Source: Betaproteobacteria bacterium
Lineage (GTDB): Bacteria > Pseudomonadota > Gammaproteobacteria > Burkholderiales > SG8-39
Length of the DNA stretch: 64,000 bases
Direction of reading: 5' to 3'
NCBI GenBank assembly: GCA_004298385.1
Contig: SCTX01000089.1
Span: 1-64,000, forward strand
Part shown: positions 1 to 64,000 of the stretch, in pieces
Position numbering within the stretch: the first letter of the stretch is position 1
How the letters are laid out: each line of letters begins with the position of its first letter
The notes under the pieces: model-generated
Told to the model about the DNA's origin: nothing
Database searches by the model: none
Seen by the model: the letters and a program-made list of their open reading frames with translations, nothing else
Translations under genes and position numbers: made by a program

Positions 1-2
1 TG

Positions 3-293
3 AAGACCCGCGCCGAACGCAATCATCGCTCCCTGCAGGGCGAAGTGATGGCGATATTGGTGCAGGCTTCGGCGGCCAGCACGGCGGAGCAATCTTCACC
101 GCCTTATCGGGCATCCCTGACCGAAAGCGGGGCGCAGAAGGCAGCGCCCGCGCCCCAGCCTGCCGCGGGCGCGCTCGGGAAGAAGCTCACGATCGAAGAA
201 ATCTGGGAGCGCGGCAAGCGCCTTGGCCTTTCCAGTCCCAACGATTCCGCCAGCATCGTGCGCAAGCTCCGCAATGAACGCCACGGTCGTTGA
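3..293 (+). CDS. FitA/VapB-like antitoxin, 5' truncated by window edge
   Basis: Frame is open from the window start: KTRAERNHRSLQGEVMAILVQ..., typical of FitA-type antitoxins; overlaps a downstream PIN-domain gene. Confidence 0.75.
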   Translation, partial: KTRAERNHRSLQGEVMAILVQASAASTAEQSSPPYRASLTESGAQKAAPAPQPAAGALGKKLTIEEIWERGKRLGLSSPNDSASIVRKLRNERHGR

Positions 294-666
294 TTGTTCC
301 GCCCTCGCCGCGGTGGTTTTCGAAGAAGACTGGGCCGGCGAAGTCGTGCCGAAACTGAAGGGACGCCGGCTGATCGCCCCGGCACTGCTGCCGTTCGAGC
401 TCGCGCAGGTGTGCTCGACGAAGATGCGGCGCCAACCGACCCAAAGCGCCATCCTGCTGGACCAGTTTGTCGCCGCTCTCGGCGAACTGGGGCTGGACCT
501 GGAGCCCGTCGGCTTCGACGAGCTGCCGGCGCTGGCGGAGCAGCACGGCCTGTCTTGCTACGATGCGGCCTATCTGTGGCTCGCCCTGGCGCACCAAGCG
601 CCTCTGGTGACCTTCGATCGGAGGCTCGCGGCGGCGTATCGCGAGGCGGTGAAGGAAATCGAATGA
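274..666 (+). CDS. PIN-domain VapC-type toxin
   Basis: MNATVVDCSALAAVVFEEDW...CYDAAYLWLALAHQAPLVTFDRRLA; internal ATG of ORF 223..666; overlaps antitoxin 3' end. Confidence 0.85.
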   Translation: MNATVVDCSALAAVVFEEDWAGEVVPKLKGRRLIAPALLPFELAQVCSTKMRRQPTQSAILLDQFVAALGELGLDLEPVGFDELPALAEQHGLSCYDAAYLWLALAHQAPLVTFDRRLAAAYREAVKEIE

Positions 667-692
667 CTCCTGTCGCGGTCATGAACTGACCA

Positions 693-751
693 GAAGAGGC
701 GAAGGGCGGCTGGAAGACGCGGCCGGCGGCGTGACGACAGGCGATTTTCGC
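693..751 (+). repeat. 59-bp duplicate of the 3' end of the HTH gene at 3191-3249 (1 mismatch)
   Basis: Direct comparison: gaagaggcgaagggcggctggaagacgcggcYggcggcgtgacgacaggcgattttcgc. Confidence 0.95.
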
Positions 752-952
752 GTCCGAGCCGCTATGCCGCTTACGCAACTCAATGCGGCAACTCAGATTG
801 AAGATCTCAAATCCCCGCCGTCGAATCGCCTGGAGGCTCTCAAGGGTGATCGCAAAGGCCAGTGGAACATCCGGATCAACGAGCAGTGGCGAGTGTGCTT
901 TCGCTTTTCGAAGGGCGACGCTTTCGACGTTGAGATCGTCGATTACCATTGA
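731..952 (+). pseudogene. HigB-type toxin remnant lacking its N-terminal third
   Basis: LNAATQIEDLKSPPSNRLEALKGDRKGQWNIRINEQWRVCFRF...DVEIVDYH matches the HigB C-terminal region; the usual N-terminal part is replaced by duplicated sequence. Confidence 0.75.
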
Positions 953-964
953 ACGGAGGTTTTT

Positions 965-1261
965 GTGATCAAGAACGGATTGCCGCCTATCCACCCGGGT
1001 GAATTCCTTCGCGAAATCCTCGACGAACGCCGCCTATCCCAAGCCAGTTTCGCGCGCTTCATAGGCGTGGCACCTATGCGCATCTCCCATATCGTCAAGG
1101 GTTCGAGGCCCGTTTCGGCAGAGCTGGCACTGCTGTTTGGGCGAGCTTTCGGCCAGTCACCGCGATATTGGCTCAATCTTCAAGCGGTCTACGACCTGAA
1201 GCTGGCCGAGCGCGCAATCGCAAAGCAATTGAAAAGCGTATCTGAACTCGAAGCGGCCTGA
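965..1261 (+). CDS. higA: HigA-family HTH antitoxin
   Basis: MIKNGLPPIHPGEFLREILDERRLSQASFARFIGV...; directly downstream of the HigB remnant. Confidence 0.88.
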   Translation: MIKNGLPPIHPGEFLREILDERRLSQASFARFIGVAPMRISHIVKGSRPVSAELALLFGRAFGQSPRYWLNLQAVYDLKLAERAIAKQLKSVSELEAA

Positions 1262-1294
1262 GCCAACCCCCCTTTCCGCCTCATAAACCCGGAT

Positions 1295-1640
1295 TCCTAC
1301 GCAAGGCGCGCCTCCACCATCCGCCTCCACGGCGTCGCAGCGCGCAGCCGCGACCAGGCCGAACAGGTCGACGCGCACGAGGTGCTGCACGAAGGGGGCG
1401 ATGTCGATGTCGGCAAGGCCGTACTCCTCGCTGGCGAGCCACGGTGAACCATGTAGAGCGCGATCGATGCGCTCGACCATCTCGGTCAGGCGCGCAACGG
1501 ACGGCCTCAAGTCGTCTGCCGAAATGCCGTCCGGCGCCGCCTTGGCCACGACCTCGGTGCCGATGACGCTGCCGCCCCCATAGGCCACTGCCCGGAACGC
1601 CGCGTCCTTGTTGGTTTCCGACCGATTTGCGCTCCGAAGC
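1295..1640 (-). pseudogene. Glutathione S-transferase C-terminal remnant
   Basis: Minus frame: DLRPSVARLTEMVERIDRALHGSPWLASEEYGLADIDIAPFVQHLVRVDLFGL; frame shifts near the end (WRRMVEARLA in another frame) and no N-terminal thioredoxin domain. Confidence 0.6.
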
Positions 1641-1789
1641 CAGGCGCTTGCGCTCGAGTTGCGCACGTTGTCAGATGCGAAAGCGAGCCCGGTCGCCGGC
1701 GATAATTCACGATCCCGATTCACAGGAATTGGCTTTGCATCGGTGCACGCTCATTTCCAAGCCAATACACTTAGTGATATACTACGACG

Positions 1790-2161
1790 ATGAAGAGAGT
1801 CTTCATGACGCGCCATTTCAGCCGCTGGATGCGCAACACCGGGTTGACCGAAGCAGCTCTACGCAAGGCGGTGGCGGAGATGGAGCAAGGCTTGATCGAC
1901 GCCGAACTCGGCGGCGGCGTGGTGAAGAAACGGGTGGCGCTTCCGGGACGCGGCAAGAGCGGCGGAGCGCGCACCCTGGTGGCAACGAACCGGGGTGACC
2001 GTTGGTTTTTCGTGTTCGGTTTCGAGAAGAACGAGCGCGACAACATTTCGGCCCGCGAACTCCAAGCGTTGCAAGCGATCGCGGCCGATTTGCTGAAACT
2101 CACCGCCAGCGATCTGGATGCCCAGGTCGGGACAGGCGCACTACAGGAGATATGCTTATGA
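1790..2161 (+). CDS. RelE/HigB2-type toxin
   Basis: HFSRWMRNTGLTEAALRKAVAEMEQGLIDAELGGGVVKKRVALPGRGKSGGARTLVA...RWFFVFGFEKNERDNI. Confidence 0.88.
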   Translation: MKRVFMTRHFSRWMRNTGLTEAALRKAVAEMEQGLIDAELGGGVVKKRVALPGRGKSGGARTLVATNRGDRWFFVFGFEKNERDNISARELQALQAIAADLLKLTASDLDAQVGTGALQEICL

Positions 2162-2481
2162 CAGCCAAGACCGTCGCGAAGAGCCGCATTCTGAAGGCGG
2201 TGCATGAAACCGCGCGTGATCTGAATGCGGCCGGTTTCATCGACATGCGCCGGATGCGCGAGTACGACGCACTGTGCCTGGCGCCGATTCCCGTTTATTC
2301 AAGGCAGAGAATCCGCGCCTTGCGCCAGCGCCACAAGCTGAGCCAGGCGGTGCTGGCGGCGGTGCTCAACACCAGTTTGTCGACCGTGCGCCAATGGGAA
2401 ATCGGCGACAAGCACCCCAGCGGCCCGTCGCTCAAGCTGCTCGATCTGCTCGACCGTAAAGGGCTGGAATCGCTGATCTGA
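2158..2481 (+). CDS. HigA2/NadS-like HTH antitoxin
   Basis: MTAKTVAKSRILKAVHETARDL...RIRALRQRHKLSQAVLAAVLNTSLSTVRQWEIGDKHPSGPSLKLL; ATG overlaps toxin stop (alternative ATG at 2152). Confidence 0.85.
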   Translation: MTAKTVAKSRILKAVHETARDLNAAGFIDMRRMREYDALCLAPIPVYSRQRIRALRQRHKLSQAVLAAVLNTSLSTVRQWEIGDKHPSGPSLKLLDLLDRKGLESLI

Positions 2482-2539
2482 TCAGTGCGGAAGATCGCAT
2501 GCAGGCCGGAAAGCCGCGTGGATACTGGCTTGCAAGCCG

Positions 2540-2770
2540 GTCCTGACGAAACACGCAAAGCAGCGTATGCGGCAGCGCCGCATCAACCTGCGCCAGATCA
2601 TGGAATGCCTGCGCAAAGGACGTATCTTCGAGCCGGCACACCTGACCATCCATGGTGACTGGATGGCGACGCTCGAGCATCAGTATGCGGGCGACGCGGT
2701 GCGGGTTGTCGTCGCCATCGAACGACAGGAAGACGGCGAACTGGCCGTGGTTGTGACGGTCATGAACTGA
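2540..2770 (+). CDS. DUF4258-type protein (putative toxin); start codon uncertain
   Basis: VLTKHAKQRMRQRRINLRQIMECLRKGRI...; the track begins at the internal ATG 2567 but the family-like reading extends upstream. Confidence 0.65.
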   Translation, partial: VLTKHAKQRMRQRRINLRQIMECLRKGRIFEPAHLTIHGDWMATLEHQYAGDAVRVVVAIERQEDGELAVVVTVMN

Positions 2771-2785
2771 CCAGGAGAGAGAGTA

Positions 2786-3232
2786 ATGATCAAAGGATAC
2801 CGCTACACCGAAAGCGGCCTGACGAATGTCTGGCTGGCGAACGGCTACACCATCAGGAAAACCAAGTACGGGGAAGGCGTATCCATCCGCGACGTGGACA
2901 GCCTGCATCGTGCCCTGGCCCGGGCTTTGTCGAACAAGCCGCGCCTGACGGGAACGGAGGTCCGCTTCCTGCGCAAGGAAATGGGCCTGTCGCAGCGCGG
3001 CCTCGGGGAGCTGCTCGGCGTGACCGACCAGGCGGTGTCGCTATGGGAGCGAAAAGGCCAGTTGCCGAAGACGGCCGATCGGCTGCTGCGCCTGATCTAC
3101 GTCGAACACGACCGGGGCAACGCCCCCATACGCACCACCATCCAGCGCATCAACGATATGGACGCGCAGGAGCGCGAGCACATCATCGCGGAAGAGGCGA
3201 AGGGCGGCTGGAAGACGCGGCTGGCGGCGTGA
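2786..3232 (+). CDS. HTH antitoxin-like regulator paired with DUF4258 gene
   Basis: LTGTEVRFLRKEMGLSQRGLGELLGVTDQAVSLWERKGQLPKTADRLLRLIY. Confidence 0.8.
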   Translation: MIKGYRYTESGLTNVWLANGYTIRKTKYGEGVSIRDVDSLHRALARALSNKPRLTGTEVRFLRKEMGLSQRGLGELLGVTDQAVSLWERKGQLPKTADRLLRLIYVEHDRGNAPIRTTIQRINDMDAQEREHIIAEEAKGGWKTRLAA

Positions 3233-3253
3233 CGACAGGCGATTTTCGCAGCG

Positions 3254-3619
3254 CTACGCCGCCCGCTTGCCCTGCGCGTGGCGCTCGGTCAGCAGGTACA
3301 GCACATACTGGTTCAGGCTCACGCCCTGGGATTTCGCGGCCTTCGCCATGTCCGCGTGCAGGCGTTTGGGCACGCGCATGAGGAACTTGCCGCTGTAGGC
3401 CATTTCGTCCGCGGGCTTCGACGGCGCGGGCACGGCGCGCTTCATGCTCTTGGCGGCCTTGATCCAGGCGGCGATGGCGTCGTGCGCCTCGCGGATCGCC
3501 GCGGCTTCGGTCTTGCCCCAGGCATTGCAGCCGGCAAGGTCGGGCACGACGGCGATGTAGCCCTCGTCCTCGTCGCTCCAGAACACCTCAATCGGATACT
3601 TCGTCATCTTCGTCTCCAT
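3254..3619 (-). CDS. hicB: HicB-family antitoxin
   Basis: YPIEVFWSDEDEGYIAVVPDLAGCNAWGKTEAAAIREAHDAI plus C-terminal RHH-like LMRVPKRLHADMAKAAKSQGVSLNQYVLYLL. Confidence 0.9.
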   Translation of the reverse strand: METKMTKYPIEVFWSDEDEGYIAVVPDLAGCNAWGKTEAAAIREAHDAIAAWIKAAKSMKRAVPAPSKPADEMAYSGKFLMRVPKRLHADMAKAAKSQGVSLNQYVLYLLTERHAQGKRAA

Positions 3620-3848
3620 ACTTGTCCATCATCCGGATCAGTTGCCGCGCCTGGTAGGGCGGAATGGTTCCGCCCCGGTTCTGGAAGTTGAGCAGATCGG
3701 GCTCGTCCGGCCGGCCGAAGGCGCGATGCGAGCCCTGTCCGCCGCTGTGGCTGAAGCCCAGCCGCTCCGCCACTTTGCAGGCGTCCTCGAAGCGCACCGC
3801 CTTCGGGTTCGCCCGGATTGCGGCCAGCAGCTTGTCTCGCCTCGTCAT
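3588..3848 (-). CDS. hicA: HicA-family toxin
   Basis: KAVRFEDACKVAERLGFSHSGGQGSHRAFGRPDEPDLLNFQNRGGTIPPYQARQLIRMM; overlaps hicB start. Confidence 0.88.
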   Translation of the reverse strand: MTRRDKLLAAIRANPKAVRFEDACKVAERLGFSHSGGQGSHRAFGRPDEPDLLNFQNRGGTIPPYQARQLIRMMDKYGDEDDEVSD

Positions 3849-3901
3849 GGAATGATTATACTATATGCGGTATCAAGTCGACTCGCAGCATCATGGACAA
3901 G

Positions 3902-3975
3902 TCATCGCAGAGGAGGCGAACGGCGGCTGGACGACACGAGTCGCGCCTCCACCATCCGCCGCCATGGCGCTGCGT
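3902..3975 (+). repeat. Scar: degraded copy of the HTH-gene tail fused to a GST-tail-like fragment
   Basis: 3902-3942 resembles 3183-3224 (tcatcgc..gaggcgaasggcggctgga); 3945-3970 resembles 1309-1336 (gcgcctccaccatccgcc..cca.ggcg). Confidence 0.7.
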
Positions 3976-4194
3976 GAATCTCAGTCGGGCACTGGCTGGC
4001 CGCCTTCGGAGCCCGCAGGCGGCATCGCGCTGGCGTAGGCAGGGCGCGAAGTGACGCGCGCATATCCGATAGCCCCTAACGCAGCCGATATCATAGGCGC
4101 CGGGCGAAACGCCGCGTCCCTATCCCCCAAGGGGACTTCCTTCGGGGCGTTGGGTTTCCGGCCGGTTTGTGCCGGTTCCTTTTCCTCCAATCCC

Positions 4195-4219
4195 GTGCTA
4201 CACTGAATCCGTGTAACAC
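4195..4219. promoter_or_regulatory. Inverted repeat upstream of vapBC, candidate autoregulatory operator
   Basis: GTGCTACAC-tgaatcc-GTGTAACAC, 9-bp arms with 1 mismatch, 20 bp upstream of ATG 4239. Confidence 0.5.
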
Positions 4220-4238
4220 GAGTCGAGGAGATTGAACC

Positions 4239-4469
4239 ATGGCCAACCTCACCATCACCGTACCCGAGGAAATCCTGAAAAGCGCGCGCCGGCGGGCGCT
4301 GGAGCAGGGCACGTCGGTCAACGCGGTGCTGCGCGACTACCTCGCCCAGTTCGCCGGCACGCAATCGGCGCAAGCGAACGCGGCGAAGCGCGTGCTGGAA
4401 TTGTCGAGAGCCGCCCGCTCGGGCCGCGGCAAGGCCAAGTGGAGCCGCGAGGAGCTGCATCAACGGTGA
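4239..4469 (+). CDS. VapB/RHH-like antitoxin
   Basis: MANLTITVPEEILKSARRRALEQGTSVNAVLRDYLAQFAG; RHH-type N-terminus; overlaps PIN gene. Confidence 0.85.
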   Translation: MANLTITVPEEILKSARRRALEQGTSVNAVLRDYLAQFAGTQSAQANAAKRVLELSRAARSGRGKAKWSREELHQR

Positions 4470-4879
4470 AGTTTTTCTTCGACACCAACGTCCTCGTCTA
4501 CCTGTTCGACGCCGATTCACCCGACAAGCGCAAGAAGGCGCGCGCCCTTTTCCAGAAGCACGCCGAGGCAGGCGACATCCTGCTGAGCACGCAAGTGCTG
4601 CAGGAGTTCTACGTGGCCGTCACGCGCAAGCTGGCGCGGTCATTGGATGCCGCCACGGCGGCGGAATCGGTGTCGAGCTTCGCGGAACTGCCGCTGGTGC
4701 AGATCGACAGCGAGCTCATCCTCTCCGCCATCCACCGCAGCCGCAATAGCCAGCTTTCGTTCTGGGATGCCCTGATCGTGCAGGCGGCGATCGAAGGCCA
4801 CGCAAGCACGCTTTACTCCGAAGACATGCAGCACGGGCAAACGCTCGATAGCCTGCGCGTGGTCAACCCGTTTTCCTGA
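4466..4879 (+). CDS. PIN-domain VapC-type toxin (GTG start)
   Basis: VKFFFDTNVLVYLFDADSPDKRKKA...LSFWDALIVQAAIEGHASTLYSEDMQHG. Confidence 0.9.
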   Translation: MKFFFDTNVLVYLFDADSPDKRKKARALFQKHAEAGDILLSTQVLQEFYVAVTRKLARSLDAATAAESVSSFAELPLVQIDSELILSAIHRSRNSQLSFWDALIVQAAIEGHASTLYSEDMQHGQTLDSLRVVNPFS

Positions 4880-4985
4880 CCGCGCCCCCGAGCAGTCGCC
4901 GCGCCGGCGGCGGGCTCGCCGGAACGTGTTTCTCCGTTCGGTCCGGGTTACTCGGGTGAATGCCGCTCGGTAGCGCCGATTGCAT

Positions 4986-5591
4986 TCAGCGTGGCCCGGG
5001 CGGCCGCGCAGATTCGATCAGCCGGCAAGCAATGGCTATCGAGTTGCGGACTGAGTTCAAGTCACCCACATAGCCGCCGAGCGCTTGCTCCGCCCGTTTG
5101 CGCAGCGAGGCCGAGTCAATGAGGCCTTCTCCGGCAAGCAGCAGAATGTCCTCCCGATCCTGATCCGCAAATCGGGAAAGCTTAGCCACGGCCAAGTCAA
5201 TTGGCGCAAGCACTCTCACATCGATGAGCTTTTTGTCGATCCCAGGAAAGGCGACGGGCTGGGAATCCTTGTGCGCGTCCTCATGCAGCAGACCGAGAGT
5301 GTCGTTGTAATTTCGATCGAGGTACAGGAGGCGCGCGCGGCCATCGGGATCCCGATAGGAAACTTCGATCTCTTCATCGAACAGCACACGCTTCGAAAAA
5401 ACCGCGTCCACGTCCTCCGACACGCGAGCGCCCGTGAGCAGGTGCAGCGCGGCGCCTCCGGCGACATACATCCGTATGGGAAATGCATCGGGCCGCGAAC
5501 CCTTTAGGGTCTGCTGGATTCGCGACAAGACCTCGGTAAAGGCATTCAGGTATGCGTCTTGAGCCTTGATCTTCGGTGTCATGCGAGACAC
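4986..5591 (-). CDS. DUF6036-like nucleotidyltransferase-fold protein, putative toxin
   Basis: IRMYVAGGAALHLLTGARVSEDVDAVFSKRVL...DVRVLAPIDLAVAKLSRFADQDREDILLLAGEGLID. Confidence 0.75.
   Translation of the reverse strand: MSRMTPKIKAQDAYLNAFTEVLSRIQQTLKGSRPDAFPIRMYVAGGAALHLLTGARVSEDVDAVFSKRVLFDEEIEVSYRDPDGRARLLYLDRNYNDTLGLLHEDAHKDSQPVAFPGIDKKLIDVRVLAPIDLAVAKLSRFADQDREDILLLAGEGLIDSASLRKRAEQALGGYVGDLNSVRNSIAIACRLIESARPPGPR
5124..5225. repeat. 102-bp segment duplicated at 6567-6668
   Basis: No indels, 5 mismatches, all transitions. Confidence 0.95.
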
Positions 5592-5592
5592 C

Positions 5593-6117
5593 TCATGCGA
5601 GACCCCTGCGCCTTCTGGCCATGGGCAGGAACCGAGCCGCGCGCAGCGGCGATAGCTTCAGCCACAGGGCAAAGACTTCCGGAGTGGAGATTCCAGGATG
5701 AAGCGTCTCGGCAAGTCTTAGATAGCGCTCGCGTTCGAAACCCCGGGCGCTGGCGAGCAAGACGGCCAGGCCCCCCATGAAGAAGCCGGGCCCATGCGCC
5801 CGCCAAACATCCGGGTCGACACTGCCCGAGGCACATAGATCGAGCAGGTCATCCTCATATTCCCGACCGAATGCGTTTGGCAGGTGCTCGCCGTCCTGGA
5901 CGGTCGCAGGTACGGCAACCAGCGTGTAGCCCGCGGTTTGAGCCAGCGCCGCCAGTGTTTGCAGATCGCACGAAGGATTGCGCTTCAGCCTCGAGAGCGT
6001 TTCCTTGGGCAGGCCACTGGCTTTCGCCCAGCCCGAGTCGGTCGAAAACATTCCCTTCGCGGCCTTGGACATCTGATCCAGCAGCTTGGCAGGGCGAACA
6101 AGAGTTGATATATTCAT
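5593..6117 (-). CDS. Putative antitoxin with HTH-like N-terminus, paired with DUF6036-like gene
   Basis: GWAKASGLPKETLSRLKRNPSCDLQTLAALAQTAGYTLVAVP; one intergenic nt before the next gene. Confidence 0.65.
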   Translation of the reverse strand: MNISTLVRPAKLLDQMSKAAKGMFSTDSGWAKASGLPKETLSRLKRNPSCDLQTLAALAQTAGYTLVAVPATVQDGEHLPNAFGREYEDDLLDLCASGSVDPDVWRAHGPGFFMGGLAVLLASARGFERERYLRLAETLHPGISTPEVFALWLKLSPLRAARFLPMARRRRGLA

Positions 6118-6132
6118 CTACTAATTATAAAT

Positions 6133-6156
6133 TATATTGACATATAAATCAATATA
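6133..6156. promoter_or_regulatory. Inverted repeat immediately upstream of putative antitoxin, candidate operator
   Basis: TATATTGA-catataaa-TCAATATA, perfect 8-bp arms, 16 bp from start codon at 6117. Confidence 0.5.
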
Positions 6157-6566
6157 TCTACGGTCCAATTGCATTAATAACCGAATTTTCAGCAGTCGCT
6201 GAAAAATAGCTTAATGGACGCAAATTACGCTAAAGTACCTCATCTACTTATGTTTACACATTTATATACAATAGCTTGGCTAATTTTACCGGGGCATGGA
6301 CCGGAGTACACCGTGATCGGCCGCGTCGCGCGCCGCATCTAAACAGCCTGCACCAACAGCTGTCAACGCGCCCGACGAGGCTGGCGAGCCGAAGGAGCCG
6401 CCCGATCGGTGAGCTTGCCCGGCCACTTTTCGCGGCCTGCGTTATTCGGGTCGGAGCGGTGAACCACTAAAGGTATTTGCCGGATCGCCAGCGCCGCACG
6501 GAAACTGCCGGATGGCGCGGGGCGCAGCGCGGCCGGTGCCGCGGGCGGCGGTTAAACCCTCATGCG

Positions 6567-6668
6567 GCCTTCCCCGGCAAGCAGCGGAATGTCCTCCCGA
6601 TCCTGATCCGCAAATCGGGAAAGCTTAGCCACGGCCAAGTCGATTGGCGCAAACACTCTCGCATCGAT
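6567..6668 (-). pseudogene. Fragment of DUF6036-like nucleotidyltransferase gene
   Basis: Minus translation IDARVFAPIDLAVAKLSRFADQDREDIPLLAGEG; duplicate of 5124-5225. Confidence 0.9.
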
Positions 6669-6720
6669 ACGCTCGGATTTCCTGCTAAGCTAGCTTCGCG
6701 CATTTCCAAGCGGAGGAAGC

Positions 6721-7185
6721 ATGAAAGGCGAAAAGAAGGTTATCGAACACCTGAACACGGTTTTGGCAAACGAGCTGACGGCGATCAACCAGTATTTCCT
6801 GCATTCGAAGATGTTCAAGAACTGGGGGCTGGAAAAGCTCGCGGCGCACGAGTACAAGGAATCGATCGATGAAATGAAGCATGCCGACAAGCTCATGGAG
6901 AGGATCCTGTTCCTGGAGGGAAAGCCCGCGGTCCAATTAAGGAAATTGTTGGTTGGCGATTCCGTCAAATCGGTACTGGCGTGCGACCTGAAGCTGGAGT
7001 TGGCCGGCCATCCGGATCTGAAACAGGCGATCGCCGATTGCGAGGAGGTCGGCGACTTCGTCAGCCGCGATCTGTTCCAGTCGATCATCGAGTCGGAGGA
7101 GGAGCACATCGATTGGCTGGAAACCCAGCTAGCGCTGATCGACAAAATCGGTATCCAGAATTACCAGCAGGCGCACATGGCGTGA
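6721..7185 (+). CDS. bfr: Bacterioferritin
   Basis: MKGEKKVIEHLNTVLANELTAINQYFLHSKMFKNWGLEKLA...EMKHADKLMERILFLEG. Confidence 0.97.
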   Translation: MKGEKKVIEHLNTVLANELTAINQYFLHSKMFKNWGLEKLAAHEYKESIDEMKHADKLMERILFLEGKPAVQLRKLLVGDSVKSVLACDLKLELAGHPDLKQAIADCEEVGDFVSRDLFQSIIESEEEHIDWLETQLALIDKIGIQNYQQAHMA

Positions 7186-7352
7186 CAGGCAGCCGCTGCC
7201 CCCGCAGCTTGCATCGACCGGCGCGTCGGTCAAGCGCGCTCCGAAATCGGTCTCGCCGTAGAGCCGGTCGGAGGCCAGGGCGCGGCCCGGCGCGTCGCGC
7301 AGGATGCGCGCGCGCCGCGATTACTTTTTTTCCCGGCCGGCGGCGAGTGGTT

Positions 7353-8837
7353 TCACCGCCCGTGCGCCAGGCGGCCGGCAACGCGGCTTCGCTGCGCCTC
7401 GCTCATATGCAGGCCGCACTTTGTGCGCCGCCACAGCACGTCTTCGCCTGTGCGCGCCCATTCGTGCTCGATCAGATAGGCGAGTTCGCGCTCGTACAGC
7501 CCGCCGCCGAAGTTCTCGCCCAGGTCGGCCTCGGTTTTCGCGCGGTCGAGAATTTGCTCGATTAACATGCCGTGGCGACGCAGCAGGCGCGCCAGCCAAT
7601 GCGGATCGAGCCCGGAATAGCGCGAGCGGAGCTCTCCCAGCACGCCCGGAAAATCGCGCCCGCCGAAATCGCCCCCCGGCAGCGCCTCCGCGTGGGTCCA
7701 GGGCCGGCGCGCCGGGATCCAGCGCGCGAGCTTCTCCAGCACATGCTCGGCGAGCTTGCGGTAGGTGGTGATCTTGCCGCCGAAGATGGACAGCAGCGGC
7801 GGGCCCGCATCGTCGAGCAGCAGCACGTAATCGCGCGTAACGGCCGAGGGGTCTTCCGTGCCGTCGTCGTACAGGGGGCGCACGCCGCTGTAGCTCCACG
7901 CCACCTGATCGGCGCTGATCGCGCGCGCGCTGTAGCGGCTCGCCGCCGCGCACAGGTAGGCCACCTCCTCGGGCGAAGTCACCGGCGGGAGGTCCTCGCC
8001 CGCGACCTGTATGTCGGTGGTGCCGATGAGGGTGAACTCGCGCTCGTAGGGAATCATGAAAATCACCCGCCGGTCCGGATTCTGCAGGATGTAGGCGTAG
8101 CGTTTGTCGTGGATGCGCGGCACCACGATGTGGCTGCCTTTCACCAGGCGCACCCGGCCGGGCGAGCCGATTTTCAGTTCGCGCTCGAGCACGCTTTTCA
8201 CCCAGGGGCCGGCGGCATTCACCAGGATGCGCGCGCGCACCTCCGTCTCCTCGCCGCTCGCCTGCTGCCGCAGCGTCACGCGCCAGGCATCGCCCTCGCG
8301 CCGCGCGCCGATGCAGCGCGTGCGCGCGAGCACGTTCGCGCCATGCGCGCGCGCCGAGGAGAGGGTCAGCACCACCAGGCGCGCGTCGTCGACCCAGGCG
8401 TCGTAGTAGGCGAAGCCGCGGGTGAACGCGGGCTTCAGGCCGGCGCCGTGGTTCCCCGGAGCGAGCCTGACACCGCGCGACTTGGGCAGGCTGCTGCGGC
8501 CGCCTATATGGTCATAGAGGAACAAGCCGGCGCGGACCATCCACGCCGGGCGCAAGTGTTTCTCGTGCGGTAGCACGAATTCCAGCGGCCAGATGATATG
8601 CGGCGCGATGCCGAGCATCACTTCACGCTCGGCCAGGGACTCGGCCACCAGGCGGAACTTGTGGTACTCGAGGTAGCGCAGCCCGCCGTGGATCAGCTTG
8701 GTGCTGGCCGAGGAGGTCGCCGAGGCGAAATCGTTCTGCTCGGCGAGCAGTACCTTGATGCCGCGGCCGGCGGCGTCGCGCGCGACGCCCGCGCCGTTGA
8801 TGCCGCCGCCGATGACGGCGATGTCGTAGAGTTCCAT
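7353..8837 (-). CDS. glpD: Glycerol-3-phosphate dehydrogenase (FAD)
   Basis: MELYDIAVIGGGINGAGVARDAAGRGIKVLLAEQNDFASATSSASTKLIHGGLRYLEY. Confidence 0.97.
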   Translation of the reverse strand: MELYDIAVIGGGINGAGVARDAAGRGIKVLLAEQNDFASATSSASTKLIHGGLRYLEYHKFRLVAESLAEREVMLGIAPHIIWPLEFVLPHEKHLRPAWMVRAGLFLYDHIGGRSSLPKSRGVRLAPGNHGAGLKPAFTRGFAYYDAWVDDARLVVLTLSSARAHGANVLARTRCIGARREGDAWRVTLRQQASGEETEVRARILVNAAGPWVKSVLERELKIGSPGRVRLVKGSHIVVPRIHDKRYAYILQNPDRRVIFMIPYEREFTLIGTTDIQVAGEDLPPVTSPEEVAYLCAAASRYSARAISADQVAWSYSGVRPLYDDGTEDPSAVTRDYVLLLDDAGPPLLSIFGGKITTYRKLAEHVLEKLARWIPARRPWTHAEALPGGDFGGRDFPGVLGELRSRYSGLDPHWLARLLRRHGMLIEQILDRAKTEADLGENFGGGLYERELAYLIEHEWARTGEDVLWRRTKCGLHMSEAQRSRVAGRLAHGR

Positions 8838-9064
8838 TGAGCGAGGTGCACCAGCGCCGCGTTCGCTCCGGCCGCGGCGGCAGCGACGCTGCGTTGAATT
8901 ATAGCAGTGCCGCGCACCCGGTCGCGCAAGCGCGTCGCCGGACGCACATCAAAGGACAGGCAACGGGCTTGGCAGGCTGGAAAGGCTCAATGCAAAACGA
9001 AGGGACACATCATGCTCGTGCTCCCCCGAGTCAGAGGCCGTTCCGGTAATTCTTGAACGCCCTC

Positions 9065-9358
9065 TTAAGCTCCTTTCGCCCGCGGTTTGCCGGCTTCGAA
9101 CAACGACGGCGTAACGCGGGCGCGCGCGAGATACTCGCGCAGGATCTTGACCGCCGAACGATCGAGCGTGTTGCCGTGATGCGGGCGGTGCAGCACGTCC
9201 TCGTGGCCATGCAGCTTCACGCGCAGGCGCGCGCCCGATAGCGATTCGACCTCGGCCCCGAGATGATGCAGCAGCGACTCCACCTCACGCCAGTGGATGT
9301 TGCCGCTGATCGGGTCGCGGAAGATGGACTCTACCAGGTGCTGGTGCTTGTGGCTCAT
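9065..9358 (-). CDS. HicA-family-like toxin, orphan
   Basis: IHWREVESLLHHLGAEVESLSGARLRVKLHGHEDVLHRPH; no HicB-like ORF adjacent. Confidence 0.6.
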   Translation of the reverse strand: MSHKHQHLVESIFRDPISGNIHWREVESLLHHLGAEVESLSGARLRVKLHGHEDVLHRPHHGNTLDRSAVKILREYLARARVTPSLFEAGKPRAKGA

Positions 9359-9456
9359 GCCAGGCGCCCTCGTACAAGAATCGGCTTGCGCTCATGATAG
9401 CCGAGACTGCGAAAGCGCGTTCGGGCCGAGACGCCGCTCCCGCGTCCGAGTTGAAC

Positions 9457-10233
9457 TCAACTGCCGCCGAACCAGTTGTACCCCTGGTCTTCCCAATAGC
9501 CGCCGGGGTAGGTGTTGGTGACGAAAATCGCCTGGATGTGTTTCGGGTTCTTGTAGCCAAGCTTGGTCGGCATGCGCAGTTTCATCGGGAAGCCGTAGCG
9601 CGGCGGCAGCGGCTGGCCGTCATAGCTCAAGCTCAGCAAGGTCTGCGGGTGCAGCGCGGTCGGCATGTCGATGCTGGTGTAATAGTCGTCGGCGCACTTG
9701 AAGCCGATGTACTTGGCGCTGGTGTCCGCGCCGACGCGGGCGAGGAAGCTGGCAAAATTCACTCCGCCCCATTTGCCGATGGCGCTCCAGCCCTCGACGC
9801 AGATGTGGCGCGTGACCTGGTCGGTCTGCGGCAGCGCCTGCAGCTCGGCCAGCGTCCAGGCGTGCCTGTCCGCCACCATGCCGGTGACCTCGAGCCGGTA
9901 GCTGTCCGCATCGACCTCGCGGATCTCGTCCTCGTCGTAGTAGGCATTGAACGGGAACGGCCGCGTGATCATCGATTCGGGATAGCTTGGCGCCAACTGC
10001 TTGGGATCGAACAGCCAGCCCTGCACCCGGTCGTTGAAGCGCGACACTTTCATCAGCGCCCGCTCGACGCTGTTCTCGTCGACGATGGCGCAGCCGGTCA
10101 ACAGCGACAGGCCGCCGAGCGTGAGCGAGCGCTGCAGGAACAGGCGCCGCGACGGCTGTTCGATGCGGCGCAGCGCTTCCTTTACCACGGCGTCGCCGTC
10201 GATCGCGGCCAGCCGGGGGGATTTTTCGATCAT
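9457..10233 (-). CDS. Molybdopterin-dependent oxidoreductase (sulfite oxidase/MsrP-like)
   Basis: SRRLFLQRSLTLGG...TRHICVEGWSAIGKWGGVNFASFL...PMKLRMPTKLGYKNPKHI. Confidence 0.85.
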   Translation of the reverse strand: MIEKSPRLAAIDGDAVVKEALRRIEQPSRRLFLQRSLTLGGLSLLTGCAIVDENSVERALMKVSRFNDRVQGWLFDPKQLAPSYPESMITRPFPFNAYYDEDEIREVDADSYRLEVTGMVADRHAWTLAELQALPQTDQVTRHICVEGWSAIGKWGGVNFASFLARVGADTSAKYIGFKCADDYYTSIDMPTALHPQTLLSLSYDGQPLPPRYGFPMKLRMPTKLGYKNPKHIQAIFVTNTYPGGYWEDQGYNWFGGS

Positions 10234-10245
10234 GACGGCAACTCC

Positions 10246-10842
10246 TTAACGGCCGCGGATCATGGCCAACAGCGTACGCGGCACCAGCGCCACCATTGCC
10301 AGGTGCACCATAACAAAAGCGACCAGCGCGGCCATGGCGAAGAAATGCACGCGGCGCGCGGCCTCGTAGCCGCCCAGCAGCTCGCGCAGCAGCGGAAACT
10401 GCACCGACTTCCACAGCACCAGGCCCGACAGCACCAGCAGCACCGCGTCGGCGATCACGCACAGGTAGGCCGCGCGCTGCACCGCGTTGTACTGGCGCGG
10501 GTCCGCATGCGACAGATGACCGCGCGATGCGGCGAGCAGGTCGGCGACAATGGCGCGCGGCGACAGCGGGAAAAACTTGCGCGCGAGCCGCCAGGTGGCG
10601 ACGTTGCACACCAGGTACACCAGGCCGTTGGCGGCGAGCAACCACATTGCCGCGAAGTGCCACTGAATCGCGCCGCCGAGCCAGCCGCCCAGCGTGATCG
10701 CCTTGGCGAACTTGAAGTCGAACAGGGGCGACGCATTGTAGATACGCCAGCCGCTCATGGTCATAATCACCACTGCCAACGCATTGAGCCAGTGCGTCGC
10801 GCGCAGCCAGGCCGGGTGGATCAAAAAGCTAGAGTCAGTCAT
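10246..10842 (-). CDS. Cytochrome b561-like membrane subunit
   Basis: HPAWLRATHWLNALAVVIMTMSGWRIYN...; adjacent to molybdoenzyme. Confidence 0.85.
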   Translation of the reverse strand: MTDSSFLIHPAWLRATHWLNALAVVIMTMSGWRIYNASPLFDFKFAKAITLGGWLGGAIQWHFAAMWLLAANGLVYLVCNVATWRLARKFFPLSPRAIVADLLAASRGHLSHADPRQYNAVQRAAYLCVIADAVLLVLSGLVLWKSVQFPLLRELLGGYEAARRVHFFAMAALVAFVMVHLAMVALVPRTLLAMIRGR

Positions 10843-10863
10843 GGAGGTCCCTTGCGCCGGAAC

Positions 10864-10998
10864 TCAAGACCCTGCGCACCGTTGCGCGCTCACCGCCTGC
10901 AGCACGTTGCCGCTGTCCTTCGCCCAGGCGGAGCCTGCGTCGGTCAATGGCAATGCCGATAAGCCGAACAGCCCTATCAGTGATTGGCGACGATCCAT
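10864..10998 (-). CDS. Small putative exported protein
   Basis: MDRRQSLIGLFGLSALPLTDAGSAWAKDSGN..., signal-like N-terminus, upstream of cytochrome b gene. Confidence 0.3.
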   Translation of the reverse strand: MDRRQSLIGLFGLSALPLTDAGSAWAKDSGNVLQAVSAQRCAGS

Positions 10999-11266
10999 GA
11001 CATTCTCCAGAAAACAAAGGGGCCGCGAGACGCTACGCCGTCCGCATCGCCGGCTCCGGCGCCGACGAAGATGGATGCAGGGGCCGCGTCCGGCGCGCCG
11101 CGAACAATGCATTTGCCGCGCTCCGAGAGGTAGTTCGGAGGCAACTGGCGAATGGTTACACGGCCGGGCACAATTCGTAAGCGGCCGGCGGATGGCGGCC
11201 GCTCCCCGTGTCCGGAAACTCCTTGTTGTTCCGGGTTAAACTGCTGTTTTCGAATTCCCGGAATCC

Positions 11267-12466
11267 GTGATGGCCTGGCGCATCACCTCGCTGCTGCTAA
11301 ACCTCGGGCATGCGCTCGATCATCTGATGCTGCTCGTGTTCGCGACGGCGGTGGCAACTATCGCCCGCGAATTCGGCGTCGGGCGCTGGGAAGATCTCAT
11401 GCCCTACACCACGGGCGCCTTCGTCATGTTCGGCGTCGGATCGTTCCCGTCGGGACGGCTGGGGGACCTGTGGGGCCGGCGCGCGATGATGCTCGTATAT
11501 TTCTTCGGTATCGGCGGTTCGGCCCTGCTGATTGCCCTCACCCGGAACGTTTGGCAACTGGCGCTGGCGCTGGGCGTGATGGGCACTTTCGCCTCGATCT
11601 ACCACCCGGTGGGCATCCCGATGTTGCTGCGCCATACCAGCAAGCCGGGTATCACCATAGGGATCAACGGCATGGCGGGCAATCTGGGCATTGCCGTGGC
11701 CGCCATATCGACGGGCTTTTTCATGCAGTATGCCGACTGGAGGACCGCATTCATCGTGCCGGGCCTCCTATCGATAGCCTGCGGCCTGCTGTTCATGAAG
11801 TTCGCTCCGGTCGAGGACGGCGCGCCCGCGCAACGAAGCGTCAGGCAGATTGGACTCCCTCCGGCCACCCGAAACAGGGTTTTCCTGGTGATGACCATGC
11901 TCGCCATCACCAGCACCATCCTGTTCAACTTCACCACCAACGGCAACGGCGAGTTGCTGAAAGCGCGCTTGCCGATCCTGGTGGAACAGCCGGCCTTGCT
12001 CGGGATGCTGCTCGCGTTCGTCTACGGGCTCTCGTCGCTGTCCCAGTTGGCGGTGGGGCGCTTGATCGATCGCTTTCCGATTCGCAACGTGATGCTGGGC
12101 ATTGTCGCCTGTCAGGGACCTGTTTTCCTGTTGGCCGCTTTCAGCCAGGGCTGGACGCTGTATCTGGCCATGATCGTCTTCATGGTGCTGGTGTTCGGTT
12201 CGATTCCGTTCGCCGACGCTATTATTGCGCGCTTTGTCGATGACAGTATTCGCTCCCGCGTAAGCGGCATGCGTCTGGCTGTTTCCTTCGGCGTGAGTTC
12301 GATGGTCGTCTGGGCACTCGGGCCGGCGGTCAAGGCGGTCGGCTTCGGCTTTGCCCTGCTGGCTTTGGGGGCCGTCGCCATCGGCTCGCTCTTGATCACC
12401 TGGCAGTTGCCCGACGAGCAAAGCATCCGCAAGGCTTCCGCGGGGCATAGCCCGCAAACGGCCTGA
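11267..12466 (+). CDS. MFS transporter
   Basis: Polytopic 399 aa; FGVGSFPSGRLGDLWGRRAMMLVYF. Confidence 0.9.
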   Translation: MMAWRITSLLLNLGHALDHLMLLVFATAVATIAREFGVGRWEDLMPYTTGAFVMFGVGSFPSGRLGDLWGRRAMMLVYFFGIGGSALLIALTRNVWQLALALGVMGTFASIYHPVGIPMLLRHTSKPGITIGINGMAGNLGIAVAAISTGFFMQYADWRTAFIVPGLLSIACGLLFMKFAPVEDGAPAQRSVRQIGLPPATRNRVFLVMTMLAITSTILFNFTTNGNGELLKARLPILVEQPALLGMLLAFVYGLSSLSQLAVGRLIDRFPIRNVMLGIVACQGPVFLLAAFSQGWTLYLAMIVFMVLVFGSIPFADAIIARFVDDSIRSRVSGMRLAVSFGVSSMVVWALGPAVKAVGFGFALLALGAVAIGSLLITWQLPDEQSIRKASAGHSPQTA

Positions 12467-12598
12467 GCGGCGCATCGTTCGATCCGCGTCGCGCTCGCCG
12501 CCTGCAACCGCGAAACCGCGCGCGTCGACGTCGCGGCGAACACGGCAAGATGCCCCGGTGAAGAGCGCTCGCGTTTCGCGCGAATGCGCCCCGGCCGG

Positions 12599-13504
12599 TC
12601 AGGCCTGCAACTGCGCAAGCTGCTGCGCGAGTTGCTGCATGCGTACGGCGATCGATTTCAGCAGCGAGGCGCCGAACGCGGGCTTGGCCTTGACCAGGTT
12701 GATGAAATCGTTCCGGTTGATCGCCAACAGTCTGCAGTCGGTTTCCGCGGTCGCCGAGGCCGCGCGCGCGGAGCGGTCGACCAGCGCCATCTCGCCGAAT
12801 ATCCCGCCCGGCCCGACGCGTTCGACCACGCTGTCGCCCACCGAGATGGCGACGCGGCCCTCCAGCACGACATACATGAACGCGCCGACCGCGCCTGCGC
12901 TCATGATCACTTTGCCTGCCGGGAAGCCGGCCGGTTCTTGTGCGGCAAGAGCGTCCCGCAAACCGGCGAGCGTCTTGCGGTCGAGGATGTCGCTGTGTTC
13001 GGCGGGAGCGCTCGCCGGGCGGGCAGTACCCAGCTTGGCGATGCTCTCGCGCAGGCGCTGTACCATGGTGCTCATCAGCATCAGCGCGAATTCGGGCTTC
13101 TTTTCCAGCGCGGTGTGAAACTGCTTTTCGTCCAGCGACAGCACACGGCAGTTGATCTTGGCCATCGCCGTCGCGCTTCTGGGCAGGCCGGCGATCACCG
13201 CGAGTTCGCCGAATATATGGCCCGGTTTCACCACCCCGAAAAATTTGTTCTGGATCATCAGGCCGATTTCGCCCTCAAGCAGTAGGTACATGCGCGCGTT
13301 CTTGGAGAACAATCCCCCGGCCTTCTCGCTTTCGGAGAAGATGGGCTTGCCGGCGGGTTTGTCTTCGATCGTTCCGGCGGAGCGGAAGAATTCCAGCGCG
13401 ACAGCCGGCTGGTAGAGCGGACTCTGCGCGGCGACCTGGGCGGTGGCGCGTGCGACCGCCTCGGGGCGGGGCGCGGGTTTGGCCGAGAAATCGAGTTCAT
13501 CCAT
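12599..13504 (-). CDS. Protein with two cyclic nucleotide-binding-like domains
   Basis: Two repeats: LLLEGEIGLMIQNKFFGVVKPGHIFGELAVI and VVLEGRVAISVGDSVVERVGPGGIFGEMALVDRSARAA. Confidence 0.85.
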   Translation of the reverse strand: MDELDFSAKPAPRPEAVARATAQVAAQSPLYQPAVALEFFRSAGTIEDKPAGKPIFSESEKAGGLFSKNARMYLLLEGEIGLMIQNKFFGVVKPGHIFGELAVIAGLPRSATAMAKINCRVLSLDEKQFHTALEKKPEFALMLMSTMVQRLRESIAKLGTARPASAPAEHSDILDRKTLAGLRDALAAQEPAGFPAGKVIMSAGAVGAFMYVVLEGRVAISVGDSVVERVGPGGIFGEMALVDRSARAASATAETDCRLLAINRNDFINLVKAKPAFGASLLKSIAVRMQQLAQQLAQLQA

Positions 13505-13612
13505 GGTTGCCACTATTTTAATCCCTAAGCCGGACTGACCGGAAGCGATCAACGCGCGTGCGGCTTGGAACAAGCCCTAGTCCGCCGGCCAGGGGTTTCG
13601 CGCCCGGCTTGG

Positions 13613-14443
13613 TCAGCTTTTTCCGGCAATGACATCCATGCCGCAGCGGTAGCGCGGGCTCACGGCGTAGTGCAGCGGTTCGAAGCCGCATTCCCGCAAC
13701 AGCGCGTACAGCCGGGGACGGCTGAAGCAGTGGTAGTGCTCCAGCTCGCCCCAGTAGGGATTGGCCTGCTGCTCATCCAGCGCCCGCCATACCGCGGTGT
13801 CCATGTTGGGCGTGGACACGAACAGCAGGCCGCGCGGCGCAAGCAAGGTTGCGGCGTGCTCGAGGGCCCGGCGCGGGAAGGCGAGGTGCTCGAGCACGTC
13901 GGCGAGCGAGACGACCTGGAATGCCGAGCGCTCCTGCAACTCCAGGATATCGCAGCAGCGCGCCTCGAAGCCGAGCGAGCGCAGCTTGGCGACGTTGGAC
14001 GGGCGCAGGTCGATGCCCAGCGGCCGGTAGCCCCATTCGGCCGCGGTAAAGATCAGCGCTGCGTTGCCGAAGCCGACGTCGAGCCAACGCCCGGGCGCAT
14101 CCTCGACGCGCGCGGTCACGCGCTCCACCACCTCGGCCCACAGCGCGCGCTGGCGCTCGACGTCATCGCCCGGCTGCTGTCCGGGCGGCGCGGCAGCGAA
14201 AACCAATGCCTCGGCCGCCCGGTTGAAATAGCCTTCGGCGAATACATGGCCACAGCGGTGGCAGCGGCACCAGCTTATGGTCGGGGGCAAGGCCGGCTGG
14301 TAGAGGATATGGCGCGTACAATCGGCCTCGCGCAGGTCGAGGATGGCCGCATCCCCGCATAGGGGGCAGGATACGTACGCGATGCGCGCCGGCTCGATGT
14401 CAGCCTCCGGCGCGGGCGGCGTAGTCCATGTCGGCGCCGCCAA
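13613..14443 (-). CDS. Class I SAM-dependent methyltransferase
   Basis: RWLDVGFGNAALIFTAAEWGYRPLGIDLRPSNVAKL...VVSLADVLEHLAFP; N-terminal CxxC and HRCGH. Confidence 0.85.
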   Translation of the reverse strand: MAAPTWTTPPAPEADIEPARIAYVSCPLCGDAAILDLREADCTRHILYQPALPPTISWCRCHRCGHVFAEGYFNRAAEALVFAAAPPGQQPGDDVERQRALWAEVVERVTARVEDAPGRWLDVGFGNAALIFTAAEWGYRPLGIDLRPSNVAKLRSLGFEARCCDILELQERSAFQVVSLADVLEHLAFPRRALEHAATLLAPRGLLFVSTPNMDTAVWRALDEQQANPYWGELEHYHCFSRPRLYALLRECGFEPLHYAVSPRYRCGMDVIAGKS

Positions 14444-14488
14444 GGCAAGCTGGGGGCATTGGATTTGTTTCGTGTCCCCGGCTTCGTT

Positions 14489-15670
14489 CTAGACGAGTTC
14501 GATCGCCATGGCGGTGGCCTCGCCGCCGCCGATGCACAGGCTGGCGACGCCGCGCTTGCCGCCGGTCTTGCGCAAGGCGCCGATCAGCGTCACCACGATG
14601 CGCGCGCCGGAAGCGCCGACCGGATGGCCGAGAGCACAGGCGCCGCCGTGGATGTTGACCTTTTCGTGCGCCAGGCCGTGTTCCTTCATCGCCGCCATGG
14701 TTACCACGGCGAAGGCTTCGTTGATTTCGTACAGATCCACCGTGCGCGTGCTCCAGCCGGTCTTGTCGTAGAGCTTCCTGATCGCGCCGACCGGGGCGGT
14801 GGTGAACCAGCCGGGCTCCTGCGCATGGGTGCTGTGGCCGACCACGATCGCAAGCGGCGCGAGCCCGAGCTTCTCCGCCGTCGAGCGGCGCATCATCACC
14901 AGCGCCGCGCCACCGTCGGAGATGGAGCTCGAGTTGGCCGCGGTGATCGTGCCGTCTTTCTTGAATGCGGGTTTGAGCGCGGGAATCTTGTCGAAATTGG
15001 CCTTGAACGGCTCCTCGTCCATCTCCATGAAGCGTTCGTCCTTGCCCGCCTTGATGGCCATGGGCGTGATCTCCCAGGCGAAAGAGCCGTTCTTGTTCGC
15101 GGCCTGCGCGCGCTCAAGCGAAACCACCGCGAATTTATCCTGCGCTGCGCGGGTGAAGGCGTACTTGGCGGCGCAATCCTCGGCGAAGCTGCCCATCAGC
15201 CGCCCTTTTTCGTAGGCGTCTTCCAGGCCGTCGTAGAACATGTGGTCGAGAAGCTGGCCATTGCCCAGGCGATAGCCGCCGCGCGCTTTCAATAGCAGGT
15301 AGGGCGCGTTGCTCATCGACTCCATGCCGCCCACGACCATGATGTCATTGGTCCCCGCGGTGAGCAGATCGTGCGCGAGCATCGCCGCCTTCATGCCCGA
15401 GCCGCACATCTTGTTGATGGTGGTGCAGCCGGTGGCGAGCGGCAGGCCGGCGCCGAGCGAAGCCTGGCGCGCGGGCGCCTGGCCCTGGCCCGCGGGCAGC
15501 ACGCAGCCCATGATGACTTCGTCCACCTGCGCCGGTTTAATCTTGGCGCGTTCCACCGCGGCGCGGATGGCGGCGGCGCCCAGCTCGGGAGCGGCGAATT
15601 GCTTCAGCTCGCCCTGGAACGAGCCCATGGGTGTGCGTGCGGCAGAGACAATGACGATTGGATCGTTCAT
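14489..15670 (-). CDS. Acetyl-CoA acetyltransferase (thiolase)
   Basis: MNDPIVIVSAARTPMGSFQGEL...TGCTTINKMCGSGMKAAM...NIHGGACALGHPVGASGARI...SLCIGGGEATAMAIE. Confidence 0.97.
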   Translation of the reverse strand: MNDPIVIVSAARTPMGSFQGELKQFAAPELGAAAIRAAVERAKIKPAQVDEVIMGCVLPAGQGQAPARQASLGAGLPLATGCTTINKMCGSGMKAAMLAHDLLTAGTNDIMVVGGMESMSNAPYLLLKARGGYRLGNGQLLDHMFYDGLEDAYEKGRLMGSFAEDCAAKYAFTRAAQDKFAVVSLERAQAANKNGSFAWEITPMAIKAGKDERFMEMDEEPFKANFDKIPALKPAFKKDGTITAANSSSISDGGAALVMMRRSTAEKLGLAPLAIVVGHSTHAQEPGWFTTAPVGAIRKLYDKTGWSTRTVDLYEINEAFAVVTMAAMKEHGLAHEKVNIHGGACALGHPVGASGARIVVTLIGALRKTGGKRGVASLCIGGGEATAMAIELV

Positions 15671-15749
15671 GGCAGTTCCTTTCAAATATCAGACACGACT
15701 ATCGAAAATGCCGCTGGAGCAGGACTTCTCCCTGCCACATCGGACGGCA

Positions 15750-15829
15750 TCACTTGGTTTCACCGAACAGCCCCCGGCCGATTAGCATCCTGCGGATTTC
15801 CGAGGTGCCGGCGCCGATCTGGTATGAGC
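15750..15829 (-). pseudogene. Acyl-CoA dehydrogenase C-terminal remnant (isovaleryl-CoA dehydrogenase-like)
   Basis: Minus: SSYQIGAGTSEIRRMLIGRGLFGETK*; nothing upstream in frame. Confidence 0.85.
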
Positions 15830-15843
15830 TTCACGGACTTTAC

Positions 15844-15865
15844 TTGCCGTTTGCGTAGACGTCAA
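15844..15865. promoter_or_regulatory. Palindromic site, candidate LiuR-type operator
   Basis: Minus strand TTGACGTctacgcaaACGGCAA, 22-nt imperfect palindrome between MerR gene and relic operon. Confidence 0.55.
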
Positions 15866-15900
15866 TTTAAGCCGACCGCCCGGCGTGGCCCGATTCCGCC

Positions 15901-16347
15901 CTAGCCCGCCGGCTTGCGTGCCCTGCTGCCCGATTTACGGTCGCCGGCGAGGATCCCGCGGCATTGCGCCTCGAATACCGCGACCTCCCCCAGCATCTCG
16001 TCTACGTCGGCGCGTTGCCGCTCGAGTTGCTCGCGCCGCTCGGCGAGCGAGGCGAGAAATTTCGCCAGTTGCGGCTTTTCGTCCCGGGCCGAATCATAGA
16101 GGTCGAACATCGCGCCGACCTCGGATAGGGACAGGCCCAGGCGCTTACCTCGCGGGATCAGCTTCAGCCGCACATAATCGCGTTTGCCGTAAATGCGCCG
16201 GCTGCCCGAGCGCCGCGGCGCGAGCAGTCCCTGATCCTGGTAGAAGCGAATGGCGCGCGGCGTGACATCGAATTCGCGGGCCAAGTCACCGATGCTATAC
16301 GTTGCTTCGTGCTGGTGGCGGGAGGACCTCATATTGCGTAGCAACAT
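15901..16347 (-). CDS. liuR: MerR-family regulator, LiuR-like
   Basis: YSIGDLAREFDVTPRAIRFYQDQGLLAPRRSGSRRIYGKRDYVRLKLIPRGKRLGLSLSEVGAMFDLYD. Confidence 0.8.
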   Translation of the reverse strand: MLLRNMRSSRHQHEATYSIGDLAREFDVTPRAIRFYQDQGLLAPRRSGSRRIYGKRDYVRLKLIPRGKRLGLSLSEVGAMFDLYDSARDEKPQLAKFLASLAERREQLERQRADVDEMLGEVAVFEAQCRGILAGDRKSGSRARKPAG

Positions 16348-16448
16348 AACATGGCGAGGATCGCAAATATCTGCGAAAATCGGGCTGCTTATAGCCTGCC
16401 GAGTCTAGCTGTAGCGGCATTCTAACCTAAACCGGACCCGGCTCAAAC

Positions 16449-17537
16449 ATGGACCCGCAGCAAATCCTGCAATTTCCGCACCCCGCCGCGCCTGCCGCCG
16501 GCGTGAGCGTCGAGATCGTTCCGGGCCTGCGTTGGCTGCGCATGCCGCTGCCCTTTGCCCTGGACCACATCAACCTGTGGCTGCTCGAAGACGGACCGGG
16601 CTGGACTATCGTCGATTGCGGCATCGCCACCGATCTTACCAGGGGCTTGTGGGAGCAGATCTTCGCTGCGCCGCCGGGTGGCGAACCGCCGGGGGCAAGC
16701 AGTCGGGCGTTCCAGGCGACGCGCGTGCTGGTGACGCACTACCACCCGGATCATGCCGGTCTGGCGCACTGGCTGTGCGAGCGCTTCGGCGTCAAGCTGT
16801 GGATGTCCCAGGCCGAGTATTTGACCGCCCACGCCATACGCGAAAACATCGCCGGCTACGCCCCGGAGAATCTGCTCGCAATGTACCGCGGGAATGGTTT
16901 GGGCGGCGAGACCCTGAAACAAATGTCGATGCGCGGCAATCACTACCGCGTCGTCGTGCCGGAGTTTCCGCACAGCTATCGCCGTATCATGGATGGCGAC
17001 GAAGTTTGCATCGGCGGCCGGGGCTGGCGCGTCCTCATCGGCTACGGCCATGCGCCCGAGCACGCGGCGCTGTATTGTTCCGAACTGGGCGTGCTGATTT
17101 CGGGCGACATGGTGCTGCCGAAAATCTCTCCTAATATCAGCGTCCGGTCGACCGATCCAGACGGCAATCCGCTGAAACAGTTCCTCGACTCGCTCAAACG
17201 CTACACCGGGCTGCCCAACGATACGCTGGTGCTGCCTTCGCACGGACTGCCGTTCCGCGGATTGCGCGAGCGCGTCGAGCAGTTGGAAGAGCATCACCTG
17301 CAGCGGTTCGAGGCGCTGCATGAAGCCTGCGAGCAGCCGCTGTCGGCCTTCGAGGCGATGCCGACGCTGTTCCAGCGCGAGCTCGACACACAACAGTTTT
17401 TTTTCGCCATGGGCGAAGCGATGGCGCACTTGCATTATCTTTTTTACCAGGGCTCGCTCAGGCGCCAGACCGGTGCCGACGGCGTGATGCGCTACCTGCA
17501 GAACGGTGCGTTTCGCAAAGGAATCGTGGCAAAATGA
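16449..17537 (+). CDS. MBL-fold metallohydrolase
   Basis: VLVTHYHPDHAGLAHWL...GYGHAPEHAALYCSELGVLISGDMVLP. Confidence 0.92.
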   Translation: MDPQQILQFPHPAAPAAGVSVEIVPGLRWLRMPLPFALDHINLWLLEDGPGWTIVDCGIATDLTRGLWEQIFAAPPGGEPPGASSRAFQATRVLVTHYHPDHAGLAHWLCERFGVKLWMSQAEYLTAHAIRENIAGYAPENLLAMYRGNGLGGETLKQMSMRGNHYRVVVPEFPHSYRRIMDGDEVCIGGRGWRVLIGYGHAPEHAALYCSELGVLISGDMVLPKISPNISVRSTDPDGNPLKQFLDSLKRYTGLPNDTLVLPSHGLPFRGLRERVEQLEEHHLQRFEALHEACEQPLSAFEAMPTLFQRELDTQQFFFAMGEAMAHLHYLFYQGSLRRQTGADGVMRYLQNGAFRKGIVAK

Positions 17538-17799
17538 ATTTTGCAACGGACCGATCTAGGCAAGCATGAGCAGAGGTATCCCTTCGTTTTGAAACGGCGC
17601 AGGATTAACGCAATTTGCCGAACCGGTTTGCCGGTGCATCCCGCCCGCTTAGCTTCAGTCTGAGTCCGCGCAAATAGTCCAGCCCCGCGAGGGCGCGGCT
17701 GCCGTACCACGAGGTCGCCTCGCCATCGATCCGCGCCAGAGAAACGATCCGCGCCGAATCAGCCGCGCGCTGGTGCACCGTGCCGACGGCGTCGCGCCT

Positions 17800-17880
17800 T
17801 GGGCGGCGTAGTGCCGCGCCAGGGCGGCGCCGATTCCGCTGGAGGCGCCGGTGATGAAAACCTTCGGCGGCGCCGGCGTG
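17800..17880 (-). pseudogene. Short-chain dehydrogenase N-terminal remnant
   Basis: Minus: PKVFITGASSGIGAALARHYAAQGAT, then loses family similarity; no obvious start codon. Confidence 0.75.
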
Positions 17881-17881
17881 G

Positions 17882-18535
17882 TTATTGCGCGCGTTCCCTG
17901 CGTGCCAGCTCGACCAACTGGTCGACCAGTTGCATCAGCTCGCGTGTGCCGCCGGCCATGCGCGCCGAAGTCACGAACTTGCCGTCGACCACGATGCTGG
18001 GCACGCCCTTGATTTCGTAGTTCCGGGTCATTGCGCGCGCCATGACCAACTTCGCCTGGATTTCGGGCGAGCGGTAGGCGCTGATGAATTTTTCCCTGTC
18101 GACGCCGTTGTGGGACGCCCAGTTGACCATTACCGCCTCTTCATTCAACTTGACGCCGTCGAAGTGGAAGTTGTCGTAGACCGGCCAGTGCAGGCGCGCC
18201 AGGTGGCCCGTGGCCTCCAGCGTGTAGAACAGCTTGGCGAAATTATCCCAGTTGTCCGTGGCCAGCGCCGGCACGCGTCGCAGCGTGACCGAAGCTGGCC
18301 CGTTGAACACCCAGCGCGCGAGCGCCGGCTCCAGTTCGTAGCAGACCGGACAGCCGTAGTAGAAGAATTCGATGACCTCTATCTTGTCGCCGCTCGCCAC
18401 CGGGCGCGGCGGGTCGAGCCGGACGTAGTCGCGGCCGAGCTGCGGCATGGACTGCGCCTGGGCTGCGACGCCGGCCGCGGCAAGCGCGAGCAAAACCGCC
18501 GCGAGCGCAGCCAAGGTTTTCCTGAGGACGATCAT
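17882..18535 (-). CDS. DsbA-like thiol:disulfide interchange protein (CPVC)
   Basis: Signal peptide; KIEVIEFFYYGCPVCYELEPALARW; GVPSIVVDGKFV. Confidence 0.9.
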   Translation of the reverse strand: MIVLRKTLAALAAVLLALAAAGVAAQAQSMPQLGRDYVRLDPPRPVASGDKIEVIEFFYYGCPVCYELEPALARWVFNGPASVTLRRVPALATDNWDNFAKLFYTLEATGHLARLHWPVYDNFHFDGVKLNEEAVMVNWASHNGVDREKFISAYRSPEIQAKLVMARAMTRNYEIKGVPSIVVDGKFVTSARMAGGTRELMQLVDQLVELARRERAQ

Positions 18536-18732
18536 TGCGTTTTTCCTCTGCCAAGCCGGAACCCCGAATAATATGCCCATCCGGCGAAGTTTGCCAAAGC
18601 GCCGCGCCCGACCGGAGTGGCGCATACGCGGCCATTGCGGGCGATGCCGGCGGGACCGGGACCACCCATCCTGATCGACGTGCTCACCAAAAAGGAACGG
18701 GTGATCTTGGGCGGCGCGGAGTCCACAGGCGG

Positions 18733-19377
18733 CTATTTCTTCGGCGCGGCCTTGCCGCTCTTCATGCGCGTTTGATCGACCAGATAATCGGCGACGGCGA
18801 GCATCTGCTCGAACGACTTGATGTTGTCGGTGATGACGACATATTTGCCGTTCACCGCCATGGCAGGCACACCCTCGATCTTGTACGCCTGGGTCAGTTG
18901 CCCGGCCCGTTTCACTTTGCCTTCGACGCTGAAGGAGCGGTAAGCAGCGGCGAATTTTTTCGTGTCCACACCCTGCTTGCCCAGCCATTCGGTTAGGGCC
19001 GCTTCGTTCGCGATCTTGAGCCTGGTGTCCTGGTGGACGGCGTCGAAAAGCGGTTTGTGCAGGCGCACGCCCTCGCCGATGGCCTCGAGCGTGTAGTAGG
19101 CGCGCGCCCCTTGCGCCCACTCGTCATTGAAAATAGCCGGAACGCGGCGGAATTGCACGTCTTTGGGCAGTTTCTTCGTCCAGGGTTCAATTACCGGCTC
19201 GAAATTAAAGCAGTGCGGGCAACCGTACCAGAAGAACTCGATAACTTCTATCTTGCCGGCGGCATCGGTAGGCTGTGCCGGGGAAAGTTCCCGGTACTCG
19301 ACGCCCGCCTTGGGCTGAGCGTGTGCCAAACCCGCAGCGAAAAGCACAATGAGGCATGTTATCAACCGTTTCAGCAT
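18733..19377 (-). CDS. dsbA: DsbA thiol:disulfide interchange protein (CPHC)
   Basis: MLKRLITCLIVLFAAGLAHAQ...EVIEFFWYGCPHCFNFEPVIEPW; GVPAMAVNGKYVV. Confidence 0.92.
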   Translation of the reverse strand: MLKRLITCLIVLFAAGLAHAQPKAGVEYRELSPAQPTDAAGKIEVIEFFWYGCPHCFNFEPVIEPWTKKLPKDVQFRRVPAIFNDEWAQGARAYYTLEAIGEGVRLHKPLFDAVHQDTRLKIANEAALTEWLGKQGVDTKKFAAAYRSFSVEGKVKRAGQLTQAYKIEGVPAMAVNGKYVVITDNIKSFEQMLAVADYLVDQTRMKSGKAAPKK

Positions 19378-19424
19378 TTGACTCTCCCGGAACAGCATTT
19401 GACTTTCCCAAAAAAGATCCGCGC

Positions 19425-20003
19425 CTAATGCGGGGCGGAGTCCTTGGATTTGACCAGCGAAGCTTCGATTCCGTTCTGCGCCAACGTCTGGCGCAAGCGA
19501 TTTATTTCGTCCACCTTGCTGTACGGCCCGACACGCACCCGGTACCAGGTGCCTTTTTCGGCAATATTGATCGGTTCCACGCCCGCCTCCACGCCAAGCA
19601 ACGCAAGCCGGGCTTTCAGGTTGTCGGCATCGGCGGGATTTTGAAACGAACCCACCTGCAGCAGGTAATTCTCCGCGGGCGCGCCGGGCTTGGCCGCCTG
19701 TTTGATCTGTTGTTCGGTCACCGTTTCCTCGGCGCCGGGCAGTATCTTGTAGAACTCGAAGCGCGGCCTCTCCACCTGTTGCGCGGTCTTTTCGTCCGGC
19801 TTGGCCAGCGCCTTGCCCGGTTCCGCCGCAGCCTTCTCCGGCGGCTTCGCCTTGTTGAGGAACGGGATCGGGGTCTTGTTCATATACCATACGATGCCGA
19901 CGGCGATGGCCAGGCCAAGGAGGAGACCGATGAAAATCCCGAGCAGCGTGCCACCGCCGTTTTTCTTCTTCGTTACCGTTCTCGGTTTGTAATCTTTGGC
20001 CAT
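19425..20003 (-). CDS. SPOR-domain protein
   Basis: TM segment then AENYLLQVGSFQNPADADNLKARLALLGVEAGVEPINIAEKGTWYRVRVGPYSK. Confidence 0.9.
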   Translation of the reverse strand: MAKDYKPRTVTKKKNGGGTLLGIFIGLLLGLAIAVGIVWYMNKTPIPFLNKAKPPEKAAAEPGKALAKPDEKTAQQVERPRFEFYKILPGAEETVTEQQIKQAAKPGAPAENYLLQVGSFQNPADADNLKARLALLGVEAGVEPINIAEKGTWYRVRVGPYSKVDEINRLRQTLAQNGIEASLVKSKDSAPH

Positions 20004-20086
20004 TTATCGCTCATTACAGTATGAGGGGATACCTCCCCTCATACTCCCCTAAGTCGGGGCCGTTTCGACAAATCCGAAACGGCCTA

Positions 20087-21733
20087 TTACATTTTTTCAG
20101 GAGCGCTCACACCCAACAGCGCGAGACCGTTATGCAGCACTTGGCGCACGGCGAGGATCAGTGTAAGCCGCGCCAGCTTGAGTTCCCCGTCGGCGACGAG
20201 TATGCGCTCGGCATTATAGTAGCTGTGGAACTCGCCTGCCAGTTCGCGCAGGTAGAAAGCCACCATGTGCGGCGCGAATTCGCGCGCTGCCTCGGCCACC
20301 ATTTCCGGAAATTCTCCCAGCCGCTGCGCCAGGGCGAGCTCGCGCTGGAGGGTGAGCGATGCCAAGCCGGCGGCGGGGAGCGCCTGCGGGTTTCCGCCCC
20401 ATTGCGCCAGTACCGAGCAGATGCGCGCATGCGCGTATTGCACGTAATAGACCGGATTGTCTTCGGTCTGCGACTTCGCCAGGTCGATGTCGAACACGAA
20501 TTCGGTGTCGGCCTTGCGCGAAACCAGGAAAAAACGCACCGCATCGCGGCCTACCTCGTCGATCAGATCGCGCACCGTGACGTAGCTGCCGGCGCGCTTG
20601 GACAGCTTTACCTCCTCGCCCCCCTTTATCACCGTCACCATTTTGTGCAGCACGTAATACGGGTAGTCCCGCGGAATGCGGGCTCCCGTCGCCGCGCCGA
20701 GCGCCTGCAGTCCGGCACGCACCCGCGCCACCGTGCCGTAATGGTCCGAGCCCTGTACATTGACCGCGTGCGCGAAACCGCGCTGCCACTTGGCGATGTG
20801 ATAGGCGACGTCGGGCACGAAATAAGTGTGGCTGCCGTCGGATTTCCTCATCACCCGATCCTTGTCGTCACCGTAGTCGGTGGTCCTGAGCCACAGCGCG
20901 CCGTCCTGTTCGTAGGTCTTGCCCGAGGCGATGAGCGCGCGCACCGTCGCCTCGACCTTGCCCTCGGTGTAGAGCGAGGATTCGAGGTAATAGTTGTCGA
21001 ATTTCACGCCGAACGCCTTGAGGTCCTGATCCTGCTCGTGGCGCAGCGCGGCTACGGCGAACCTGCGCACCGCCGCGAGATCGGCGGGGTCGCCGTTCCG
21101 GGCGAGATAGCCGGCCGCGATATCGCGTATGTATTCGCCGTGGTAGCCGGATTCGGGGAACGTCACCGCCTCGCCGCCTTGCTCGCGTGCGCGCGCCTGC
21201 ACCGACAGCGCCAGATTGTCGATCTGCGCGCCGGCGTCGTTGTAATAGAACTCGCGCGTCACCTTCCAGCCCTGCGCTTCGAGCAGGGCCGAGATCGCGT
21301 CACCCAGCGCCGCCTGGCGGCCGTGGCCCACGTGCAGCGGGCCGGTGGGGTTGGCGGAAACGAACTCGACCAGGATGGGCCGACTCCGTCCGGCGTCGGC
21401 GCGACCGTAACGCGCACCGGCGGCATGCACCATGCCCAGCGCATCCAGCTTGGCGGCCGCTTTCAGGCGCAGATTGATGAAGCCTGGACCGGCAAGTTCC
21501 GCCTGGTCCAGCCAGGGTGAGGCGGGCAGGCCGGCGATCAGGGCCTGCGCCAGCTCACGCGGATTGCGCCTGAGCTCGCGCGCAAGCTGCATGGCGACGT
21601 TGCACGCCCAGTCGCCGTGCGCAGCCTGCTTCGGACGCTCCAGCGCGATGATGGACGCCGGATACTGCGGCGCCACGCGCGCCAGCGCCTGCGTCAGCAG
21701 ACCTACCAGATGGGACTTGATTGCGGCGGACAA
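20087..21733 (-). CDS. argS: Arginyl-tRNA synthetase
   Basis: [37 protein letters not shown]...[17 protein letters not shown]. Confidence 0.98.
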
Positions 21734-21837
21734 GGCAGAGGAGCTTGCGGCGAAAAGAGATGCGTATTATAGCTTGGGAAGATCTGATCAAGGCCGCGCG
21801 CCGATCAGACCAATTGCGGCGCGGGGGTTCTATACAA

Positions 21838-21888
21838 GATCGCCGATCGCGAGCGGATACGCTGTTCATCCGCGCGCGATCGGCGATC
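21838..21888. repeat. 51-nt hairpin, type A
   Basis: GATCGCCGATCGCGAGCGGAT-acgctgttc-ATCCGCGCGCGATCGGCGATC, 21-bp stem with 1 mismatch. Confidence 0.95.
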
Positions 21889-21991
21889 CGCGCGGACGGG
21901 TCGCCGTCCACGCAAGTTCGATCGGCGCAGTTCGGTGTACTCCCCTACGTCGAGCGATGTCGCCGGGCGGTCATTGCGCGCTCCGCGCGCC

Positions 21992-22042
21992 AACCGTGTT
22001 TCCCGTACGGATGAAAAGCGCATCCGTACGGGAAACACGGTT
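21992..22042. repeat. 51-nt hairpin, type B
   Basis: AACCGTGTTTCCCGTACGGAT-gaaaagcgc-ATCCGTACGGGAAACACGGTT, perfect stem. Confidence 0.97.
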
Positions 22043-22093
22043 CTGAATAGACGCAACATCAGCGTGGCCCGATCTAGATCGCCACCCACAAGA

Positions 22094-24274
<2,181 letters not shown>

Positions 24275-24378
24275 GCGTCGCCAAAAGAAAAAAAATCGAT
24301 TACGGAAGCTACGCGAGCAAGGTCAAGCGATTTATCTGAAAACTGCTGCATCACCCTATTACCAAAGGAGAACTCAGG

Positions 24379-24577
24379 TTGTGCACAATTCTTGTGGGTA
24401 ACTTTGTGAATAAGTTTGCAGCCTTGCTGTAAGCGTCTTTGCCATAAGGAATTTTTTCTTCTGCTCAAAATTGCAGCGATACGTTTATATGTTTAAAAAC
24501 ATAATGTTACAATGTTTTCATAGAGACACAGTGGCGGTTGCCAGCAAATACGGGCGAGCGCGCGGCGTTGTGCATAA
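24379..24577. promoter_or_regulatory. DnaA-box-like cluster with AT-rich stretch between hemE and priA
   Basis: TGTGAATAA (24405-24413) and TGTGCATAA (24569-24577) match the complement of TTATNCACA; TGTGGGTAA at 24393-24401 is close; AT-rich 24440-24530. Confidence 0.4.
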
Positions 24578-24606
24578 GTCAAGGTTTGCGCAAGCAGCGG
24601 AAATCC

Positions 24607-25695
24607 TTAGCTGGCGCGGGTGTCGGCCTTGTTGCCGTGATAGCGCGGGCTCGTTCGATGGACGCAATCGACCAGAATCTTGACGTTTTCAGGCGGGGTG
24701 AATTGGGAAATGCCATGGCCGAGATTGAATACGTGGCCGCTGCCGTGGCCGAAGGAGGCCAGGATTTTTTCCGTTTCGCGCTCCACCACTTCTGCGGGGG
24801 AATACAAGACGGCGGGGTCAAGGTTACCCTGCAGCGCAACACGATTGCCGATGCGCGCTCGCGCCTTGCCGATGTCCACGCTCCAATCGAGGCCCACACC
24901 ATCGCAGCCGATGCCGGCGATGTCCTCCAGCCAGTTGCCGCAGCCCTTGGTGAACACGATAGCCGGAATGCGCGCGCCGGCATGCTCACGTTTGAGGCCG
25001 GCGATGATGCGCTGCAAATAGGCGAGAGAGAACTCGCGGTAGGCCGCATGCGACAGGCTTCCGCCCCAGGTATCGAAGATCATCACCGCCTGCGCGCCGG
25101 CTTCGATCTGTGCGTTGAGGTAGACCGTCACCGCCTGCGCGGTGACGTCTAGGATGTGGTGTAGCAGATCGGGCCGCGTGTAGAGCATGGTCTTGATGGT
25201 GCGGAAATCGTCGCTTGCGCCGCCCTCGACCATATAACAGGCGAGCGTGTACGGGCTGCCGGCGAAGCCGATCAGCGGCACGCTGCCGGCGAGCGCGCGC
25301 CGGATTTCGCCGACCGCGTCGATCACATAGCGCAATTCAACGCCCGGGTCGGGCACGGCCAGGTCACGGATTTCCCACTCTTCGCGCAGCGGCCGTTCGA
25401 ATTTCGGTCCTTCGCCTTCGGCGAAGTACAGTCCCAGGCCCATGGCATCGGGAATCGTAAGGATGTCGGAGAACAGGATGGCGGCGTCGAGCTCGAACCG
25501 CGCCAGCGGCTGCAGCGTGACCTCGGTGGCATAGCCCGGGTTCTTGCACAGGCCGAGAAAGCTGCCGGCGCGGCTGCGCGTCTGGTTGTATTCCGGCAGA
25601 TAGCGGCCGGCTTGGCGCATCAGCCATACCGGCGTGTATTCGGTGGGCTGGCGCAAGAGCGCGCGGATCAGCGTGTCGTTTTTCAGTCGGGTCAT
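24607..25695 (-). CDS. hemE: Uroporphyrinogen decarboxylase
   Basis: [46 protein letters not shown]. Confidence 0.98.
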
Positions 25696-25696
25696 G

Positions 25697-26158
25697 CTAT
25701 TTCAGCAGTTTGGTGGTGATGAACTTCCATTCGTCCGGGTCGACCGGCGTGATGGACAGGCGGTTGCCGCGCGCGAGCAGGCGCATGCCCGCCAGCGCTG
25801 TTTGCTGGCGCAGTTCGGTCAGGCCGAGGAGCCGGGTTTTTTTCACGAACTTCACTTCCACGTTCACCCAGCGCGGCTTGTCGCGCGTGGCCTTGGCGTC
25901 GTAATACTTGCTCGTGCGGTCGAACTGGGTCTCGTCCGGATAGGCATTGGCGCAGACTTCCGCCAATCCGGCGATTCCCGGCTCGGCGCAACTCGAATGA
26001 TAGAACAGCACTTGGTCGCCGATTTGCATCCGGTCGCGCATGAAATTGCGCGCCTGGTAGTTGCGCACGCCAAACCAGGCGGCGCGGCGCCGCGGCGCGC
26101 GCGCAAGGTCGTCGATGCTCAACTCGTCGGGCTCGGACTTCATCAGCCAGTAGCGCAT
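25697..26158 (-). CDS. EVE-domain protein
   Basis: [56 protein letters not shown]. Confidence 0.92.
26134..26158. repeat. 25-bp direct repeat, candidate att site, copy 1
   Basis: cggacttcatcagccagtagcgcat; second copy 27457-27481 with 1 mismatch. Confidence 0.8.
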
Positions 26159-26338
26159 CAACGCTCCGACGATGTCCAATGAAATGCGGAAACATGTTTA
26201 TTATTATCATATTGTGAATAGACAGGAATTTTTCCTGTCCGCGGAAATCCCACCCAATCCAGGGATACTTTGTGTAAAGTCCCACCCAGAATCCCACCCA
26301 AAATCCGGCCCAGGAGTGATGTATAGAAGGAGTAGCGC

Positions 26339-26602
26339 ATGGGTAAATTAGCCGCGGTGACGTGTGAAAATTCAAAGCCAAACGATGCGGGCGACCGCCT
26401 CCTGGGGGAGGGCGACGGACTATTCCTTCGCATCCGTCCGAATGGCGCCGAGACCCGGATTGTCGAATATGAGTTCAAGGGAGAACGACGAAAATTCACC
26501 GTCGGATTATACGTCCGCACCGGCGCTACCGGCGCGAGTATCGGGGAACGGCTGTCGGCGCGCCCAATGTTAAGGGATGAAGTAACGGAAAGTGAGTCCT
26601 AA
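26339..26602 (+). pseudogene. Tyrosine integrase N-terminal (DUF4102-like) fragment
   Basis: DRLLGEGDGLFLRIRPNGAETRIVEYEFKGERRKFTVGLY; no catalytic domain follows. Confidence 0.75.
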
Positions 26603-26700
26603 GTTCTCGATGACGCCTGGGCTGAGCGTTCCTTACATGGCAATGGGGCGGTTTCAGTGAATGAGTTGACTTGTGACGCGCTACACGCTACAGTAAAAAC

Positions 26701-26979
26701 ATGATAGTCAGTTTCAGGCACCGGGGGCTTAAAGGGTTTTTCGAGGAGGACGATCCCCGGAGGCTGCCGCCGGACATGGTGGACCGGATCAGGGACATTC
26801 TGGCACGGTTGCACCAAGCGGAGGTGATTGAGGATATGAAAGTCCATTCCTACAGGCTTCATCCGTTGAAAGGAAACCGGAAAGGAGAGTGGGGCGTAAC
26901 GGTGAGGGCAAACTGGCGCATTACCTTTCGGTTTGAGGATGGGTATGCGCTGGAGGTGAATTTAGAGGACTACCATTGA
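26701..26979 (+). CDS. higB: HigB-type toxin
   Basis: MIVSFRHRGLKGFFEEDDPRRLPPDMVDRIRDILARLHQAEVIEDM...HPLKGNRKGEWGVTVRANWRITFRFEDGYALEVNLEDYH. Confidence 0.93.
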   Translation: MIVSFRHRGLKGFFEEDDPRRLPPDMVDRIRDILARLHQAEVIEDMKVHSYRLHPLKGNRKGEWGVTVRANWRITFRFEDGYALEVNLEDYH

Positions 26980-26992
26980 ACAGGAGAGCGCT

Positions 26993-27298
26993 ATGAAGGG
27001 TTTGAAAATGAAGAATCCACCCCATCCGGGATTTTCGGTGCGCGTGGCCTGTCTGGAGCCGCATGGGTTGAGTGTGACCGAAGGGGCGAAGGTTCTTGGT
27101 GTGTCGCGGTCTGCGTTGAGTCATCTGGTGAACGAGAGCGCAGACCTGTCGTGGGATATGGCTATTCGCCTGGCGAAGGCATTTGGCGGTACGCCGGAGG
27201 GATGGATGCGCTTGCAGTTTCAGTACGATGCGGACCAGGTGGAAGAACGGTCCAAAAAAATCAAAGTGAAGACTTTTGCGGAAGCGGTTCATGCGTGA
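26993..27298 (+). CDS. higA: HigA-type HTH antitoxin
   Basis: PPHPGFSVRVACLEPHGLSVTEGAKVLGVSRSALSHLVNESADLSWDMAIRLAKAFGGTPEGWMRLQ. Confidence 0.92.
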   Translation: MKGLKMKNPPHPGFSVRVACLEPHGLSVTEGAKVLGVSRSALSHLVNESADLSWDMAIRLAKAFGGTPEGWMRLQFQYDADQVEERSKKIKVKTFAEAVHA

Positions 27299-27321
27299 GG
27301 AGTGGAAGGAAGTAAAACACT

Positions 27322-27456
27322 ATGAAGAAGAAAATTCCGGCGTTTAAGACCGATGCGGAAGCGGAGCGGTTCGTCGATGCGGCTGATCTGTCTTATTGTA
27401 TGAAATCGCGGAAAACTAATACTGGCGCTGGTTTCCGGCGCATCGCTGCGTTTTAG
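27322..27456 (+). pseudogene. CopG/BrnA-like antitoxin N-terminal fragment, truncated at the att repeat
   Basis: MKKKIPAFKTDAEAERFVDAADLSYCMKSRK... then unrelated residues and stop adjacent to repeat at 27457. Confidence 0.65.
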
Positions 27457-27481
27457 CGGATTTCATCAGCCAGTAGCGCAT
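27457..27481. repeat. 25-bp direct repeat, candidate att site, copy 2
   Basis: cggatttcatcagccagtagcgcat. Confidence 0.8.
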
Positions 27482-27499
27482 TGCGAGGAACTCGACAAA

Positions 27500-27530
27500 C
27501 AAAAATCGCAGACACTGGGTCTGCGATTGG
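27500..27530 (-). terminator. Rho-independent terminator downstream of putative 6S RNA
   Basis: Minus: AATCGCAGACCCAGTGTCTGCGATTTTTGTTT, stem plus T-run. Confidence 0.8.
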
Positions 27531-27740
27531 TGAGGTATCGGATTCCCCGCAAATGCCGTCAGGCCCGCATCCTCTGAACCTGCAGTCCAGAGTGGTCGCG
27601 TTCCGGCCGCCGTAGGTACATCCGCAATCGCGCGAGGCGAAGGGACGCGCACAAAAGCGGCGCTAGGGTCCGCAACCTCAGCACATATATTGGTTCAAGG
27701 AATATATGGCCTAAACGAGCATCGCAGGGAAACATTTCGC
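27530..27740 (-). ncRNA. ssrS: Putative 6S RNA
   Basis: Directly downstream of zapA on the same strand, unannotated ~200 nt, contains TTCCTTGAACC and self-complementary ends; context typical of 6S RNA. Confidence 0.6.
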
Positions 27741-27763
27741 GGTCTGGCCCGCCCGGACGCGAT

Positions 27764-28075
27764 CTAGAACAGGGAATCCTGCTGCGACAACGCCTGATCG
27801 AGCTTCGACTGCGCTGAATTCATTCTACGCTTTAATTCTGCCATGTCAAAGCCATTGCCGATCTTGATCGAGAGCAGTTCGTTGGCGATATTCAGCGCGG
27901 CCATGACGGCGATGCGCTCGGTCCCCGCGACCTTGCTCGCTGCCTTGATTTCGGTCATTTTCTTGTCGACATAGGCGACTGCCGCGAGCAGCGCCTCGCG
28001 CTCCTCGTCGGCGCAGGTGACCCGATAATTGCGTCCCATGATGCTGACATCGAGGGCTTTGGCTTTTTCGCTCAT
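27764..28075 (-). CDS. zapA: Cell division protein ZapA
   Basis: LDVSIMGRNYRVTCADEEREALLAAVAYVDKKMTEIKAASKVAGTERIAVMAALNIANELL. Confidence 0.93.
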   Translation of the reverse strand: MSEKAKALDVSIMGRNYRVTCADEEREALLAAVAYVDKKMTEIKAASKVAGTERIAVMAALNIANELLSIKIGNGFDMAELKRRMNSAQSKLDQALSQQDSLF

Positions 28076-28269
28076 TCCGGGATCCGCCGCAGCAGCGCTT
28101 CGAGACGGGTCTTGGCGCCATCGACCTTGTCTTCCAGGCGCTTGACATCGTTTTGCGCGGATACCAACTGCAGCCTCAGTTCCTTGTTTTCGCTTTTTAG
28201 GCGCTGGCACAGTTCCAGGAACTGGTCGATTTTGCCGTCGAGCGCGTCGAATTCCGCATTCATCGCCAC
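28072..28269 (-). CDS. Small coiled-coil protein upstream of zapA (TIGR02449/ZapB-like)
   Basis: LDGKIDQFLELCQRLKSENKELRLQLVSAQNDVKRLEDKVDGAKTRLEALLRRIP; ATGA overlap with zapA. Confidence 0.8.
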   Translation of the reverse strand: MAMNAEFDALDGKIDQFLELCQRLKSENKELRLQLVSAQNDVKRLEDKVDGAKTRLEALLRRIPE

Positions 28270-28504
28270 ACTATAGTTTTAAAAATCGTGACAAGTCAAG
28301 TAATAACACGCAACTCTCAATGCTCTTTCCATGATGAATAAGCCGCCCTATTTGATTGACCCGGCGCACGATTTCGAGGCCGCCGATTTCTTGCCGGACT
28401 GCGCCCGAAGGCGCGCCAGACCGGGCCCTTTTCCGCATGTTCTCGCACCTCCGCGGCCGAAAATTTTTTATTTATCGGCGATACTGTGTAAAATCGCTGC
28501 ACTC

Positions 28505-28690
28505 GTTCGAGGTGTCCGCCGGCGATTCCTGCCGGCGGGTGAAACGGGAAACAGGTACAGCGTGTAGCTACGCTCAAGCCTGTGCTGCCCCCGCAACGGT
28601 AGGTGAGCGCGGGTTTGTCACGATGCCACTGTAAGCAAACGCTTACGGGAAGGCGACAAATCCAATCCCACAAGCCCGGAGACCGGCCTT
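28505..28690 (+). promoter_or_regulatory. Cobalamin riboswitch
   Basis: ggtgaaacgggaaacaggt...caagcctgtgctgcccccgcaacggtaggtgagcg...ccactg...gggaaggcg...aagcccggagaccggcc upstream of btuB. Confidence 0.95.
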
Positions 28691-28812
28691 GCGCGACAAG
28701 TGGAAACACTGCGGGGATGCGGTGCGCCGGTTGCGCTTTCGATTTCCCCCTGCGTTTCCTTCGTTGTTTCAATTGTGCAGCCTGCGGGGACGCCGGCTGT
28801 TGGGGGAAAATC

Positions 28813-30840
28813 ATGCATTCCAAATCAGTTATTACCGCCATCGCGCTCGCGCTGGCGACGCAGGTATTTGCCCAGGAAGACGCAGTGGTGGTCACGGCCA
28901 CGCGCTTTCCGGAAAAACAGCTCGAGCACCCCGTCGGGGTCACGGTCATCACGCGCGAGCAGATCGCGAACAGCGCGGCAGCGACTCTGCCGGACCTGCT
29001 GGCGCGCCAAGCCGGCATCAATACGCGCAACAACACGGGCAGTCCTGACGTGGCGGTCGACATGCGCGGCTTCGGCGTGAGCGGCGATCAGAATACCCTG
29101 GTGTTGCTCGACGGCCAGCGCCTGAACGACATCGAGCTTACCACGGTACGGTGGTCCGCGATTCCGCTCGAGGCGGTAGAGCGCGTCGAAATCCAGCGCG
29201 GCGGCGGTGCGGTGTTATTTGGCGGCGGCGCCACGGGCGGTACCATCAATATCATCACCCGCTCGCCGATCGCGGGCGACAGGAGTGCGACGGTGAGTGC
29301 CAGCTATGGCAGCTACAACACGAACGGCTTGCGCGCCGCCGTCAATCTTGCGGGGGCCAACACCGGTTTTTCGCTGAACGCCGGCCGGTACGACTCGGAC
29401 AATTACCGGGTCAACAATCGCCTGGAGCAGGGCAACCTGCTGGGCGATCTGCGCTGGACCGGGATTCGCGGCGGCTTGGTATTCAAGTTCGGACTGGACA
29501 ATCAGTCCCTGCGGCTGCCGGGCGTGCGCACCGATGTGCAGTTGCAAACCGACCGGCGCGGCGCCACCACGCCCGGCGACTACAGTTCGCGCGACTCGAC
29601 GAATGCGACGTTGTCCGGGCGTTACGAGTTCGACAGCTTTGATGTCGCCGCCGACCTCTCCCATCGCGACACCAAGCGCAATGCATTCTTCGACAATTAT
29701 TTCGGCCCGTTCGGCCAGGCGTCGTTCATCGACACGCACGGCAAGGTGTGGGCTTTCACACCACGCGCGAAAGTGCCGTACCGGTTTTGGGGACGTGACA
29801 ACACCCTGATCGTCGGTGCGGACCTGGATTACTGGAACTACCTGTCCCTGCGCGCCACCGATATCGCCACGCTGGGCACGCCTGTAGCCAACATCGCCGC
29901 GACCCAGCGCGACCGGGCGATTTACGCGCAGAACCACACAGCGCTCGGCGAAGCGACCAAGCTTACTTTGGGTGTGCGCGCGCAACGCGTCGAGATTGCG
30001 TCCAACGACCGCGCCAATACGCTGCCCAGCGCGAGCGCCGCGCAGGCCCGCGACCCGCGTTCCTGGGAGGTGGCGCTGCGGCACAAGCTAAATTCGGCAA
30101 CCGCGATTTACGGCAAGGTCGGCACCAGCTTCCGCATTGCCACCCTGGACGAAATGTTCAACAACTGCGGCTTTTTCGACCTGACTACCTTCACCTGCTT
30201 CTCGACCGTCACCCCTCTGGAGCCGCAGACCTCGCGCGACCGCGAGATCGGCGTCGAGTACAAGCAGCAGCAATGGCGACTGCGGGCGAACTATTACCGC
30301 ATGGACCTGCGCAACGAAATCCACTTCAACGCCCTCACTTTCCTTAACATGAATCTGTCGCCGACGCAGCGCCAGGGCATCGAACTGGAAGGCAGTTGGA
30401 AACTGGGTTCGCGCTGGGATTTGTTCGGCAGTTACACGCATGCGCGCGCCACCTTTCGCGAAGGCGTCTATGGAGGGGTAGACGTGAGCGGCAAGAATTT
30501 GCCGCTAGTGCCGCGCGACCAGGTCAAGCTGGGCGTCACTTGGGCGGTCGCGGACAAGACGCGCCTCTCCGGCGCGCTCGCGTACGTCGGCAAGCAGTAC
30601 TACGATAACGACCAGGCCAATAATTTCGCCGGCGGGCAGATGCCTTCTTTTCTGACGGCAGACCTGAAGCTCAGCCGCGCGGTCGGCCTGTGGAATTTAA
30701 CTCTGGCCGGGAACAATCTGTCCAACAAGAAGTACTACACCTACGCCATTCGCGGAGGCGGGGCTGCGGCGACCAACTTCAACGCCTACCCGATGGCGGA
30801 GCGCCACTTCCTGTTCACCGCGGAATACCCGTTCCGGTAA
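28813..30840 (+). CDS. btuB: TonB-dependent vitamin B12 receptor
   Basis: Signal peptide; EDAVVVTATRFPEKQLEHPVGVTVITREQI...; downstream of cobalamin riboswitch. Confidence 0.92.
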   Translation: MHSKSVITAIALALATQVFAQEDAVVVTATRFPEKQLEHPVGVTVITREQIANSAAATLPDLLARQAGINTRNNTGSPDVAVDMRGFGVSGDQNTLVLLDGQRLNDIELTTVRWSAIPLEAVERVEIQRGGGAVLFGGGATGGTINIITRSPIAGDRSATVSASYGSYNTNGLRAAVNLAGANTGFSLNAGRYDSDNYRVNNRLEQGNLLGDLRWTGIRGGLVFKFGLDNQSLRLPGVRTDVQLQTDRRGATTPGDYSSRDSTNATLSGRYEFDSFDVAADLSHRDTKRNAFFDNYFGPFGQASFIDTHGKVWAFTPRAKVPYRFWGRDNTLIVGADLDYWNYLSLRATDIATLGTPVANIAATQRDRAIYAQNHTALGEATKLTLGVRAQRVEIASNDRANTLPSASAAQARDPRSWEVALRHKLNSATAIYGKVGTSFRIATLDEMFNNCGFFDLTTFTCFSTVTPLEPQTSRDREIGVEYKQQQWRLRANYYRMDLRNEIHFNALTFLNMNLSPTQRQGIELEGSWKLGSRWDLFGSYTHARATFREGVYGGVDVSGKNLPLVPRDQVKLGVTWAVADKTRLSGALAYVGKQYYDNDQANNFAGGQMPSFLTADLKLSRAVGLWNLTLAGNNLSNKKYYTYAIRGGGAAATNFNAYPMAERHFLFTAEYPFR

Positions 30841-30875
30841 GCTGCCGGCACCGGGTTCGCCGTGATTGCGAGCGT

Positions 30876-31910
30876 ATGCAGAACGAGTCTTGGACTGGAT
30901 TGAGTCGGGCATTGCTCATCTGGCTTGTCCTTGCCGGCGCCGCGCTTGCGGCGTTCGGCATAGCGCTCGCCATCGGCAGCAGCCGATTAGCGCCGGCTGA
31001 ACTGCTGCAGGCCCTGGTTTCGCCGCAGGACAGCACGGCCGGCGACATCGTCACGCGCCTGCGCCTGCCGCGCGCGCTGGCCGCCTTCGCCACCGGCGGC
31101 CTGCTCGCGCTCGCCGGCGCGCTGATGCAGGTGCTGCTCCGGAATCCCCTCGCCGATCCGTATGTGCTCGGCCTGTCGGGCGGCGCGTCGGTGGGCGCGC
31201 TCGGCGCGATGATGCTGGGCTTGGGCGCGCTGTGGGTCAACCTCGGCGCGGGCGCGGGGGCGCTTGCGGCCATCGCGCTGGTGTTCGCGCTGGCGCGGCG
31301 CGATTTCTCCCGCCGCCAGATATTCGGCGCGCATGAGGCCTCGCCGCGCCTGCTGCTCACTGGCGTGATCCTCGCCGCCGGCTGGGGGGCGGTCATCACC
31401 ATCATGCTCACCGTCGCCTCCGAGTCCAAGCTGCGCGGCATGCTGTTCTGGCTGATGGGCGACCTGAACGGCGCCGAGTCATGGACGCCCGCGATGCTCG
31501 TGCTCGCCGCCGCGCTCGTCGTCACGGTTCCTCTGGCGCGCGATCTCAACGTGCTGCTGCGCGGCGAGGCGCTGGCGCATTCGCTCGGCGTGCGCGTGGC
31601 GGCGCTGCGGCGCGCTGCCTACCTGGTCGCCGCGGCCGCAACGGCTCTGGCCGTCACTACCGCCGGCCCGGTCGGATTCGTCGGGCTGGTGGTGCCACAC
31701 GCCCTGCGGCTCGCTCTGGGCAACGACCAGCGCGTGCTGCTGCCGGCGGCCGCGCTCGCCGGCGGCACGCTGCTGCTGCTCGCCGACACCGTGGCGCGCA
31801 GCGTGCTCGCGCCGCAGCAACTGCCGGTGGGCGTGATCACCGCGGTGCTCGGCGTGCCCGCGTTCATGTTCTTGCTCACGCGCAGTCCACGCACGGCGGG
31901 CGCGGCATGA
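30876..31910 (+). CDS. btuC: Cobalamin ABC transporter permease (FecCD family)
   Basis: TRLRLPRALAAFATGGLLALAGALMQVLLRNPLADPYVLGLSGGASVGA. Confidence 0.93.
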   Translation: MQNESWTGLSRALLIWLVLAGAALAAFGIALAIGSSRLAPAELLQALVSPQDSTAGDIVTRLRLPRALAAFATGGLLALAGALMQVLLRNPLADPYVLGLSGGASVGALGAMMLGLGALWVNLGAGAGALAAIALVFALARRDFSRRQIFGAHEASPRLLLTGVILAAGWGAVITIMLTVASESKLRGMLFWLMGDLNGAESWTPAMLVLAAALVVTVPLARDLNVLLRGEALAHSLGVRVAALRRAAYLVAAAATALAVTTAGPVGFVGLVVPHALRLALGNDQRVLLPAAALAGGTLLLLADTVARSVLAPQQLPVGVITAVLGVPAFMFLLTRSPRTAGAA

Positions 31911-32680
31911 GCGCGCCCCTGCTCGAAGCGAACGACCTGAGCCTGCGCGTGGCCACGCGCACGCTGGTGCACGATCTGAATTTCCGCGTGCAGCCGGGTG
32001 AACTCTGGTGCGTGCTAGGCCGCAACGGCGCGGGCAAGACCACCTTGCTGCATACCCTGATGGGCCTGCGCGAGGCGCAGGGCGGGGCGGTGCGCTTGGC
32101 CGGCAAGAATCTAACCGCCTGGACCCCGGCCGAAGCGGCGCTGCGGCGCGGCTTCCTGCCGCAGTCCTTCCACGACGTGTTCAGCTCCAGCGTGCTCGAC
32201 TGCGTAATGATCGGTCGCCACCCGCATCTTTCGCGCTGGCAATGGGAGGACGAGGGCGACCGCGAAGTCGCGCTAGCCGCGCTCGCGCTGGCGGACCTCG
32301 CCGGGTTCGGCGGGCGCGACGTGCTCACCCTGTCCCGCGGCGAGCGCCAGCGCGTGGCGCTGGCCGCGTTGTTCGCCCAGGATGCGCCGCTGCTCTTGCT
32401 CGACGAGCCGGTGTCCCACCTCGACCTGCACCATCAACTCATGGTGCTCGAACACCTGCGCCTGCTCGCGCGCGAGCGCGGCCGCGGCGTACTGTTCACG
32501 GTGCACGACCTCAACCTCGCGGCGCGTTTCGCCAGCCACGCGCTGCTGCTCACGCCGCCAGGGGCGGTGCGCAGCGGCGCGATCGCGGCGGTGATGGCCG
32601 AGGGCGATTTGTCGGCCGCCTTCGGCCACCGTGTCGCGCGCATCGAGGCCGCGGGTCGCACCTTGTTCGTGCCGGATTGA
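31907..32680 (+). CDS. btuD: Cobalamin ABC transporter ATP-binding protein
   Basis: LGRNGAGKTTLLHTLMG; LSRGERQRVALAALFAQDAPLLLLDEPVSHLDLHHQ; ATGA overlap with btuC. Confidence 0.93.
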   Translation: MSAPLLEANDLSLRVATRTLVHDLNFRVQPGELWCVLGRNGAGKTTLLHTLMGLREAQGGAVRLAGKNLTAWTPAEAALRRGFLPQSFHDVFSSSVLDCVMIGRHPHLSRWQWEDEGDREVALAALALADLAGFGGRDVLTLSRGERQRVALAALFAQDAPLLLLDEPVSHLDLHHQLMVLEHLRLLARERGRGVLFTVHDLNLAARFASHALLLTPPGAVRSGAIAAVMAEGDLSAAFGHRVARIEAAGRTLFVPD

Positions 32681-32682
32681 AC

Positions 32683-33570
32683 ATGCCGCTCGCACGATGC
32701 CTGCTCGCGGCGGCGCTGGCCCTGGCCCGCGTTCCGGCCGGCGCCGAAGTCCGCGTCACCGACGACGCGGGCCGCGCCGTGACACTCAAAGCTCCGGCGC
32801 AGCGCATCATCAGTCTCGCGCCCCACCTGACCGAGTTGCTGTTCGCCGCGGGCGCCGGCAAGCAGGCCATCGGCACGGTCGAATTCAGCGACTACCCGGA
32901 GGGCGCCAGGGCCGTGGCGCGCGTCGGCGACAGCGCGCTGCTCGACCTGGAGCGCATCGTCGAGCTCAGGCCCGACCTGATCCTCGTGTGGCAGCACGGC
33001 AACGCGCAGCGCCAACTCGACAAGCTGCTGAGCCTCGGCATCCCGGTGTTCTACGACCAGCCGAACCGCTTGTCGGACATCCCGCGTTCGATAGAGCGGC
33101 TCGGCCGCCTCGCCGGCACCGAGGTGGTGGCCACTTCGGTGGCCCGCGCTTTCAGGGCGCGCGAGGCGGATTTGCGCAAGCGCTATGCCGGGCGCGCGCC
33201 GGTGCGGGTGTTCTACCAGATCTGGGAACAACCGCTGATGACCATCAACGACGAGCACCTCATCAGCGACGTCATCCGCCTGTGCGGCGGACACAACGTA
33301 ATGGCGGACTTAAAGCAGCTTGCGCCGGTGATATCCACCGAGGCGGTGCTGGCGGCGGATCCCGAAGTGATCGCCGGCGCGACCGCCGAACCCAATATGC
33401 GCGACGACCTCGACAACTGGAAAACCTGGCCGCGCATCCTGGCGGTGAAACGCGACAACCTGTTCGTCATCCACACCGACCTTATCAGCCGCCACACGCC
33501 GCGCGTGCTCGACGGCGCGCAGCAGATGTGCGAGAACCTCGACAAGGCACGGGCGAAGCGTAGGCGATGA
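32683..33570 (+). CDS. btuF: Cobalamin-binding periplasmic protein
   Basis: [43 protein letters not shown]...[13 protein letters not shown]. Confidence 0.92.
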
Positions 33571-33950
33571 ACCCCGCACGCCTTGCCGGCGCCCTGATGG
33601 TGCAGGGCACGACTTCAGACGCCGGCAGCCCAGCGGAAGTCAACCTGCGCGAGCGCGACGTCGCCAACATGGGTTTTGCCGAAGCGGTCGATTGCCCGGT
33701 GATCCTGGTGGCCGACATCGACCGCGGCGGCGTGTTCGCGCATTTCCTCGGTACGCTCGAATGCCTGTCTGCGTCCGAGCGGCAGCGCGTGCGCGGTTTC
33801 GTGATCAATCGCTTTCGCGGCGACATTGGTTTGCTGCAGCCCGGCGTGGAGTGGCTGGAGCGCAAAACCGGCAAACCGGTATTCGGCGTAATTCCATATC
33901 TTCCCGGCCTGCATCTCGATGCCGAGGATGCGATCAAGACCGAGCAGGGG
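33567..33950 (+). pseudogene. cobQ: Cobyric acid synthase remnant with internal deletion and C-terminal loss
   Basis: [15 protein letters not shown] joined directly to [45 protein letters not shown]...[18 protein letters not shown], then unrelated sequence. Confidence 0.88.
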
Positions 33951-34143
33951 GAAAAGACCGATGGCGAGCGGCTGCGCGTGAGCGCGCCGTATTCATCTGC
34001 GGAGAACGCGTTTAGGTTGAAAGAATCGCAAAACACGACTAGAGTGTTCTACTCGACCCGTCGCGTGGAACGCACTCCCTGCATCGACAACAAGGTGCGT
34101 CGAATTCCGGGACGGGGATTGACTTCCAGTAAAGGGGACAGCA

Positions 34144-35130
34144 ATGGCTTCGTTCTTGCGGAAAACCGGGTTTGCCGTCGGCTTGCTGCTCGTTGCAGCC
34201 GGCTTGTCGCCGTTAGCGCATGCTCAAGCGGCCTATCCCAGCAAGCCGGTACGCATCATCGTGCCGTCCACGCCGGCCGGCGTGCTGGACAACGTGACGC
34301 GCGCGCTGGCGCCGCGTCTGGCCGACCAGCTCGGTCAGCCCATCGTCATCGAGAACAAAGGCGGCGCGGGCGGCAACATCGGCGCCGAGGCGGCAGCGCG
34401 CTCGCCGGCGGACGGCTACACGCTGTTCATCGGCTTCAATGCCACCCACGGCGCGAACCTGGCGCTGTTCGGCAAGCTGGGCTACGACCCGGTGAAGGAC
34501 TTCGCCCCCATCAGCTTGCTCGCGTCGGTGGCCAACATCATCTCGGTCCATCCTTCGGTGCCGGTGAACTCGCTGACCGAACTGGTGGCCATGGCCAGGG
34601 CCAAGCCGGGACAGTTGAGCTACGCCTCGTCCGGCAACGGCACCTCCACGCACCTTGCAGCCGAACTGTTCAAGGCCTTAGCCGGGGTGGACATCACGCA
34701 CATCCCGTACAAGGGCAGTGCGCCGGCCGTGGCCGACACGATCGCCGGCCATGTGCCGATGATCGTCGACAGCGTGGCCTCGTCGACGGCGCAGGTGAAG
34801 GCCGGCAAACTCAAACCACTGGCAACCACCAGCCCGAAGCGCTTGGCGGTGCTGCCCGAACTGCCCACCGTCGCGGAATCCGGCTACCCCGGTTTCGCGT
34901 CCGTCGCCTGGCTTGGCCTGCTCGCGCCCGCCGGCACGCCCAGGGCCATCGTCGAGCAGCTCAACGCGCAGGTGCTCAAGGTCATGGCACTGCCCGAGAC
35001 GCGCGAGCGCATGGCGGCCTTCGGCGTCGAGATCACCACGTCCACACCCGACGAGTTCGCTGCCCACATCCGGTCCGAAATGGCCAAGCTGGGCAAGGTG
35101 ATCCGCGACGCGAACATCAAGGTGAACTGA
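34144..35130 (+). CDS. Tripartite tricarboxylate transporter (Bug/TctC) substrate-binding protein
   Basis: [68 protein letters not shown]. Confidence 0.95.
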
Positions 35131-35196
35131 ACCGGCTCGCGCGCAGCCGCCCGGTTGCCGCACCCATTTCCCCACCCTTTGCACTCGAGCACCAGC

Positions 35197-35367
35197 ATGT
35201 CCGACAAAGAGATCTACTACGACGTCAAGGATTACGTCGACGCCATCACCATCAACCGGCCGAATGGGCCGAATCCGGCCCGGCGCAATGAAATCGCGGT
35301 GCGCGAGGCGCCGGTCGGGCCAGTCGCGGGCCCCGCGCTGCGCTACGCGATTTTGGACAACGGTTAA
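35197..35367 (+). pseudogene. Enoyl-CoA hydratase N-terminal remnant
   Basis: [24 protein letters not shown]..., then non-family sequence and stop. Confidence 0.6.
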
Positions 35368-35499
35368 TTCGTCGTATCGCCGATCACCGCAACCCCGTTG
35401 GGGGAAGCGTTCCGCGGGCTCATGCCGTTTGTACTGGCCGCGCTCCCGGTGCCGGTCGTCTATGCGGTGTTCCCGGGGCTGGTGAGCTGGACCACTTGA
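35368..35499 (+). pseudogene. Probable TRAP DctM-like permease C-terminal remnant
   Basis: FVVSPITATPLGEAFRGLMPFVLAALPVPVVYAVFPGLVSWTT*. Confidence 0.45.
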
Positions 35500-35532
35500 C
35501 GCAGCGCTCATTGGACATCGAAAGGAAATAGC

Positions 35533-36282
35533 ATGGATCTAGGCTTGAAGGGCAAAGTCGCCGTGGTGACGGGTTCGGGCCGCGGCATCGGCGCGGAAAC
35601 CGTGCTGGCCCTGGCGCAGGAAGGCGTGAAGGTGGTCGTGACCGATATCGATGCGGAGTCGGCCCGCGCGACGCAGCAGCGGCTCGCGGCGCTGGGGTTC
35701 GATGCCATCGCGGTACCCGCCGATGTATGCCGCGCCGAAAGCGTCGAGGCGCTTGCGCGCGCCACTATCGACGCTTTCGGGAGCGTGCATATTCTGGTGA
35801 ACAACGCCGGCTTTCCACGCGACAACTATCTCGCCAAGATGCCCGAATCGGATTGGGACGCGGTGATCGACACGATCCTCAAGGGCGCCTACCACTGCAC
35901 CAAGGCGGTCTTGCCCATGATGATGGCGCAGCGCTTCGGGCGCATCATCAACATCTCGTCGCGGGCGCATTTGGGCAACCCGGGCCAGGCGAACTACTCG
36001 GCCGCCAAGGCGGGCATAATCGGTTTCACCCGCGCCGTGTCGCTTGAGCAGGGCCGTTACAACATTACCGCAAATGCGATCGCCCCCGGATTTGTCGAAA
36101 CCGAGGGCATCCGCGCTCTGCCGCATTACCAGCGGATCAAGCAGGCGGCCATCGCCAAGACACCGTTGGAGCGGGTCGGCACGCCGCGCGACATCGCCAA
36201 TGCGGTTGTTTATCTGGCATCCGATGCCGCCGGCTATATCACGGGCGAAACCCTGCACGTGACCGGCGGTCGCTACAGTTGA
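35533..36282 (+). CDS. SDR-family oxidoreductase
   Basis: GKVAVVTGSGRGIGAETVLALAQEGVKVVVTDID...YSAAKAGIIGFTRAVSLEQGRYNITANAIAPGFVET. Confidence 0.95.
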   Translation: MDLGLKGKVAVVTGSGRGIGAETVLALAQEGVKVVVTDIDAESARATQQRLAALGFDAIAVPADVCRAESVEALARATIDAFGSVHILVNNAGFPRDNYLAKMPESDWDAVIDTILKGAYHCTKAVLPMMMAQRFGRIINISSRAHLGNPGQANYSAAKAGIIGFTRAVSLEQGRYNITANAIAPGFVETEGIRALPHYQRIKQAAIAKTPLERVGTPRDIANAVVYLASDAAGYITGETLHVTGGRYS

Positions 36283-36330
36283 GCCGCCGGCAGCAATCAA
36301 ATTCATCGAGTCGCGTCGGAGGGGTACAAC

Positions 36331-37479
36331 ATGGATTTCGGACTGAGCAGTGAACAACTGGCGTTGCAGGAAAGCGTCCGCCGCTTCATGCGCAAGCGGG
36401 TGGCGCCCCTCGTTGCCGAGCACGAAAAGCGCGAACAGTTTGCTTGGGAATTGCTGCCCGAACTGCGGCAGTTCGGCTATATCGGCGGTCTGCTGCCCGA
36501 AGAGGCCGGCGGCTACGGCATGCGCTTTGGCGATTGGGCGCTGCTGATGGAGCAGGCGGGCTATCACTGGTTGTCGATGCGCGTGCTGTTGAACGCCCTC
36601 AACATCATCGCCTCGCTGCTGCACCGCAACGCCACGCCGGCGCAGCGCGAACGCTTTCTTAAACCTTTGCTCAACTGTGAAAAGCGGTTCTGGGTCGGGA
36701 TCACGGAACCTAATCATGGCTCGAACGTCGCCGGCATCGAAACCAAGGCGGTCGATAAGGGGGACCATTACCTGGTCAACGGCGGCAAACTGTGGATCAC
36801 CAACGGCGCCGGCGGCGACTGCGGCGTACTGGTGGTCAAGACCTACAGCGATGGCTGCGACGGCGGCCTCAGTCTGTTGCTGGTCGACAGGGACGAGACC
36901 AAGTACGCAGCGCGCCGTGTCGGCACCATGTTCATCAAGAGCACCGGGACATCGGAGCTGAATTTCGCGGACGCCGTCGTGCCGAAGGAGAATTTGCTCG
37001 GCAAGGAAGGGGAGGGACTGAAGGCGATCCTCAGCGGCCTAAATTACGGCCGGCTCAATGTCGCCATGGGAGCGGTCGGGGCAGCGCAGGCGGCCCTCGA
37101 TTTGTCGATCGAATATGCCAAGAACCGCAAGCAGTTCGGACGCGTGATCGGCGGCTATCAACTGGTGCAGAAACTGATCGTCGACATGACCGTGCGCACC
37201 GAGGCCGCCCGCGCGCTCGGATACAAGGCGGCCTGGGCGCTGGATCAGGGAGGCACGGCCCGCGCCGAATGCTCGATCGCCAAACTCTATGCCACAGAGG
37301 CCGCGCACGAGGTGGCAAGCATGGCGCTGCAAGTGCACGGCGGCCTGGGCTACAGCGTGGACTATCCGATCGAGCGCATTTTCCGCGACACCCGCGGCGG
37401 CATGATTCCCGAGGGAACCTCCGAGATCCAGACTCTCATCATCGGTCGCGAGATCCTCGGCATCTCGGCCTTCCGTTAA
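36331..37479 (+). CDS. Acyl-CoA dehydrogenase
   Basis: KRFWVGITEPNHGSNVAGIETKAV...ALQVHGGLGYSVDYPIERIFRDTRGGMIPEGTSEIQTLIIGREILG. Confidence 0.96.
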   Translation: MDFGLSSEQLALQESVRRFMRKRVAPLVAEHEKREQFAWELLPELRQFGYIGGLLPEEAGGYGMRFGDWALLMEQAGYHWLSMRVLLNALNIIASLLHRNATPAQRERFLKPLLNCEKRFWVGITEPNHGSNVAGIETKAVDKGDHYLVNGGKLWITNGAGGDCGVLVVKTYSDGCDGGLSLLLVDRDETKYAARRVGTMFIKSTGTSELNFADAVVPKENLLGKEGEGLKAILSGLNYGRLNVAMGAVGAAQAALDLSIEYAKNRKQFGRVIGGYQLVQKLIVDMTVRTEAARALGYKAAWALDQGGTARAECSIAKLYATEAAHEVASMALQVHGGLGYSVDYPIERIFRDTRGGMIPEGTSEIQTLIIGREILGISAFR

Positions 37480-37489
37480 GGCGCGTGCA

Positions 37490-39019
37490 GTGGCGATGAC
37501 GCCGTTACATGCGCTGCGCCTGAACGCGCGGCGCTTTCCGCGCAAGCCCGCGATGGTGTTCGAGGGTGGCGTCATGGATTACAGCGCTTTGTTCGCGCGG
37601 GTTGAGCGGATGATGAGCGCTTTCGCCGGCCTCGGCCTTGCCTGCGGCGACAAGGTTGCCATCTTGGCGCTGAATCATCCTGATTTCGTCGCGGCCTATT
37701 TCGCCCTGACCGGGATAGGCGCGATTCCCGCGCCGGTCAACTACCGCATCGCGGAAGACGACATGGCGCAGGTCGTGCAAGCGTCGGATGCCCGTGTGCT
37801 GCTGCTCGGAGCCGGTTTCGAAGACAAGGCCGCGCGTCTGGGCGCCCTGGTGCGGGACATCGTACTGATCGGCGGCGCGCGGGCCGAGGCGGCGCCTGGC
37901 GCGCTGGGACTCGACGAACTGCTCCGGCGGGCCGACGATGCGCCGCCGGCGGGCCTGGAGGGCAGTACGGTCATGCTCCATACCTCGGGCACCACCGGCC
38001 TGCCCAAAGGCGCGCTGCGTTCGCGCTTCGGCTTCGAGGAGCGCGCGCTGGAGCAGGGCTTTTGCGCCGATGACCGCATGCTGTGCGCGTTGCCGATCTG
38101 TTTGTCGGCCGGCTGCGTTTATACGCTGCTGCCGCTTTATCTCGGCGCCACGGTCTATCTGATGGATGGCTTCGACCCGGCTGAAGCGCTCCAAATTATT
38201 CAACGCGAGCGCGTCACCGCCACCATGTTGCTGCCCGCCATGCTGCAAAGAATGGTCGAACAAGCCGATTTTCGCGAAGCGGACACCTCGAGCGTGCGCA
38301 CGCTCCAGTCCGGCGGCGGCGAACTGCACGGCGCTCTCAAACGGGCGCTGATGGAGAAGTTCGGCGATGCGCTGAGCATCTATGCGGCTTCGTCCGAAGT
38401 CGGCCCCTATGCCAACCTGCGCGGCGCCGAACTGCGAGCGCACCTGGGCGGTAACTGCGTCGGCCGGGTGTTCTTCGGCGTGGAACTGAAGTTGCTCGAC
38501 GACGAGGGCCGCGAAGTGCCGACGGGAGAGGTGGGCGAGATATGGGCGCGCAGCGAGTCCCGTTATGACGAGTACTACAAGGATGCGGAGCTGACGGCCA
38601 GCACGCGCCGCGGCGACTACCTGAGCGTCGGGGATCTGGGACGTTTTGACGCCGACGGCCTGCTCTATTTCGCCGGACGCAAGCGCGACATCATCAAGAG
38701 CGGCGGCATCAACATCTACGCGCCGGAGATCGAGGAGGCGATCCAGACCCACCCGGCAGTGCGCGAAGTGTCCTGTATCGGACTACCGGATAGGCAATGG
38801 ACGGAACTGGTCTGCGCCGTCGTGGTGCCGCGGCCCGGTTCGCGTGTCGATGCCGAGGACATCCTCGCGCATGCCGCGCAGCGTTTGGCGAGCTACAAAA
38901 AGCCGCGCCGCGTGGTGTTCGTGGAAGAGTTTCCCAGAAATCTGACGGGACGGGTGCTGAAGAACGCGCTGATCGAAATGGTGCAACAAAAAATTGCCGC
39001 GGAGGAGATGGAAACATGA
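37490..39019 (+). CDS. AMP-binding acyl-CoA ligase
   Basis: STVMLHTSGTTGLPKGALRSRFG...DEYYKDAELTASTRRGDYLSVGDLGRFDADGLLYFAGRKRDIIKSGGINIYAPEIE. Confidence 0.95.
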   Translation: MAMTPLHALRLNARRFPRKPAMVFEGGVMDYSALFARVERMMSAFAGLGLACGDKVAILALNHPDFVAAYFALTGIGAIPAPVNYRIAEDDMAQVVQASDARVLLLGAGFEDKAARLGALVRDIVLIGGARAEAAPGALGLDELLRRADDAPPAGLEGSTVMLHTSGTTGLPKGALRSRFGFEERALEQGFCADDRMLCALPICLSAGCVYTLLPLYLGATVYLMDGFDPAEALQIIQRERVTATMLLPAMLQRMVEQADFREADTSSVRTLQSGGGELHGALKRALMEKFGDALSIYAASSEVGPYANLRGAELRAHLGGNCVGRVFFGVELKLLDDEGREVPTGEVGEIWARSESRYDEYYKDAELTASTRRGDYLSVGDLGRFDADGLLYFAGRKRDIIKSGGINIYAPEIEEAIQTHPAVREVSCIGLPDRQWTELVCAVVVPRPGSRVDAEDILAHAAQRLASYKKPRRVVFVEEFPRNLTGRVLKNALIEMVQQKIAAEEMET

Positions 39020-39492
39020 ACTTTGAAGAACTGAAGGAACAGAAGTTTTACTGGGAAGATCTGACGATCGGCCAAGTCTTCGACAGCCCCAGCCGCACCA
39101 TCACCGAGGCCGATATCGTCAACTTCGCCTGCCTGTCGGCCGACTTCAACCGCCTGCATGTGGACGCGACCTACGCCAGCCGGACGTCGTTCGGCCAACG
39201 CATCGCCCACGGCCTGCTGGTGGTCTCGGTGATGTCGGGGCTTACCACGCGGATGCTGCTCAACCACTTCATCGAAGAAAACCTTTTGGGCCTGCTCGAG
39301 ATGCACGTTCGTTTTCCGAAACCGACCTTCGTCGGCGACACTATTCGCGTGCGCGTCGAGGTGTCCGGTAAAAACGAAACCTCCAAGCCGGACCGGGGGG
39401 TCGTGACCTTTCGCCGTCAGGCCGTCAACCAGCGCGGCGAGGTCGCGGTGGAGGGCGAGTGGAAGCTTCTGCTGCGGCGGCGGACGGCATAG
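39016..39492 (+). CDS. MaoC-family hydratase
   Basis: SRTITEADIVNFACLSADFNRLHVDATYASRTSFGQRIAHGLLVVSVMSGL. Confidence 0.94.
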   Translation: MNFEELKEQKFYWEDLTIGQVFDSPSRTITEADIVNFACLSADFNRLHVDATYASRTSFGQRIAHGLLVVSVMSGLTTRMLLNHFIEENLLGLLEMHVRFPKPTFVGDTIRVRVEVSGKNETSKPDRGVVTFRRQAVNQRGEVAVEGEWKLLLRRRTA

Positions 39493-39699
39493 CATGGATT
39501 TTCCCCGATTTGACCCGCCTGATCGAGCCGCGATCCGCGACGGTAGCGGGCACCTCCAAGCGAGGGGGCAATATCCGCCCCGACATCCTGAAAAACCCGC
39601 TCGACCACGCAACCGGCGCCGAGAACCTCGAGTTTGTCGCGCTGATCGTGGAAGAGTTTCGCGACCCAGACCCCCACTAACAAGGAAGAGGCACGACAC

Positions 39700-40497
39700 A
39701 TGAGCATCAAGACAGCCATCGGCTATACCACGCGCGAGGACATCTTCGTGCGCCAACGCAATCTCGCCAAGGACATACTGGGCAAGCTCGACTTCATCGA
39801 CATGATCTACTTCACGGCAACCGGAGAGGTGCCCTCAGAGTCGGTGAAACGCATGACCAATGCCATCATCGTTACCGCCACCGACCACGGCCTGACGCCG
39901 AGCGCGATCTCCGCGCGCATGACTTATCTCGGCGCGCCGGAATCGCTGCAGGGCGCCGTCGCCGCGGGATTGCTGGGCGCGGGCAATCATTTTCTCGGCA
40001 CCATGCAGAACGCCGCGCAACTGCTCCAGAGCGAGATCGGTTCGCTGACGCAGGACGATCCGCCGGCGGCCTTCGCCGAGCGCGCGCGGGAGCTTGCGCG
40101 CGCGTACCGGCAGGCACGCCGCATCATTCCCGGCGTGGGCCATCCGATTCATATCAACGGCGATCCGCGTGTGCCGGTGTTGCATCGCATCGCCGCCGAC
40201 AACGGCTTCGACGGAAAACACTGGTCTTTGCTCGCCGCCATCGAGGAAGCGGTAAAGGCCGAGTTCGGCAAATACCTGCCGATCAATGCCGCCGGCGCCG
40301 TCGGCGCGACCGTCTCGGACATGGGATTGGCGCCCGTCTGGGCACGCGCCTTCGCGCTTATCGGCCGCTCCGCGGGTCTGCTGGCGCATTTAATGGATGA
40401 ACAGCGCGCGCCGCTTGGCCAGAAAATATGGGACCTGCTGCTGGCGCAGGATGACAGCGCCGCTCTGGCCGCCAAAAGCGGAGTGGCGAGGACATGA
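39700..40497 (+). CDS. Citryl-CoA lyase-like / citrate synthase-family protein
   Basis: IGYTTREDIFVRQRNLAKDILGKLDFIDMIYFTATGEVP...RRIIPGVGHPIHINGDPRVPVLHRIA...SAGLLAHLMDEQ. Confidence 0.85.
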   Translation: MSIKTAIGYTTREDIFVRQRNLAKDILGKLDFIDMIYFTATGEVPSESVKRMTNAIIVTATDHGLTPSAISARMTYLGAPESLQGAVAAGLLGAGNHFLGTMQNAAQLLQSEIGSLTQDDPPAAFAERARELARAYRQARRIIPGVGHPIHINGDPRVPVLHRIAADNGFDGKHWSLLAAIEEAVKAEFGKYLPINAAGAVGATVSDMGLAPVWARAFALIGRSAGLLAHLMDEQRAPLGQKIWDLLLAQDDSAALAAKSGVART

Positions 40498-41651
40498 TGC
40501 CGGCGCCGCTTGCCGGCGTGCGTATCGTTGATCTTACCGAGTTGCTGCCGGGCCCCTACGCGACGCAGTTGTTGGTCGATCTTGGGGCGGAAGTGATCAA
40601 GATCGAGCGACCCGGCGCGGGTGACAACGGCCGCGCCCTATCGCCGGGGATGTTTGCGTCGGTGAACCGGGGCAAGCGCAGCTTGTGTCTGGATCTGAAG
40701 CACGACGAGGGCCGCGCCGTGTTGCGCCGGCTGGCGACCCGCGCCGACGTGCTCGTCGAAGGGTATCGCCCCGGCGTGGTGAAACGGCTGGGCATTGATT
40801 ACGATAAGCTGCGTCCGCTCAATCCGCGGCTGATTTATGCTTCGCTGACCGGCTATGGACAAACCGGCCCGCTTGCCCAGCGTCCAGGTCATGACGTCAA
40901 TTACCTCGCCGCCGCCGGCATCGTGGCCCTTTCGGGCGCGCCGGACGGCCCTCCGGTGCACCAAATCGGCGCTCCGGTCGGCGATCTGGCGGGCAGCATG
41001 TTTGCCGTTGTGGCGGTGCTGGGCGCTCTGTTTCAGCGCACCCAAAGCGGCGTGGGGCAGTACCTCGATGTGTCGATCGCTGACGCGCTGGTGAGCTGGA
41101 TGTCGCCGCGCATCGGCGTGCATCTGAAGAGCGGCCATGGCGACGCCGCGTCGACAAAGCGCGAGGTATTGACGCGGCCGGCCTATGGCGTATTCGAAAC
41201 CGCCGACGGGAAATACCTGAGCTTGGCGGCGGTGGAGACGCATTTCTGGCGGCGTCTGGTGCAGGCCCTTCAGTTGACCGAGTTCGCCGGCGAGGAGATG
41301 GAGGAATACAGCGTCCGCATCGAACGCACTGCCGTAATCGCCGCCGCACTGCGCACCTGTTTTCGCTCCCGGCCGCTGGCGCACTGGGCAGACTTGCTGG
41401 CGCAGCACGATGTCCCGTTCAGCACGGTTCCGGATATATCGGAGGTATTGACGCATCCCCATTTTCTGGCGCGCGGCCTGTTTGCCGCCGGCGCTGGTGG
41501 GCCGTTCGTTCAATTCCCGGTGCCGATGACGGGCGTGGCCGGCACGACCCGCCCGGCCCCGAATCCGGGCGAGCACAGCGACAGCATCCTTGCCGACATC
41601 GGTTTTGACGCGTCGGAGATCAAGCGCTTGCGCGAGCAGGGCGTCGTCTGA
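40494..41651 (+). CDS. CaiB/BaiF-family CoA-transferase
   Basis: LAGVRIVDLTELLPGPYATQLLVDLGAEVIKIERPGAGDNGRALSPGMFASVNRGKRSLCLDLKHDEGRAVLRRLATRADVLVEGYRPGV. Confidence 0.95.
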   Translation: MMPAPLAGVRIVDLTELLPGPYATQLLVDLGAEVIKIERPGAGDNGRALSPGMFASVNRGKRSLCLDLKHDEGRAVLRRLATRADVLVEGYRPGVVKRLGIDYDKLRPLNPRLIYASLTGYGQTGPLAQRPGHDVNYLAAAGIVALSGAPDGPPVHQIGAPVGDLAGSMFAVVAVLGALFQRTQSGVGQYLDVSIADALVSWMSPRIGVHLKSGHGDAASTKREVLTRPAYGVFETADGKYLSLAAVETHFWRRLVQALQLTEFAGEEMEEYSVRIERTAVIAAALRTCFRSRPLAHWADLLAQHDVPFSTVPDISEVLTHPHFLARGLFAAGAGGPFVQFPVPMTGVAGTTRPAPNPGEHSDSILADIGFDASEIKRLREQGVV

Positions 41652-41654
41652 GAC

Positions 41655-41812
41655 AGACCGATGGGGGTCGTGCCCGTCACACCAAGCAGGAGAGAGATGC
41701 AGTTTTAATCTGAATCCGAAGACTGGCAGGTTGCGGCAAGCTATTCCTTGCGCCGCCACCCGCAAGCCGAGGTGGCGCCGATCGTCGAGGCCTACGCGGA
41801 TGAGCTTCCGAT
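41655..41812 (+). pseudogene. Degenerate copy of the 5' leader and first codons of the acyl-CoA dehydrogenase at 44493
   Basis: Resembles 44448-44603; reads QF*SESEDWQVAASYSLRRHPQAEVAPIVEAYADELP with in-frame stop. Confidence 0.9.
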
Positions 41813-42994
41813 TCAACTCCGCCGCTGGTCGAAGGCCCTGCCGTAGACCATCGAGGCGATGGTGTTGCGCAGAATCTCCGTGGTGCCGCCGCCCAGCGCG
41901 AAGCCCCGGCAATCCCGGACCATGCGTTCCAGGGAGCAATCCCGGGTGAAACCCAGGTGGCCATGAATCTGCAAACCCTCGTTGGTTACCCGTTGCACCA
42001 TTTCGTTGGCGTACAGCTTGGCTAAAGCAGCATCCAAGGGGTCCGGAAAACCGTTCTTCAAGTTCGTGGCGGCGCGATAAATCATCATCCGGGCGGCATG
42101 GATCTGCACCGCCATGTCGGCGATTTTCCACTGGATGCCCTGGAACTCGCAGATGGGCCGGCCAAATTGCTTCCGCTCTTCGGAATAAGCCTTCGCGGTT
42201 TCATAGGCGGCCTGAGCCACACCCAGGCACATCGCGGCATTGCCGACCCGCTCCGGTCCGAAGGAACCCATGAGGATCTTGAAACTCTTGCTGCTGGTGG
42301 GATCGCCGGGCACCAGAACGTTCCCCTTCGGCACCCGGCAGTTATCGAAGAAAACCTCGACCTCGGGCATTCCCCGCCCCCCCATTTTGCGGGTCGGCTG
42401 GCTGACGCTGAAACCCGGAGTGCCTTTCTCGATGACGAGGGCGCCGATGCCGCGGGGCCCGACGCTATCCTTGGCGAAGCGGGCGAACACCAGGATATGG
42501 GTGGCCAGATGCCCCCCCGTGCAGAAGGCTTTCTCGCCTTTCAGCACATAATGGTCGCCATCAGGCAGCGCGGTGCTCGTCATGTCGGTCACGGCCGAGC
42601 CGGCATGGGGTTCGCTGATGCCGATGCCGAACATATACTCTCCGCTGACCGTCTTCGGCAACCAGCGTTTCTTTTGTTCTTCGTTGCCCAGAATGGCAAT
42701 GGCACGGGACGGGCCGTTCAGAGCCAACTGACAAATGAGGCCGGTGTTGAAGCAAACTCGGGCGATTTCCTCCAGGAACACCGTCCCCTGAATAATCGGG
42801 GCTCCGGAACCGCCGTACTGCTCCGGAATCACCATTCCCAGATAACCCAGCTTGGCGAGCAAATTCCGATTTTCCACCGGGAACTCCTCCTTCTCATCCC
42901 AGTAGGCTGCCTTCCCCCGAAAGGCCTTCTCGGCGAATTTCCGCACTTCCTGGCGAAAAGCCTCCAACTCGGGATCCAGTTGAAACATGGTCAT
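41813..42994 (-). CDS. Acyl-CoA dehydrogenase
   Basis: MTMFQLDPELEAFRQEVRKFAEKAF...YMFGIGISEPHAGSAVTDM...GLQIHGHLGFTRDCSLERMVRDCRGFALGGGTTEILRNTIA. Confidence 0.95.
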   Translation of the reverse strand: MTMFQLDPELEAFRQEVRKFAEKAFRGKAAYWDEKEEFPVENRNLLAKLGYLGMVIPEQYGGSGAPIIQGTVFLEEIARVCFNTGLICQLALNGPSRAIAILGNEEQKKRWLPKTVSGEYMFGIGISEPHAGSAVTDMTSTALPDGDHYVLKGEKAFCTGGHLATHILVFARFAKDSVGPRGIGALVIEKGTPGFSVSQPTRKMGGRGMPEVEVFFDNCRVPKGNVLVPGDPTSSKSFKILMGSFGPERVGNAAMCLGVAQAAYETAKAYSEERKQFGRPICEFQGIQWKIADMAVQIHAARMMIYRAATNLKNGFPDPLDAALAKLYANEMVQRVTNEGLQIHGHLGFTRDCSLERMVRDCRGFALGGGTTEILRNTIASMVYGRAFDQRRS

Positions 42995-43403
42995 AGCGTG
43001 CTCCTTGCGCGTGGTTATCTCTGCCCCCATCCAAGCGGCGGAAGGTGTTTGTCCTGACAAACTTTTGCATTAAACCCCTGAAGTGTCAAGGCGCTCTCGG
43101 AAGTAGCTCTCGGAAGTAATCTATCCCAATTCGATATGACCCGGAACGGGGTTCGCATTTCCAACGAGATATGAGCCTGAAGCATGAGTTTTCGCTCGAT
43201 CATCCAGGACAGGGTGATCGATATGAATGAAATGCGGCTCGTCAGTCGGTTCTCAATGAGACTAGAACTATGGCTTTGCGGAAATTTTCGTTATACTCGA
43301 TCCCATCAAGGTCGCGCAAGACGACGATGCCGACCGGCGCAAAGCCGGCGACGTGATGCTGGGGGGCATCCTGCCGCTCCCGCCATAAAAAATCTTTGAG
43401 GAG

Positions 43404-44396
43404 TTGCAAAAAATGAGACGGTTCTTCAAGCATCTGTGTTTTGGGTTCCTCGTTCTCGCGCTATCGATCACAATGTCCGCAGAGGCATTTGCCCAAAGTT
43501 ATCCCGCCAAGCCCATCCGCTTGCTGGTGCCCTATGCCGCCGGCGGAGCGACCGACATCATGGCCCGGGTCGTGGCGCAAAAACTTTCGGAGAACCTGGG
43601 GCAGCAAGTGCTAGTGGAAAACCGGGCGGGAGCGGGGGGCAATATCGCCGCCGATGCCGTTGCCAAGGCCGCCCCCGACGGTTACACGCTATTTTTCGGA
43701 TCCACCGGCCCGCTGGTCATCAACCCGTTTTTGTACGCCAGGCTTTCTTTCGACCCGGCCAAGGATTTCGCTCCCATCGGGCTGGTGGGCGACATGCCCC
43801 TGTTCCTGGTCATACCGGTCAGCCAGCCGGTTCATTCGATCAAGGATTTAATCGCTCTGGCCAAAGCCAAGCCCGGCAAACTCAATTATGCCTCCTCGGG
43901 AATTGGGGGAACCACTCATTTAGCCATGGAGCTGTTCAAGACAACGGCTGGGGCGGACATCCTCCACATCCCCTACAAAGGTACCGCTGCGGGAGTGGCG
44001 GACATGCTGGCGGGGAATATCCAGGTCATGTTCGACGTCATGGCGACCAGCGGCCCCCATGTCAAAACCGGCAAGCTGCGTTTTATCGGGGTGACAACAG
44101 CCAAACGTTCGGCTTTCGCCCCGGACGTGCCGACTATCGCCGAGTCGGGGTTTCCGGGGTTCGAAGCCACTTTCTGGACCGGCTTCCTCGCCCCCGCCGG
44201 AACCCCCCGGGAAATCATCAACAAGCTCAGCACCGAATTGGCCAAGGTGATCGCCCTTCCCGAACTGCGGGAGAGTTTTGCCAGCTTGGGAATGGAACCC
44301 CGCACCGCCAACCCCGAGCAATTCGAGGCCTTTATCCGCTCGGAAAGCGTCAAGTGGGCCAAGGTGGTCCGGGACTCCGGAGCCAGGGCCGAATAA
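43404..44396 (+). CDS. Bug/TctC-family substrate-binding protein
   Basis: QSYPAKPIRLLVPYAAGGATDIMARVVAQKLSENLGQQVLVENRAGAGGNIAADAVAKAAPDGYTLFFGS. Confidence 0.95.
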   Translation: MQKMRRFFKHLCFGFLVLALSITMSAEAFAQSYPAKPIRLLVPYAAGGATDIMARVVAQKLSENLGQQVLVENRAGAGGNIAADAVAKAAPDGYTLFFGSTGPLVINPFLYARLSFDPAKDFAPIGLVGDMPLFLVIPVSQPVHSIKDLIALAKAKPGKLNYASSGIGGTTHLAMELFKTTAGADILHIPYKGTAAGVADMLAGNIQVMFDVMATSGPHVKTGKLRFIGVTTAKRSAFAPDVPTIAESGFPGFEATFWTGFLAPAGTPREIINKLSTELAKVIALPELRESFASLGMEPRTANPEQFEAFIRSESVKWAKVVRDSGARAE

Positions 44397-44492
44397 GCCC
44401 CGGGGTTTTGTGTCATCAAGCACTTGAGCGAGCGGGGCGCCGTGCGAGGCAGGCCGATGGAGGTCGCGCCGTTCACGCCAAGAAGATGAAAG

Positions 44493-45650
44493 ATGCAATT
44501 TGAATTGGAAGACTGGCAGGTTTCGGCAACAGAATCCTTGCGCCGCTACCTGAGCGCCGAGGTGGCGCCGATCGTCGAGGCCTACGAGGACGAGCATCGC
44601 TTGCCGCCGCCGGAAGTGATCCGCAAGATGCACGACTTCGGCTTGTTGGGCGGCTTGCTGAAACAAGCGGACGGGGGGGCGGGACTCGACTATGTGACCT
44701 ACTGCACCCTGCTGGCGGAGTTGTCACGGGTCTGGCCGTCATTGCGCAGCATCATCACCGTCTCCAATCTGGCGCTCATGATACTGGCCGAGCGAGGCAC
44801 GGACGCTCAGCGGCAGCGTTACCTGAATGCCTTGGTGAAGGGCGAAAAGCTGGCCTTTTTTGCCCTGACGGAACCCAACGTCGGCTCCGATGCCAGTCAC
44901 GTCGAAACCCGCGCCGTCGAAACAGACGACGGCTGGTTACTGAATGGACGGAAGCTCTATATTTCCAACGGACCTGCCGCCGATCTTGGCATCGTGTTCG
45001 CCCGTACCGGGGAGAAAAACGGCCGGCCTGCCGTGTCGGCGCTGATCGTGGAGAAGGGCATGCCCGGCTTCACGTCGGTGCGTGTGCGCAGCATGGGCAT
45101 GAACTGCTGCCCCCTCGGTGAATTGCTGTTCGACGACGTGCTGGTGCCGAAAGAAAACCTGGTGGGCGAGAGGGGGGCAGCCTTCGAAATTGCCAAGCAC
45201 TACCTGAATTTGGGCCGTTGCTTTGTCTCATTCGTCTGCTTGGGCCTGTCGCAGGCCGCTTTCGATGCGGCGGTGCGTTACGCCGGAGAGCGCCACCAGT
45301 TCGGGCGGCCGATCGGCCAGTTTCAACTGGTGCAGCAGATGATCGCAGACATGATGACTTGGCTTGAAACTTCACGCCTGTTGTCTTACCGTGCCGCAGC
45401 CGCCCTTGACCGCCAGCATGCCGACGGCGCCCGGTATTGTTCGATGGCCAAGCGGCACAACAGTGAGGCGGTGCTGCGCGTATGCGAAACCGCGCTGCAA
45501 GTGCATGGCGGGGCCGGCTACACGCGCGATTTCCCGGTGGAGCGCTTCTACCGCGATGCCAGGCACTTGACTATCGCCGAGGGCACGAACCAGATCCAAG
45601 CGTTGCTACTGGCGCAAAGCGTGCTTGGCTTGTCCGCGTTGCGCGGTTGA
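44493..45650 (+). CDS. Acyl-CoA dehydrogenase
   Basis: LAFFALTEPNVGSDASHVETRAV...TALQVHGGAGYTRDFPVERFYRDARHLTIAEGTNQIQALLLAQSVLGL. Confidence 0.95.
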   Translation: MQFELEDWQVSATESLRRYLSAEVAPIVEAYEDEHRLPPPEVIRKMHDFGLLGGLLKQADGGAGLDYVTYCTLLAELSRVWPSLRSIITVSNLALMILAERGTDAQRQRYLNALVKGEKLAFFALTEPNVGSDASHVETRAVETDDGWLLNGRKLYISNGPAADLGIVFARTGEKNGRPAVSALIVEKGMPGFTSVRVRSMGMNCCPLGELLFDDVLVPKENLVGERGAAFEIAKHYLNLGRCFVSFVCLGLSQAAFDAAVRYAGERHQFGRPIGQFQLVQQMIADMMTWLETSRLLSYRAAAALDRQHADGARYCSMAKRHNSEAVLRVCETALQVHGGAGYTRDFPVERFYRDARHLTIAEGTNQIQALLLAQSVLGLSALRG

Positions 45651-45697
45651 TCTCCGGATTAGTCGCTTACGCACCAGCAGCTTCCGGCCTGTCCGGC

Positions 45698-47632
<1,935 letters not shown>

Positions 47633-47719
47633 CTAGAAAAGCTGCTCGCGCCGGCGCACCCGCGCCAGCCGGACTAATGTGAATGTGACCCAAGGGAGCG
47701 GAGACAGGAGGGAGAACTG

Positions 47720-47820
47720 CTCACGCTTCCCTGCGGCGGCATTATCCGCATCAGGTTCAAAGGGACTCTCTCACCCGCACCGCCGATTTCCGGCACTCGC
47801 GCAGGACCCCTAACGTCAGG
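47720..47820 (-). promoter_or_regulatory. TPP riboswitch upstream of thiC
   Basis: Minus: aggggtcctgcgcgag...ggtgagagagtccctttgaacctgatgcggataatgccgccgcagggaagcg. Confidence 0.96.
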
Positions 47821-47976
47821 AGGCCAAGGTACCGCAATCGCTGGTGTTTTGCAATTGCGCAGCGCCCGCTGCAGCGGGCAACCCGCGGCAAGATCCTGTC
47901 CGTGACGATCGGACATTGCGGTTGACGCCCGGGCCGAATCTCTATATATTACTAACCAGTCAGTTATCAATAACCT

Positions 47977-48651
47977 ATGAACGCTCCCGAAAAGAAGCCG
48001 CAGCCCCGCTGGACCCGCCGCAAGGATGCGCGCCCCGAAGAAATCATCGCCGCCGCGCTGGACCTGTTCGTCGAGCGCGGTTTCGCCGCCACGCGGCTGG
48101 ACGATGTGGCGGCGCGCGCCGGCGTGAGCAAGGGCACGCTCTATTTGTACTTCGAAAACAAGGAAGATCTGTTCAAGGCGGTGGTGCGCGGCAACATGCT
48201 GCCGCTGCTGCAGCACGGCGAAGCCCTGGTGGAAAACTTTACCGGCAGCTCGGGCGAGTTGATGCGCCGTCTGGTGCGCGGCTGGTGGAACCTGACCGGC
48301 TCGACCAAAGCCACCGGCCTGCCCAAGCTCGTGATTTCCGAGGCGGGAAACTTTCCCGACCTTGCCGAGTTCTATTACCGCGAAGTGATTCTGCGCGCGC
48401 ACTCGATGTTCCGCAAGGTGCTGCAGCGCGGCACGGAGGCGGGCGAGTTTCGCGCGGTAGACATCGACCACTTGGTGCACGTGTCGCTGGCGCCGCTGGT
48501 GATGCTTACGCTGTGGAGTCATTCGTTCGCCTGCTGCGAGCGCGAACAATTGCAGCCCGAGCGCTACCTGGATACCTATTTGGATACGTTGTTGCACGGT
48601 CTGCTCAAACCGCAGGCGCAGGAGAAAAAGCATGCCCGCAAGAAACCCTAG
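47977..48651 (+). CDS. TetR/AcrR-family regulator
   Basis: RPEEIIAAALDLFVERGFAATRLDDVAARAGVSKGTLYLYFENKEDLFKAVV. Confidence 0.95.
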   Translation: MNAPEKKPQPRWTRRKDARPEEIIAAALDLFVERGFAATRLDDVAARAGVSKGTLYLYFENKEDLFKAVVRGNMLPLLQHGEALVENFTGSSGELMRRLVRGWWNLTGSTKATGLPKLVISEAGNFPDLAEFYYREVILRAHSMFRKVLQRGTEAGEFRAVDIDHLVHVSLAPLVMLTLWSHSFACCEREQLQPERYLDTYLDTLLHGLLKPQAQEKKHARKKP

Positions 48652-49756
48652 ACGCTGGTGGCTGGCCGCAGGCGGCCTCGGCGTCGCGCTCGCCGCGGCC
48701 GGTTTTGTCGTCCACGACAACAGCGTCGCTTCGGCCCAGCCCGCAAGCGCGCCGGTGATCGAGTTCGCCGCGGGCGACCTGGTGAGGCCGCAGACGCGCG
48801 AACTGCGCTCGTCGATTTCCATCACCGGAACGCTCGCGCCGCGCAACTGGACCACGGTCAAAGCCAAGGTCGCGGGCGACCTGAAGACCATCCAGGTGCG
48901 CGAAGGCGAAAGCGTGAAGCCGGGCCAGGTGCTTGCGCGCATCGATACCCAGGACGCGCAGGCGCGCCTGGACGAAAAAATCGCCGACCTCGAAGCCGGC
49001 CGCGCCCAGCTCGCGCTTGCCGACAAGAACCGCGCCAACAACCTGGCGCTGCTGCAACAGAAATTTATCTCGCAAAACGCGTTCGACAGCGTGCAAAGCA
49101 GCTTTCAGGTGTCGGAAGCCAGGCTGAAGGCGCTCGAAGCGCAGGTCGCCCTGGCGAAAAAGGCGCTTGCCGACACCGTGGTCAGCGCGCCGCAAGCGGG
49201 TATCGTATCGCAACGCCATGCGCAGCCGGGGGAAAAGCTTCCGGTCGACGGCAAGATACTGACCCTGGTCGACCTCACCGAAATGGAAGTCGAGGCCGCG
49301 GTGCCTGCAGGCGACATTCCGAGCATCCGCGTCGGGCAGCAGGTGAGCTTCCGCGTTGAAGGCTTCGGCGAGCGCGAATTCAGCGGGCACATCGACCGCA
49401 TCAACCCGGCGACGCAAAGCGGTTCGCGCTCCATCCTCGTGTATGCCGTACTGCCAAACCGCGACAACGCGCTCAAGGGAGGCATGTTCGCCAAGGGCAG
49501 CGTGACCTTGAGCAAGGTCGAATCGGCACAGGTGCTGCCGCTTTCCGCAGTACGCGAGGAAAACGGCAGGGCATTCGTGATGCGCATCACCAGCGACAGG
49601 CTGGAGGCGCGCACGGTCAAACTCGGCCTGAGGAACGAGGACGAAGGCGTGGTGCAAATCGTCGACGGCCTGGACGCGCAAAGCCGGGTGATCCGCTCTA
49701 ACCTGGGCACGTTCAAGCCCGGCGCCCTGGTCAAGATAGCGCCAAACCGCAACTGA
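48632..49756 (+). CDS. RND efflux periplasmic adaptor subunit
   Basis: SISITGTLAPRNWTTVKAKVAGDLKTIQVREGESVKPGQVLARIDTQDAQARLDEK. Confidence 0.94.
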   Translation: MPARNPRRWWLAAGGLGVALAAAGFVVHDNSVASAQPASAPVIEFAAGDLVRPQTRELRSSISITGTLAPRNWTTVKAKVAGDLKTIQVREGESVKPGQVLARIDTQDAQARLDEKIADLEAGRAQLALADKNRANNLALLQQKFISQNAFDSVQSSFQVSEARLKALEAQVALAKKALADTVVSAPQAGIVSQRHAQPGEKLPVDGKILTLVDLTEMEVEAAVPAGDIPSIRVGQQVSFRVEGFGEREFSGHIDRINPATQSGSRSILVYAVLPNRDNALKGGMFAKGSVTLSKVESAQVLPLSAVREENGRAFVMRITSDRLEARTVKLGLRNEDEGVVQIVDGLDAQSRVIRSNLGTFKPGALVKIAPNRN

Positions 49757-49786
49757 GGCGCAACGCGCCTCGGCCTGAAATTTCTC

Positions 49787-52700
49787 ATGTGGTTCACCCG
49801 CATCTCGATCAATAACCCGGTATTCGCCACCATGATGATGGCGGCGTTCCTGGTGCTGGGGCTGTTCTCCTACCAACGGCTGGCGGTGGAACAGTTTCCC
49901 GACATCAATTTCCCCGTGGTGGTGGTGCAGACCGAGTATCCGGGGGCCTCCCCCGAGAGCGTGGAGGCCGACATCAGCCGCAAGATCGAGGAGGCGGTCA
50001 ACACCATCAGCGGCATCAAGACGCTGTCTTCGCGCTCCTACGAAGGTCTGTCCGTGGTAATCGCCGAGTTCGACCTGAGCGTCGACCCGGCGGTCGCGGC
50101 GCAGGACGTGCGCGAGAAAGTGGCCGTGGTCAAGGTGGGCTTCAAAAAGGAAGTGAAAGAATCGCGGGTCACGCGCTTCAACCCGGACGACCTGCCCATC
50201 GTATCGCTCGCCGTGCGCTCGGACACCAGGCCACTGCGCGAACTCACCACGCTCGCCGACCAGATGATCGTCAAGCGCGTGGAGACGGCGCGCGGCGTCG
50301 GCCAGGCGACCCTGGTGGGCGGGGTGAAACGCGAAATCCAGATTTTCCTCAAGCCCGCGGAAATGGAATCCCTGGGCGTGGGCATAGACCAGGTAATCAC
50401 GGCGGTCCGCAGCGAAAATCAGGAACTGCCGGCCGGGGCGATCACTTCACGCGAATCGGAAAAGCTGGTGCAGGTGCAGGGGCGCATCGCCCGGCCGGAG
50501 CAGTTCAACCGCATTATCGTCGCGCGCCGCGGCGGCCAGCCGGTCTACCTCTCCCAGGTCGCGACCGCGGTCGACGGCCAGGAGGAGGAGGAAAGCGCCG
50601 CGCTGGTGAACGGCAAGCGCGTGGTTTCGCTGGACATCATCAAATCGCAGAGCGCCAACACCATCGACACGGTGGACAACGTCATGGTGGTGGTGGCCGC
50701 GCTGAAGAAACAGCTTCCCGACGACGTCACGCTGGAAGTGGTGCGCGACACCTCGCGCGGCATCCGCAATTCGGTCAACAACGTGAAGCACACGCTGATC
50801 GAAGGCGCGGCGCTCACCATCCTCATCGTGTTCCTGTTCCTCAACTCCTGGCGCAGCACGGTAATCACCGGGCTCACCTTGCCGATTTCCCTGATGGGCA
50901 CATTCCTGGTGATGTTCGCGGCGGGCTTCACCATCAATATGCTGACGCTGATGGCGATGAGCCTGTGCGTGGGCCTGCTGATCGACGACGCGATCGTGGT
51001 GCGCGAAAACATCGTGCGCCACCTCGCCATGGGCAAGAGCCACCACGACGCCGCGCTCGAGGGCACGCAGGAAATCGGTCTGGCGGTGATGGCCACGACA
51101 TTCTCCATCGTCGCGGTGTTCCTGCCGGTGGGTTTCATGGGCGGCATCATCGGGCGCTTTTTCCACCAGTTCGGCATCACCGTGGCGGCGGCGGTGCTGC
51201 TGTCGATGTTCGTCAGCTTCACGCTCGACCCGATGCTGTCTTCCGTATGGTACGACCCGGCCGCGCACGGCGTGCACGGCAAGGGCTGGTTCGCGCGCAT
51301 GCTCAACTGGAACGAGCAGATGATCCTGCGCGTGAGCGCGCGCTACTCGGGCCTGCTCTCCTGGTCGCTCGCGCACCGAAAAAGCGTGCTCGCCATCGCC
51401 GTGGCGAGTTTTCTCGCCGCGTTCGCCCTGGTGCCCAGAATAGGTTCGGAGTTCGTGCCCGAGGCCGACCTCGCCGAAATCATGGTGCAATTTAATACAC
51501 CGGTCGGATCGTCGCTGGAATTCACCCAAGCCAAGGTGCAGCAGGCGGAAGCCGCGCTGCGCGAATTTCCAGAAACGATCTATACCTATGCCACGGTCAA
51601 CACCGGCACCACGCCCGGCAAGAACTACGCCACCATATTTGCGCGGTTGCTGGACCGCGGCCAGCGCGCTGCCGATCAAAAACAGTTGCAAAAACCAATG
51701 CGTGAACGCCTGCAGCAAATCGCCGGCATCGAAATCACCAACTTGGGCGTCTACGCCCCGGTCGGCAGCGGCAAGCCGCTGCAGGTCTCGGTGCAAGGCG
51801 CGGACATGGCGGAATTAGAGCGGCTCTCGGGAGAAGTAAGAAAAATGATGGGCGAGATCGACGGGCTGGTGGACATCGATTCCAGCCTCAAGGCCGCCAA
51901 ACCCACGGTGGCAGTGCGCGTCAACCGCGAACTGGCGAGCGACCTCGGGGTGGGCGTGGGAAGAATCGGCGAGGCGCTGCGGCCGCTCTTGGCGGGCGAG
52001 GCGGTCTCGAGCTGGAAAGCGCCCGACGACGAGAACTACGACGTCAAGGTGCGGCTGCCGAAAAGCGGCCGTGAAAACCGCGGGGACCTGGAGCGCATCT
52101 ACATCGCCAGCAACCAGGTGGGCGCCGATGGCAGCCCGAAAATGGTGGCGCTGCGCCAAGTCGCCGAGTTCGTGCCCACGGTCGGCGCCACCCAGATCAA
52201 CCGCAAGGACCTCACGCGCGAAGTGCTGGTCACCGCCAATGCCCTCGGACGGCCGGCGGGCGACCTGGGCAAGGAAATCATGGCACGGCTGGCCCACATT
52301 CCGACCCAGCCGGGCTATCGCTTCGTCATGGGCGGCTCGACCAAGGACATTCAGGAAACCATGGGCTACGCCCTGTCGGCGCTGGTCCTGGCGGTCATAT
52401 TCATCTATTTGATCCTGGCCAGCCAGTTCGGCTCCTTCCTGCAGCCGGTGGCGATCATGATGTCGCTGCCGCTGTCGCTGATCGGGGTGCTGCTCGCGCT
52501 CTTGATTGCGCGCTCGACGCTCAACATTTTTTCCATCATCGGCTTCGTCATGCTGATGGGCTTGGTGACCAAGAACGCAATCCTGCTGGTGGACTTCGCC
52601 AACCAGCTGCGCGCTGCTGGGCAGGACCGCGCGCACGCCATCCTCGAGGCCGGGCGCATCCGGCTGCGGCCTATCCTGATGACCACCTTCGCCATGGTGT

Positions 52701-52930
52701 TCGGCATGATCCCGCTCGCGCTCGGCATCGGCGAGGGCTCGGAGCAGCGCGCGCCCATGGCGCACGCGGTGATCGGGGGCATTATCACCTCCACTCTGCT
52801 CACCCTGGTGGTGGTGCCGGTGATCTACACCTATCTCGACGATCTCGCGCTCTGGGCGCATAACAAACTCGGGACCGGGCAGGCTGCGGATGCGGCCGAG
52901 CCCAATCCTGGTGCGCAGAACGCCGACTAG
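49787..52930 (+). CDS. RND efflux permease
   Basis: 1047 aa; [55 protein letters not shown]. Confidence 0.97.
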   Translation: [1047 protein letters not shown]

Positions 52931-53074
52931 GATGGCGCGGCCGCCAAGCACCGGTCCCGCCGCCCGCAGCGGCGGATCGTGCTATGTGACAAGCTTCACC
53001 TGGCGGCAGCGCAAACTAATGGTAAAATTTCCGCTGTTCAAATCACCTCCGCGAGCCAACTCGCCTTGCCTGCC

Positions 53075-53728
53075 ATGAACATCGAACAAGCCCGATTCAA
53101 CATGGTCGAGAATCAAATCCGGCCATGGGAAGTACTGGACCAGCAAGTGCTGGACCTGCTGTACGTGGTCAAGCGCGAAGATTTTGTGCCCGCCGCCTAC
53201 CAAACGCTCGCCTTCTCCGATATGGAGATCCCCATCGGCCAGGGCGAGCACATGTGGCAGCCAAAGATGGAAGCGCGTGTGTTGCAGGAGCTGGCGGTAA
53301 AGCCGGCCGACCAGGTCCTGGAAATCGGCACCGGTTCCGGCTATTTCGCCGCGCTGCTCGCGCATCGCGTACAGCATGTGTACAGCGTCGAAATCAAGCC
53401 GGAACTGAAGATCTTGGGCGAGGCCAATCTGCGCCGCGCCGGCGCGGCCAACGTGACAGTGGAACTCGGCGACGGCGCATGCGGATGGACCAAACACGCG
53501 CCCTACGACGTCATCGTCCTCAGCGGCTCGACGCCGGTGCTGCCGCAGCAGTTCCTGCAGCAACTGAAAATCGGCGCACGCCTGTTCGCCGTGGTCGGCA
53601 ACCCGCCGGTGATGACGGCGCGGCTCATCACCTGTACCGGCGAGGGAATCTATAACTCGATCGATCTGTTGGAAACCAGCATCGCACCCCTGGCGAACGC
53701 TCTTGCGGGCGAGCGCTTCAGCTTCTGA
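53075..53728 (+). CDS. pcm: Protein-L-isoaspartate O-methyltransferase family
   Basis: MNIEQARFNMVENQIRPWEVLDQQVLDLLYVVKREDFVP...VLEIGTGSGYFAALLAH. Confidence 0.9.
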   Translation: MNIEQARFNMVENQIRPWEVLDQQVLDLLYVVKREDFVPAAYQTLAFSDMEIPIGQGEHMWQPKMEARVLQELAVKPADQVLEIGTGSGYFAALLAHRVQHVYSVEIKPELKILGEANLRRAGAANVTVELGDGACGWTKHAPYDVIVLSGSTPVLPQQFLQQLKIGARLFAVVGNPPVMTARLITCTGEGIYNSIDLLETSIAPLANALAGERFSF

Positions 53729-53730
53729 CC

Positions 53731-54054
53731 ATGACGCAGATCACGCCGCAGTCGTTGCGCCAATGGCTGGCCGATGCCGGACGCAAACCGCCGGTTCTGC
53801 TCGACGTGCGCGAACCCTGGGAGTACCAGACCTGCCGCATCGAGGGATCGACACTGGCGCCGATGAACACCATCCCGGCGCGGGCGCGGGAACTCGATCC
53901 GGAAACCGAAACTGTAGTGATCTGCCATCACGGCATGCGCAGCTTACAGGTGGCTTTATTTTTGGAACGGAACGGCTTTTCCAAGCTCTACAACCTGCAG
54001 GGCGGAGTGAATGCCTGGGCCGACCAGGTCGAACCCGCGATGCCCAGATATTGA
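53731..54054 (+). CDS. Rhodanese-like domain protein
   Basis: PPVLLDVREPWEYQTCRIEGSTLAPMNTI...VVICHHGMRSLQVALFLERNGFSKLYNLQGGVNAW. Confidence 0.93.
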   Translation: MTQITPQSLRQWLADAGRKPPVLLDVREPWEYQTCRIEGSTLAPMNTIPARARELDPETETVVICHHGMRSLQVALFLERNGFSKLYNLQGGVNAWADQVEPAMPRY

Positions 54055-54061
54055 GCCCGCC

Positions 54062-55390
54062 ATGAAAAGACACGCGCTGTTCCTCGGTATTCTTGCTTTC
54101 AGCCAGCCGCTATTGGCGGCTGATCTGCTGCAAACCTACCGCGAGGCGCGTGCCAACGACCCGGTGTACGCCTCGGCGCGGGCGTCGCGCGACGCCGGTC
54201 GCGAAAATCTGCCGCAGGGGCTGGCCCTGCTGCTCCCGACCGTCAGCGCCAGCGGGTTCACCCAGATGAACGACATCGACATCACGTTCCGCGGCGTGGC
54301 GCCGCCGTCGCAACGCGAGGGCAACACCAACGGCTACAGCCTGTCGCTGACGCAACCTTTGTTCAACTGGCAAAGCATCATGTTATACAAGGAAGCCGGC
54401 TTCAAGGTGGCGCAGGCCGAAGCCGCCTTCGGACAGGCGGCCCAGGATCTGGTCGTGCGCGTAGCGCAGGCCTTTTTCGACGTGCTTGCGTCCCAGGACA
54501 GCTTGGCTTTCATCCAGGCGCAAAAGACCGCCATTTCCGAGCAGTTGGCCCAGGCCAAGCGCAACTTCGAGGTGGGCACCGCCACCATTACCGACACGCA
54601 CGAGGCGCAAGCGCGTTTCGACCTCGCCACCAGCCAGGAAATCGCGGCGCAAAGCGACCTCGAGATCAGGCAGCGCGCCCTGCAACAGATCATCGGCAAG
54701 TTTCCCGACCGGCTCACCCCGCTGCGGCCTTCGACCGAGCTCAGCCCGCCCAAGCCCAATGCGATGGAGCAATGGGTAAGCAGCGCGGAAAACCAGAACT
54801 TCGCGGTACGCATACAGGAAGCCGCGCTGGAGATCGCCACGCGCGAGGTCGAACGCAGCCGCGCCGGCCACTATCCGTCGCTCAACCTGGTGGGCAACGT
54901 CGGCAAGAACTCGGCGAGCATCAGCACTATCGGCACCACCAGTCTGGGTACCGACAGCACCAGTCGCAACATCGGACTGCAGCTCGCGATCCCCCTGTAC
55001 GCCGGCGGCGGGGTCAACTCGCTGGTGCGGCAGGCCATCGCCAATCAGGAGAAGGCGCGCCAGGACCTGGAGACTGCGCGTCGCAGCGCGGCGCTATCGG
55101 CGCGCCAGGCCTACCTCGGCGTCACCAACGGCATGGCGCAAGTGCGCGCGCTGGAACAGGCACTCGTTTCCAGCCAGAGCGCGCTCGACTCGAACAAGCT
55201 CGGCTACGAGGTAGGCGTGCGCATCAACATCGACGTGCTGAACGCGCAGCAGCAGTTGTTCTCGACCAAGCGCGACCTGTCAAAGGCGCGCTACGACACG
55301 CTCCTGAACGGGCTCAAGCTCAAGGCCGCGTCGGGCACGCTGACCGAGGAAGACCTGGGGGCGGTGAACCGCCTGCTGGGCACGGATTAA
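54062..55390 (+). CDS. tolC: TolC-family outer membrane protein
   Basis: ADLLQTYREARANDPVYASARASRDAGRENLPQGLALLLPTVSASG...AQARFDLATSQEIAAQSDLEIRQRALQQIIG. Confidence 0.94.
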   Translation: MKRHALFLGILAFSQPLLAADLLQTYREARANDPVYASARASRDAGRENLPQGLALLLPTVSASGFTQMNDIDITFRGVAPPSQREGNTNGYSLSLTQPLFNWQSIMLYKEAGFKVAQAEAAFGQAAQDLVVRVAQAFFDVLASQDSLAFIQAQKTAISEQLAQAKRNFEVGTATITDTHEAQARFDLATSQEIAAQSDLEIRQRALQQIIGKFPDRLTPLRPSTELSPPKPNAMEQWVSSAENQNFAVRIQEAALEIATREVERSRAGHYPSLNLVGNVGKNSASISTIGTTSLGTDSTSRNIGLQLAIPLYAGGGVNSLVRQAIANQEKARQDLETARRSAALSARQAYLGVTNGMAQVRALEQALVSSQSALDSNKLGYEVGVRINIDVLNAQQQLFSTKRDLSKARYDTLLNGLKLKAASGTLTEEDLGAVNRLLGTD

Positions 55391-55422
55391 GGCAAGCTCG
55401 AGCCGTATTTGCTTTTTTCCAT

Positions 55423-55473
55423 AACCGTGTTTTCGGTACGGATGCGCTTTTTGTCCGTACCGGAAACGCGGTT
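55423..55473. repeat. 51-nt hairpin, type B
   Basis: AACCGTGTTTTCGGTACGGAT-gcgcttttt-GTCCGTACCGGAAACGCGGTT; 3 non-Watson-Crick positions, all U-G in a + strand RNA. Confidence 0.95.
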
Positions 55474-55577
55474 GGCGCGCGATAGCGCGCAAAGCCAGCG
55501 AATGCACCCCAGCGAACAACGGAGATCTCCTCAAGCCACGGTGCCCGAGCTTGCGCGGACGGCGGCCCGTCCGCGCG

Positions 55578-55628
55578 GATCCTCGATTGCGTACGGACGA
55601 TGACCCTGTCCGTACGCAATCGAGGATC
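55578..55628. repeat. 51-nt hairpin, type A
   Basis: GATCCTCGATTGCGTACGGAC-gatgaccct-GTCCGTACGCAATCGAGGATC, perfect stem. Confidence 0.97.
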
Positions 55629-55664
55629 TTGAATAAAACCATAATCGCTTTTGCCTTTATCCAC

Positions 55665-55715
55665 AACCGTGTTTTCTGTACGGATACGCTTTTCATCCGT
55701 ACAGAAAACACGGTT
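55665..55715. repeat. 51-nt hairpin, type B
   Basis: AACCGTGTTTTCTGTACGGAT-acgcttttc-ATCCGTACAGAAAACACGGTT, perfect stem. Confidence 0.97.
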
Positions 55716-55744
55716 CGCGCGCGCAGCGCGCAATGGCCGCCAGT

Positions 55745-57004
55745 CTACGTCGGCGGCAGCAGCCTCTCGCAGATCGCCAGATTGCGCGCTGTTGCACCTT
55801 GATGCGCGCGGCTGAACGCGAGCGCCGCCTGCGACATGCGCGCCAGGGTCGCCCGATCCCCGAGCAACTCCCCCGCCCGCTCTCCCAGCATGGCCGCGTC
55901 GGCGACCTCGATCGCGGCGCCCGCCGCCACGGCCAGCCTGGAGGCCTCGGCGAAGTTATACATATGCCGGCCGAACAGCAGCGCGCGGCCCACGGCACAG
56001 GCCTCGATCAGGTTCTGCCCGCCGTAGGGCAATAGGCTGCCGCCGATGAAAGCCAGATCGCAGGCGGCGTAGTAGGCCGGCATTTCCCCCATGCTGTCGC
56101 CGAGCAGCACGCGGCAATCCGGCGGCAGCGCGCGCGTGTCGCTGCGGCGCAGGTAGCTCAAGTTGCGCTTGGCCAGCAGATCCGCGACCTCGTCGAAGCG
56201 CTGCGGGTGGCGCGGCACCAGCAGCAGCAACAGGCCCTCGACTCGGATGCGCGCGAGCGCATCCAGGACCAACTCTTCCTCGCCCTCGCGCGTGCTTGCC
56301 GCCAGCAGTACCGGGCGTTGCCCGATGCGCCGCTTCAGTTCCGCGCCCAGGGCCAGAAGCTGCGGCGCCAAGGCGACATCGAACTTGAGATTGCCCGTCA
56401 CCTCGACCGCGCGCGCGCCCAGCCGCTCCAGGCGCTCCGCGTCCTCGCGGGTTTGAGCGCTCACCGCCGCCAGGCCGCCGAGCGCGGCGCGGGTTAGCGG
56501 CGCCACCAGCGCGTAGCCGCGGGCCGATTTTTCCGACAGGCGCGCATTGGCAAGAAGCAGCGGTACACCGAGGCGCGTGCAGCATTCGACAAGGTTGAAC
56601 CAGATTTCGGTTTCCATGAGGATGCCCAGGCGTGGCCTGAAGCGCGCGAGAAAGCGCGCCACGGCGCCGGGATAATCATAGGGCAGATAGACTATGGTCG
56701 CTACGCCGCCGTATAGCTGCTGCGCGCTCTCCCGCCCGGTCGGCGTCATCTGCGTGAGCAGCAGTTCATGCCCGGGATAACGCGCAAGCAGCGCGCGTAC
56801 CAGCGGTTCGGCGGCGCGCGTTTCACCCACGGACACTGCGTGCAGCCAGATCACCGGTCGTCCGGGCGTGGCCCGATACCAGCCGAAACGCTCGCGGATG
56901 TGTTCGCGGTAGCCGGGCTGACGCCTGCCACGCCACCAAAGGTGCATGAGCACCCAGGGAAACAGCAGCCGCAACAGCAGCCGATAAGCGAGGCGCCAGA
57001 TCAC
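55745..57004 (-). CDS. waaA: Kdo transferase
   Basis: RPVIWLHAVSVGETRAAEPLVRALLARYPGHELLLTQMTPTGRESA...VTGNLKFDVAL. Confidence 0.95.
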   Translation of the reverse strand: MIWRLAYRLLLRLLFPWVLMHLWWRGRRQPGYREHIRERFGWYRATPGRPVIWLHAVSVGETRAAEPLVRALLARYPGHELLLTQMTPTGRESAQQLYGGVATIVYLPYDYPGAVARFLARFRPRLGILMETEIWFNLVECCTRLGVPLLLANARLSEKSARGYALVAPLTRAALGGLAAVSAQTREDAERLERLGARAVEVTGNLKFDVALAPQLLALGAELKRRIGQRPVLLAASTREGEEELVLDALARIRVEGLLLLLVPRHPQRFDEVADLLAKRNLSYLRRSDTRALPPDCRVLLGDSMGEMPAYYAACDLAFIGGSLLPYGGQNLIEACAVGRALLFGRHMYNFAEASRLAVAAGAAIEVADAAMLGERAGELLGDRATLARMSQAALAFSRAHQGATARNLAICERLLPPT

Positions 57005-57972
57005 GCCAAGCCTTCGCCGGTGACCTGATGTAACGCGGTCAACACCTCGGCCACCTCGGGCACTGCTTCAGTGCCGCCCAGATTGCGCACCCGCGCGCCC
57101 CGATCGGCGTACACGCCGGTCAGGCCTGAATGCGTGCCGCAATATAACGCCACCACGGGACGGCCGAGCGCTGCCGCCAAATGCGTCAAGCCGGTATCGA
57201 CACCGATCACGGCTTGCGCGCCGGCTAGCAGCCCGGCCACGGCGAGGATGCCGAGCGCGGGGGGCACAAGCGCGTTGGGCAGGGCACGCGCTATGCGCTC
57301 GCTGCGGGCGCGCTCCGCGGCATCGCCCCAAGGCAGAATCGAGACGTACCCCTGACGTGCGAGTTCGCCGCCGAGCCGCCCCCACGCCGGCTCCGGCCAG
57401 AGCTTGTCGGCGCGGCTGGTCGCGTGCAACAGCACGCAGTAGGGCCGGGACTCGATCGGCCCGACACCCGAGGGCACGGCGATGCCGTAGTCTAGCGCGG
57501 CCGGCAGCGCATAGCCCAGGGCCCGGGCGGCGAGGCGCCGGTTGCGCACGACGGCATGCAGGTCGCGCGGCACTACGTGGGTAACATCGTAGAATTTCGC
57601 CGCCAGCGGCTCGCGCGCGCTGGCGCCGGCATAGCCGTGGCGCGTGCCGTAGGCGGCCCGCGCCAGAAGCGCGCTCTTGATCAAACCCTGAGTGTCGATG
57701 ACGCAGTCGTAGCGCACGCCCGACAGCGCGCGGCGGAACTGGCCCAACTCGCGCCAATGCGCTCCCTTGAATGGATTCCCGCGCCAGCGCCGCAGCGCCA
57801 CCGGAATCGCCCGGCGCACTCCCGGATGCATGCCGACGATGTCGCGATAAGCTTCTTCCACCACCCAATCGATGCGCGCGCGCGGTAAGCGCGCGCGGAT
57901 GTCGCTCACCACCGGCAGGTTGTGCACCACGTCGCCGAGCGAGGACGTCTTGATGAGCAGAATATCGGGCAT
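57001..57972 (-). CDS. waaC: Lipopolysaccharide heptosyltransferase I
   Basis: MPDILLIKTSSLGDVVHNLPVVSDIRARLPRARIDWVVEEAYRDIVGMHPGVRRAIPVALRRWR. Confidence 0.95.
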   Translation of the reverse strand: MPDILLIKTSSLGDVVHNLPVVSDIRARLPRARIDWVVEEAYRDIVGMHPGVRRAIPVALRRWRGNPFKGAHWRELGQFRRALSGVRYDCVIDTQGLIKSALLARAAYGTRHGYAGASAREPLAAKFYDVTHVVPRDLHAVVRNRRLAARALGYALPAALDYGIAVPSGVGPIESRPYCVLLHATSRADKLWPEPAWGRLGGELARQGYVSILPWGDAAERARSERIARALPNALVPPALGILAVAGLLAGAQAVIGVDTGLTHLAAALGRPVVALYCGTHSGLTGVYADRGARVRNLGGTEAVPEVAEVLTALHQVTGEGLA

Positions 57973-58109
57973 GCGCGGGGGGAAAGGGGCCGGCTTTGTT
58001 AGAATAAGCGCGAGCAATTATAAGCTGAGTTCCGAGGCGGCAAATTTGCGCATGTCACGCGGGTTATGCTTTCCGTGTTCCGAATTGATAGCCGGGCTGG
58101 ACACATTAT

Positions 58110-59987
58110 ATGTGCGGCATTATAGGTATCGCTGCTCGATCTCCTGTTTCAGTTTCAGATCGCGGTTGGCTGGCGCTTGGGCGTGACGCCCTGCGCCACC
58201 GCGGCCCGGACGATGCGGGCGAGTGGTGGTCCGCCGATGGTTGCGTCGGCGTGGGGCATCGGCGCCTAGCCATCATCGATCTCTCGCCTGCCGGGCATCA
58301 GCCGATGCAGGACGCGGGCGGCGGCTTGTGCATCGTGTTCAACGGCGAAATCTACAACTTCGCCGATCTGCGCCAAGAGTTGACGGCGCAGGGGCACGCG
58401 TTTCGCAGCCACAGCGATACCGAAGTGATTCTGGCCGCCTACGCTGAGTGGGGCACGGATTGTCTCTCGCGCCTGAATGGCATGTTTGCCTTTGCGCTCT
58501 ACGACAGTCGCCGGCGGCAACTCTTGGTGGCGCGGGACCGGGCGGGGGAAAAGCCGCTGTTTTATGCGCCGGCCCACGGCGCGCTGCGCTTCGCCTCCGA
58601 ACTCAAGGGGCTGATGGCGGACCCCACCCTCGCGCGCCGCATCGACCGGGAGGCGCTGGATTGCTACCTCACCATGGGCTTCGTGCCGGGTGAGCGCTCG
58701 ATGTTGCAGGGGGTGAAAAAACTGCCTCCCGCCCATGCGCTGGTGTTCGATCTGAATAGCGGCCAATCGCGGCTCTGGTGCTACTGGCAGTTGCCGGAGC
58801 TGAGCGCTCCGGCAGTCGAAGGCGAGACAACTGAAGCCGGGCTACTGGATGAGTTGGAGGCCTTGCTGGAGGATTCCGTGCGCCGGCAGTTGGTCGCCGA
58901 TGTGCCTGTGGGGATACTGCTGAGCGGCGGCGTGGATTCCAGCCTGATCACGGCCATGGCGGCGCGGACAGCGCCCAAGGTGAAGACCTTCACCATCCGC
59001 TTTCCCGGATTCGGCCAGTACGACGAAACCGAACATGCCCGCTTGATTGCCCGGCACTTCGGCACCGAGCATGTGGAGCTCGTCGCCGCCGAATCGGCCG
59101 TGGATCTGCTGCCGCTGCTGGCGCGGCAGTTCGACGAGCCCATGGCGGACTCCTCGATGATTCCCACCTATCTCGTCAGCCGCCTGGTGCGCGAGCATTG
59201 CACGGTCGCGCTGGGGGGCGATGGCGGGGACGAATTGTTCGCCGGTTACCCTCATTACAACCGTCTGCTCTGGCTGCAGCAAAAATTCGGCGCAATTCCA
59301 CCAGGCTTGCGGCAGGCAGCGTCCAGGACGGCGCAAGCACTGCTGCCGCTTGGCTTCAAGGGCCGCAACTGGTTGCAGGGACTGGGGACCGACTTTCGCA
59401 CCGGCTTGCCTCTGATTTTCTCCTTGTTCGATCGCGGCACGCGGCGGCGCCTGATGGCAGGGCAGGGCGTATGGGATCTGGCGGCCGAGCGCGCCCGGGA
59501 ACAGCGCATCCCCGAGTCGGCAGACCTGTTGCAGCGGGCCACCCGCATGGATTTCGGGAACTATCTCGCCGAGGACATTCTGGTGAAAGTGGACCGCGCC
59601 AGCATGCTCAATTCGCTGGAGGTGCGCGCCCCCTTGCTCGACTACCGTCTGATCGAATTCGCCTTCGGCAAGGTGCCGTCGCGGCTGAAGGCCACGGCAG
59701 GCAGCCGCAAGGTATTGCTCAAGCAACTTGCCGCCCGTGTCCTGCCGCGGGAGTTCGACCGGCAGCGCAAGCAGGGATTCTCGATTCCGCTGGCGGCGTG
59801 GCTGCGGTCGGGGCCATGGAAAACATTTTTTCGCGAAACGCTGCTGGGTTCGGACAACACCGTGTTCGACCACGATGAGGTGAGCAAGCTGCTGGCCGGG
59901 CAGGCAAAAGGGAGGGTAAACAGCGAACGCTTGTTCGCGCTGGTACTGTTCGAATTGTGGCGGCGGGAATACCGGATCTCAATGTAA
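58110..59987 (+). CDS. asnB: Asparagine synthase (glutamine-hydrolysing)
   Basis: MCGIIGIAARSP...HRRLAIIDLSPAGHQPMQDAGGGLCIVFNGEIYNF...GILLSGGVDSSLITAMAA. Confidence 0.96.
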   Translation: MCGIIGIAARSPVSVSDRGWLALGRDALRHRGPDDAGEWWSADGCVGVGHRRLAIIDLSPAGHQPMQDAGGGLCIVFNGEIYNFADLRQELTAQGHAFRSHSDTEVILAAYAEWGTDCLSRLNGMFAFALYDSRRRQLLVARDRAGEKPLFYAPAHGALRFASELKGLMADPTLARRIDREALDCYLTMGFVPGERSMLQGVKKLPPAHALVFDLNSGQSRLWCYWQLPELSAPAVEGETTEAGLLDELEALLEDSVRRQLVADVPVGILLSGGVDSSLITAMAARTAPKVKTFTIRFPGFGQYDETEHARLIARHFGTEHVELVAAESAVDLLPLLARQFDEPMADSSMIPTYLVSRLVREHCTVALGGDGGDELFAGYPHYNRLLWLQQKFGAIPPGLRQAASRTAQALLPLGFKGRNWLQGLGTDFRTGLPLIFSLFDRGTRRRLMAGQGVWDLAAERAREQRIPESADLLQRATRMDFGNYLAEDILVKVDRASMLNSLEVRAPLLDYRLIEFAFGKVPSRLKATAGSRKVLLKQLAARVLPREFDRQRKQGFSIPLAAWLRSGPWKTFFRETLLGSDNTVFDHDEVSKLLAGQAKGRVNSERLFALVLFELWRREYRISM

Positions 59988-59997
59988 CATTGAGCGG

Positions 59998-60795
59998 ATG
60001 TACACAGAATCGCCCGAAGTCTCCCATAAGGTATCCCGCCCTTTGTCCCGCCAGACGCTTTCCGCAGTCATCATTACCAAGAACGCCGCAAACCAGCTTG
60101 CGGCCTGCCTGGAAAGCGTCTCTTTTGCCGACGAGATCGTGGTGGTCGACTCGGACTCGAGCGACGGCACTGCCGAACTCGCCGCCCTGCGCGGCGCCCG
60201 CGTACTGCGGAAGGAGTGGCTGGGGTTCGGGGCGCAGAAACAGTTCGCGGTCGAAGCCGCGCGCCATGACTGGGTGCTGTGTCTGGACGCCGATGAGCGC
60301 GTGAGCGAACACCTGCGCGCGAGCATCCTTGCGCAGTTGGCCGCGCCCGCGACGCAGGCCTATGCCATGCCGCGCCGTAATCGCTTCATGGGACGCTGGC
60401 TCAGGCATGGCGAGGGTTATCCGGACTGGAGCCTGCGTCTGTTCGACCGGCGGCATGCGCGCTGGAGCGATGATCCCGTGCACGAAAAAGTGCTCACCGG
60501 CGCGCCGGTGGCGCGCCTCGAGGGAGACCTGCTGCACGATTCGGCCGAGACGCTCGAGGCTTATCTGGACAAGCAAAACCGCTATACCAGCATGCAGGCC
60601 GTGGCCTTGTTCAAGGCGGGAAAACGGGCCGGCGTGGCGCAACTGCTGCTGTCGCCGGTGCTGCGCTTCGCCAAATTCTATTTCCTGCGCCTGGGTTTTC
60701 TCGACGGCGCCGCCGGCCTGGTGCATATCGCCATCGGTTGCTGCAACAGCTTCCACAAATACGCCAAGCTGATGGCGCTGCAGCGCGGCGGTTGA
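59998..60795 (+). CDS. Glycosyltransferase family 2
   Basis: TLSAVIITKNAANQLAACLESVSFADEIVVVDSDSSDGTAELAAL...DWVLCLDADERVS. Confidence 0.94.
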   Translation: MYTESPEVSHKVSRPLSRQTLSAVIITKNAANQLAACLESVSFADEIVVVDSDSSDGTAELAALRGARVLRKEWLGFGAQKQFAVEAARHDWVLCLDADERVSEHLRASILAQLAAPATQAYAMPRRNRFMGRWLRHGEGYPDWSLRLFDRRHARWSDDPVHEKVLTGAPVARLEGDLLHDSAETLEAYLDKQNRYTSMQAVALFKAGKRAGVAQLLLSPVLRFAKFYFLRLGFLDGAAGLVHIAIGCCNSFHKYAKLMALQRGG

Positions 60796-60798
60796 CGC

Positions 60799-62121
60799 AT
60801 GCCGGATATCCGCGCGCCGGCTCAGGAACGTTTTCGCCGCCTGTCGAAAGAGGGGGCCTGGGTTTTCCTCGGCCAGGCAAGCGCCGTTCTCGGATCGCTG
60901 GCCGGTGTGCGGCTGCTTACGGAAATGCTCGATCCGGCCGCGTATGGCGAGCTGGCACTGGGCTTGACCGTAGCCAGCCTGGTCAATCAGGCAGTGCTCG
61001 GGCCGCTGAGCAACGGCATTACCCGGTTCTATGCGCCGGCGCAGGAACGCGGGGATCTCGGCAGCTACCTGAGCGCCGTCCGCGCTCTGCTGCTGGCGGC
61101 GGCAGCGGTCATCGCCATCATGATCCTGCTCGCGGGCGCCGGGCTGATGATAGCCGGCCGAATGCAATGGATCGCCATCGCCAGCGCGGCTTTCCTGTTT
61201 GCCGGTCTCGGCGGCTGCAACGCAATCCTCAGCGGCATCCAGAATGCCGCACGCCAGCGAGCCATCGTCGCGCTGCATCAGGGGATCGAGCCCTGGGCGC
61301 GGTTTCTGCTCGCCGCCGCCTTGCTGCTATGGCTGGGCGCCACCAGCACGGTGGCGATGGCCGGCTTTGCCGTTGCAGTCACGCTGGTGCTCGGATCCCA
61401 ATATGTGTTTTTTCGGAAGGTCATTCATGGCAATGGAGCCGCGGCGGATCGAAGCAGTTGGCGCCAGCAGATCTGGAAATATTCATGGCCGATCGCGATC
61501 TTTGGAATCTTTACCTGGATGCAGCTTGCCTCCGATCGCTGGGCGCTGGAGCTTTTCGCGACCACGCAGGAAGTCGGGCTGTATGCGGCACTGCTCAATC
61601 TGGGTTACTACCCGATGTCGATCGCGACGGGAATGGGGGTGCAGTTCCTGGTGCCGATTTTCTACCAGCGCGCCGGCGATGCCAGCGACCATAGTCGCAA
61701 CGCCGGCGTGGCCAGCCTGAGCTGGCGCCTTACCGGGATCGCCCTGGGGCTGACCGGCGCGGTCTTCCTCGCCGCGCTCCTGTTTCACGCGCCGATATTC
61801 CGGATTTTCGTCGCGGCCGAATACGCTTCCGTGTCTCATCTGCTGCCCTGGATGCTGCTGTCGAGCGGGGTATTCGCCGCCGGCCAGATCATCGCCCTCA
61901 ATCTGATGAGCCAGATGAAAACGCAAATGATGATCGCGCCCAAGCTGATCACGGCACTGCTGGGTGTCGCCCTCAATTTTGCGTTTGCGTATTGGTACGG
62001 CATAGCCGGCATAGTCATCGCGGGCATGCTGTTTTCAGTGTCGTATCTTGTCTGGATGGCGGCGCTGGCAAGGCATGAAGAAACACATTTCCTGTCGCGC
62101 CAATCAGGGAAAGAAACATGA
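60799..62121 (+). CDS. Polysaccharide flippase / oligosaccharide export protein
   Basis: Polytopic 440 aa; EGAWVFLGQASAVLGSLAGVRLLTEMLDPAAYGELALGLTVASL. Confidence 0.88.
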   Translation: MPDIRAPAQERFRRLSKEGAWVFLGQASAVLGSLAGVRLLTEMLDPAAYGELALGLTVASLVNQAVLGPLSNGITRFYAPAQERGDLGSYLSAVRALLLAAAAVIAIMILLAGAGLMIAGRMQWIAIASAAFLFAGLGGCNAILSGIQNAARQRAIVALHQGIEPWARFLLAAALLLWLGATSTVAMAGFAVAVTLVLGSQYVFFRKVIHGNGAAADRSSWRQQIWKYSWPIAIFGIFTWMQLASDRWALELFATTQEVGLYAALLNLGYYPMSIATGMGVQFLVPIFYQRAGDASDHSRNAGVASLSWRLTGIALGLTGAVFLAALLFHAPIFRIFVAAEYASVSHLLPWMLLSSGVFAAGQIIALNLMSQMKTQMMIAPKLITALLGVALNFAFAYWYGIAGIVIAGMLFSVSYLVWMAALARHEETHFLSRQSGKET

Positions 62122-62909
62122 ACGTCCGCGCCCTGCTGCTTCGACTCTACCGCTTGCTCAGAGACCAATTCGGCGTCGATCCGATAAAGGCGCTGCGCTC
62201 CCTGCGGGGTCTGCCGCGATTTGTGCGCGATTACTTCCGCTTCCGCTCCGGCCACAGCGGGCGCATCGAGTTGTTGCCTTGCCTGCACGACTGGCACGAA
62301 GAAGGGGGGGCGGCCACGCTGGAATATTTCTGGCAGGATTTGCTGGTCGCCCGGGAGATTTACCAGGCTCGGCCGGAAAGACACGTGGATGTCGGCTCGC
62401 GCGTGGACGGGTTCGTCGCCCACGTGGCCAGTTTCCGTGAAATCGAGGTATTCGACGTCAGGCCGATCAGCACGCAGGTACCGGGGGTAAAGTTCAGGCG
62501 TGCCGATCTGATGCAGTCCGTGGCAGGGATGACGGGCTGCTGCGACTCGGTATCCTGCCTGCACGCGCTCGAGCACTTCGGCTTGGGCCGTTACGGCGAC
62601 CCGATCGATCCCAAAGGCCACGAGCGCGGGCTCGCAAATATGGCAGCCCTGCTCAGGCAGGACGGAGTCCTGTACCTGTCCGTTCCGATCGGCGTCGAAC
62701 GCGTCGAATTCAATGGCCAGCGTGTTTTCGATCCTCGCGCTATGATTGCCCTGGCCATGGCGAATTCGCTCGACCTGCGCGAACTCAAGGTGATCCGGCA
62801 GGGAGGCAAGGTCGAGGCGGTTGCGCCGGACGAAGCGCGGCTTTCCGAACTGGCGAAGCAGCGCTACGCGCTCGGCATTTTCACCTTCGCCAAGCGCGCC
62901 GAACCTTAG
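62118..62909 (+). CDS. DUF268-like methyltransferase-fold protein
   Basis: RPERHVDVGSRVDGFVAHVASFREIEVFDVRPISTQVPGVKFRRADLM...CLHALEHFGLGRYGDPIDPKGHERGLANMAALL. Confidence 0.8.
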   Translation: MNVRALLLRLYRLLRDQFGVDPIKALRSLRGLPRFVRDYFRFRSGHSGRIELLPCLHDWHEEGGAATLEYFWQDLLVAREIYQARPERHVDVGSRVDGFVAHVASFREIEVFDVRPISTQVPGVKFRRADLMQSVAGMTGCCDSVSCLHALEHFGLGRYGDPIDPKGHERGLANMAALLRQDGVLYLSVPIGVERVEFNGQRVFDPRAMIALAMANSLDLRELKVIRQGGKVEAVAPDEARLSELAKQRYALGIFTFAKRAEP

Positions 62910-62944
62910 GGTCTGCCGACATTCAGAACTTACTGCAGAAGCTA

Positions 62945-63682
62945 TTGCGCGCGCTGGGCGACAGGGAGTCCGGCTGGCCCAGGATCGCCGCATACCTGAG
63001 CCTGCGCGCGGGCATTTACTACCGCAAGTCGTGGTCCCAGTGCGGCGAGGACCTGATCATGCGCTACCTGTTCGATCTGCTGCGGATCGCGCGTCCCAGC
63101 TACATCGACATCGGCGCGCATCATCCCTGGTACTACAACAACACCTACCTGTTCTATCGCCAGGGTGCGCGCGGCGTCAACGTCGAACCGGATCCTTCGC
63201 TGTACGCCGGATTGCGCAAGGGACGGCCGCGCGACGTCAATCTCAACATCGGCATCGGGCCGCGCGAGGCGGAAATGGACTTCTACGTCATGTCCAGACG
63301 CACCCTCAACACCTTCTCCGCCGTCGAGGCAAAGAAGTGCGTCGAGCAGCACGGCCTGCGTATCGTCGATACCCGGCGCATTAAGGTGCAAACCTTCGCG
63401 CAGGCGGTGGACACCCATATGGGGCGCACTCCCGACCTGGTTTCGCTCGATGTCGAGGGCCTGGATCTGGACATCCTGCGCTCCATCGATTTCGCGAGGC
63501 ATCGCCCGCATGTGTTCTGCGTCGAGACCCTCAGCTATGCGCAAGGCGATGGCAGCGGAATCAAGAGTCCGGAGATCCACGCGCTGATGATAGCGAATGG
63601 ATACAAGCTGTACGCCGACACTTACATCAATTCGATCTACGTCGCGGAGAGCAGCTGGCGCACCCTCCGGACCAGGCAATGA
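62945..63682 (+). CDS. FkbM-family methyltransferase (TTG start or start uncertain)
   Basis: SYIDIGAHHPWYYNNTYLFYRQGARGVNVEPDPSLYAGLRKGRPRDVNLNIGIG...DLVSLDVEGLDLDILRSIDF. Confidence 0.88.
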   Translation: MRALGDRESGWPRIAAYLSLRAGIYYRKSWSQCGEDLIMRYLFDLLRIARPSYIDIGAHHPWYYNNTYLFYRQGARGVNVEPDPSLYAGLRKGRPRDVNLNIGIGPREAEMDFYVMSRRTLNTFSAVEAKKCVEQHGLRIVDTRRIKVQTFAQAVDTHMGRTPDLVSLDVEGLDLDILRSIDFARHRPHVFCVETLSYAQGDGSGIKSPEIHALMIANGYKLYADTYINSIYVAESSWRTLRTRQ

Positions 63683-63692
63683 GGATCGCGCG

Positions 63693-64000
63693 ATGGCGCT
63701 GAAATCCTGGCTCAAGGCGAGCCCCCTGTTCGCATTCAACCTGGTGAACCGCGACCGCTGGGTGGCCGCGCAGGCGGCGAGCCTGCCCGCGGGCGCGCGG
63801 GTGCTCGATATGGGCGCCGGCTCCTGCCCATACCGTCCGCTGTTTGCGCATTGCCGCTACGAAACCCAGGACTTCGCCGGCTTGGGCGATGATCAGTTGC
63901 GTCATGGCGGCTACGGCCGGATCGACTACCGCTGTGATATCGCCGGCGTGCCGGTGGCGGACGCGGTGTTCGACGCGATCCTGTGCACCGAAGCGCTGGA
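63693..64000 (+). CDS. SAM-dependent methyltransferase, truncated by window end
   Basis: MALKSWLKASPLFAFNLVNRDRWVAAQAASLPAGARVLDMGAGSCPYRPLF. Confidence 0.75.
   Translation, partial: MALKSWLKASPLFAFNLVNRDRWVAAQAASLPAGARVLDMGAGSCPYRPLFAHCRYETQDFAGLGDDQLRHGGYGRIDYRCDIAGVPVADAVFDAILCTEAL

What the first reader, a model, noticed from the sequence alone, without database searches (positions are those of the whole stretch)
21838..22042. Composite ~205-bp structured intergenic element, copy 1 (argS-priA)
Seen directly: two 51-nt hairpins, each 21-bp stem + 9-nt loop + 21-bp stem, separated by three blocks: a 32-nt block (CGCGCGGACGGGTCGCCGTCCACGCAAGTTCG) with its own GGACGG/CCGTCC stem, a 55-nt spacer, and a small GCGCGC..GCGCGC hairpin. 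The same order, orientation relationships and block lengths recur in the element at 55423-55628 (51+32+55+17+51 = 206 nt versus 51+32+55+16+51 = 205 nt). The 32-nt block is 29/32 identical and the 55-nt spacer keeps its length but appears unrelated in sequence. No coding or terminator T-tract explanation fits. This is the best candidate here for an undescribed element: a non-autonomous palindromic mobile element or a structured RNA family.
Basis: seen in the sequence. Interest (0 to 1): 0.85.

Follow-up and report, generated by a model that had tools for sequence, protein, structure and literature searches.

The report
Hairpin-rich miniature transposon family
The two structured intergenic elements are worn copies of an apparently undescribed miniature mobile DNA element, about 275 bases long with four built-in hairpins, which sits in at least 45 places in this uncultured betaproteobacterium and has jumped between genes in its sister species.

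Summary
The hairpins are real, and both copies belong to a repeat family present in 15 of 15 genomes of the genus and at 45 places in the host genome. It is the junction (hairpin A, block a, spacer S, block b, hairpin B) between two units of a larger element. The complete element is 271-279 nt: left end L, GC hairpin b, 51-nt hairpin B, ~41-nt linker k, 51-nt hairpin A, 32-nt hairpin a, right end R. Dimers are joined by the ~60-nt linker S, which is homologous among copies, not 'unrelated'. The ends are imperfect inverted repeats (TATACGGCGTCTTAAAT / TATACGTGGCGACTTAAAT). Insertions occur at YTAR with TA at both borders, and precise empty sites exist in sister species. This makes it a MITE-type non-autonomous transposon, working like the TA-target Correia/ERIC/RUP kind. 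Hairpin stems are kept by compensatory double changes with almost no one-sided intermediates in B. Orientation to genes is unbiased and Rfam has no match, which argues against a structured-RNA function. No autonomous partner was found: neither Y1/RAYT nor IS630-family genes in the genus carry these ends. I rate it a new variant of a known kind.

The parts
21811..21837 (+). copy 1 (argS-priA): remnant of linker k, right half (..CCAATTGCGGCGCGGGGGTTCTATACAA)
   Evidence: same sequence precedes hairpin A in the G001 orthologue, which still keeps a truncated L tip and the R end; aligned with k
21838..21888 (+). copy 1: large hairpin A (51 nt, imperfect)
   Evidence: family
21889..21915 (+). copy 1: small hairpin a, S-type loop (GGACGGGTCGCCGTCC)
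   Evidence: 31 homologous junctions
21973..21991 (+). copy 1: GC hairpin b
21992..22042 (+). copy 1: large hairpin B
22043..22056 (+). copy 1: remnant of linker k, left half
   Evidence: inverted match 21955-22056 / 55651-55752
55716..55745 (-). copy 2 (tolC-like / waaA, convergent): GC hairpin b and its upstream flank
55629..55664 (-). copy 2: linker k
   Evidence: family linker
55578..55628 (-). copy 2: hairpin A
55550..55577 (-). copy 2: small hairpin a (S type)
55494..55549 (-). copy 2: linker S (diverged)
   Evidence: row L014
55474..55493 (-). copy 2: GC hairpin b
55423..55473 (-). copy 2: hairpin B of the second unit
55395..55422 (-). copy 2: start of linker k (ATGGAAAAAAGCAAATACGG); the rest of the second unit is missing

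Best explanation
The two elements are decayed, partly dimeric copies of a MITE-type non-autonomous DNA transposon family. The intact element is L-b-B-k-A-a-R (271-279 nt). L and R form an imperfect inverted repeat and carry the recognition sites of a transposase supplied in trans. That transposase cuts at the ends and inserts at YTAR, leaving TA at both borders (SHOWN: ends, target, empty sites; INFERRED: cutting and trans supply). The transposase is most likely an IS630/Tc1-mariner-type enzyme (INFERRED from the TA target only; no partner was found). The interior hairpins b, B, A, a are not needed to explain insertion. The stems stay palindromic while their sequence drifts, probably by DNA-level palindrome correction (template switching) or by selection on a cruciform or single-stranded form (INFERRED). 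Dimers joined by linker S, and internal deletions between short repeats inside the palindromes, arise during or after replication (SHOWN as structures, INFERRED as process). Copies then decay in intergenic space, as at argS-priA. Co-transcribed copies would add long hairpins to mRNAs (possible, untested).
For: Copies: 45 places in the host genome, 54 bB and 45 Aa modules, all modules in a cluster in the same orientation; 15/15 genus genomes; patchy in the family, 27/100 genomes and 8/26 genera. Ends: the left-end pattern with up to 3 mismatches gives 41 hits in 9 of 15 genus genomes and 0 for the reversed control; L and the next R lie 250-299 nt apart in 20 of 29 pairs. Target: 53 left ends give Y 89%, T 79%, A 72% before TATACGG; 42 right ends give CCACGTA, TA, then R 85%. 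Empty sites: the element in G007:C177 is absent from G000 and G009, where gtggatata|attgc is uninterrupted; the G000:C5 element is absent from G007, G009, G001, G005 (CTTA|GTC, CTTG|GTC); the G001:C83 element is absent from G008 and G013. argS-priA: element in G000, G001, G004, G007, none in the other 11; G001 still has the TATATACGG tip and the R end around the same A-a-S-b-B block. Placement: co-directional 30, convergent 11, divergent 1, unresolved 3.
Against: No autonomous element with these ends was found: no L-R pair 600-4000 nt apart in any fetched locus; none of 16 IS630-type (DDE_3) genes in the genus has the ends, and G000, G001 and G009, which carry end-bearing copies, have no DDE_3 hit. 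Because the ends read TATA..TATA, a TA duplication cannot be told from an insertion without duplication. Some left flanks end in TG rather than TA (19% G at -1). Assemblies are draft MAGs, which lose recent identical copies. In another genus (G015), and once in this genus (L209), the hairpins occur as A-a-16 nt-b-B without L/R ends, which this model does not explain.
Confidence: 0.76

Rival explanations
1. REP/REPIN/BIME-like repeats: A-a and b-B are two large inverted REPs, moved by a REP-associated tyrosine transposase (RAYT) as single-stranded hairpins, with S, k and a 16-nt linker as BIME-type spacers.
For: Two alternating palindromes with several linker types and arrays; compact A-a-16-b-B form in G015 and L209; Y1_Tnp genes in 12 of 15 genus genomes.
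Against: 26 of 27 Y1_Tnp loci carry no A/B hairpin; the one that does (L209) has an A-a-16-b-B copy about 290 nt upstream of an apparent IS200-type gene that has its own terminal palindromes. Stems are 21 bp, against 5-13 bp (GTAG) and 8-9 bp (CGTC) in PMC3733652. There are TA-flanked inverted ends and precise empty sites bounded by them.
Confidence: 0.15
2. Structured RNA family (sRNA, riboswitch-like or 3'-UTR regulator) conserved for its RNA fold.
For: Very stable fold, z -10.65; strong covariation.
Against: No orientation preference to co-directional genes (about 17 same, 13 opposite); presence/absence between sister species at the same locus; no Rfam match at threshold; no promoter-like site in a full copy; 55 double changes against 1 one-sided G-U cell in B.
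Confidence: 0.05
3. Bidirectional terminators or mRNA-end hairpins kept at gene ends by selection.
For: 11 convergent against 1 divergent placements; long hairpins.
Against: The 51-nt stems are not followed by T-tracts; the weak terminator-like matches lie inside the stems. Most copies lie between co-directional genes, in both orientations, and are absent in sister species. The bias is also what purging of insertions in promoters would give.
Confidence: 0.04

Closest known systems
Correia/NEMIS, ERIC/IRU and RUP (TA-target bacterial MITEs; PMC2229807, PMC10969869)
   Same: Short, many copies, terminal inverted repeats, TA at the borders, mostly intergenic, base-paired; transposase in trans proposed (IS630-Spn1 for RUP)
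   Different: Those are about 100-200 bp; here 271-279 nt with four separate internal hairpins including two 51-nt near-perfect ones, a dimeric form with a conserved linker, and no known partner IS
REP / BIME / REPIN with RAYT (PMC3116915, PMC3733652)
   Same: Alternating palindromes, several linker types, arrays, high copy number
   Different: Stems of 21 bp rather than 5-13 bp, inverted ends with TA at the borders, no associated RAYT; GTAG/CGTC tags not searched for
TIRtrons / TIRYT-associated TIR families (PMC3733652)
   Same: Repeated, partly self-complementary inverted repeats in dimers or clusters
   Different: None of the 27 Y1_Tnp loci in the genus has these ends

Membership tests
[quoted passage not shown]
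   TATACGGCGTCTTAAAT / TATACGTGGCGACTTAAAT, imperfect
[quoted passage not shown]
   TA at both borders, YTAR target and three loci with empty sites; duplication of TA cannot be separated from element ends that read TATA
[quoted passage not shown]
   G007:C177, G000:C5, G001:C83 and argS-priA
[quoted passage not shown]
   no L-R pair spans more than 450 nt; the 271-279 nt are filled by hairpins and linkers
IS630-mobilised MITE | autonomous IS630 element with the same ends | tested here: not met
   16 DDE_3 genes in 10 genus genomes, none with the ends; none in G000, G001, G009
IS630-mobilised MITE | insertion at TA | tested here: met
   target composition, empty sites; a minority of flanks read TG
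REP/REPIN with RAYT | RAYT gene flanked by the repeat | tested here: not met
   26 of 27 Y1_Tnp loci lack it; the exception looks like a neighbouring IS200
REP/REPIN with RAYT | short (20-40 nt) palindrome | tested here: not met
   palindromes of 51 nt with 21-bp stems; definition from PMC3733652
REP/REPIN with RAYT | terminal GTAG or CGTC tag | not tested
   no dedicated tag search was made
Correia/NEMIS | Correia end sequence | not tested
   no Correia sequence was aligned here
Rfam structured RNA | match at gathering score | tested here: not met
   only sub-threshold hairpin look-alikes
integron attC | R/L boxes and cassette arrays with integrase | not tested
   attC boxes and integrase were not searched for

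The most novel reading that the evidence does not exclude
A hybrid element class in which a TA-target transposon with inverted ends carries a BIME-like cargo of large palindromes that is itself a second mobility or amplification unit (the A-a-linker-b-B form seen without ends in another genus), with the palindromes kept perfect by a DNA-level correction or hairpin-processing activity that has not been described.
Probability: 0.14. Interest if true: 0.75.

Novelty: new variant of a known kind. Interest (0 to 1): 0.5.

Why it matters
It is an abundant, apparently undescribed mobile repeat in uncultured Burkholderiales-level betaproteobacteria (affiliation judged from the named contigs of relatives). 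It offers a natural data set, dozens of copies in each of many species, for asking how near-perfect palindromes survive while their sequence changes: in hairpin B, 55 double changes stand against 1 one-sided G-U cell and 10 unpaired cells. It also links two repeat kinds usually kept apart, TA-target MITEs and BIME-like palindrome arrays.

Tried and rejected
RAYT association: PF01797 searched in own genome and genus, all 27 loci scanned for the consensus; one hit, L209, looks like a neighbouring IS200. IS630 partner: PF13358 in the genus, no matching ends. A longer autonomous copy among fetched loci: none. Rfam: nothing at threshold; mir-4520, mir-214 and similar are sub-threshold hairpin look-alikes. 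Promoters and terminators: none convincing. Plasmids and phages: no match. Strand preference of stem mismatches as a sign of RNA: B shows no G-T excess, A has a G-T excess at two positions that may come from one sub-lineage, so no conclusion. The idea that the 205-nt block is the mobile unit was dropped after the argS-priA comparison, though the compact form in G015 keeps it open for other genera. A literature search for such elements in Burkholderiales MAGs returned nothing. No covariance model was built; DNA consensus searches were enough.

Full report
OBSERVATION. The two hairpins, the 32-nt block and the small GC hairpin are at the stated coordinates, and the second set lies at 55423-55628 on the other strand. 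A BLAST of the 205-nt block against the host genome (3.5 Mb, 169 contigs) gave 110 matching pieces. A pattern for hairpin B gave 26 matches (13 on each strand of what are mostly palindromes) with 0 for the reversed control. I fetched the regions around the copies. Module annotation gives 54 bB and 45 Aa modules at 45 places (my count from the listing, after setting aside isolated fuzzy-motif matches elsewhere in the loci).

ANATOMY. Aligning 23 copies in one orientation shows that the unit is not A-a-spacer-b-B but b-B-k-A-a, where k is a conserved linker of about 41 nt, with further conserved sequence outside b and a. The left end L is TATACGGCGTCTTAAATNCCGTCGCATG and the right end R is GGCGCGATTTAAGTCGCCACGTATA. 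Read inward from each side these are TATACG.GCG.TCTTAAAT and TATACGTGGCGACTTAAAT, an imperfect inverted repeat in which each end is also a small hairpin. The L pattern with up to 3 mismatches hits 41 places in 9 of 15 genus genomes, with 0 for the reversed control. In most complete copies L and R are 271-279 nt apart. Modules always point the same way within a cluster. Two-unit copies exist in which L and R bound A-a-S-b-B arrangements (L003: L Aa S bB k R; L095: L bB k Aa S bB k R). The spacer S, thought unrelated, is alignable in 31 distinct junctions.

HOW THE WINDOW COPIES AROSE. At argS-priA all 15 genomes of the genus were compared. Eleven lack the repeat: nine have 83-156 nt between the flanks, while G009 (215 nt) and G002 (321 nt) hold other sequence with short palindromes. 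G000, G001, G004 and G007 carry it (in G007 the two flanks lie on different contigs). G001 has TATATACGG, the second half of k, A-a-S-b-B, the first half of k and an intact R ending CACGTATA. G000 has the same core and the same k remnant but has lost both ends. So copy 1 is most simply a two-unit insertion that lost its outer hairpins (inference from G001). Copy 2, between a tolC-like gene and waaA (convergent; names judged from the translated ORFs, not tested by profile search), is b-B-k-A-a-S-b-B with the last half-unit missing.

MOBILITY. Three loci have precise empty sites in sister species. In G007:C177 the flanks gtggatata and attgc are uninterrupted in G000 (gtggatata|attgcc) and G009 (gtggctata|attg). 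The G000:C5 insertion is absent in G007, G009, G001 and G005 (aatctta|gtcaat and variants). The G001:C83 insertion is absent in G008 and G013, with diverged target bases. In 53 left ends the flank is Y(89%) T(79%) A(72%) before TATACGG. In 42 right ends CCACGTA is followed by TA and then R (85%). The simplest symmetric reading is a YTAR target with TA at both borders, as in TA-duplicating MITEs. Strictly, duplication cannot be separated from ends that read TATA. One locus (G000:C158) is filled in four species (G000, G001, G007, G009) with different internal deletions, so copies are also inherited and decay in place. Some deletions join short repeats inside the palindromes (for example L017 and L106), as slipped replication across hairpins would.

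STRUCTURE. A full copy folds with z = -10.65. In 32 distinct B hairpins 98.5% of cells pair, 11 of 21 pairs show changes on both sides and 55 cells carry double changes (shuffles 9.6, sd 2.7, 0/500), while only one cell is a one-sided G-U change and 10 are unpaired. Larger sets agree (84 B, 88 A), except that A has a G-T excess at two positions. The shuffle control does not remove relatedness, but the slid controls also collapse (covariation 0.262 against at most 0.080). Near-absence of one-sided intermediates in B fits DNA-level palindrome correction at least as well as selection on RNA; this is inference.

CONTEXT. With a simple codon-based gene finder, placements in the host genome are 30 co-directional, 11 convergent, 1 divergent and 3 unresolved; element orientation among co-directional pairs is about 17 same to 13 opposite (counts made by me from that listing). 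Avoidance of divergent (promoter) regions and lack of orientation bias suit a mobile element filtered by selection, not an oriented RNA.

MACHINERY. PF01797 (RAYT/IS200) genes occur in 12 of 15 genomes but 26 of 27 loci lack the hairpins. The exception, L209, has a compact A-a-16-b-B copy about 290 nt upstream of a gene that looks like an IS200 with its own end palindromes. PF13358 (IS630) genes occur in 10 genomes, none with the ends and none in G000, G001 or G009. No L-R pair flanks a gene-sized interval in the fetched loci. The transposase is therefore inferred only from the TA target.

DISTRIBUTION. All 15 genus genomes; 27 of 100 in the family, 8 of 26 genera; 5 of 400 drawn from the order, two of those being short matches near the threshold. 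Named contigs with the hairpin A core are Burkholderiales/Betaproteobacteria MAGs or bins, with some labelled only Proteobacteria. No match on plasmids or phages. In other genera (G015, G048) modules occur with other linkers and without recognised L/R ends.

COMPARISON. It works like the TA-target MITEs Correia/NEMIS, ERIC and RUP (PMC2229807, PMC10969869). It meets inverted ends, empty sites and no internal transposase; the duplication is inconclusive and a partner IS was not found. It is not filed as REP/REPIN: stem length and RAYT association were tested and not met (PMC3733652). The novelty claim rests on not finding it in Rfam, in the papers read, or in the literature searches made; that is limited evidence.

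Noticed in passing
L235, L243, L247 (argS-priA intergenic of G009, G012, G002); L209:1298-1321: A second short palindrome, ACAAGGGGGC..GCCCCCTTGT, sits in the same intergenic stretch in three sister genomes that lack the hairpin element: probably another, REP-like repeat family.
   Followed up: no
L228:991-1017, L230:826-860, L231:1052-1086: Palindrome CCAGCTTGAAGTCGCAATTTGCGACATCAAGCTGG (17-bp stem, or its 13-bp core) lies near Y1_Tnp (RAYT-like) genes in three genomes; a candidate for the real REP of those RAYTs.
   Followed up: no
L187-L193 (G015), L209:1024-1182: Compact form A-a-about 16 nt-b-B without L/R ends in another genus, and once in this one; its mobility unit is unknown.
   Followed up: partly
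L234 (G007 argS-priA): The element in G007 is interrupted inside linker k by other sequence of under 100 nt.
   Followed up: no
window 28493-28705 (+), 47711-47821 (-), 27540-27733 (-): Cobalamin riboswitch, TPP riboswitch and 6S RNA, all above Rfam thresholds.
   Followed up: no
window 5119-5230 and 6562-6673: 112-nt direct repeat, 93% identical, 1443 nt apart.
   Followed up: no
L127:1552-1621: Hairpin B resembles the miRNA precursor family mir-4520 (E 7e-10 but well below the gathering score), on both strands; taken as a chance palindrome look-alike.
   Followed up: no

Follow-up and report, generated by a model that had tools for sequence, protein, structure and literature searches.

A modular hairpin repeat between tolC and waaA, probably part of a dispersed MITE-like element family of uncultured Betaproteobacteria

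The gap between the convergent genes tolC and waaA, in the 64,000-nt stretch of DNA analyzed here (the window), holds a short repeated element without genes of its own, in one and a half units. It is probable that this repeat is a copy of a dispersed, nonautonomous, MITE-like modular element, having a BOX-like layout and a REPIN-like hairpin pair, that has become lodged at gene 3' ends. In such an element, a complete copy would have a left and a right end (imperfect terminal inverted repeats [TIRs]) around one to three head-to-tail units. The repeat family appears to be undescribed so far and to stem from an uncultured betaproteobacterial lineage; no paper describing it was found in the literature within reach (most subscription titles fall outside it), including a text search with the core sequences.

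Hairpins and unit layout in the tolC–waaA gap

The features of the gap are listed in Table 1. The unit limits were set by the alignment of 54 copies from the genome of the window and its relatives, and this alignment gives the order hp0, hpA, A/T-rich linker, hpB and hpC, which in the window is read on the plus strand. In the alignment, hp0 is TTGCGCGGAC, 8 nt and GTCCGCGCGG; hpA and hpB each have a stem of 21 bp and a loop of mostly 9 nt; the linker between them measures about 36 nt; and hpC is GGCGCGCGNAGCGCGCAA. The tandem period of the units is about 240 bp. The predicted fold of the 183-nt unit at 55551–55733 has an energy of −111 kcal/mol (z = −13.9), and the tip pattern of hpB occurs three times in the window, compared with 0 by chance in 100 shuffles.

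Table 1 Features of the repeated element in the window
Feature	Position	Strand	Basis
Truncated preceding unit: end of linker (55408–55422), hpB (55423–55473; arms 20 nt, complementarity 90%) and hpC (55474–55492)	55408–55492	+	74-nt direct repeat; profile positions 91–193 matched
Spacer between units, 58 nt, as in other tandem arrays	55493–55550	+	Spacer consensus: 3' of hpC, 5' of GGC-loop hp0
hp0, short hairpin GCGCGGACGG..CCGTCCGCGC; the 32-nt block of the sequence-only reading	55551–55577	+	Pattern: 57 in own genome, 0 in reversed control
hpA, perfect 21-bp hairpin, loop 9 nt (arms 21 nt, complementarity 100%)	55578–55628	+	Inverted repeat, alignments
A/T-rich linker, hpA to hpB	55629–55664	+	Alignments
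hpB, perfect 21-bp hairpin (arms 21 nt, complementarity 100%); tip reverse-complementary to the hpA tip of the family	55665–55715	+	
hpC, short GCGCGC hairpin, end CGCGCAA	55716–55733	+	
Start of a further spacer, cut off at the waaA 3' end	55734–55750	+	Same as internal spacer of closest relative G011
Companion copy, hpB-hpC-spacer-hp0-hpA (one permuted period), between co-oriented genes	21807–22081	−	

The three long hairpins are present where a sequence-only reading of this DNA had placed them, and the division into units differs from the one proposed there. The composite of hpB, spacer, 32-nt block and hpA, which had been taken as the unit, spans the spacer of a single tandem period, with its limits shifted by part of a period. 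Likewise, the supposed third partial unit (55665–55740) belongs to the complete unit as its right half, and it is the stretch 55423–55492, the right half of the preceding unit, that is truncated, as seen from the 85% direct repeat between 55408–55492 and 55650–55723. The gap had also been described there as holding an inverted copy of a stretch at 21838–22042, and this is borne out by the reverse strand of 21826–22056, which matches 55546–55752 and 55409–55481 with 78–85% identity over 73–102 nt.

The right end of the array stops inside the spacer, and this edge may have been made by a deletion between short GGCGG matches. The waaA stop codon (55745–55747) lies inside the element spacer, such that the final codons of WaaA are determined by where the array ends. 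Three other repeats were noted in the window. Two direct repeats, 693–751/3191–3249 (98% over 59 nt) and 5119–5230/6562–6673 (93% over 112 nt), are unrelated to the element as far as seen; the third, an inverted pair at 13514–13546/45680–45712 (33 nt, 82%), may be another dispersed repeat.

Distribution, ends and orthologous sites

When the region is searched against its own genome (3.5 Mb, 169 contigs), 76 matches are found on many contigs. Within the genus, 11 of the 14 genomes, the own genome included, have 31–93 copies of hp0, and the other three have one or two. At the family scale, the element is found in 18 of 98 genomes and in 3 of 26 genera, and the two sister genera carry the same hp0-hpA-linker-hpB-hpC unit, by which a restriction to one genus is rejected. 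The named matches are mostly metagenome genomes of uncultured Betaproteobacteria or Burkholderiales, whereas searches of plasmid, phage and viral collections gave no match to the element. Nothing in Rfam scored above the gathering score; the sub-threshold, miRNA-like matches on both strands are dismissed as chance matches caused by the long perfect stems.

The ends of the element are recognized from two loop classes of hp0. The GARAA-type hp0 opens an array and has the left flank ...TATACGTGGCGACTTAAATCGCGCC...GTTGCAGAGTTGCGATNT, and the GGCGNCC-type hp0 comes after a spacer. The right end of an array reads ...GGCATGCGACGGCATTTAAGACGCCGTATA. The two ends contain imperfect TIRs, TATACGTGGCGACTTAAAT (left, 19-mer) and TATACGGCGTCTTAAAT (right, 17-mer), which were matched 41 and 49 times, respectively; both ends are found in 18 of 174 arrays, a figure that depends on the cut-off used for the end matches. 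Many family copies are truncated, and the tolC–waaA copy has neither end. A complete single-unit copy measures about 278 bp, and the element is, like MITEs, short, non-coding, present in tens of copies and strongly folded (the z-score given above). As in BOX-type repeats, the ends are constant and the number of tandem internal modules varies: arrays have one (n = 130), two (n = 39) or three (n = 5) units, always on one strand within an array, as counted at loci chosen by the exact hp0 pattern in draft, mostly metagenome assemblies, where repeats may break or collapse and the unit counts per array may be off.

The sequence-only reading had named the gain and loss of blocks as the point to check, and this was tested by comparing the tolC–waaA gap in 13 species, the own genome included. 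In the closest relative, G011 (WaaA 95% identical), there are two units, of which the first lacks hpA and the second lacks hpB. The own genome has a half unit and a full unit, three species (G005, G008 and G004) have one unit, G002 has only hp0-hpA, and G009 has an hp0/hpC remnant. No element is seen in G006 and G001, where the gaps are 33 and 62 bp, and in G013, G010, G003 and G012 short GC-rich hairpins stand in place of the element. All states between no unit and two units, including units that lack a single hairpin, thus occur among these species, and therefore blocks are gained and lost. Invariant presence together with a role as terminator only, the outcome that had been named as speaking against the sequence-only reading, is not seen among the 13 gaps, and the modular, tandem arrangement that had been suspected is evident both there and in the arrays of the family. 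As a separate observation, the short GC-rich hairpins without T-runs that lie between tolC and waaA in element-free relatives (L064, L066, L070 and L072) may be the usual 3'-end signal of the genus.

Unequal recombination, also proposed earlier, agrees with orthologous sites of close relatives that differ by one unit. One such site has two units in G011 (L212) and one in the own genome (L197), and the single unit joins the left portion of unit 1 to the right portion of unit 2, which would be the outcome expected of recombination between tandem repeats. The comparison of relatives also shows that single palindromes, either hpA or hpB, drop out nearly precisely. It is possible that the unit number changes by recombination between the 240-bp repeats and that hairpins are lost by replication slippage across them. 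In another locus of G011 (L226:10–430), the internal unit runs opposite to the ends of the element and has lost most of hpA.

Arm covariation and gene context

In 60 aligned copies, covering 42 stem pairs, 96.9% of the stem cells are paired. Two-sided changes are found in 26 of the 42 pairs (180 cells), compared with 10.5 pairs and 47 cells in shuffles and with at most 10 pairs and 15 cells in slid controls, these maxima coming from different slides. The base of the stem (positions 1–4), its tip (positions 17–20) and the loop are conserved, and the middle of the stem is variable. The consensus tips of hpA and hpB are reverse complements of each other, and the orientation of the loop is fixed, being A-rich in 167 of 172 hpA copies and T-rich in 158 of 160 hpB copies. 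The stem changes in 23 orthologous copy pairs, which share loci such that the counts are not independent, comprise 157 compensated (86 of them transversions), 55 one-sided and 20 uncompensated changes. At three loci (L046, L015 and L230), perfectly matched insertions of 1–2 nt occur in both arms of hpB.

G-U mismatches (62) are as frequent as A-C mismatches (59) on the strand that is sense for co-oriented genes, and selection at the RNA level, as judged by a G-U excess, was rejected. Because G-U equals A-C, and because transversions outnumber transitions among the compensated changes, stepwise RNA compensation through G-U is unlike the data. The pairing of the arms would be better explained by copying from one arm to the other through template switching, or by conversion from another copy, and the constant tip and loop suggest a recognition site in addition. 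Loop inversion, which is a mark of template switching across the loop, is hardly seen in the hpA and hpB loops examined. Paired arm changes could arise where another copy converts a whole hairpin, and tandem units do vary by blocks, as would be expected if spread and homogenization came about solely by recombination and gene conversion between copies. We regard this explanation, without transposition, as very improbable, since copies that share their ends lie at tens of intergenic sites unrelated to each other, which calls for an insertion step, and most copies differ in their stem sequences (101 and 116 distinct first arms).

The 127 arrays with clear neighbors lie between convergent (49), co-oriented (70) or divergent (8) genes, compared with 46, 148 and 64 background gaps in the same loci; as based on gene calls from our own simple model, convergent pairs are enriched (p = 2e-5) and divergent pairs are depleted (p = 6e-6). 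There is no strand preference relative to co-oriented genes (33 versus 37). The same context pattern is known for the pneumococcal BOX, RUP and SPRITE repeats, where it was taken to indicate parasitic mobility that is tolerated 3' of genes (PMC3049150). The position at gene 3' ends, away from divergent promoters, together with the extremely stable fold and the covarying stems, would also suit a bidirectional terminator or mRNA 3'-end stabilizer that is kept by the host because its RNA hairpins protect or terminate the two convergent transcripts. This explanation is unlikely, given that no T-run directly follows hpA or hpB, that hpC on the minus strand, as read from waaA, gives 2 weak terminator-like matches versus 0.8 expected, and that the mismatch and transversion counts described above do not resemble stepwise compensation at the RNA level. 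Moreover, any 3'-end role at tolC–waaA is optional, because six relatives have no element there, two of them with the very short gaps. If active at all at this site, the element would give both transcripts a highly stable RNA hairpin at their 3' ends.

Mobility and relation to known repeat families

The mobility that the sequence-only reading had suggested is favored by the family-wide dispersal, the TIRs and one near-empty site, but its counterpart, a transposase with matching ends, was not found. At the near-empty site (L089/L165), cgcgcat-TAT-gaagtcttt in one relative corresponds to cgcgcat-TATACTTGG...GGTATATAA-gaagtcttt in the other; this single case, from relatives that are about 80–86% alike, would fit a TA target with TA target duplication. 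The common ends, the dispersal and this site support transposition, as far as can be judged from sequence. Many insertions are common to several species and so are not evidence of recent movement. No transposase-encoding element with shared ends is found among the 15 end matches of the own genome and 24 in six relatives, and because all 15 left-end matches of the own genome adjoin hp0, lying about 50 nt upstream of it, no autonomous relative is apparent there. Many MITEs have no known parent. A search by way of the end sequence gave no autonomous parent in G011 either, where most of the end matches without hp0 are variants from which both hp0 and hpA are missing, and one is the inverted case L226. 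IS630 transposases, which use TA targets, are absent from the own genome, and their loci elsewhere have no element ends. Integron attC sites were set aside, as their box motifs, judged by eye, do not fit.

The inverted pair of hpA and hpB with reverse-complementary tips, the mosaic tandem arrays and the presence of Y1_Tnp genes in 11 of the 14 genus genomes are reminiscent of REP/BIME/REPIN-type repeats, in which inverted hairpin pairs are moved by a RAYT (a Y1 tyrosine transposase). It is nevertheless quite unlikely that the element is a repeat of this type. An association with RAYT is rejected, as 20 of the 21 Y1_Tnp loci have no element nearby, and the remaining one has a strong, IS200-like Y1_Tnp match. 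The presence of Y1_Tnp does not track the copy number either: there is no match in the genomes with 42 and 31 copies and two matches in a single-copy genome. The 21-bp stems within about 51 nt contrast with 20–40 bp for a typical whole REP (PMC3733652), the full element has long TIRs, and no unpaired GTAG or CGTC tag, as defined in the same study, is seen at the edges of hpA or hpB in the alignments. The element thus shares with REPINs and BIMEs the unit of two inverted hairpins, the mosaic tandem arrays and the extragenic position, and differs by its longer perfect stems and its ends.

Similarities also exist with three other systems. As in the BOX repeats of Streptococcus pneumoniae, boxA-boxB(n)-boxC, constant ends flank variable tandem internal modules, and both are gene-less, intergenic stem-loop repeats enriched between convergent genes (PMC3049150). 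The organisms are unrelated and the comparison covers the layout; furthermore, the internal unit described here is about 240 bp with its spacer and holds a pair of 21-bp inverted hairpins, of which single ones drop out. We know of no sequence common to BOX and the present element. The Correia elements (CREE/NEMIS) of Neisseria are likewise short, TIR-bounded, high-copy and without transposase, with stable RNA hairpins and a betaproteobacterial host (PMC10969869, PMC2649163). Unlike these elements, which are often found upstream of genes and contain promoters, the present element avoids divergent gene pairs, and no sigma-70-like promoter is seen in the tolC–waaA region. To our knowledge, tandem internal units do not occur in Correia elements. 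The perfect stems, compensated changes and paired insertions resemble hairpins maintained by template switching (PMC8794818, PMC8604942), which represent a mutation process and not an element family, and whose loop inversion is nearly missing here.

In the MITE-like reading, which we prefer, the element would have spread by transposition in trans, with a putative enzyme recognizing the ends and inserting probably into TA-containing targets, and copies would survive mainly downstream of genes. The arms would stay complementary partly via the template-switch copying, and the constant tip and loop may serve as the recognition site. It is conceivable, although rather doubtful, that the inverted hairpin pair, with its constant reverse-complementary tips and free mid-stems, is recognized by a putative structure-specific enzyme that acts in trans, moving the element as well as multiplying its internal unit in tandem. 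If true, this would be a class of mobile elements joining TIR ends with an internal double-hairpin amplification module. The family joins features that are usually apart, namely modular tandem growth as in BOX, ends like those of MITEs and inverted hairpin pairs like those of REPINs. Its hundreds of copies, with stems that are perfect yet different, form a good natural data set on the upkeep of palindromes, which may rest on RNA or DNA selection, template switching or conversion among copies.
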